This document shows positions 1 to 35,863 of a stretch of 35,863 nt of DNA, in pieces. The notes below the pieces were generated by a model, which was given only the letters and a program-made list of their open reading frames with translations, was not told the DNA's origin and searched no databases. Within the stretch, counting starts at the first letter, position 1, and each line of letters opens with the position of its first letter. This DNA is from Rickettsiales bacterium (GTDB taxonomy: Bacteria > Pseudomonadota > Alphaproteobacteria > Rickettsiales > Deianiraeaceae). A program made the translations under genes and the position numbers. The DNA is taken from assembly GCA_016735445.1 (NCBI GenBank), contig JAERRN010000010.1, positions 1-35,863 on the forward strand, read 5' to 3'.

Positions 1-147
1 AAATTAGCAATTTTTAACCTTAGTAATGTTTAACCTAAATAAAGATAAAATATTAAATAAACTTATGTTAATTGCTTAGTTTAATATTTATTAATATTTT
101 AAAAATATATTTTATCACACTAATGTGCAACACTGGTTAGATTATGG

Positions 148-219
148 TATTAAACCTATTTAACGCAAAACATAAGCCGGTTTTAATTATAAAGTGGATC
201 GAATAAAATAGGTTTAATA
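148..219. repeat. 14-bp perfect inverted repeat, 44-nt loop
   Basis: The arm tattaaacctattt (148-161) is exactly complementary to aaataggtttaata (206-219). It lies about 40 nt upstream of a small ORF with a good ribosome-binding-like site. It could be an operator pair or a long RNA stem. Function is not known; chance is possible in DNA this AT-rich, although the arms contain GG/CC pairs. Confidence 0.55.
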
Positions 220-257
220 TTTATTTAAAACTCCAAAAAAACAAGAGAGGTAGTAAA

Positions 258-353
258 ATGAGTAAACACTGTAACAAGTTAAATAGTAAACCAGTAGAGA
301 CGTATGGTAAAATTTTTGCGAATAAAAATTTATTACCAGAGAATGGATATTAA
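258..353 (+). CDS. Possible 31-aa small protein, unknown
   Basis: ATG to TAA, 31 codons, hydrophilic and lysine/asparagine-rich, starting MSKHCNKLNS and ending LLPENGY. What draws attention is the purine-rich gagagg 9 nt upstream of the ATG. Nearly all larger genes in this window lack such a site. It converges on the rRNA operon, and a 14-bp inverted repeat lies upstream. It is too short to assign to a family and could be a remnant of a longer gene or a chance ORF. Confidence 0.25.
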   Translation: MSKHCNKLNSKPVETYGKIFANKNLLPENGY

Positions 354-360
354 TGTCCTA

Positions 361-410
361 ATAATGAATCATAAAGAAAAAAGAATAATAAAACTATAGC
401 CTTTGTAAAG
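361..410 (-). terminator. Probable terminator of the 23S-5S transcript
   Basis: On the minus strand the 5S terminal stem is followed by a T-rich run (about 364-395, ttttattattctttttt read on that strand). The extended stem 397-410 / 522-534 plus this T-rich tail fits a factor-independent terminator, although the T tract is interrupted. Confidence 0.45.
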
Positions 411-530
411 CAGCCATGACCTACTCTCCCAAAGCTCAAGCCTAGTACCATCGGCGCTGAATAGGTTTCACAGTTGAGTTCGGAATGGTATCACGTGTTT
501 CCCTATCGCTAAAACAGCTGCCTTACAAAG
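401..530 (-). rRNA. rrf: 5S ribosomal RNA
   Basis: Read on the minus strand this contains the conserved 5S core: a ccgaactc segment, gtgaaac, and a gggagagtagg segment near the 3' end. The termini pair as ctttgtaaag (401-410) with cttacaaag (522-530). The stem extends to 397/534, so the mature ends are approximate. It lies about 100 nt downstream of the 23S 3' end in the same direction, so the two are co-transcribed. Confidence 0.92.
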
Positions 531-550
531 GCTACAGAAGTAAAGGTAAT

Positions 551-589
551 GTAGTGCAAGCAAATGATAGCTTATAAGCTACCCACTAC
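551..589 (-). other. Stem structure in the 23S-5S spacer
   Basis: The spacer contains gtagtg (551-556) pairing with cactac (584-589) around the perfect 14-nt palindrome tagcttataagcta (568-581). This is probably a structured processing element of the rRNA precursor. No tRNA is present in the spacer. Confidence 0.4.
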
Positions 590-634
590 GCAAACCAGCA
601 TCACATCATCCAGACATAATACTTTTATTTAGTT

Positions 635-3386
<2,752 letters not shown>

Positions 3387-3391
3387 ACTAA

Positions 3392-4047
3392 GGTATTAGG
3401 TCTGAATTTGAAGCTGATTTAGCGCAGTGAGTAACCAATAAGGCTACAAACCGCTAATTAATATTAACTTAAGTATCAACAAAAAGTAGATACAAAAGCC
3501 TAAATGCAGTACATTACCTAATACACTCATTGCGGCTTTAAAACAAAAAGTTTTAATAACTCACAATAAGCTTTACTATTCTTTCTCTTCACGATGTATG
3601 TTGGTACAAAACCAACAACACGTCGGTACAAGTATTAATAAGTTTACTAACACAAACCGAACGTATTAAAAACGTGTAACGACAAAATAATAGTTGTCAA
3701 CAGGTATTTTGGTATAAAGTTAAAGAAAGTACAAAAGATAACGCTAAAATAGATATATAGTGAGATATATAGTGAATAAAAAAATTAGAAATATAAAAAC
3801 AAACTTTTGCCAAGTAACCATAAAATAGCAAGCAAAACAAGCCCTTTATAGGTAAACTGCACACTTAGTGCGTTACTGTTTGAGTTTGGTTGTTTACACA
3901 AAGAACATAAAGATAACACCTGTTTACACAAGGCTAAACGAATCAACGCTAGGTACTTATAAATTGCCAAAATAGTTTTACTTATAATGACGCTAACACA
4001 TTTTGCAACCTTGCCAAACATTGCTATTGTGCTTATATATGCGTTAA
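3392..4047. other. Gap upstream of 23S rRNA
   Basis: About 650 bases with no convincing gene. It should contain the rRNA promoter on the minus strand. A TTGACA hexamer is present on that strand at 3695-3700, but no good -10 lies at the right distance. It also holds a 7-bp hairpin (3599-3617) and an exact 12-bp tandem direct repeat, agatatatagtg, at 3751-3774. The 78-codon minus ORF at 3785-4021 resembles no family I know and is probably spurious. Confidence 0.5.
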
Positions 4048-4083
4048 TTTAACACTATAACGTCACGCCGTTATAGTGTTAAA
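4048..4083. terminator. 15-bp perfect hairpin spanning the truB stop codon
   Basis: tttaacactataacg (4048-4062) and cgttatagtgttaaa (4069-4083) are perfect complements separated by the 6-nt loop tcacgc. The TGA stop of truB (4063-4065 on the minus strand) lies in the loop, so the last truB codons form one arm. No clean T tract follows on the minus strand; on the plus strand tgttttatattt follows. It may act as a terminator or as a 3'-end stabilising hairpin. Confidence 0.5.
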
Positions 4084-4857
4084 TGTTTTATATTTACGTA
4101 TTACATCATCAGACCGAGAAAGGTTAATTATAAAATTACTTAACGGTAAACTAGATATTAAGTTTTTACCATCTACCACGTTACAATTTGCTAAATTGCT
4201 AAGATTTAACACATTGTACTCACTAGACGTTAAATTAAATGGTCCAACAGAAACCCTACGCAAAGACACAACATGTCCAAATGTCCCTAAATTCCTTGCT
4301 AAATCTACGGCAAGTTTTCTTATATACGTACCCTTTGAGCACAAAACTCTAAAATCAAAAACATTTCCACCATCCCAATAAACAGTGTCAAAAGTTATAA
4401 TTTCAACCTGTCTTGTTTTTTCTTTTGTTATAGCATCTAAAATATTACCGTCACAACCTTCCCTTGCTAAATCGCACAATCTTTTTCCGTTTTTTTTCAA
4501 AGCAGAGTATATGGGTGGAATTTGGTTAATAACTCCAATAAAGTTGGTTTTTATTTCTTTTTTTACATCATCAATTGTTATATCTTTTTGTTTTTTGGCA
4601 ATAATTTTACCATCAATATCGCCTGAGTCAGTTTCTTCGCCAAATTTTACACAAAACAAATACTCTTTTTCCATGTTAGATGCGTTATGTAGTAATTTTG
4701 TTGCCTTACCGCAGCCAACAACAAGCAATCCCGTTGCAAAAGGGTCTAATGTGCCAGCGTAACCGCATTTTTTTACATTAAATATTTTTTTTACCAACTT
4801 TAAACAAGCGTTAGACGACCTACCAGCAACTTTGTCTAATAACAATATTCCATCCAA
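4063..4857 (-). CDS. truB: tRNA pseudouridine(55) synthase TruB
   Basis: Converts uridine 55 in the T-loop of tRNAs to pseudouridine. The 264-residue protein has the family order: GILLLDK at the N-terminus, the catalytic motif GTLDPFATG with Asp38, IPPIYSALKKNGKRL near residue 113, and the GTYIRKLAVDLA segment near 187. The His normally found in the GHTG part of the catalytic motif is Tyr33 here (GYAG). The start is TTG: an in-frame stop lies only three codons upstream and no ATG is available. It is transcribed divergently from glyA. Its 3' end is embedded in a strong hairpin. The identification is secure; full activity is inferred. Confidence 0.93.
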   Translation of the reverse strand: MDGILLLDKVAGRSSNACLKLVKKIFNVKKCGYAGTLDPFATGLLVVGCGKATKLLHNASNMEKEYLFCVKFGEETDSGDIDGKIIAKKQKDITIDDVKKEIKTNFIGVINQIPPIYSALKKNGKRLCDLAREGCDGNILDAITKEKTRQVEIITFDTVYWDGGNVFDFRVLCSKGTYIRKLAVDLARNLGTFGHVVSLRRVSVGPFNLTSSEYNVLNLSNLANCNVVDGKNLISSLPLSNFIINLSRSDDVIRKYKTFNTITA

Positions 4858-5189
4858 TTTACTATTTTATAATTTGTACAAACTGTACAAAAACTACATA
4901 TATAATATTAAAATAACACATAAAACAAACTACATAATAAAAACAAACCAGTAAGGCGACGTTGTAACGTTTGCCAAAAAGGTTATAACATTTTATTGTA
5001 TTAAATATTTCGTTTAATTATTTTTTTTCAGCACTGATAACGCTAATAATTTTTTACTCTTTTACTGTGTATAATTAAAATCGCGTCAATATTAAATACT
5101 TATAAAAACACAACAAACCTATAACAACTAAATCAAAAATTTACTAGCATTTTAGTTTTGTCAAATATACCACCTTAACAGTTGGCTGG
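4858..5189. other. Divergent intergenic region, truB / glyA
   Basis: About 330 bases of AT-rich DNA between divergently transcribed truB and glyA. It should contain both promoters. The glyA promoter is visible at its right end. I see no RNA gene or conserved element in the rest. Confidence 0.5.
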
Positions 5190-5218
5190 TTGACTTACTT
5201 ATGTTATTGTCATATATT
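5190..5218 (+). promoter_or_regulatory. Sigma-70-type promoter of glyA
   Basis: TTGACT (5190-5195), a 17-nt spacer, then TATATT (5213-5218). The predicted transcription start is near 5225, so the TTG start given by the ORF track (5221) would not be in the transcript; the ATG at 5251 would, with a leader of about 26 nt. Confidence 0.6.
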
Positions 5219-5250
5219 TATTGTCATATATAATTAACGCTTTTTTACAG

Positions 5251-6594
5251 ATGGATCAACAAAATAACAAAAACAGCACAACGTATAAAGAATATATAAA
5301 TAAAATTGCAAACACAGATGACGAATTGTTTGGTCAAATTAAAAACGAACTAAGTAGACAAAAAAAATACATACAAATGATAGCATCGGAAAACGCAACT
5401 TGGCCAGAGGTAATGCTTGCTCAAGGTTCTGTGTTAACAAACAAATATGCAGAAGGGTATCCGGAAAAAAGGTATTACAACGGTTGCGGTAATGTTGACC
5501 AAATAGAAAAAATCGCAATGGATAGGCTAAGAAAATTGTTTAAATGCGAATATGTTAATGTCCAACCACATTCTGGAACTAACGCTAATATGGCAGTGTT
5601 AACCGCCTTTTTACAACCACATGACACCTTGCTTGGTATGTCTTTAGACTTCGGGGGACATTTAACACACGGAAGTAAAGTTTCTATTTCTGGTAAATTT
5701 TTTAACGCACAACAATATAAAGCAAGGTTAAGCGACCATTGTTTGGACTACGACGCTATATTGCAACAAGCAAGAGAGGTAAAACCTAAATTAATAATCG
5801 CAGGATGTTCTGCGTACCCAAAATTAATAAACTGGAAACGCTTTAGAGAAATTGCGGACGATGTTGGGGCAATTTTACATTGCGATATCGCGCATATTGC
5901 AGGTTTAATAGCAGGAGGAGTTATAGATTCTCCAATGGAATTTGCCGATGTGGTAACAGCTACAACACATAAAACGCTTAAAGGGCCTAGGGGTGGTATT
6001 ATTATGGCAAAAAATATGACATATGCAAAAAAACTAAACTCCGCCGTTTTTCCAGCTACACAAGGTGGTCCGTTAATGCATGTTATAGCAGCAAAAGCTG
6101 TAGCTTTTAAAAAAGCAAGCACACAAGAGTTTAAAAACTATACTGCGCAAATTATTAAAAATGCTAAAGCAATTGAAAAAGCATTTAAAGATAATAATAT
6201 TAAAATGATTGGCGGAGGAACAGAGTGTCACCTTATACTTGTAGACTTAAGTGATAAAAAAATAAGTGGCGCAAAAGCATGTAAATTGCTAGAGCAAGCT
6301 GGCATAGTTGCAAATAAAAATGCAATACCGTTCGACAAACTAGGCGTTACAGAAACATCTGGAATTAGATTTGGCTCTCCTTATATAACGTCTATGGGAA
6401 TGGGGGAGAAAGAAGCGTATGAATTAGGTGTTTATATATCAGAAATAATTAATATAGCGTCAGATATAGAAAACTTGCAAAACAAGCAAGAAATACAGGA
6501 AGTAAAATTACAAAATATAATAAAAAAAATAAAGGTAAAAACATTGGAACTTTGTCACAAATTCCCAATTTACAACGAAGATGTACTACTTTAA
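5251..6594 (+). CDS. glyA: Serine hydroxymethyltransferase
   Basis: Pyridoxal-phosphate enzyme interconverting serine and glycine while loading tetrahydrofolate with a one-carbon unit; cytosolic. Family landmarks are in order: SENATWPEVMLAQGSVLTNK near the N-terminus, YPEKRYYNGCGNVDQIE, VQPHSGTNANMAV, the HCDIAHIAGLIAGG segment, and the PLP-lysine motif TTHKTLKGPRGG with Lys241. I use ATG 5251 (447 aa) rather than the TTG at 5221, because the promoter sits just upstream. It is slightly longer than the usual 415-430 residues because of short extra segments at both ends. It stands alone, with about 350 bases of non-coding DNA after it. It may be the main local source of glycine and one-carbon units. 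Confidence 0.97.
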   Translation: MDQQNNKNSTTYKEYINKIANTDDELFGQIKNELSRQKKYIQMIASENATWPEVMLAQGSVLTNKYAEGYPEKRYYNGCGNVDQIEKIAMDRLRKLFKCEYVNVQPHSGTNANMAVLTAFLQPHDTLLGMSLDFGGHLTHGSKVSISGKFFNAQQYKARLSDHCLDYDAILQQAREVKPKLIIAGCSAYPKLINWKRFREIADDVGAILHCDIAHIAGLIAGGVIDSPMEFADVVTATTHKTLKGPRGGIIMAKNMTYAKKLNSAVFPATQGGPLMHVIAAKAVAFKKASTQEFKNYTAQIIKNAKAIEKAFKDNNIKMIGGGTECHLILVDLSDKKISGAKACKLLEQAGIVANKNAIPFDKLGVTETSGIRFGSPYITSMGMGEKEAYELGVYISEIINIASDIENLQNKQEIQEVKLQNIIKKIKVKTLELCHKFPIYNEDVLL

Positions 6595-6911
6595 TATTTT
6601 ACCATCTTACCTTAAATAAGTCTTTTATTACATTGCCCAACAAAGCAAATGTTAAAATATTAGCTTATCTATAATAAAAACTTAATTGCTGTAATTGCAA
6701 CTATATAACAAATATTACTGCGTATAATTAAGTAACTCAAGCAATTGTTTACTTAAAATACTATAACACTATAATGATAGTTGACTGTTTTGCAATTTTG
6801 TAATAGCATTATTATGTAACCGTATCGTGTAAACAAACAGACACCGCACTTAAACGCAGTAAATATAAAATAACCGCTGTGCCACTGGTGACGTTTTGTA
6901 ATTTTACTACG
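6595..6911. other. Intergenic region between glyA and virB3
   Basis: About 320 bases of AT-rich DNA. I see no tRNA, small RNA or ORF of note. The virB3 promoter candidate follows at its right end. Confidence 0.5.
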
Positions 6912-6940
6912 TTGTTATAGTTGTTATAACTTTATATTAT
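6912..6940 (+). promoter_or_regulatory. Candidate promoter of virB3
   Basis: TTGTTA (6912-6917), 17-nt spacer, TATTAT (6935-6940). The ATG of virB3 is at 6951, so transcription would start only a few bases before the start codon, giving a nearly leaderless message. No Shine-Dalgarno sequence is present. Confidence 0.45.
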
Positions 6941-6950
6941 AAATTTTATT

Positions 6951-7241
6951 ATGGGTAAACTAAAAACCGATCCATTATTTTTAGGTTTAACAAGGCCAGC
7001 AATGGTGTTTGGGGTATCTTTTTTATTCTTTGGCTTAAACATGATGATATCCGTCTCATACTTTGTTGTGACATCTGATTTTAGAATTGTACTTTTCGCA
7101 GTCTTTTTTCACGGTGCCGGCATGCTTTTAACAAAAAAAGAACCTCTAGCTATAGAGATTTTAATGGTAAAACTGCAAAAGTGCAACGGTGGGCAAAATA
7201 AAACTTTTTACAAAGGGCTGCATTCGTATGGTGTTTTTTAA
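6951..7241 (+). CDS. virB3: Type IV secretion system protein VirB3
   Basis: Small inner-membrane component of the VirB/VirD4 type IV secretion channel. The 96-residue length is normal for Rickettsiales VirB3. The layout matches the family: a short N-terminus with DPLFLGLTRPAMVFGVS leading into two hydrophobic segments (about residues 15-40 and 42-62), then a cytoplasmic tail containing KKEPLAIEILMVKL. In most VirB operons virB3 is followed directly by the ATPase gene virB4; here the next gene is parA, about 365 bases away, so virB3 is an orphan. No Shine-Dalgarno site; a promoter-like element lies immediately upstream. Confidence 0.9.
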   Translation: MGKLKTDPLFLGLTRPAMVFGVSFLFFGLNMMISVSYFVVTSDFRIVLFAVFFHGAGMLLTKKEPLAIEILMVKLQKCNGGQNKTFYKGLHSYGVF

Positions 7242-7529
7242 TTATTTTATAATAATTATACAATATTAATACCAACAATAAATATATCAACAAAGTAGCG
7301 CATTGCAATATTTAACCTACCTAATTTAACCTTCCTTTGGTTATTTTTAGCTTGCACTGCGTTAGTAACTAGTTGTCTTGTGGTTTAGTAACTTTACAAA
7401 GGTTGTAAACGTATGTTGTTTATTGCGCCACAAACAACATACGTTATATTGTTATAATGTAAAAAATAAACCCAAACATAGGTATAATTTTAAAAGAAAA
7501 AATAATTCTCAAATCAAATATCTTACTTC
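7242..7529. other. Intergenic region between virB3 and parA
   Basis: About 290 bases. It holds a weak hairpin with taacc/ggtta arms followed by five T (7327-7347), which may end the virB3 message, and a much stronger hairpin at 7408-7445. No ORF or RNA gene is recognised. Confidence 0.5.
7408..7445 (+). terminator. 14-bp perfect hairpin between virB3 and parA
   Basis: aacgtatgttgttt (7408-7421) and aaacaacatacgtt (7432-7445) are perfect complements around a 10-nt loop. A uniform T tract does not follow, so it may be a terminator of uncertain strength, an RNA-stability element or a protein-binding palindrome. Confidence 0.4.
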
Positions 7530-7558
7530 TTGACATATAAACTTTATTTATTTACATA
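7530..7558 (+). promoter_or_regulatory. Candidate promoter of parA
   Basis: A perfect -35 TTGACA (7530-7535), 17-nt spacer, and TACATA (7553-7558) as -10. The expected transcription start is near 7565, about 40 nt before the parA ATG. It likely drives parA and parB together. Confidence 0.5.
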
Positions 7559-7606
7559 TTAAACAGCAGTGACCTAACGGCTATTACTTTTTTCAATATT
7601 TTTAAC

Positions 7607-8392
7607 ATGCAGATGCGAGAATGTGCAAAGGTTATATCTGTTGCAAACCAAAAGGGTGGCGTTGGTAAAACAACAACCGTAATCAATCTATCAACCGCTC
7701 TTGCTGCAGTAAGGCAAAAGGTGCTAGTAGTAGACTTTGACCCTCAAGGTAATATCGCTACTGGTTTGGGGATTAACAAAAGCACACAAAACGCAACAGT
7801 ATACGATCTATTGTTTGACGCAGATCCAGAAAGTGTTATACGTCAAACAAGTATACCATTGCTAGACATAATACCAGCAAACCAAGACTTAGCAGCGGCA
7901 GAAGTGGAGCTTTTTGGAATGAAAGATAAACATTTAATTTTATCCGAAAAATTACAACCTATACTTAATAAATACGATTTCATACTAATCGATTGCCCGC
8001 CATCTTTAGGAATGCTAACAATTAACGCGATGACATCTTCCACATCAACCATTATACCGGTACAATGCGAATTTTTTGCACTAGAGGGTTTAGTGCATTT
8101 TGTAAAAACATTCGACACAATTAAAGAGAAGTTTAACCCATCACTAAAAATAGAGGGTATATTATTAACAATGTACGACAAAAGAAACAACCTAAGTAAT
8201 GAGGTAAATAATAATGTAAGAAATTATTTTGGTAACCTTGTTTATAACACAATTATACCAAGAAATGTTAAAATAGCGGAGGCACCATCTCATGGAAAGC
8301 CAATTTTAACTTACGATCTTCACTGTCAAGGTGCAATTTCTTATGTATCGTTAGCAAGAGAGGTAATAAAGCAAAATGGCATTGAGTTGTAA
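7607..8392 (+). CDS. parA: Chromosome partitioning ATPase ParA (Soj)
   Basis: Deviant Walker-type ATPase that cycles on the nucleoid and moves ParB-parS complexes during chromosome segregation. The 261 residues include the deviant Walker A KGGVGKTT (16-23), the A' motif VVDFDPQGN, and Walker B ILIDCPPSLG. The length matches chromosomal ParA. A second ATG two codons later could also be used; neither has a ribosome-binding site. It is followed by parB after 93 nt containing an 8-bp hairpin (8421-8441), so the two probably form a transcription unit. No parS-like palindrome is visible in the window. Confidence 0.96.
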   Translation: MQMRECAKVISVANQKGGVGKTTTVINLSTALAAVRQKVLVVDFDPQGNIATGLGINKSTQNATVYDLLFDADPESVIRQTSIPLLDIIPANQDLAAAEVELFGMKDKHLILSEKLQPILNKYDFILIDCPPSLGMLTINAMTSSTSTIIPVQCEFFALEGLVHFVKTFDTIKEKFNPSLKIEGILLTMYDKRNNLSNEVNNNVRNYFGNLVYNTIIPRNVKIAEAPSHGKPILTYDLHCQGAISYVSLAREVIKQNGIEL

Positions 8393-8420
8393 TAATAAAT
8401 AATAGGTCGTAGATTATCAT

Positions 8421-8441
8421 AAATAACCATTAAGGTTATTT
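8421..8441 (+). other. Hairpin between parA and parB
   Basis: aaataacc (8421-8428) pairs with ggttattt (8434-8441) around the loop attaa. With no long T run after it, partial attenuation or message processing between the two genes is possible, but this is inference. Confidence 0.35.
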
Positions 8442-8485
8442 TGCTGATTTATTGTTAAAATAAAAAAGTTTTTTTTAATACACAC

Positions 8486-9640
8486 ATGAAAAAAGAACAA
8501 GATCAAAACTCGGTATCAAACGAAGACCAGTGCAAAGTAAAAAAAGAAAAAAGATTGGGGTTGGGACGTGGTTTGGATGCATTATTTAGCTCTAATATAA
8601 AGTCGCATACAGCAATTAACACACAGAACGATACACAAAATATAGGTAAAGGGGAGCAGATAGTTATGACGGTAAACGTCTCCACTGTGTTCGGAAACAA
8701 AGATCAGCCAAGAAAACATTTTGACGAAGTGAAGTTAAAGGAGTTATCCGATTCTATTGTTGAAAATGGGTTATTGCAACCAATATTATTACAAAAATTT
8801 GATAACGAGAAGTACAGAATTATCGCAGGTGAACGAAGATTTAGAGCGGTAAAAATAGCAGGTTTAAAAAATATCCAAGCAATCGTTATTTCAGTCCCAA
8901 ACGAAAGAAAAATTCTAGAGCTTGCCTTGTTAGAAAATATACAAAGAACAGATTTATCAATCGTAGAAGAAGCACGCGCCTATGCATCGTTAATAGAAGA
9001 TTTCCGTTGTACACATGAAATGATTTCTAAAAAACTTAGTAAAAGTCGATCTCATATCACAAACTCGATAAGAATATTAAAAATGCCAGATTTTGTGTTA
9101 AATTTAATAGAATCTAACCAAATCTCTTTTGGACATGCTAAGGTAATAGCGGGGCTGGAAGATCAGTCTTTTTGGGCACAAATGGTAATTGAAAAAAACC
9201 TAACCATTAGAATGCTTGAAAAGGAAATTTTAAAAGAAAAGGAAATATTACAATGTGGAATAATAACCAAGCGACAAAGTGACGAATGTAACACAATGTT
9301 GGAAAACCAAAATAATCCAAACAAAGAACAAACACATACCAGAGAGCAGCAAAATTGCAAACCAGTAAAATTAGCGCAAATAATAACTGATAAACAAAAT
9401 AATAGTAAGTCAAAAAACGGAAGTAATGTAAAAAATGAAACACTAAAAAAAGCCCTACATAAGCTTAAAAGTACACTTGCAACGTTAAACGCAACAATAG
9501 AAGTTGTAGAGGAAGAAAATGAAACAGTGTATATTTTAATGCATTGTAATAATAAAAATATAGCAACGCAAATGATGGAAAAATTAAGCGAATTAAGTGA
9601 GGTAAACATTGCCGACAACAAACACTCTGATGAGTTATAG
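8486..9640 (+). CDS. parB: Chromosome partitioning protein ParB (Spo0J)
   Basis: CTP-dependent DNA clamp that loads at parS sites. The 384 residues show the usual order: basic N-terminal tail with LGLGRGLDALFS (24-35), where ParA is contacted; a ParB/Srx nucleotide-binding domain with DQPRKHFD (73-80) and the CTP motif GERRFRA (115-121); ENIQR (150-154); a helix-turn-helix region (about 165-200); a long polar linker (about 245-315) rich in Asn, Gln and Lys; and a C-terminal dimerisation domain. The linker makes it longer than the common 280-300 residues. A decayed copy of its last 300 bases lies downstream of glyQ. No Shine-Dalgarno site is seen. Confidence 0.95.
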   Translation: MKKEQDQNSVSNEDQCKVKKEKRLGLGRGLDALFSSNIKSHTAINTQNDTQNIGKGEQIVMTVNVSTVFGNKDQPRKHFDEVKLKELSDSIVENGLLQPILLQKFDNEKYRIIAGERRFRAVKIAGLKNIQAIVISVPNERKILELALLENIQRTDLSIVEEARAYASLIEDFRCTHEMISKKLSKSRSHITNSIRILKMPDFVLNLIESNQISFGHAKVIAGLEDQSFWAQMVIEKNLTIRMLEKEILKEKEILQCGIITKRQSDECNTMLENQNNPNKEQTHTREQQNCKPVKLAQIITDKQNNSKSKNGSNVKNETLKKALHKLKSTLATLNATIEVVEEENETVYILMHCNNKNIATQMMEKLSELSEVNIADNKHSDEL

Positions 9641-9725
9641 TTTTGCCATAACAACGCAAACTATAAGTTGCTTATATATTTATATAAGCTATGCATGTTG
9701 TTAATGCACTTTTGTTATTAACAAC
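9636..9725 (+). other. Three consecutive hairpins between parB and glyQ
   Basis: First, tatagttttgc / gcaaactata spans the parB stop codon (9636-9665, one bulge). Second, gcttatata-tt-tatataagc is a perfect 9-bp stem (9670-9689). Third, gttgttaat (9697-9705) pairs with attaacaac (9717-9725). Together they may form the 3' end of the parAB message. A shortened trace of the third hairpin occurs in the duplicated copy near 11220. Confidence 0.45.
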
Positions 9726-9750
9726 GGTAAACGTGTGTACAAAAAAAGAT

Positions 9751-9778
9751 TTGTCATAAATAATTGTCAAGTTACTAA
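9751..9778 (+). promoter_or_regulatory. Candidate promoter of glyQ
   Basis: TTGTCA (9751-9756), 16-nt spacer, TACTAA (9773-9778). The expected start, about 9785, lies just past the ATG at 9782 and before the ATG at 9791, which favours 9791 as the glyQ start. Confidence 0.4.
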
Positions 9779-9790
9779 TTAATGATAATT

Positions 9791-10726
9791 ATGAGTAATA
9801 GTAAAATTAAAAAAAGTGAATCACAAAATATCCCAACATTCCAAGAAATTATGCAATCTTTGCAAAATTATTGGGCAGGGCTTGGATGCGTAATGCTGCC
9901 ATCGTTTGACCAAGAAATTGGCGCTGGAACGCTAAGCCCGTACACTGCGCTACACGCAATAACGGAAGATAAATTTAGTGTATGTTACGTACAAATATCG
10001 TCAAGACCAACAGATGCAAGATTTGGTCAAGACTCAAACAGATCTAGCAGTTATTATCAATTTCAAGTCTTGCTAAAGCCAATGGAAGACTTTGGCAATA
10101 TACAAAATTTATTCCTTAAAAGCCTTAGTCAAATCGGTGTGGAGTTACCATTGCACGATATAAAATTTGTTGAAGATGATTGGAAGAATGAATCAATCGG
10201 TGCATACGGACTTGGCTATGAAGTTTGGTATGACGGAATGGAAATTGCACAATTTACATACATGCAAGCTATTGGAGGTATTGACTGCGCAATTGTGTCT
10301 TGCGAGCTAACATATGGACTAGAGAGAATTGCAATGTGTTTGCAAAATAAAAACTCTATCTTCGATATAATTTACACCAACAAACCAGACGGTAGCAAGA
10401 TACTATATAGCGATATTCACACAAGACAAGAAGAGGTGCAACGGTCTAAGTATAACAGTTATTATAGTTCAGATACAAAAGAATTAAGACTAAGAATTGA
10501 CAAAGATATCACTGAAGGTTTAAAAATGCTAGATGACACTATAAACCCAATGGTGCTACCTGCGTACCGTAAATGCCTATTTGCCGGTCATAATCTTAAT
10601 TTATTGGATGCAAGAAATGCAATATCACCAAATGAAAGAAGAGATATTATACTGCAAATACGTAAACTGTGTCAAAAATGCACCTTAACACATATTAAAG
10701 ATAAAAAACAGAGAAAGATAAAGTAA
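9791..10726 (+). CDS. glyQ: Glycyl-tRNA synthetase alpha subunit
   Basis: Catalytic subunit of the bacterial two-subunit glycyl-tRNA synthetase, which charges tRNA-Gly with glycine. Family landmarks: FQEIMQSLQNYWAGLGC at the N-terminus, EIGAGTLSPYTAL, the RPTDARFG-(Q)DSNR-YYQFQV segment of the class II core, YEVWYDGMEIAQFTYMQAIGG, and ELTYGLERIAM. It is about 311 residues, slightly longer than usual. Some otherwise conserved positions differ, for example SSRPTDAR where SRRPTDGR is typical. The ORF track begins at 9782, but the ATG at 9791 fits the promoter better. The partner glyS is not in this window. Downstream lies a decayed parB copy that ends in a trace of the glyQ start. Confidence 0.95.
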   Translation: MSNSKIKKSESQNIPTFQEIMQSLQNYWAGLGCVMLPSFDQEIGAGTLSPYTALHAITEDKFSVCYVQISSRPTDARFGQDSNRSSSYYQFQVLLKPMEDFGNIQNLFLKSLSQIGVELPLHDIKFVEDDWKNESIGAYGLGYEVWYDGMEIAQFTYMQAIGGIDCAIVSCELTYGLERIAMCLQNKNSIFDIIYTNKPDGSKILYSDIHTRQEEVQRSKYNSYYSSDTKELRLRIDKDITEGLKMLDDTINPMVLPAYRKCLFAGHNLNLLDARNAISPNERRDIILQIRKLCQKCTLTHIKDKKQRKIK

Positions 10727-10739
10727 CGTACAAAGCAAA

Positions 10740-11245
10740 AGCTAATAACATAAACGGGGAGTGCAATATAAATTTTTGATAAGATCTAAACAAATCTACC
10801 ACATTGTAACCGCTACGGAGTATGTGTGGCAACAAACAAATAACGACAAAGCTTAAATCGTTATCGTAAGTAATTACATATCTTACATTCGTAACCCAAA
10901 CAAAAAGCTAACTCACTAGAGAGCGGTAACAATACAAACTGGTAATATTAGCGCAAATAATAACTGATAAACAAAATAATAGTAAGTCAGAAAATGGAAA
11001 TAATGTAAAAAATGAAACACTAAAAGCCCTACATAAGTTTAGAGATGTAGTTTTTAAAGGTACAGCTTGGCACACTTACAACGTTAAACGTAACAATAAA
11101 AGATGTAAGAGGAAAAAATAGAAACAGTGTATATTTTAATGCATTGTAACAATGAAAATATAGCAACGCAAATAATTGAAAAATTAAGCGAATTAAACGA
11201 GGTAAACATTGTTTAATGTTGTTAATCAATAACAATTATGAGTAA
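10740..11245 (+). pseudogene. Decayed duplicate of the parB 3' end and glyQ start
   Basis: From about 10905 to 11216 the sequence aligns with the last 300 bases of parB (about 9340-9610). Shared stretches include ttagcgcaaataataactga, gaaacagtgtatattttaat and tagcaacgcaaat. Small insertions and deletions and an in-frame TAG near 11119 prevent translation. Weaker similarity may extend back to about 10740. After it, aacaattatgagtaata (about 11229-11245) resembles the glyQ start taattatgagtaata (9787-9800). The copy therefore carries the parB-glyQ junction with most of the spacer deleted. No functional ORF remains. The homology is seen directly; a tandem duplication of parB-3'-glyQ followed by loss is inferred. 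Confidence 0.85.
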
Positions 11246-11278
11246 TAAATATTGATAAAAACAAACAATGCACGATAG

Positions 11279-13567
11279 CTACGAAAAATCATCATCATTT
11301 ATCATGTTATAATCGATCGACCCCATTGCCTTACCAGCTGCCACATTATTTTGTAAAAAAGCAACCGCCTCCATAAAAGAAAACTCCACCTGTTTTTCGG
11401 ATAATCGCTTTTTTTTCTTCTTTAAAATATGCTTACTTATTAAACGAGAGTATGGTTTTCCACAACTCCATCCAATATCACTTTCATCTATCGATACAGT
11501 TGTGTATAGACATTTATCACAAATACCTAATGTAAACTTGTTATCGTTAGAATTGGTTAATAAACCATATAACTTTCTTCGCTCCGCAAAAGAATTAAGA
11601 CTTCCATCCGGTAACCAAGTTTCATTGCGAACAATAACTACATTAGAAATAACCCCGTTATTGCTAGATTCGTAACCAGTAGTGTAAACAAAAAAACGCT
11701 TATATGGAGCTAAAACAAACATTTTACTTTCGTTAAAATACCCAAATAGATCTCTATTTTTAATAACAATACCCCTATTGCTAAAATAAGAAGGATCTGA
11801 CGTTACATTTATGCCCTGAAACTTGCTAATATAACCAATATTAAGTAAAGAAAGCAACGTCGGCGCAAAGTCTAAGTGACTAACTAAAGCCCCTATTGTG
11901 CGAGGCTCTTCTTTTGAATTTACAATAATCCATGGTATTTTATTTAAATCTGGCGAAATAAAAAGTGAAGTTGCATTTACCTTTCCAGAAGAACCAATAA
12001 ACACAACAATAGTGTCACGAAGACAATCCTCCTTTTTTATAACATTTAAAAGATGCATAATATTTCCATCTACAGTATTTGGAGAAACGCTACCACTGGA
12101 AGTGGAAAATAAATTAGAAGAAATATAGTAAACAAAATTATTGCCATTTTTAAAATCATGCAGTGCTTTTTTTGTAATTACCCTTGCTAAAAGCTCTATT
12201 GATTCATCGCCAACATTCCCGTTAAAATTAACCGACCTACCGCTTTTACCGTTATTCAATTGCGGTAATTCGTCAACATTGCGGTATAGAGACTCAAGGT
12301 AATTTAGCTCAAAACCAGATCTATAAAATATATCAATATCTTCAATTTTTTCTAAAGACTTATTTGTAAACGCTTTAACAGAGTAACCCTGACCTTTTAA
12401 AATATTTGGGAACGAAAACAAACTTCCGCTACCAGATAACGACTTGTCAGCGTTTATCGGTACAACAGAAAATAACATACTAAACAAAGATTCGCTTTTA
12501 CGGTTAGACATAGCAAATGCACGACTAAAAACCAAACTACTGTCCACTAAAGAAGATAAATATGCCATTGATTTAAACCGGACACCGTTAAAATGATTAA
12601 TACAATTTAAATTGTCTAACTGCACAATAATCATATTTGGACGTCTATCGCTGTCTTTAAGTTTAAACACTTTTGCACCTAAATCTGATTTAAAATCAGA
12701 ATCACCACCAACAAAAAAAACATTTTTTTCGTTATTTACGTTCTCAACCAAAGCGCGTCTTATTCTATCTTGTGATGTAGGAAAAGAAACGTATCTATCT
12801 TCAAACTTCCATATAACTGCAAATTTTCTGGCAAATAATTCGTATAATCCGTTTTTAGATAAATTTATGACATATTTATTGTTAACGCTGTTAATATTAT
12901 AGCCACCAAAAACGCTAGTAATGTCAAATCTGCTATTATAAATGTCTAAACTAAACAAAAAAGCTAAGCTAATAAGTAAATATTTTACAGAGGTAACGTC
13001 CAGATAAGGCGTATAATCGCTATTTGTAAAAGACATATTATACCTTTTTACAACTCTGCTAAATGCAATTGATGGTGCGCAAATTAATATTATAAAAAGT
13101 AAAACCACTATATACCAACCATAGCTTCGGTTAAACTTAAAAACATAAGACACCACCTCGCTAATATAAATAGTAAAATCGTAATAAAGCCTATCTCCGC
13201 TTTTTAGCCAAACAAATAACTCTAGCCAAAAAACTAAAACAACAAATGCAGACACTGTTGTAACAAAAAATAATAACCCAATTTTACCAATAATTGACTT
13301 TCTTAACTCGATAGGTATTATCGCAATAAGCGCAAACAAAAATAAGGCTATATGTGCGGCCACTATTATATCGTACATCGAACCAATAGCCAAAGACAAA
13401 GGTACAAGAAGTATTTTATAAGAAAAAAAGCGCTTTGCAGCAAAGCAAAAAAGTAAAATCCTTAAAACTAACTGTATAGCTACATATGGCCAAATAACGC
13501 CAGCTACACCCTTAAGAGAAACTAAAATTGTACGAACCCTAGATTCGGTACCTACCTGATAAGACAT
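11279..13567 (-). CDS. Membrane-anchored alkaline-phosphatase-fold protein, probably inactive
   Basis: 762 residues: four or five transmembrane segments in the first 215 residues, then a large domain resembling the sulfatase / LTA-synthase / phosphoethanolamine-transferase branch of the alkaline phosphatase superfamily. Support: NMIIVQLDNLN (311-321) at the usual first strand, the segment at 354-360 where the Thr nucleophile sits, DTIVVFIGSSG (518-528), and SHLDFAPTLLSLLN (563-576), the conserved HxDxxPT motif. The other metal and catalytic residues look lost: the usual GDHG is GSSG, the early acidic ligand and nucleophile are changed, and the usual His after the central strand is missing. 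It may keep a structural or binding role. A charged tail rich in Lys (716-722) follows. It lies 186 nt downstream of dedA. Confidence 0.7.
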   Translation of the reverse strand: MSYQVGTESRVRTILVSLKGVAGVIWPYVAIQLVLRILLFCFAAKRFFSYKILLVPLSLAIGSMYDIIVAAHIALFLFALIAIIPIELRKSIIGKIGLLFFVTTVSAFVVLVFWLELFVWLKSGDRLYYDFTIYISEVVSYVFKFNRSYGWYIVVLLFIILICAPSIAFSRVVKRYNMSFTNSDYTPYLDVTSVKYLLISLAFLFSLDIYNSRFDITSVFGGYNINSVNNKYVINLSKNGLYELFARKFAVIWKFEDRYVSFPTSQDRIRRALVENVNNEKNVFFVGGDSDFKSDLGAKVFKLKDSDRRPNMIIVQLDNLNCINHFNGVRFKSMAYLSSLVDSSLVFSRAFAMSNRKSESLFSMLFSVVPINADKSLSGSGSLFSFPNILKGQGYSVKAFTNKSLEKIEDIDIFYRSGFELNYLESLYRNVDELPQLNNGKSGRSVNFNGNVGDESIELLARVITKKALHDFKNGNNFVYYISSNLFSTSSGSVSPNTVDGNIMHLLNVIKKEDCLRDTIVVFIGSSGKVNATSLFISPDLNKIPWIIVNSKEEPRTIGALVSHLDFAPTLLSLLNIGYISKFQGINVTSDPSYFSNRGIVIKNRDLFGYFNESKMFVLAPYKRFFVYTTGYESSNNGVISNVVIVRNETWLPDGSLNSFAERRKLYGLLTNSNDNKFTLGICDKCLYTTVSIDESDIGWSCGKPYSRLISKHILKKKKKRLSEKQVEFSFMEAVAFLQNNVAAGKAMGSIDYNMINDDDFS

Positions 13568-13753
13568 AATAGAATATCAAAAGTAAAAATAGTTACCATA
13601 ATTAAACCGCAATGCAACGCATTGTAGAAATAAACAACAAAGAAAAATATAACAGTAAGGATAATAAAAACAAAATAACCTACTAGACATTTTAATTAAT
13701 AAACCTTTTTAACAATACCGTAACAACGTAAAGCCCCCACTGTAACCGTAATA

Positions 13754-14380
13754 TTATTTATCGTTAATTGTATTTTTAACTAATCTATTGCGAAAATAAT
13801 AAGTAATAGCAACAAACGCAACAAGCAATAAACCAGCAATTTCTAAATAATAGAGAATAACCCGCTTGTCATGCGTTTCTCCAATTCTTATTCCAACACT
13901 AATTATTGCTGTATTAAATATTAATGCACCTAAAAATGTATAAAATATAAATTTAAAAATATTCATTTTAGATAACCCTGGTGGCAACGAGGCAACATGT
14001 TTAACAAATGGCAAAAAACGACCAATAAAAGTAAACAATGAAGAGTGTCTATTGAAAGCTTTTTCAAAATTATGAAATTTTTTATAATTAATAAAAAAAT
14101 ACTTCCCATATTTTTTTATCATATCGCGACCAAAATAAAAGGCGATAGCGTAGTTTAGCAAGGCACCTACAATAGAGCCTAGAGTACAAATACCTAATGT
14201 AATATAATAATTTAATTGATCGCAACCAATTAAGTAACCTGCAGAAAATAACACTATTTCAGCAGGAAAAAAAACAGGAATAGAAGTGCTTTCTATTGCC
14301 ATTATAACAAAAAAACCCCAATAACCAGTATCGCTAGCAAAGGCAAGCAAAGAATTAGAAATATTTTCAATCCAAGACAT
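13754..14380 (-). CDS. DedA family membrane protein
   Basis: Inner-membrane protein of the DedA/VTT family, whose members are linked to undecaprenyl-phosphate or phospholipid translocation and envelope homeostasis. The 208-residue length is typical. Landmarks: ESTSIPVFFPAEIVLFSAGYL near residue 30, a Gly-rich helix GSIVGALLNYAIAFYFGR near 90, and the family signature FIGRFLPFVKHVASLPPGLSKM near 117-138, with several hydrophobic helices. It begins 12 nt after the mlaD stop, so the two are almost certainly co-transcribed. Whether it carries a specific lipid cannot be read from the sequence. Confidence 0.9.
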   Translation of the reverse strand: MSWIENISNSLLAFASDTGYWGFFVIMAIESTSIPVFFPAEIVLFSAGYLIGCDQLNYYITLGICTLGSIVGALLNYAIAFYFGRDMIKKYGKYFFINYKKFHNFEKAFNRHSSLFTFIGRFLPFVKHVASLPPGLSKMNIFKFIFYTFLGALIFNTAIISVGIRIGETHDKRVILYYLEIAGLLLVAFVAITYYFRNRLVKNTINDK

Positions 14381-14392
14381 AAAGTGAAATAC

Positions 14393-14842
14393 TTATTTTT
14401 TAGTCTTTCCAGACACAAAACTCCCAACTAGGCCTTCAAAGTTAAGAGCTGACTTAGTAGATTGGAAAAAATCATTATTCTGTAACATCTCATCGTCACC
14501 GCCAATCTCAACACTTAAGTATTTAGCTCCTAATAATCCAGAAGAGATAACAGAAATAGATGAATCCTCCGGTAAATTAACACCATTGCTAACAATAATA
14601 TAAACAATCACCTGCAAATTATCATCCAATTTTAAATCCTTAACCATACCAACTTTAACACCTCCAATCTTTACAGGTGTACCAATATTAACACCCTCAA
14701 TATCAGAAAAACGAGCCCTTAAAACTGTATACGGTTTTGTAATAGAGCCACCAGAACTAAACTTGTAAACCCGAAAACAAAAAAGACAAGATGCAAGTAC
14801 TACTAAAAAACCAATCATCGACTCAAAATACCTACTACTCAT
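14393..14842 (-). CDS. mlaD: MCE-domain lipid transport protein MlaD
   Basis: Periplasmic substrate-binding subunit of the Mla phospholipid transporter, anchored in the inner membrane. The 149 residues comprise an N-terminal transmembrane helix (about 7-26) and one MCE domain with the family pattern VLRARFSDIEGVNIGTPVKIGGVKVG followed by SSGLLGAKYLSVEIGG. It is somewhat shorter than E. coli MlaD, with a reduced C-terminal tail. In the usual operon the ATPase mlaF and permease mlaE are adjacent; here mlaF is about 12 kb away at 26944 and mlaE is not in the window. Neighbours are the IalB-like gene upstream (17 nt) and dedA downstream (12 nt). Confidence 0.92.
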   Translation of the reverse strand: MSSRYFESMIGFLVVLASCLFCFRVYKFSSGGSITKPYTVLRARFSDIEGVNIGTPVKIGGVKVGMVKDLKLDDNLQVIVYIIVSNGVNLPEDSSISVISSGLLGAKYLSVEIGGDDEMLQNNDFFQSTKSALNFEGLVGSFVSGKTKK

Positions 14843-14859
14843 ACAAAAATAACATAAAC

Positions 14860-15720
14860 CTATTTATCACCATCCCTACAAAGATCCATCATCTTCTTAT
14901 ATGCATCAAGAAAATTCTCTAATGAATAAGAATCAACAGAATACGTACCAACCGAAGATCTGCTGTAAATTAACACCTTCGCACCATATAATAAATTATT
15001 ATTAAAATCACGCTCTACTTCCATAGTATTGGGCATTGCAATATATATATTAGTGTTTAATAAAAATTGGTTACCATCAATGCTAACAAACGCTTTAGAT
15101 CCTTTTGCAAACTCATAACCAGCTGCCATAAATACGTTAACTTTCTTTTTATCAAGAACAATCATTAAATATGGTTTTCTATTGGTTTTATGGTTACTAA
15201 TGGTCTCGTATGGGTAAGACACGATATAACACCTTCCCCTGTCTCTAGGGCTGTCTTTGCTTGTCTTTAAAACAAACCAATTCCCAATTACCTTTTCTAA
15301 AGATGGAATCGGAGGAACTTTATGAATTACAGATACATTCTTTCCATAAAAATTACCAAACTCATCTAATGCGGAAGAATCCACTTGTGAGCCACTATTT
15401 TGATTATTAGTTGAAAAAGGAGCAACGGCGCTGTTGCTTTGTGCAGAATATGTTGGATGATCTTTGTTTTGATTGTATTGCACGAAAGCGTTATCGCTGC
15501 CATGTCCAACACCTTGTTCTCTCCTGTTGTTGTTTGCTGTGTCTTCGTTGTTGCTATCTTTATTACTGTTATGATTAGTGTAAACGGTAATATCGTCCAA
15601 ATTTGGTAAGGTTAACTCTTCAGCAAATGTAACAGTTAAACCTAAAAACAACATATTACTGTAAAAAATACTTACAAATAAACTAAAATAATCAGCACTG
15701 TTGCGCATTCTGTAAGTCAT
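14860..15720 (-). CDS. IalB-like periplasmic protein
   Basis: About 286 residues. A signal peptide is visible (hydrophobic stretch ending VTFAEE). A polar, Asn/Ser-rich linker of about 100 residues follows. The C-terminal half resembles the invasion-associated locus B family of alphaproteobacteria: NWFVLKTS, GRCYIVSYPYE, KPYLMIVLDKK, an AAGYEFAKGSKAFVSIDGNQF segment and GTYSVDSYSLENFLDAYKKMM. Cys residues in GRCYIVS and MDLCRDG could form a disulfide. The family is secreted; its biochemical role is unknown and the name does not prove a role in invasion. The first codon in the track is TTG (15723); the ATG at 15720 is preferred. It follows adk by 22 nt. Confidence 0.72.
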   Translation of the reverse strand: MTYRMRNSADYFSLFVSIFYSNMLFLGLTVTFAEELTLPNLDDITVYTNHNSNKDSNNEDTANNNRREQGVGHGSDNAFVQYNQNKDHPTYSAQSNSAVAPFSTNNQNSGSQVDSSALDEFGNFYGKNVSVIHKVPPIPSLEKVIGNWFVLKTSKDSPRDRGRCYIVSYPYETISNHKTNRKPYLMIVLDKKKVNVFMAAGYEFAKGSKAFVSIDGNQFLLNTNIYIAMPNTMEVERDFNNNLLYGAKVLIYSRSSVGTYSVDSYSLENFLDAYKKMMDLCRDGDK

Positions 15721-15742
15721 CAATAATATTGTTGCTAATGTA

Positions 15743-16444
15743 TTATTTTTTTACAACATCTCTTACAACGGCTTCTATTTTTTTAGCGATGTCTTTTATA
15801 TCACCTAAACCATTAAATATCGCAAGAACACCATCTTTACGGTAACGCTCTATAACTTTAAACGTCTCCAATCTAAAAATTTCAAACCTTTTTTGTATAG
15901 AAGATAATTTTTTATCATCATTTCTACAAACAAATTCGGTATTTCCGCAAAACTTACAAATTTTCTTAGTCGATTCACTTGAATCGCCATCGGAATAGTA
16001 CATTTTAGAACATTTTGAACAATACAAACGAGAAGATAAACGAGAAAATAACTCTTTTTCTTCAACATCAAGCCATATAGCAAGGTCAATAGCATCGTCA
16101 CCTTCTAACTTATTTCTAAATAAATCGTCTTGTTCAAGATTTCTTGGAAAGCCATCCAATAAAAAACCTGTAAACCCTTCTAAATTGGAATTAGATATTT
16201 TATCAAAAACAGTATGCACTACCTCGTTAGCGGGAATTAAATGCCCAGCAGCAATAGCCTTAACAGCTTCTAAACCAATGTTGCCAGACGCAATTTTAGA
16301 ACGCAATAAATCACCAGCAGATACATCAAGCAAATTAAAATTATCACATATTAACCTACCCTGAGTACCCTTACCGGAACCAGCAAGGCCAAATAATAAT
16401 ATTGCAAATTTAGACTTTATCATATCTCTTATTAGATCTATCAT
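15743..16444 (-). CDS. adk: Adenylate kinase with zinc-type LID
   Basis: Catalyses reversible phosphate transfer between ATP and AMP; cytosolic. The 233 residues contain the P-loop GLAGSGKGTQ (19-28, usually GPPGAGKGTQ), DVSAGDLLR, and DGFPRNLEQ (97-105). The LID carries four cysteines, C142, C145, C163 and C166, in C-x2-C ... C-x2-C spacing, as in zinc-binding adenylate kinases. RNDDKKLSSIQKRFEIF is the usual late Arg-bearing helix. ATG 16444 overlaps the secY 3' end by 35 nt; an ATG at 16423 would give a 14-nt overlap and a more typical N-terminus. secY-adk is the widespread ribosomal-protein-operon order, but here the ribosomal genes are replaced downstream by envelope genes. Confidence 0.95.
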   Translation of the reverse strand: MIDLIRDMIKSKFAILLFGLAGSGKGTQGRLICDNFNLLDVSAGDLLRSKIASGNIGLEAVKAIAAGHLIPANEVVHTVFDKISNSNLEGFTGFLLDGFPRNLEQDDLFRNKLEGDDAIDLAIWLDVEEKELFSRLSSRLYCSKCSKMYYSDGDSSESTKKICKFCGNTEFVCRNDDKKLSSIQKRFEIFRLETFKVIERYRKDGVLAIFNGLGDIKDIAKKIEAVVRDVVKK

Positions 16445-17753
16445 ATTTAGCTGGTAACAAGCTGGTTTGTACGTTAGATATCGCGTCCATTATAACGCCA
16501 ACAACTATTAAAGAACTTGTACCGCCTAATAAAAAAGTATTACCATACTTTCCACTAAATAATTCTGGTACCAAACACAAAATAGACAAATACAAAGAAC
16601 CTATCAAAGATAACCTTAACACGATAGAGCGTAATAATTGCGCTGTCGAAGCACCCGGCCTGCAGCCTGGTATAAAAACATTACCTCTTCGTAAATTTTC
16701 TGCAATCTCATCCGTATCAAAAATAGTTATGTTATAAAAAAAGCTAAAAAAGACAATCGCTATAACATCGCAAAGAATAAAAAATGGCTTCCCATGTACC
16801 AAATTTGTAGCTAAAAATCTAGATAAAGATGATCCTGAGGAGCTAAATGCCGTAACTATTGTAATAGGTAAAAGTAAAATAGCAGATGCAAAAATTGGCG
16901 GTATAATACCAGCAGTGTTAAGTTTTAAAGGTATAAAGTTGTCCTTTGGTAAACTGCGACGAGACATTGCAAAACTTTGCTCTTGACGAGGATACTGAAC
17001 ATATATTAACCTATGAGATCGTTCCACAAAAACCACAAAACTCATTGCGGTAGCAAAAATAATAAACAAAAATAATAAATCAATAATCGTTATACTGCCG
17101 TTTCTTGCTAAATCTAAAACTCCCGCAATATCGCTAGGAACTTCAGCGATAATTCCAGAGAATATTATCAAAGAAACACCGTTAACAATGCCCAATTTCG
17201 AACAAATATCGCCCAACCAAATTAAAATAGAAGTTCCAACAACCATTGTAAAAGCAACAGATAACTTAAACACAGATAGAGACACAACGTTGGAATAAAG
17301 ACCAGCACTAACAAAGCTATTAGCAAAAACCATACCCTGCGTAAAACCAACAAATAATGTAAGTGCTCGGGTCCAAAAGGCGATTTTTTTACTTCCGTCA
17401 CCACCCTCAGAGCGTAGCTTTTTTAGAGACGGAAAACTAGAAATAACTAACTGTGCAACAATCGAAGACGTAATATAAGGCATGACACCTAAACCAAATA
17501 TAGCAGCCCTAGAAATAGAACCGCCAGAAAAAGTATTTAACATGCCAAAAATACCCGACTTTGCAACAGATGCAAAATCAGCAAGTTTGCTAAGATCGAT
17601 AAACGGAACAGGTATGTAAGTACCAACACGATACACACAAACGGTAAATAAAGTAAATAATATCTTCCGAGAAAGTTTATTTTTTTGCATTTTTTTGCAT
17701 ATAATAACCCGAGGTAAGACAGAAGTTGTAAAAATAAACGAAAATAAACGCAT
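16410..17753 (-). CDS. secY: Protein translocase subunit SecY
   Basis: Central pore subunit of the Sec translocon in the inner membrane. The 447-residue ORF has about ten transmembrane segments and the classic stretches YRVGTYIPVPFIDL near the N-terminus, GIFGMLNTFSGGS, FGLGVMPYITSSIVAQLV, LPKDNFIPLKLNTAGIIPPIFA and GGTSSLIVVGVIMDA. The first 21 residues of the track ORF do not look like SecY; an ATG at 17690 (MQKNKLSRKIL, 426 aa) matches the usual N-terminus better. Its 3' end overlaps adk, so the two are co-transcribed. It normally follows rplO in the spc operon; here no ribosomal-protein gene lies in the 147 bases upstream and an outer-membrane protein gene precedes it. Confidence 0.96.
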   Translation of the reverse strand: MRLFSFIFTTSVLPRVIICKKMQKNKLSRKILFTLFTVCVYRVGTYIPVPFIDLSKLADFASVAKSGIFGMLNTFSGGSISRAAIFGLGVMPYITSSIVAQLVISSFPSLKKLRSEGGDGSKKIAFWTRALTLFVGFTQGMVFANSFVSAGLYSNVVSLSVFKLSVAFTMVVGTSILIWLGDICSKLGIVNGVSLIIFSGIIAEVPSDIAGVLDLARNGSITIIDLLFLFIIFATAMSFVVFVERSHRLIYVQYPRQEQSFAMSRRSLPKDNFIPLKLNTAGIIPPIFASAILLLPITIVTAFSSSGSSLSRFLATNLVHGKPFFILCDVIAIVFFSFFYNITIFDTDEIAENLRRGNVFIPGCRPGASTAQLLRSIVLRLSLIGSLYLSILCLVPELFSGKYGNTFLLGGTSSLIVVGVIMDAISNVQTSLLPAKYDRSNKRYDKV

Positions 17754-17900
17754 TATGCAACAACGCCAACAAAAAGATAAAAACAGAACAGCAATTTATT
17801 TGCAAGAAAAAATAAAAATCAGCAAAAATAATAAGTTACTAAATGTAACAAACGTAACAACAGTAAATTAACTATAGTGTAACTACGTAATGTTAAAGCG

Positions 17901-18977
17901 TTAAAATTTATAATAAATACCTCCAGTAACAACATGTCTCATGCTTCCGTACAATAAAGACCAAGACACTTTATCGTCTACATGAACAGCGTTTGTATTG
18001 TGATCCGACATATAGGTAAACGCGTATTCAACACGAAGACCAATATGACCTTTAACTAACCATTCAGCGCCAATTGAAAACCTAGGAGCAATAGAGTAAT
18101 TAAAATTCTCTGCAACGCTAAATCCGCTACTAGACCCACCTGCGTACGAGTTCACCTCTTTAAACATAAAAAGATCAAACCCAACGCCAGTGTATAATAA
18201 TACAGTATTAGCAGCAACAACACCAACACGAAACTGAGCATCCATAATGCCACGAGAGCTTTGTAAAAAATAAGGAAAAAGAACATTATTATCGTCAAGT
18301 GGTATTGCTAAATTGTCATTTGACATAATTGCAAAACCCGTATCAATACCAAAAAGTAGCCTTCTTGTAATTTGCCAGTTAATACCTGTTATAGCATGAA
18401 TTCTTAAGGTGTTAACAGATTGACTAGTGTAACTATATCTCAGACCTGGATCCGTACCGGGTCCAACGCTGGGGTTTTTATTGTTTACTTCGCTTATAAT
18501 CTGGTGAATCTGGCTAAAACCAGAACCAGCGCGTAAACCAAGATAAAACCCATTAAAAGGTTTTATAGGTCCTCTATTTTTGTGAAGAAAATCGTTCTTT
18601 GGCGGCGCTGCAACTTCTTCCTCTTCTTCGTAATTATTAACTATCAAAACTTTTTTACCACCTCTATGTTTTGCAGATCTATCAGCAACATAGTTACCAT
18701 CTGAGCCAATATAGTGATTATTTTTTAACGCTGTCCTACCTAACAACTCGCCAGTTGTAGCGTTATATTTACGACCATCATTAGTAATACAAAAAATATC
18801 CGTAGCTCCGTCCTTTCTTATATTTCTAGATATAACTATTTTTCCGTCAGGAGTGCAAAGAAACTTACCCCTTCTTGTTAAGCCATTTTTTTCCCGTAAC
18901 TCATATGAAAAAGCTTCATGTCTCCAGAAACTAAAAAAAAGCAAATGAGCCGTAAAAACAATGCGCACTAAACTCAC
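17901..18977 (-). CDS. Predicted outer-membrane beta-barrel protein
   Basis: 358 residues. The C-terminal half looks like an 8- to 10-stranded barrel: alternating polar and hydrophobic stretches such as NGFYLGLRAGSGF (about 140), LLFGIDTGFAIM, FSIGAEWLVKGHIGLRVEYAFTYM, and a final strand ending TGGIYYKF, the terminal-Phe signal used for outer-membrane insertion. A hydrophobic N-terminal segment (about 4-20) may be a signal peptide. Between them, about 110 basic residues and an EEEEEVAAPP tract form a periplasmic or linker region. The start codon is GTG. It resembles surface proteins of the rickettsial P44/Msp2/OMP type in general character only. Likely roles are porin or surface antigen; not established. 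Confidence 0.7.
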   Translation of the reverse strand: MSLVRIVFTAHLLFFSFWRHEAFSYELREKNGLTRRGKFLCTPDGKIVISRNIRKDGATDIFCITNDGRKYNATTGELLGRTALKNNHYIGSDGNYVADRSAKHRGGKKVLIVNNYEEEEEVAAPPKNDFLHKNRGPIKPFNGFYLGLRAGSGFSQIHQIISEVNNKNPSVGPGTDPGLRYSYTSQSVNTLRIHAITGINWQITRRLLFGIDTGFAIMSNDNLAIPLDDNNVLFPYFLQSSRGIMDAQFRVGVVAANTVLLYTGVGFDLFMFKEVNSYAGGSSSGFSVAENFNYSIAPRFSIGAEWLVKGHIGLRVEYAFTYMSDHNTNAVHVDDKVSWSLLYGSMRHVVTGGIYYKF

Positions 18978-19095
18978 AATACAAATGCAATAAAATTGTC
19001 ACCTTACGACACCACGTCAAGTATTAATTGATGAAACAATAACAAACAAAAGTCAATTTGCAAAAACTTTTTATTAAGACCTTAAAATGGATATA

Positions 19096-19578
19096 TTAAA
19101 AGTTCTCTTTTCGAGCTTCTCTTGCGAGATCTCGCTCTTTAATCGTAGCACGTTTGTCGTGTGTCTTTTTACCAACAGCAATTGCGATTTCAATTTTTAT
19201 TTTCTGTCTTCTATTAAAATAAAGCTTTAAAGGTATTACCGTTCCACCTTTTTGCTTTATTCTTGTTTGTATTTTAGTTATTTCTTTTTTATGCAATAAA
19301 AGCCTCCTATTTCTAGTTGGATCATACGATGTGGTTAAATTCTTCTGCGCATATTTGTACGTAGAAATATTCATATTAAACAAAACCATACCCAAAGAGT
19401 CAAAACCAACATACGCGTCAGCAATATTTGCGCCACCAAGCCTAGAGCTTTTGACCTCTTCACCTATTAAAGCAATCCCAGCCTCAAAAGTATCTTCTAT
19501 TTTGTAGTTAAATGTTGCTTTTCTGTTGTGAGACAAAACTTTTCCCCTAGTAGATTTTCCCTTAGCAGAATTTTTCAT
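19096..19578 (-). CDS. smpB: SsrA-binding protein SmpB
   Basis: Binds tmRNA and is required for trans-translation, which rescues ribosomes stalled on broken messages. The 160-residue length is typical. Motifs: HNRKATFNYKIEDTFEAGIALIGEEVKSSRLG near the N-terminus, LLLHKKEI around 95, PLKLYFN, and the basic C-terminal tail GKKTHDKRATIKERD, which enters the ribosomal A site. It stands alone, with a TATAGT hexamer 8 nt before the ATG that may be a -10 element for a leaderless message. The ssrA gene itself is not in this window. Confidence 0.97.
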   Translation of the reverse strand: MKNSAKGKSTRGKVLSHNRKATFNYKIEDTFEAGIALIGEEVKSSRLGGANIADAYVGFDSLGMVLFNMNISTYKYAQKNLTTSYDPTRNRRLLLHKKEITKIQTRIKQKGGTVIPLKLYFNRRQKIKIEIAIAVGKKTHDKRATIKERDLAREARKENF

Positions 19579-19680
19579 ACGCTTTAACTATAAAAATATA
19601 AATTCTAGACCAAAAAATACAAAGCTTCAAGAATCTAATTATAAAATTATAATTAAACAAATTGTAAATTTACCAAAAAG

Positions 19681-21459
19681 TTACTCGAAAAACTTAATAG
19701 GATCCACAGTTTTTTTACCATTTCTACTATTTAAAGATTCAACTATTGCAACTTTTTTACCATCCTTGCGTAGCTTTTGTAAAAACACATCAAAATCCTC
19801 TACATTAACCATATTAACGCCATTGCACTTTAATATAACGTCACCAACGTGCAATTCATCATTGTCTTGAATAAACTTACTTACAATATTGTTTACCAAT
19901 ACACCATGCGTGTCATCTCTTAAGCCAATCCTTTCAGCAACAGATGGGGTTATTGACAAAACCGACACAACGGAGAATTTTGATTTGGAAGTGGTTTTAA
20001 TTTTATGATCAAGATCGCGACTCTGTTTTTCTTTCAAAGGCGGTAATATAATGCTTAGTAATTTACCGTATCTCCAAATAGAAATCTCAACTTTAGTACC
20101 AATAGGTGTGTCTAAAAATAATTTGTTAAATTTAGTATCCTTTTTAATTTTATCTCCTTTGTAAGACAAAATTACATCACCAATTTTCAATCCTCCGTTG
20201 TCAGCGGGAGAGCCACGAACAATATCGGTAATAAAAATACCATCGATACGTTTTAAACTAACCGCATCAGCAATTTTTTTATCAACAACAGTAAACGAAA
20301 TACCAAGCCAAGGTCTTTTAATTTTTTCACCTTTTAACAATCTATCAACAATAGATTTAAACAAATTAGAAGACACAGCAAAATTTAACCCTATATTACC
20401 ATCAGCCGCAAAACCCCTGTTACCAGCAGCTATAACCCCAACAACGTTACCATTATAGTTAAGTAAAGGACCGCCAGAATTACCAGCATTAACTGGCGCG
20501 TCGGTTTGTATAAAATCTTCATATACAACTTTTCCGATTTCTCTAGATTTTGCAGACACAATACCACGTGTGACAGTTCCGCCTAAACCAAAAGGATTAC
20601 CAACAGTAATAACGTCCTCACCAACCAATACTTTGTCCGAATCAGTGAATGCTAAAAATGGAAAAACCTCTTTGGAAGAAATTTTTAAAAGCGCAACATC
20701 TGTTCTTTCATCGTAGCCAAAAATCTTAGCACTAAATTCCTTTCCATCGTAAGTAGTTACAGTAATGTTATTAGCGTTCTTAACAACATGATAACTAGTA
20801 GCTATAATACCGTTTTTATCAATAAAAAAACCAGAGCCGATAGTTTTAACCCGCTTCCTGATAATCTTACCAAAGTCACCAAATACACGAAACCGTAAAA
20901 GAGGAAAATCTGCAGGTAAAATATTGGAAATAAACATTGGTCTCGTTGCTGATACCGAAAGATTTACAACAGTAGGAATAATTTTACTAACAAGTGAAGG
21001 AATGTTGTGCTTCTCGCAAACACACTGACCGTCAACTGCAACTGCAACATCCGCCACAGCGTCGGATGCAACATTAGCCGCAAGGTCGGTATTAGTCGCA
21101 ACATTAGCTATAGATACAGCATTAGTTACAACTACAGCATCAGATGTAACATTAGCCGCAAGGTCGGCTACGGTTGCAATATCGGTTGTAATATCGGTTA
21201 CAGCTACAGCGTCGGATGTAATGTTAGCCGCAAGGTCAATATCGGTTGTAATATCGGTTGTAATATCGGTTGTAATATCGGTTGTAATATCGGTTACAGC
21301 TACAGCGTCGGATGTAATATTAGCCGTAACACCAACGCCAACATTGTTAGCAAACGAAGAATGGTAAGGTTGTAAAAAAAACAATATCGCTAAACAATAA
21401 TTAACAACGGCAGATGAGCTATTAAAACAACCTTTAAACTTACGCAAAAACAACAACAT
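19681..21459 (-). CDS. degP: HtrA/DegP-family serine protease with N-terminal repeat tract
   Basis: Periplasmic quality-control protease. 592 residues: signal peptide (about 15-37), a repeat tract (about 45-143), a trypsin-like domain with the triad His224 (SYHVV), Asp254 (RTDVALLK) and Ser328 (GNSGGPLL), then two PDZ domains (about 383-475 and 495-580). The repeat tract is unusual: it has copies of DLAANxxSDAVxVT-like units mixed with TDIT tetrads and is unlike any part of ordinary DegP. At DNA level it includes five near-perfect 12-bp copies. A TATAAT box lies only 8 nt before the ATG. Active-site residues are intact, so protease function is expected; the repeat tract is of unknown role. 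Confidence 0.93.
   Translation of the reverse strand: MLLFLRKFKGCFNSSSAVVNYCLAILFFLQPYHSSFANNVGVGVTANITSDAVAVTDITTDITTDITTDITTDIDLAANITSDAVAVTDITTDIATVADLAANVTSDAVVVTNAVSIANVATNTDLAANVASDAVADVAVAVDGQCVCEKHNIPSLVSKIIPTVVNLSVSATRPMFISNILPADFPLLRFRVFGDFGKIIRKRVKTIGSGFFIDKNGIIATSYHVVKNANNITVTTYDGKEFSAKIFGYDERTDVALLKISSKEVFPFLAFTDSDKVLVGEDVITVGNPFGLGGTVTRGIVSAKSREIGKVVYEDFIQTDAPVNAGNSGGPLLNYNGNVVGVIAAGNRGFAADGNIGLNFAVSSNLFKSIVDRLLKGEKIKRPWLGISFTVVDKKIADAVSLKRIDGIFITDIVRGSPADNGGLKIGDVILSYKGDKIKKDTKFNKLFLDTPIGTKVEISIWRYGKLLSIILPPLKEKQSRDLDHKIKTTSKSKFSVVSVLSITPSVAERIGLRDDTHGVLVNNIVSKFIQDNDELHVGDVILKCNGVNMVNVEDFDVFLQKLRKDGKKVAIVESLNSRNGKKTVDPIKFFE
21079..21335. repeat. Nested tandem repeats inside the htrA N-terminus
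   Basis: The 12-bp unit atatcggttgta occurs five times in a row at 21239-21298 (the last copy ends taca) and again at 21176-21199. A larger unit containing ttagccgcaaggtc recurs near 21078, 21152 and 21223, about 70-75 bp apart. All unit lengths are multiples of three, so reading frame is kept. Slippage within the array would change the length of the linker without breaking the protease. Confidence 0.85.
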
Positions 21460-21790
21460 AGTGCAATATTATAAATGAAAGTAGAAAAACAATATTAAGC
21501 CTAAAACCAAACGAAGTTAATGAAATAATACATCAATAAATTAATTACTATTTATTTATTATTTTATTTGTTTCTTCGCCAGCGACGCAGCAATTTACAA
21601 GATTAATAGGTTAATTAATTGTCGGTAATTCAAAACCATATTTACCGTTTATTAAAAACCAAAAAATCCAGAATCTAGTTTTAAGCAGTTATTAGTTACA
21701 CAACAGTAAATTGCGGTAAATATGTAAAAGTTAATAATAATCCGCACAGAAGAAGAAATAATAACATTGTTACCAATCAACTGTAAATTA
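21460..21790. other. Intergenic region between dnaG and htrA
   Basis: About 330 bases of AT-rich DNA on the promoter side of htrA (minus strand). The clearest element is the TATAAT box at 21468-21473 on the minus strand. No ORF or RNA gene seen. Confidence 0.5.
21468..21473 (-). promoter_or_regulatory. -10 box of htrA, near-leaderless
   Basis: On the minus strand TATAAT ends 8 nt before the htrA ATG (21459), placing the transcription start within a base or two of the start codon. No strong -35 at 17 nt and no ribosome-binding site. Confidence 0.4.
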
Positions 21791-21834
21791 ACATAGGTTG
21801 ACAGGTGTTTGTTTTGAAAAAATAAACCCTATGT
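21791..21834 (-). terminator. Hairpin directly after dnaG
   Basis: acataggtt (21791-21799) pairs with aaccctatgt (21825-21834) with one bulged base, immediately after the dnaG stop codon. The loop is 25 nt, long for a classic terminator, and no T run follows. Confidence 0.3.
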
Positions 21835-23940
21835 TCAATCCTCTCTATTGTATTCTGTTAATTTTATTAACTTTTCCCTGTTCGCTATAAGTTCGTTTTT
21901 TAGCTTATTGTTAATTGCGGCAAAATCTGCATTATTAACATCTTGTTGCTCTATTTCTCTGTCTAAATTATCAATATAAAGAGTAAGAACCGTAATTTGT
22001 AACTGTTTTTTAGGATATAACAAAACATCACGAACAAAGTTTGTAAATGCATCTTGAGAACGATAATTTTGATTTGCGTATTTATGCAACGAATTAACTA
22101 TCTCGGTATTTAAAATTACATCTTCGTAAATTAAATCATCATATGCTTTTTCAGCATAAAAACGAAATAAACCAACTATATCGCCACGATCAAAGGTTTT
22201 AAAATCTTTTTCTGCAGCGGTAAGTATGTTACCTATTTCAGCGTTAATCTCATCTTTTAGCTCTTCTGGTGCAATGTTGGCACTTTTTTCAATATCTAAT
22301 AAAATACATGAAAGATCAACATTAGAAAAATCTACCGATGATGAACCAATTTTAATCACAAAATCCTTTAGTTGATTTTTGCTGTCTTTTGCGCAAAAGT
22401 TAAAACTATTTGTAAATAAATAAGGAAATTTACAAACCATATACAATATACCAACCGAGCGATATAAAGGACTCTTTTGAAAAGTTGAAGAGTCAGGTGT
22501 GATATTTGAATTTGAAAGTATATTATTTTTGCCAAAACATACAATACTATCGTCTTTATCGTAAATTTTCCTAACTCTTTTGTTAGTAATTAATAATTTA
22601 TTAGTATTATTTTGTTTAAAGTTGCTACTTTGTTTTTGTCTATACAAAGTATACATCTTTGATTTAAAAAAGTTTTTATAACTTACCTTAACATCCTCGT
22701 CGTTAATAGATGTAACCATCTCACGAACTAATTTTTCCAACTTTGCAAGTTCGTTTGCGTTTTGTAAATCAAAACCTTTTACCATATCGTTCCATAAAAA
22801 GTCTTGCAACTCTAAAGATGAGTTTATAATTGTTTGCAATTTTAGTTTAGCGTTCTTTTTGCTGCCAGCTGCCACTCTTACGTCGTCTAAATCTTTTGCC
22901 TGTTGATCAATCGGAAAAGCAAACCTTACGACAGTTCCTGCGCTTAACAAAGGTAAGCATATTTTTGCACATCTACAAGCAGCATTAACTCCCGCGTTGT
23001 CAGAGTTAAAACAAACAATTGGCGATTTATCGATGCTTAAAATTAAACGTATTTGCCCAACTGTTATTGCTGTACCAAGTGGCGCTACGCAAGATTTATA
23101 CCCAATCATACTCATTGCAATAACATCCATATACCCCTCAACAACTAAAATATGTTGTTTAGTTGTAAAAAACGACAACCTTGCCCGAGCGAAATTAAAC
23201 AATATATTTCCTTTGCGAAACAACTCTTTATCTGAGGTATTTAAATACTTCGGCGCATTAGGTGAATCGTTAATTAACCTACCGCCAAAACCAATAACTT
23301 TACTATTTTTATCGGTAATAGGAATCATAATTCTATTATAAAAAAAGTCTAACAAGCTACCATTTCGATCTCTTGCCAAACCAGTTGCAATAATCCATGT
23401 ATCTTTACAACCTAATTGCCGCAAATAACTCACTAATGACAAAGAGTTAAAACCAGCAGGAGCAAAACCAATATTAAACTCATCAATAACATCACTGTCC
23501 AGCTTTCTTTTACCGCGTAAGTAATTCATTGCAAAAACATTCTCTTGGCTTTTTAAGCAGTTTTTAAAAAACAAAGTTGCCTTCTCGAGTGTGTCATACA
23601 TAGCGGAAAATTTAGACAAATCACTACTATTGTACGCTTTATATTCAGGGATAGGTATCGAAAATCTTCTTGCAAGCTCTTTAACGGCGTTTTTAAAATC
23701 TACAATCCCATCTTTTTTTTGCACAAAGTTAAAAACATCACCGTAAACATGACAACCGAAACAATGAAATGCTCCTTTCTGATCATCAATATGAAAAGAG
23801 GCAGTTTTCTCGCTATGAAAAGGACATTTACATTTATATTTATGAGATCCATTAGATTCAAGCTTAGCATATCTGCTTACAATATTTGACAATTTTACAA
23901 CCGACCTCACCTGTTCTGTAAAATCTTTCCAAGAGTTCAT
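21835..23940 (-). CDS. dnaG: DNA primase DnaG
   Basis: Makes the RNA primers for chromosome replication. 701 residues: an N-terminal CHC2 zinc finger with C39, H42, C60 and C63 (CPFHSEKTASF, HCFGC), the RNA-polymerase domain with GFGGRL (217-222), a toprim domain with EGYMDVIA (268-275), and a C-terminal region for helicase binding. The toprim DxD motif, usually FDGDxAG, reads FNSDNAG (311-317), so the first acidic residue is Asn312. The codon is AAC, one base from GAC. Stop codon is TGA. It follows virB9 by 83 nt rather than sitting beside rpoD, its usual partner. A TATACT hexamer lies 10 nt before the ATG. Confidence 0.95.
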   Translation of the reverse strand: MNSWKDFTEQVRSVVKLSNIVSRYAKLESNGSHKYKCKCPFHSEKTASFHIDDQKGAFHCFGCHVYGDVFNFVQKKDGIVDFKNAVKELARRFSIPIPEYKAYNSSDLSKFSAMYDTLEKATLFFKNCLKSQENVFAMNYLRGKRKLDSDVIDEFNIGFAPAGFNSLSLVSYLRQLGCKDTWIIATGLARDRNGSLLDFFYNRIMIPITDKNSKVIGFGGRLINDSPNAPKYLNTSDKELFRKGNILFNFARARLSFFTTKQHILVVEGYMDVIAMSMIGYKSCVAPLGTAITVGQIRLILSIDKSPIVCFNSDNAGVNAACRCAKICLPLLSAGTVVRFAFPIDQQAKDLDDVRVAAGSKKNAKLKLQTIINSSLELQDFLWNDMVKGFDLQNANELAKLEKLVREMVTSINDEDVKVSYKNFFKSKMYTLYRQKQSSNFKQNNTNKLLITNKRVRKIYDKDDSIVCFGKNNILSNSNITPDSSTFQKSPLYRSVGILYMVCKFPYLFTNSFNFCAKDSKNQLKDFVIKIGSSSVDFSNVDLSCILLDIEKSANIAPEELKDEINAEIGNILTAAEKDFKTFDRGDIVGLFRFYAEKAYDDLIYEDVILNTEIVNSLHKYANQNYRSQDAFTNFVRDVLLYPKKQLQITVLTLYIDNLDREIEQQDVNNADFAAINNKLKNELIANREKLIKLTEYNRED

Positions 23941-24023
23941 AAATGCATACAGTATAATATAAAAATACTACCAACAAATTTAATCACAATGACAACCGTT
24001 ATTTATAAATCGAGCAGTCAAAA

Positions 24024-24926
24024 TTATTTTTTAAAATCAATCAACCCGTCAAAAGACTCAAGTAGTGATTCGTTAAATATACATACAAGCTCCCTATCCC
24101 ACCTTAAAGAAAACTGATACTCAATTCCCTCAACAACAACGTACTCATTTTCCAAAGAAACCTTTAACCTTCTCTCTTTTCCATCGTGAGACACAGAATA
24201 AACACCAGGAACAATGCTGTTTTGATTGGAAAACTGAAAATATGTTTTCTTTCCATCGTCAAACACTTTAATTGGTAAAATTATATCACTACTACCAGCA
24301 AAAGTGTATAAATAATTAATTGGCAATCCTTTTGTATCTTCCATTTGGTCAGGCACTGGAGAAAGCGGTAAATTAATACTTGGATTACGAACATGAAATG
24401 GTCTAGTCGAATCTGGGTTAAGCTCTGGGTAAAAAAAGCGCACCACATACACTAATTGGTCGTCCACTTCGTCATCCATGTATCCACCAGAATGTATTTC
24501 ACTTAAGTAAATTCTTTTTGTCGTAACAATTGTCATATTAGTCATTGCTCCAGGGTCTAATGCTTTTATAAAAAGCAAACGACCAAAAACTTTAACGCTC
24601 CAAGGAATTGGATCACCAAACGCAATCAATTCAACATCTTCATCATCTTCCATTTCTATAATAGATTGATAACCAACGGCAAACTTTAAGCGAAATATCT
24701 CGTTCGAGTTATAAACTAGTGTTTTAATTCTACTGTCTATTGCGATAGGGTGACTATTGTTACCAATGGTAAACCCAAAGCACAAAGAAGACGACGGTGA
24801 AACATACACGAAGCAAAAAAGAAGAAAGCGCGTGAGGTGATTAAAAAACCTGAAACGCCAAAACAAATTATGCATACAAGACATAATCGTCACAAAAATA
24901 TATTGTATTGTCCAGTAAACAAACAT
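24024..24926 (-). CDS. virB9: Type IV secretion system protein VirB9
   Basis: Outer-membrane-core component of the VirB channel, acting with VirB7 and VirB10 in the periplasm. About 300 residues: signal-peptide-like FNHLTRFLLFCFVYVSPSSS near the N-terminus, then an N-terminal domain with FRLKFAVGYQSIIEM, the middle segment YVVRFFYPELNP, and the C-terminal VirB9 domain with IKVFDDGKKTYFQF, RLKVSLENEYVVVEGIEYQFSLR. The track start is TTG at 24932; the ATG at 24926 or a later ATG is more likely. It follows virB8 by 14 nt. virB10 and virB11, which normally come next, are absent; dnaG follows instead. Confidence 0.93.
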   Translation of the reverse strand: MFVYWTIQYIFVTIMSCMHNLFWRFRFFNHLTRFLLFCFVYVSPSSSLCFGFTIGNNSHPIAIDSRIKTLVYNSNEIFRLKFAVGYQSIIEMEDDEDVELIAFGDPIPWSVKVFGRLLFIKALDPGAMTNMTIVTTKRIYLSEIHSGGYMDDEVDDQLVYVVRFFYPELNPDSTRPFHVRNPSINLPLSPVPDQMEDTKGLPINYLYTFAGSSDIILPIKVFDDGKKTYFQFSNQNSIVPGVYSVSHDGKERRLKVSLENEYVVVEGIEYQFSLRWDRELVCIFNESLLESFDGLIDFKK

Positions 24927-24940
24927 AACCAAAATCGCTA

Positions 24941-25657
24941 CTAATCTTCAACATATTCTATTTGCAACATATAAGAAACAACCTGAAAGCCAAATGGATT
25001 TAACCGTCTATCCTCCAGATTTAATTCCAAATCGGAAAATTGAAAACTAACAATCGCCATATACTTATACTCTTTAGTTTGTGGTTTGTTTTCTGCGCTT
25101 ACAATTTTAGCAAACCTTAACGCAACCCTAGTTGGTGTTATATAATTTAAAGACCTTATTTTTATTTGTGCAGAAGGTCTTTGACCATACCGTCTAACAA
25201 GTTTTATAGATTCATCATAATTCTTTACATGTTCCTCATACGATGCCTTAGTGGAAAACACCCTAACGTAATCCATATTTCTCTCAACCGCATTAACATC
25301 GTACGCTTCTTTAGCCGATACATACGAAACCAACAAAGACTCTTTTAACGCTTCTTGCGCTGTGTATTCTTTTTTAGTTTTATAATCTACAATAGTTGCG
25401 ATACCAGTATCTGGTTCAACCTCTATTAAATAAGGGTCAATTGCTCTTTGGTCATACATAACTTTAATTAATATAAGTCCTATTAGTACCCCAATAGAAG
25501 CTAAGGCGCTAAATAAAAATAACACATTCCGTTGCACCGCTATCGCTAAGTACCTGTCAACGTACCAATTAGTTATTTTTCGCTTTCTAACGTTTGTTTT
25601 AGGTTTGTTAACGCTAGGCTTCTTTTTGGCGAGTTTACCTATCTTTAATAAGGCCAT
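24941..25657 (-). CDS. virB8: Type IV secretion system protein VirB8
   Basis: Inner-membrane assembly factor of the VirB channel. The 238 residues have the normal layout: a basic cytoplasmic tail of about 38 residues (KKKPSVNKPKTNVRKRK), one transmembrane helix (about 45-66), and a periplasmic VirB8 domain with ESLLVSYVSAKEAYDV, NMDYVRVFSTKASYEEH and the C-terminal strand NPFGFQVVSYMLQIEYVED. virB8 and virB9 are adjacent and co-directional, a pair kept in most Rickettsiales. The rest of the operon is not adjacent. No Shine-Dalgarno site precedes the ATG. Confidence 0.93.
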   Translation of the reverse strand: MALLKIGKLAKKKPSVNKPKTNVRKRKITNWYVDRYLAIAVQRNVLFLFSALASIGVLIGLILIKVMYDQRAIDPYLIEVEPDTGIATIVDYKTKKEYTAQEALKESLLVSYVSAKEAYDVNAVERNMDYVRVFSTKASYEEHVKNYDESIKLVRRYGQRPSAQIKIRSLNYITPTRVALRFAKIVSAENKPQTKEYKYMAIVSFQFSDLELNLEDRRLNPFGFQVVSYMLQIEYVED

Positions 25658-26042
25658 CTAAAACATAAATAACATAAAACTATCGCCAATAACAACATAA
25701 AAATAAATATATTTATAATAATTATTTGCAAACATTTTAATAATAACAGTATGCGAAGTCCTTACAAAAATAACATATATTATATACGCACATATTATAA
25801 AATTGCAAAACAACGCTAATAATATATTTTAAACTACCTTAAACTAACATAATAAGTAGTAAACATTAAACACTTATTAAGTGTGTACTAAGTAATAGTA
25901 GCGCAAATGATTAATCATATACATTGACAAACACAAACAATCTGCCACAATGTCATTATAAATGGCATAAAAATAAACTGGATAATAAATAGTTTTGTTA
26001 TCAGCGTTTGTAGCTGTGTTTTAATTTTAAGATTATAAAAAA
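25658..26042. other. Divergent intergenic region, virB8 / cyclophilin
   Basis: About 385 bases, very AT-rich, between divergently transcribed virB8 and the cyclophilin gene. It must contain both promoters but no clear -35/-10 pair stands out. The minus ORF at 25915-26136 overlaps the next gene and has no family resemblance. Confidence 0.5.
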
Positions 26043-26705
26043 TTGTCCAAACTTGGTCAAAAAATTTTAAAGCCCGTATCGCTGTTTTGGATCTGCGTTT
26101 CTTTGTCATTTTTATACCATTTAAATGTCGAGCCAAAAATAAAAATTAGCAAAAAAACAAAAACACTACTCGAGAACACTATATATATTAATCTAAAAAG
26201 TGGTAGAGTCGTTATAGAGCTATATCCAGAAATCGCCCCATTACATGTTGATAGAATAAAAAAATTAGTACGGTCTAAATTTTATAACGGCGCATCATGG
26301 CATAGAGTTGTTGACAACCTATTTGCACAGTGTTGTAAAAGAAACGAAAACACAACACAAATAAAAAACTCGACATTACCTGCAGAGATATCTAACCTGC
26401 CACATATTCGCGGCACCGTCTCTATGGCAAGAATGGAAGACATAGATAGCGCAACTAACCAATTTTTTATCACAACATCAGAGGCTAGATTTTTAGACCA
26501 AAAATATACAGTCTTTGGATTTGTAAGAGAAGGAATAGAATTAATAGATGACCTAAAAAAAGGCGATAGAACAAATAAAGATCTAGTAATCGAGCCAGAT
26601 ATTGTAATTTCTATGTCTGTCGCAATTGACGAAGAAACAAAAAAGCTACTTTCTAAAAACCGTAACAAATTTCGTTTAGGTGCTAAATCAACTAAACCAG
26701 TGTAA
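26043..26705 (+). CDS. Cyclophilin-type peptidyl-prolyl isomerase, divergent
   Basis: Isomerase accelerating proline-peptide turns during folding. 220 residues: a hydrophobic N-terminal segment (about 10-26, LKPVSLFWICVSLSFLYHL), probably a signal or anchor for the periplasm, then a cyclophilin domain with VVIELYPEIAPLHVDRIKKLV, ASWHRVVDNLFAQ, GTVSMAR, ATNQFFITTS and YTVFGFVREGIELID. The catalytic Arg of the HRV motif is present, but Phe before it is Trp and the usual QGGDPxGTG loop is replaced by QCCKRNENTTQ. There is no ATG in frame near the N-terminus; TTG 26043 is the first usable start after a stop. Substrate and activity are unproven. Confidence 0.85.
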   Translation: MSKLGQKILKPVSLFWICVSLSFLYHLNVEPKIKISKKTKTLLENTIYINLKSGRVVIELYPEIAPLHVDRIKKLVRSKFYNGASWHRVVDNLFAQCCKRNENTTQIKNSTLPAEISNLPHIRGTVSMARMEDIDSATNQFFITTSEARFLDQKYTVFGFVREGIELIDDLKKGDRTNKDLVIEPDIVISMSVAIDEETKKLLSKNRNKFRLGAKSTKPV

Positions 26706-26926
26706 AAATACCAAAAACAATTATTGTAACTTTTACACCATAAAACAACATTATTGCCTACGGTAACAATGTTTGCACATTTAAATATTTTAAACACACA
26801 TTACATCATTGCACTAGTAAATAAATGTAAATCGCAAAATGCGATAACATTTATTATTGTATTTTGCGCATATTATTGTAACAACAGCATCGTATGGTAA
26901 ACAAAATATAACGTATATTTATTTAA
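26706..26926. other. Intergenic region before mlaF
   Basis: About 220 bases. A hairpin with aaatgt/acattt and atcgc/gcgat arms (26823-26852), followed by a T-rich stretch, may terminate the cyclophilin message. Confidence 0.4.
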
Positions 26927-26932
26927 TATAAT
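26927..26932 (+). promoter_or_regulatory. -10 box of mlaF
   Basis: A perfect TATAAT lies 11 nt before the mlaF ATG (26944), so the message would start about 5 nt before the start codon. No good -35 is visible and there is no ribosome-binding site. Confidence 0.4.
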
Positions 26933-26943
26933 TTAACATAGTT

Positions 26944-27711
26944 ATGGGGATATCAGTAGAGGTAAAAAATGTATATAAATCGTTTGGCAATAAACAAGTG
27001 TTGCAAGGGGTTAATTTAAAAATCGAACCATCCGAATCTTTTGTCATACTTGGGGGAAGCGGATGCGGTAAATCGGTTCTTTTAAAACATATAGCAAAAT
27101 TAGTAAGACCAGACAAAGGTCAGATTTTATTAAATAATATAAACATACAAGGTATCAAGCAAGACGCGTATCCAATTAGTAAAATAGGTATTCTGTTTCA
27201 AGAAATAGGTTTATTTGATTTTATGAATGTTTGGGAAAACGTAGCGTTTCACTACACAGAAGTACTTGGATACAATAAAAAAGATGCCCAAAAACTAGCA
27301 TTAAAACACTTAGAAGATGTCGGTATAACAGAGTTGTCCGCTTACATAAAGCCATCTAGCGCATCTTTAGGTATGCAAAAAAGAATAGGACTAGCAAGGG
27401 TGCTTGTGGGTAACCCAGAGCTTATATTATTAGACGAACCAACATCTGGTTTGGATACTATATCGTCGCAAAAAATTAGCAATGTATCGTTAAAACAAAT
27501 AAAAAAAATGAAAGCCACATCTATTACGGTTACACATAATTTAAAATTAGCCAAATATGTTGGAGATAGAATTGGATTAATGCACCAAGGTAAATTTGAA
27601 TGGATAGGTACGCCAGATGAATTTGAAAAAACAAACAATCATATTGTGCACAATTTTATAGAAGGCATTGGCGAAGACACCGCAAAGCAAAAACTTGAAA
27701 AAAAAGTATAA
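26944..27711 (+). CDS. mlaF: Mla lipid transport ATPase MlaF
   Basis: ABC ATPase powering the Mla phospholipid transporter at the inner membrane. 255 residues: Walker A GGSGCGKS (37-44), Q-loop LFQEIGLFDFMNVWENV, Walker B ILLDEP (161-166), D-loop SGLD and H-loop VTHN. The signature is ASLGMQKR (140-147) where SGGMxKR is standard, so the first Gly is Leu142. The C-terminal segment GLMHQGKFEWIGTPDEF fits the MlaF/Ttg2A subfamily. The permease mlaE, normally adjacent, is not in the window and mlaD is about 12 kb away. Assignment to MlaF rather than another ABC ATPase rests on these subfamily segments. Confidence 0.88.
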   Translation: MGISVEVKNVYKSFGNKQVLQGVNLKIEPSESFVILGGSGCGKSVLLKHIAKLVRPDKGQILLNNINIQGIKQDAYPISKIGILFQEIGLFDFMNVWENVAFHYTEVLGYNKKDAQKLALKHLEDVGITELSAYIKPSSASLGMQKRIGLARVLVGNPELILLDEPTSGLDTISSQKISNVSLKQIKKMKATSITVTHNLKLAKYVGDRIGLMHQGKFEWIGTPDEFEKTNNHIVHNFIEGIGEDTAKQKLEKKV

Positions 27712-28405
27712 ATATTTAACGTCTCCAACAAAAGACAGTAATAGTTACGCGCTATCGCACATAAGGTAGATATCTTAATTTTATACCGTTGTGCATTTTG
27801 ACCTCTATTGCATAATTTATGCGTTTTTACTTATTTGTTATATTGTTAACTATGTTACAATGTTGTAGGTTTCGCATGGCAACCTTGTCAAAAAAACTCT
27901 GTAACTTTTGTTTTTACCCACACAAATAATTAACAAAATACCGTAAAATACAATGCCTACTATTTTAAAAAATAGCAAAGTTGTAAACAAAAAACGCAAA
28001 AATATAACTGGCGTTTTTACATCCTATAAAGCCATCTATAAACAACAGTAAACCTCTACGTAATGGCAAAATTATCACGCCCTCCCTTGTTGTTTAACTT
28101 AGTAAAACTTTTAAATATTTTACCCTTCCCTTTGCTTTAAAAAATATTTAAATATTGGACGCACATTTACCGCTTGCCTTGCTTGTTTTAATAAATGTAC
28201 ATATAGTACATTTAAAATAAGGTAATAACTCAAAAAAAACTAGCCAAGTTACACTTAATAAGCATGTTACGTAAACAACTCTTAGTAATATTAAGTACAC
28301 AACAAATAAACAAAAACATACCATAATAAATATAATATATTGCATTTATAAAAGTATATTAGCTACAATAATTAAAATTAAACAGGCTGTAAATGCAGCA
28401 AATAA
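27712..28405. other. Gap between mlaF and comEC
   Basis: About 690 bases, the longest gap in the coding part of the window. It holds a palindrome aaatgtac-atata-gtacattt (28193-28213) and a 32-codon basic ORF (27953-28051, MPTILKNSKV ...) without a ribosome-binding site, which I do not recognise. The 65-codon minus ORF at 28148-28345 is hydrophobic and probably spurious. No tRNA or known RNA is seen. Confidence 0.5.
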
Positions 28406-31099
28406 ATGCACAAAACTACAAAAAATAAACCAAACGCAAAATTGTATCTACAAAAAACCAATAAAGCCAACAGCGTGCAAAGTGCACAAACAAACCAAAC
28501 ATGGAATTCAATTTATTTCTTTCTTGGACTATCAACAGGAATAACGATTTTATTTAAATTTTACTTAAAACTAAACCAGTTAACGCCGTTAAAGGGTAGT
28601 TTGTCATCAATATTAATTGGCATTTTAATAGCGGTAACAACTCTGTTGATTGCCTTTATTAAAAGCAAAAAGTGTGCTAAGTTAAAGTTAAAAACTAACC
28701 CAATAAACAGGTTTGCATACAACATAGCTATGTCACTCTGTGTTTTTTGTGTTGGGCTATCAATTGGTCTAATAACGTCAAATGAAAGAATAAAGTCACA
28801 CAAAAGCAATCAACCTTTGCACTTTTATTATACAAAAGACGCCAGTATTACAGGAACAGTTGTAAAAATAGATACTCTAAAAAATAACTCAGCAAATATA
28901 TTTTTAAAAAATCTTAACATAAATGGTAAACAGCACCGTAATGGTCAGTTTTTTTGCTACAAAATATGTAACAATATGTTAATCAACAGCACAGTTACGT
29001 TTGTTGGGAATGCGCAACCAATGTTTTATAATCAGTATAATTCTAAAACAAACTCACTTGTGCATCAAATTATAAAACCACAAATAAAAGGTAAAATTAA
29101 ACAAATAACAACATATAGCATAAATAGCGCAATAACTCACAACGCAGTACATAAGGTAAGAAAATATATAAAATACAGAATCGAAAATTCTAGAGGTGAT
29201 AAAAATGGTAAAGGGTTAATACTGGCAGTTTCAACGGGTAGTCAATCTTTGTTAAGTAAACAAAACTTAAACAATATGAGATCCTCCGGATTAGCGCACT
29301 TGCTAGCAATATCAGGTCTACATATTACAATTATAGCATCCTTTGTTTTTTTCTTGCTTAGGTATGGTTTCGCAAGGTTTACAAATATACATTTATTTTA
29401 TAATACAAAAAAAATAGCAGCCATTATTGCGCTACTGTTTGGTCTTTTATACTTATTATTAGCAAACAAGCCAATATCTGCTGTAAGAAGTTTTTGCGGT
29501 TTTGCAATTGTAATATTTGGCATATTGTTAAATAAAAAAGTTATACCACTCAGGTCTTGGACGGTAATAGCATGTTCCATACTGGTGCTTTTTCCAGAAA
29601 AACTATTCTTAGCATCGTTCCAAATGTCTTTTATGGCAACATTTGCATTAATAGTTGGGTTTGGTATAATTAAACCAAAAATCAACTTAATGATAGGAAT
29701 ATACACAAAAGAAGAAGATAAAGAAGAATCAAAAGAACTTATTAAAAAAGACCGGATAAAAGAATGTCTAAATAAAAAAAATAAGGGAGAAGAGCAGAAA
29801 TATAATGTAATAAAAAGTAAAAATATTAACGTCATTGTAAAACTTATTATTGAGCAAATAAAACGTAAAAAAACCTTTAGAGTTATATTTAAAGCATTGC
29901 AACTCATAACGCTATATACTAAAAATACAATTATCGGATCTTTTTTAGTTACGGTTCCTCTGTCAATTATAGAGATATTTCACTTTGGATACATCTCTAT
30001 TGGGGGATTTGTTACAAATATAATTGCCATACCATTGGTTGAGTTCGTTATATTACCAATAAGCTTTTGCGGTATTATGTTAAGTGGTACAGGGTTGGAC
30101 ACAATTATATACGCCACTACATCGTACCTTGCAAACTTAGTACTACTAATGGCAGAGCTAGTCTCTAGCACTCCAATGTCGCAAATACAAATACAAAGCA
30201 TGTCTGGTATATCGTATTTTATAAGTATGTTTGGTCTAATTATTTTGTCAAGATTTAACCTAGTTAGTTTTATCTTTGGTATAACTATAATTATAATAGG
30301 TGCAACTGTTGAAACGCACCAAATAAACAAACCAGACTTAATATTTAGTAAAAAAACCAATATGTTGTTTTACAAAATAGATAATAAATATTATCTAGTT
30401 GGTAACGATAACAAACAAACGTTAGACAGGATATCCAGAAAACTAAGCACTAAAATACACAAAGGCAATGGTAACGAAAAGGGCAAAAATGCAGCAATTA
30501 ATTGTTACACATTACCAACTATAACCAAGCAAAAAACAAAAAGAAATAATAAAGCAAACAACCAAAAAATTAAGCCATATACATATAAAAAACATAAAAA
30601 GAACTCACCCAGTACCTTATTAAAAAAATATAACAATAACGCCAATGACGGTAATTACCAAAAATGGCAAAAGACAAAAATAGCCTGCATATATACAAAA
30701 CAAAATTTAGATAACAAAAGTAACAACCCTATAATAGGAATTAACCTAACAATAAAACAAACAAAAATTCAGCCAAATAAACAAATAGAGCAAACAGCGC
30801 AAGAGCTAACAAATAAAACTGTACACTTTAAAACTTTAACTCCAAAGTATAATAAAAACTCACCAATAGTATGGCTTAATAGTATGTCAAAAAATCATTG
30901 CAGAAGCTCGCAAACAAAACGCCAAACACACAAACATAATGGTAATTATTTAAATAACAACAACACATGTCGCAAACAGCATTGCGACCAAGATCAATCA
31001 AGTAAATTAAAAACATTGTCAATTTTAGAAGTGTCAGTTAATAAAGGGAAAATAACGCAAAAAGTCTTCTTCGAAGAAATTGTACACTTTAAAACTTAG
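28406..31099 (+). CDS. comEC: ComEC/Rec2-family DNA uptake membrane protein, extended
   Basis: Inner-membrane channel family that passes single-stranded DNA during natural transformation. 897 residues: two early transmembrane segments, a periplasmic N-terminal domain (about 125-260), and the competence domain beginning with the hallmark GLAHLLAISGLHITII (295-310), continuing through many helices to about 635. Two parts are unusual. A charged Lys/Glu-rich insertion (about 434-495) splits the helices, and the C-terminal 200 residues or more are Asn/Lys/Gln-rich and of low complexity. The C-terminus repeats VHFKT twice, from an exact 17-bp DNA repeat. The competence domain is confident; the tail is unlike any domain I know. 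Whether the cell takes up DNA is unknown. Confidence 0.87.
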   Translation: MHKTTKNKPNAKLYLQKTNKANSVQSAQTNQTWNSIYFFLGLSTGITILFKFYLKLNQLTPLKGSLSSILIGILIAVTTLLIAFIKSKKCAKLKLKTNPINRFAYNIAMSLCVFCVGLSIGLITSNERIKSHKSNQPLHFYYTKDASITGTVVKIDTLKNNSANIFLKNLNINGKQHRNGQFFCYKICNNMLINSTVTFVGNAQPMFYNQYNSKTNSLVHQIIKPQIKGKIKQITTYSINSAITHNAVHKVRKYIKYRIENSRGDKNGKGLILAVSTGSQSLLSKQNLNNMRSSGLAHLLAISGLHITIIASFVFFLLRYGFARFTNIHLFYNTKKIAAIIALLFGLLYLLLANKPISAVRSFCGFAIVIFGILLNKKVIPLRSWTVIACSILVLFPEKLFLASFQMSFMATFALIVGFGIIKPKINLMIGIYTKEEDKEESKELIKKDRIKECLNKKNKGEEQKYNVIKSKNINVIVKLIIEQIKRKKTFRVIFKALQLITLYTKNTIIGSFLVTVPLSIIEIFHFGYISIGGFVTNIIAIPLVEFVILPISFCGIMLSGTGLDTIIYATTSYLANLVLLMAELVSSTPMSQIQIQSMSGISYFISMFGLIILSRFNLVSFIFGITIIIIGATVETHQINKPDLIFSKKTNMLFYKIDNKYYLVGNDNKQTLDRISRKLSTKIHKGNGNEKGKNAAINCYTLPTITKQKTKRNNKANNQKIKPYTYKKHKKNSPSTLLKKYNNNANDGNYQKWQKTKIACIYTKQNLDNKSNNPIIGINLTIKQTKIQPNKQIEQTAQELTNKTVHFKTLTPKYNKNSPIVWLNSMSKNHCRSSQTKRQTHKHNGNYLNNNNTCRKQHCDQDQSSKLKTLSILEVSVNKGKITQKVFFEEIVHFKT
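30820..31097 (+). repeat. 17-bp direct repeat in the comEC 3' end
   Basis: tgtacactttaaaactt occurs at 30820-30836 and 31081-31097, in the same reading frame, encoding VHFKT both times. The second copy is the gene's last codons. A perfect 12-bp palindrome, ttcttcgaagaa, lies just before the second copy (31067-31078). Confidence 0.7.
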
Positions 31100-31244
31100 G
31101 CTAGGTACTATCTTCTAAACCAACCGGTAAAAAACTGCCTATGGATACTGCTGATAGATTAACAAACAATTAACAAAGCCATCAGCCCTACAAACATACA
31201 TAAACCTGTAATCGATAACCAATTACACACCAATAAGTTAATAA

Positions 31245-32348
31245 CTACAAATCGTGTCCATTTTTTAACCTAATAACGCTATTTATAATATCATCAAGGT
31301 CACCATTAATAACATCGTCTACACGGGCAGTCTCGTACCCACTACGTAAATCTTTTACCATCCTATATGGCTGGAAAACATAATTTCTAATTTGGTTACC
31401 CCACGAAATATCAGCTTTTATATTATCGGCATCTTTTTTGGCTTTGTTTTTTTTATCTTCTTGTACTTTTATTATTTTTGCACGCAACATTCGCATTGCC
31501 TCTGTTTTGTTTTGCATCTGCGAGCGTTGTGATTGAGACTGCGAAACAATACCAGTTGGTAAATGGACAATTCTAACAGCCGAATCGGTTGTGTTAACAT
31601 GCTGTCCACCCGCGCCACTGCTGCGATAAGTATCTATTCTTAAATCCTTATCTAGCAATTCCACACTATCGCTTTCAAAATCAGCAACTGGGTACGCAAA
31701 AACGCTAATAAAACTTGTTTGTCTCTTACCATTTGTGTTAAATGGTGAAATACGCACAAATCTATGCACCCCATTCTCATTGCTTAAATGTCCAAATGCT
31801 AAATATCCGTCAATTTCTAAAGTGGCACTTTTTATACCATATTCCTCCCCAAATTGTGTATCGATATTTTTTACTTTATAACCTTTTTTTTGTGCCCACA
31901 TGGTGTACATTCTAACAACCATTTGAGCAAGATCTTGGCTATCAGTCCCACCAGCACCTGCTTTAATGTCGATAAAGCAGCTTTTTTTGTCATCAGAGGA
32001 AAAAAATAACGACCTTACAAATAAGTTTTCCACTTCTTTAAAAAGCGCATCATACATCTCAACGACTTCATCCATCACACGACTGTCTTCTTCTTCTTGG
32101 GCAAGTAAAAATAATATCATTAAGTCCGTACTTTTTTTCGATATATCTTCAAAAAAACAAACCTTACCTAATAAATCAGACCGTTTTTTAGACAAATTAG
32201 CTAATTCTTTTGCATCTTCCCAAATAGATTTATCCTCTAATTTGTTATTAACTTCTATAAGTAATTTTTGATTTTCACTTATATTAAGACGTAAACCAAT
32301 TTTAGTCAATTTATCCAACAATAAAGAGATTTCCTCTTTTTCAATCAT
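31245..32348 (-). CDS. prfB: Peptide chain release factor 2
   Basis: Releases the finished chain at UAA and UGA stop codons. From the ATG at 32348 it has 367 residues; the track ORF starts at a TTG 15 nt upstream. The codon-recognition tripeptide is SPF (in RISPFN, about 201-203), which separates RF2 from RF1, and the catalytic GGQ lies in SGAGGQHVN (about 247-249). The C-terminal end DLRSGYETARVDDVINGDLDDII is also standard. The reading frame is continuous through the N-terminal region where many bacteria carry the CTTTGA autoregulatory frameshift, so that control is absent. It lies 49 nt downstream of holA. RF2 plus TGA stops supports the standard code. Confidence 0.97.
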   Translation of the reverse strand: MIEKEEISLLLDKLTKIGLRLNISENQKLLIEVNNKLEDKSIWEDAKELANLSKKRSDLLGKVCFFEDISKKSTDLMILFLLAQEEEDSRVMDEVVEMYDALFKEVENLFVRSLFFSSDDKKSCFIDIKAGAGGTDSQDLAQMVVRMYTMWAQKKGYKVKNIDTQFGEEYGIKSATLEIDGYLAFGHLSNENGVHRFVRISPFNTNGKRQTSFISVFAYPVADFESDSVELLDKDLRIDTYRSSGAGGQHVNTTDSAVRIVHLPTGIVSQSQSQRSQMQNKTEAMRMLRAKIIKVQEDKKNKAKKDADNIKADISWGNQIRNYVFQPYRMVKDLRSGYETARVDDVINGDLDDIINSVIRLKNGHDL

Positions 32349-32397
32349 CGCAACAATAAACAATTAACATCACTAGCAAACAGAATCAAAAACAAAC

Positions 32398-33450
32398 CTA
32401 ACGTAATGGTTTAACAATATTGCAAATCCACGAAATCATTTGGTTTACCATAGCAAGGCAGTGATCTTCGTACTTAGAGTTTCTCTTAACGTTAATCTCT
32501 AAATTAGCTAACTTATACAAAATTAAATCTATAACCTCAATAGGAAAACTTAAACACCTTTTATAATTTTCAATCCTCTTAAAAAATACCCTAGAAGACT
32601 GAATAGCGTAACTTTCTGAAGAGCCTTTTAAAATAGATTCTTTTATAGACCTAACAGTATTTAAATGGTTCACCATTCCACGAACAACAGTAGTAATTTG
32701 ACTACCTGAATTAACTATTTTATATAAAGCAATGTCCGCATCGTTAACCGTGCCATTAAATACAGCATCAATTAACTCATCCATCACGGCAGAAGTAGAG
32801 TCGTAAAAAACACTTTCCACGTCTTCAATGTTAAATTCTTTTCTATCACCAAGATAAAGTAAAAATATAGATAAATCGTTTATTAACTCACCCCTGTTTC
32901 CAGTAGAATATAAAGATATTTTATTAACTAAATCACTATCATAACTAATACCATTTTTGCCAAAAAAGTCTTTTATAACGGTTATTGTTGTATTTTTATC
33001 GTCATCATAACAAGGAACGCTAAAAATGTTTAACTCCTTTTCGTACAAAGACCGTAATTTCGACTTAGCGTCTAAAGGGTCAGCGTTTAAAATTATAAAA
33101 GAATTTTTTTTAATATCGACCCCGCTTTGCTGTGCCATTGTAAAAAGTTTAAGCATATTAGTAGCAATTTTATTTGAAGACTCTTTAATTATAATAACAT
33201 GATATTGAGAAAATAAAGACATATTTAATACAGTGTTGTAAAAATCTGTTGGGTCTTTCTCAATATTGCTAGAGTATATTTTAACTACCTTACAATCTTT
33301 ACCAGCGTCACTAAACGTTTCAATTATATTTTGGTTTATTACATCAATAAGTCCGCTATTTAAACCGTACAGTAAGCAAGACCAAGTTTCGTCATTTAAT
33401 CGCATCAAGTTTGTAATATTGTTTTGAAATTTCGCAGATGTGATCTTCAT
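32398..33450 (-). CDS. holA: DNA polymerase III delta subunit
   Basis: Clamp-loader subunit that opens the sliding clamp ring. 350 residues, normal for HolA. Conserved features: WSCLLYGLNSGLIDVINQNII near the N-terminus, a central LFSQYHVIIIKE strand with the following SFIILNADPLDAKSKLRSLYEK, LINDLSIFLLYLGD, and the C-terminal clamp-loader collar helices. The family is weakly conserved, so the call rests on the overall pattern. It is followed by prfB 49 nt later in the same direction. Two Asp/Ser-containing segments differ from the usual GxR pattern, but no frameshift is apparent. Confidence 0.85.
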   Translation of the reverse strand: MKITSAKFQNNITNLMRLNDETWSCLLYGLNSGLIDVINQNIIETFSDAGKDCKVVKIYSSNIEKDPTDFYNTVLNMSLFSQYHVIIIKESSNKIATNMLKLFTMAQQSGVDIKKNSFIILNADPLDAKSKLRSLYEKELNIFSVPCYDDDKNTTITVIKDFFGKNGISYDSDLVNKISLYSTGNRGELINDLSIFLLYLGDRKEFNIEDVESVFYDSTSAVMDELIDAVFNGTVNDADIALYKIVNSGSQITTVVRGMVNHLNTVRSIKESILKGSSESYAIQSSRVFFKRIENYKRCLSFPIEVIDLILYKLANLEINVKRNSKYEDHCLAMVNQMISWICNIVKPLR

Positions 33451-33642
33451 TTAAAAATATTACTTAAGTGAAAGATAGCATAAGCTATTGATGTGTAATA
33501 GTAAAAGCTTACCACATTGTAACATCGTGCGTATAAAATATAAGCAAATAAGAGTAAATAAAAATGTCAATGATTCATAGTTTTTATTACAATACAAAGT
33601 TATAAGTAAATATGTACAATCGGTAAATACAGTAAACTAAAA
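33451..33642. other. Intergenic region between holA and the OMP gene
   Basis: About 190 AT-rich bases containing the holA promoter side. On the minus strand a TAATAT hexamer lies 6 nt before the holA ATG. Nothing else of note. Confidence 0.4.
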
Positions 33643-34977
33643 TTAAAAAAACCAAAAAACAAACTCCACTTTATGAATCATCCCAAAATCAAAATGTGTC
33701 AGGTTGTCAATTACCGGTCTGCCAGTGTCGCCATTTATTGGTACAACAAAATTATTAATAAAAGTCATATTGTAAAGCATAGAAAACCTATAACCAATAG
33801 ATAAATCAAAGCGATTGTTAATATGAAAAATATAACCAGCAAATACATTAAAAACAGGTCCAATAAATCCAATTTTTATAAAGTTATCAAAAATATAAGC
33901 ACCAAAACCAAACCCTGCACCTAAATAAGGAAACCCAGGGCCAAGCTTAATTAAATCGACATAACCATTTACATTAATAGAAAGTAAATGACCATTTCCA
34001 AGGTTGTTAGGCAAAGTAAAAGTTGGATCTGTGGGGTAATTATTGCCAGCACTACCATTTGTTGGATAGTCTGGAGAAACCCCAATATTGTTAAGAGTTG
34101 ACACAAGTCTGTTATACTCTATCTCCAGTTCGGCTCTGTAAAATGCAGGATATTGAATACCAGAAAATGCAGGAAAAGAACGACCAAAACGCAAAGAAAG
34201 AGCAAACATTGGTTTATACTCCATTGATCCAGTAAATGTTTTTACAATTGGCGGTGAAGGACCTGCGCTAGTAGAAGTCTCTGAGCCAAAAATATCAACA
34301 TTACCAAACGCAATTGCGCTACCACCAATACCAAAATACGACTTCGTTTTTACAACTCTGTCATTGCGTAAAATACCTTTAACGGTTGCCTCAACTGTTG
34401 CGTCTTGTTTTTTCTTTTCCTTATTTTTTTTAGACAACTGCGCCTTTTCTATGTCTGCCATAGTAAAGCTAGGGTCGTTATCAACATTTTCTTGGTTATC
34501 TTTGTTTATTATGTTTTCTTTATTGGACGGATACAAAGCTTCTTTAATCACATCCATAACCGGCATCTCTGCGGAAATCAACGGGTAAATATTTTCACTA
34601 ATCTCTCTAGGGTCAATCTTTTGTTTAATATTGTTACTTCTGTCAAATTCATGTAATAAAGAATTAGAAGATGTTTTTACAGTATTAAAATTATAGTCCT
34701 TACTTAAATTAGACAAATAATCCATATAATCCGACTCAGAAACAAACGGTCTCTTCCTTATAACAAAATTTCTTGTTGTTCTTTTTAAAATTGTTTTATT
34801 TTGGGTAAGGTTTTTTGCGTTATCGGTGTTATCGGTGTTGTTGTTAAATTGGTCATTACACTCCTTAGCGTATGCGTATGTATAAATTGAAAAACAAAAA
34901 TTAAACAGAAAAATAAAACGCAAAACCAAATTTGGTATCTTAAAAAGCTTTTTTAAATGATATAAAAAAATCAACAT
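33643..34977 (-). CDS. Predicted outer-membrane protein with long N-terminal domain
   Basis: From the ATG at 34977 it has 444 residues; the track start is a TTG five codons upstream. A signal peptide is clear, ending YTYAYAKE. The first 190 or so mature residues are polar, Asn/Lys/Asp-rich and probably exposed or disordered, with KKNKEKKKQD near 190. The C-terminal half is a barrel: YFGIGGSAIAFGNVD, FALSLRFGR, GAGFGFGAYIF, GYIFHINNRFDLSIGYRFSML, and a final strand ending FVFWFF. It resembles rickettsial surface barrels in general character. It starts 39 nt after the RDD gene stop. A role as porin or surface antigen is inferred. Confidence 0.7.
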   Translation of the reverse strand: MLIFLYHLKKLFKIPNLVLRFIFLFNFCFSIYTYAYAKECNDQFNNNTDNTDNAKNLTQNKTILKRTTRNFVIRKRPFVSESDYMDYLSNLSKDYNFNTVKTSSNSLLHEFDRSNNIKQKIDPREISENIYPLISAEMPVMDVIKEALYPSNKENIINKDNQENVDNDPSFTMADIEKAQLSKKNKEKKKQDATVEATVKGILRNDRVVKTKSYFGIGGSAIAFGNVDIFGSETSTSAGPSPPIVKTFTGSMEYKPMFALSLRFGRSFPAFSGIQYPAFYRAELEIEYNRLVSTLNNIGVSPDYPTNGSAGNNYPTDPTFTLPNNLGNGHLLSINVNGYVDLIKLGPGFPYLGAGFGFGAYIFDNFIKIGFIGPVFNVFAGYIFHINNRFDLSIGYRFSMLYNMTFINNFVVPINGDTGRPVIDNLTHFDFGMIHKVEFVFWFF

Positions 34978-35016
34978 TACAAAAATAAGCAAAGCAAAGT
35001 CATAGTTGGTAAATTT

Positions 35017-35712
35017 TTAACTTCTTTTTTTATTGCCAAAAATACCACCAAACCAATAAAAAAAACTTACAGATCTAGATGATCCATAAATACACACAGT
35101 ACCTGTTATAACATCTGTAAGACTTCTTGACTTATTAAATAAAAAAGAAGTGTCACTCCAAACAGATGTTAGTACTAAAAATATAATAGAAATATACTTT
35201 TTTGTTTTCCAGTACAAAATTATAAAAAACGGAAACAACCAAACCGCATATAACAATATTGCCCTAGAAAGTGCATCAAACACACTTAAGTTAGACCCAT
35301 CAATTTCTCTAACAACAATTGTTTTAGTAAATCGCTGACCAACAGTAGCGCGCCAAGGAGAGATCCACATAAAGACCCTATAAAAAAAACCTATTGCGAC
35401 AATAACAACAATACTGGTAAATAACACATCTGCAAACTCAGAATTGGCAAAATATAAAAAGTCATCCTTCTTTGTAAGGTTAAAATTCTCTATCCCTCCA
35501 TAGTCTCTTTTAATATCAGACAGTAAATCAATCCTATATTTATTTGCATACAAAGCGGCAAGCATAAGAAATATCACCCTAACAACACCAAGAACAATAA
35601 AATCTACAAACCCGCTAATAAAACTAGTAAGCCTTCTCGCGCGTACTGCTGTTTTTGGTTCAATATCAAGTATTTTGTTTTTCTTTACCGCGGTTAATAA
35701 ATCTTTTAACAT
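35017..35712 (-). CDS. RDD-family membrane protein
   Basis: Inner-membrane protein of unknown function. From the ATG at 35712 it has 231 residues; the track start is a TTG 16 codons upstream. The RDD pattern is present: RRLTSFISGFVDFIVLGVV with the Arg and Asp of the family, a loop SPWRATVGQRFTKTIVVREIDG equivalent to the TPGKxxxGLRV motif, and NKSRSLTDVITGT equivalent to the last RxxHDxxAGT motif. About four transmembrane helices. The His of the last motif is Thr. RDD proteins have been linked to ion or small-molecule transport; no substrate can be inferred here. It lies upstream of an outer-membrane protein gene. Confidence 0.85.
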   Translation of the reverse strand: MLKDLLTAVKKNKILDIEPKTAVRARRLTSFISGFVDFIVLGVVRVIFLMLAALYANKYRIDLLSDIKRDYGGIENFNLTKKDDFLYFANSEFADVLFTSIVVIVAIGFFYRVFMWISPWRATVGQRFTKTIVVREIDGSNLSVFDALSRAILLYAVWLFPFFIILYWKTKKYISIIFLVLTSVWSDTSFLFNKSRSLTDVITGTVCIYGSSRSVSFFYWFGGIFGNKKRS

Positions 35713-35863
35713 AAAATTTAAATATAAAAAGTGCCAAATAAAAAAATAAAGCAAACACAAAGTAACAAAGAATATACGTATATTGTAAAAAAATTAACAT
35801 TGCAAAATTTTTACCTTTACGGTTTTAATTGTAATACAAAATAAATAAGACAAAGTAGAAAGG

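Follow-up and report, generated by a model that had tools for sequence, protein, structure and literature searches.

Pseudo-hydrolases are already known in the superfamily of LTA synthases and phosphoethanolamine transferases, and for inner-membrane ones such as PbgA/YejM it is disputed whether they are enzymes or binding proteins (PMC7576196 versus PMC7018646). On one side, PbgA/YejM has been described with five transmembrane (TM) helices, a degenerate hydrolase domain and lipid binding, and PbgA was reported to have a degenerate site without the usual catalytic residues of this superfamily (PMC7018646). On the other side, YejM was found to keep Thr302 and to show Mg-dependent phosphatase activity, and was claimed to be a metalloenzyme in a study whose description of the site also includes an Asp (PMC7576196). 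The literature that we searched did not report an LtaS/OpgB-like family that is confined to one lineage, has wholly lost its site and is retained in Rickettsiales; the protein described here is a candidate member of one.

The window, by which we mean the whole 35,863-nucleotide stretch of DNA that was analysed, carries a 762-codon open reading frame (ORF) that a sequence-only reading had assigned to the LTA-synthase / phosphoethanolamine-transferase group. The full length of the ORF is confirmed; it lies on the minus strand, and the plus strand across the same coordinates is filled with stops. The 762-residue protein matches the Pfam Sulfatase family (PF00884) above the cut-off, at 1.4e-10, and a sequence search also matches PDB entry 3LXQ. 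The AlphaFold model (pTM 0.74, mean pLDDT 72, 62 alignment rows) begins with five long helices, after which comes an alpha/beta domain, and when it was compared with the PDB by Foldseek, 3LXQ ranked top (E 9e-17, target TM-score 0.75), followed by full-length PbgA/YejM and then by Listeria LtaP, with probability 1.00. Structure prediction, which had been suggested as a check, therefore returned a match to the superfamily, and both the earlier placement and the earlier mention of a membrane anchor were right. The protein is organized as follows.

11279..13567, minus strand: predicted pseudo-(LtaS/OpgB-type) membrane protein, 762 aa (ORF, PF00884, model and PDB matches)
12938..13567, minus strand: N-terminal membrane domain, residues 1-210, with five TM helices at 6-44, 54-83, 92-123, 150-179 and 188-210 (DSSP on the AlphaFold model), aligning with the TM domain of relatives
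11666..12670, minus strand: periplasmic domain with the alkaline-phosphatase fold, approximately residues 300-634 (AlphaFold model, with Foldseek matches to 3LXQ, YejM and LtaP)
11282..11665, minus strand: C-terminal tail (residues 635-762), for the most part an insertion that relatives lack, with 669-762 mostly of low confidence at pLDDT < 50 (alignment and model)

To define the canonical site, we assembled 119 distinct relatives from the order, taken to be Rickettsiales, and from named genomes (Holosporales, Midichloria, Rickettsia, Aquarickettsia, Bacteroidota, Gammaproteobacteria and others). Two conserved patterns, distinct from the catalytic residues, guided the search of the named genomes, which favours canonical members. 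Within the order, matches were found in 87 of 344 genomes, all 87 outside the bacterial family of the window, and protein-only searches gave matches in 46 other genomes of the order (best 1.2e-20). All six catalytic positions, namely the E of ESxS, the T of GTRT, the N and H of SNHRP and the D and H of ADH, are intact in 118 of the 119 relatives; the remaining one is a truncated ORF. In alignments, the corresponding positions of the window protein read as follows.

12614..12616, minus strand: D318, replacing the invariant Glu metal ligand (ESxS motif)
12497..12499, minus strand: K357, replacing the invariant nucleophile Thr (GTRT motif)
12107..12118, minus strand: residues 484-487, the point at which the invariant SNHRP loop is deleted
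11987..11992, minus strand: S526-S527, replacing the invariant Asp-His metal ligands (ADH motif)
11858..11881, minus strand: SHLDFAPT, residues 563-570, a retained motif

The retained motif, which the sequence-only reading had recognized, corresponds to SQIDxxPT in the relatives, with Q changed to H and the Asp (D566) kept in all. That reading had also seen GDHG replaced by GSSG, which holds at residues 525-528, where relatives carry (A/S/G)DH, and it had noted a changed early acidic ligand, a change that is real and conservative (Glu to Asp). Its description of the nucleophile region as having only Ser was mistaken: the Thr, present in 118 of the 119 relatives with one gap, aligns with K357, and both this lysine and the SNHRP deletion had been missed. 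No His/Asp/Glu set that could replace the metal site was found at the aligned positions in the sequence comparison, so that the outcome that had been named as contrary to site loss, other acidic or His residues at the metal site, did not appear. Since the Thr and all metal ligands are gone except for the exchange of Glu for Asp, the protein is expected neither to bind the catalytic metal nor to form a phospho-Thr intermediate, and judged from these alignments it is most probably a true pseudoenzyme, homologous to enzymes whose catalytic site it has lost. Its gene is the sole PF00884 sulfatase-fold gene of the window's assembly (0.96 Mb, 83% complete); an active paralogue could be absent from an assembly of that completeness yet present in the genome.

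Single-protein searches and a first scan of contigs gave no homologue within the bacterial family, and only a profile search over its 18 genomes revealed any: one in each of the two species of another genus, g7, and none in the remaining genomes.

L175:433-1869: g7 homologue in genome G006, 478 aa, intact (profile search)
L176:1543-3030, minus strand: g7 homologue in genome G010, 495 aa, intact (profile search)

Both g7 proteins keep the early Glu and have lost the Thr, the NH and the DH. The suggested check for the same substitutions in orthologues is answered by these homologues as regards the T/NH/DH loss; K357 and the Ser pair occur in neither of them. Of the columns conserved to 90% or more among 18 canonical sequences, 52 are lost in all three dead proteins, which also have N402, K407, T498 and G525 in common; these residues sit at canonical near-invariant positions and occur in none of the 18, which marks them as shared derived residues. 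In a tree the three dead proteins group with support of 97/98, on branches that are very long (the query reaches 5.5 changes per column), and long-branch attraction is possible in this three-way clade. Given the shared derived residues and the grouping, despite the long branches, a single loss in the common ancestor of the three is likely on sequence grounds, though not proven; a DedA tree did not resolve sisterhood of the window genus and g7 (support 40/20). A sulfatase gene near dedA in genome G007 was considered as an orthologue and rejected, having its own TSDHGE motif and belonging to another type. In a further genus of the bacterial family, a sulfatase-family gene is broken by a stop (G003:C1:109313-110160).

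The three-way comparison also bears on the suggestion that the protein had been selected for a new chemistry, which is unsupported because the three dead proteins share no candidate catalytic residue. The acidic or His residues of the domain common to all three are D500, D540 and D566 only, and D500 and D566 also occur in active relatives. An enzyme with a new active site, formed for example by K357 or D318 together with Ser residues and using another metal or none, would fit the retention of the full-length fold; D318 could still weakly hold a metal, and YejM shows its Mg-dependent phosphatase activity with an altered site (PMC7576196). However, K357 and the Ser pair are absent from the other two dead proteins, and beyond D540 and residues of canonical relatives no acidic/His set is common to the three; we give this explanation hardly any credence.

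Selection was measured on the g7 gene pair, over 465 aligned codons at 40% identity, with shuffled codon pairing as the control. Synonymous sites are saturated (pS 0.651 versus 0.631 shuffled), and nonsynonymous change is strongly limited (pN 0.387 versus 0.677 shuffled); saturation of dS makes the nominal dN/dS of 0.54/1.52 an upper bound. With pS at the level of random pairing and pN far lower, the dead form in g7 is under purifying selection, an observation made between the g7 homologues, the window gene having no orthologue from its own genus. Since these homologues are intact at such identity and synonymous saturation, the dead state there is both old and selected. The dN/dS check that had been suggested points to purifying selection in g7, and the proposal that the protein is selected for something other than catalysis gains two further dead homologues in its favour.

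These measurements also weigh on the view that the window gene is a decaying pseudogene in a shrinking genome, in which catalysis is unneeded and the ORF happens to be still unbroken. The genome is reduced, at about 1 Mb, the window protein has a very long branch, and its gene adjoins a degenerate copy of parB. Against this, all 762 codons are open, structural motifs such as SHLDFAPTLLSLLNIGYISKF are retained, and two homologues with the same loss have stayed intact to the point of synonymous saturation, so that decay is improbable. The codon-position GC and composition of the window gene resemble those of the neighbouring genes.

The genes immediately upstream of the pseudoenzyme gene are dedA and mlaD, both on the same strand, as the sequence-only reading had stated.

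13754..14380, minus strand: DedA/VTT-domain protein, directly upstream (PF09335, 9.5e-19)
14393..14842, minus strand: MlaD-domain protein, 12 nt upstream of dedA (PF02470, 2.2e-16)

The order on this one strand is secY, adk, an ORF of unknown function, mlaD, dedA, a 186-nt gap and the pseudoenzyme gene. We infer an envelope role from the topology of the protein and the mlaD-dedA neighbourhood, and the Mla/DedA neighbours may weakly hint at phospholipid handling. In g7, dedA and mlaD are adjacent and the dead gene lies elsewhere, so the window neighbourhood is not conserved there. Directly upstream of the dead gene, both g7 species have instead a membrane protein of 217-222 aa and unknown family (L181:8388-9041 and L182:9696-10364): in G010 the start of the dead gene overlaps the end of the 222 aa gene, and in G006 a spacing of 3 nt separates the dead gene from the homologous upstream gene, of 217 aa. 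This membrane protein is a candidate partner of the dead homologue.

Other features of the window are recorded here for completeness. The degenerate parB copy, at 10892-11211 between glyQ and the pseudoenzyme gene, corresponds to the 3′ part of parB (9313-9611) at 80.6% over 325 columns. Tandem repeats of 12, 24 and 72 nt at 21043-21295 encode a repetitive ITTD/AANVTSDAV stretch that forms the N-terminus of an HtrA-like protease (19681-21459). Genes for 5S and 23S rRNA lie on the minus strand at 408-522 and 631-3386, and since the window holds no 16S, the rRNA operon appears to be split. Two ORFs at 24024-25657 presumably encode VirB9- and VirB8-like type IV secretion proteins, and the ORF at 6951-7241 is taken to be VirB3-like.

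Gene content speaks to a further explanation, a full PbgA/YejM-like role in which the protein would be an inner-membrane pseudo-hydrolase tuning LPS synthesis through LapB and FtsH-mediated LpxC proteolysis. YejM is the second-best structural match, it shares the 5-TM anchor and a degenerate hydrolase domain, and the reported absence of superfamily-typical catalytic residues from PbgA (PMC7018646) offers a precedent. However, LpxC, LpxB, LpxD, LptD and the LapB zinc ribbon had no matches in the window's 83% complete assembly, which has three matches to penicillin-binding-type transpeptidases, whereas most members of the bacterial family carry lipid A genes and the g7 species keep them. At this completeness one LPS gene could be missed, but for scattered genes a chance absence of all five would be improbable; LPS loss in the window's genus is thus likely, and the window protein probably does not act on LPS in its own genome. 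With g7 retaining lipid A genes and the window's assembly having none of these LPS genes, the role of the dead protein is seemingly not tied to LPS. Moreover, the window protein has no Pfam match to DUF3413, the PbgA/YejM membrane domain, at E up to 1, and its sequence homology is with the OpgB/LtaS-like group, whose Rickettsiales members have full sites. Taken together, a full YejM-like role is very improbable.

We therefore favour, with a probability of roughly 0.7, a pseudoenzyme derived from a transferase of the LtaS/OpgB group and selectively kept as a ligand-binding, scaffold or sensor protein of the envelope, working without turnover. The ancestor would have been a 5-TM periplasmic phosphoglycerol-transferase-like enzyme of this group (the 3LXQ subfamily), widespread in Rickettsiales. 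Loss of the metal ligands and the nucleophile would have abolished two-step transfer and may have left binding in place, with the domain keeping a pocket or surface to which a partner protein or an anionic molecule of the envelope (phospholipid or glycerophosphate head group) would bind. By analogy with PbgA/YejM, whose precedent makes a ligand-binding or scaffold role most likely, the protein might serve the envelope machinery of the inner membrane as a scaffold, as a sensor or in lipid handling, and the dead form would have been selectively kept in at least two genera of its bacterial family. A more specific version, which we regard as tentative and rather unlikely in its entirety, is a Rickettsiales-lineage pseudoenzyme family of single origin from an LtaS/OpgB-like transferase that now, independently of LPS, senses envelope lipids or acts as a partner in their transfer, possibly together with the neighbouring MlaD and DedA, in a genome probably without LPS.

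With regard to the dispute over PbgA/YejM, the favoured pseudoenzyme would represent a separate line of descent with this fold, one that has lost the entire site yet remains under selection in the sampled relatives, and hence a cleaner natural case of the fold serving without catalysis, in bacteria whose envelopes are under reduction. The window protein shares a superfamily and fold with the EptA/MCR phosphoethanolamine transferases. It belongs to a different branch from the sulfatase-family proteins of the bacterial family's other genera, since these were not recovered by protein or profile searches. Like PbgA/YejM/LapC, it combines a 5-TM inner-membrane anchor with an alkaline-phosphatase-fold periplasmic domain and an altered site; unlike YejM, which keeps Thr302, it has lost the nucleophile, and the LPS partner genes of YejM were not found in its 83% complete assembly. 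The LtaS/LtaP and OpgB phosphoglycerol transferases resemble it in fold and topology, but it has neither their nucleophile nor their metal ligands; the best NCBIfam profiles of its canonical relatives are phosphoglycerol transferase I and LtaS, far below the cut-off. The closest system is the 3LXQ / VP1736 subfamily, LTA-synthase-like proteins of Gram-negatives that we found in Rickettsiales, Bacteroidota, Gammaproteobacteria and others, and whose structure is the best PDB match, with its TM-score of 0.75 taken by target length. E, T, NH and DH are present in every member that was checked and extends over these sites; the window protein has only the exchange of Glu for Asp, and its C-terminal tail is longer. 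As a fold family, however, this subfamily includes the window protein, which has the 5-TM anchor and the periplasmic alkaline-phosphatase-fold domain and is homologous across both over its whole length, at 18-24% identity over the full alignment.
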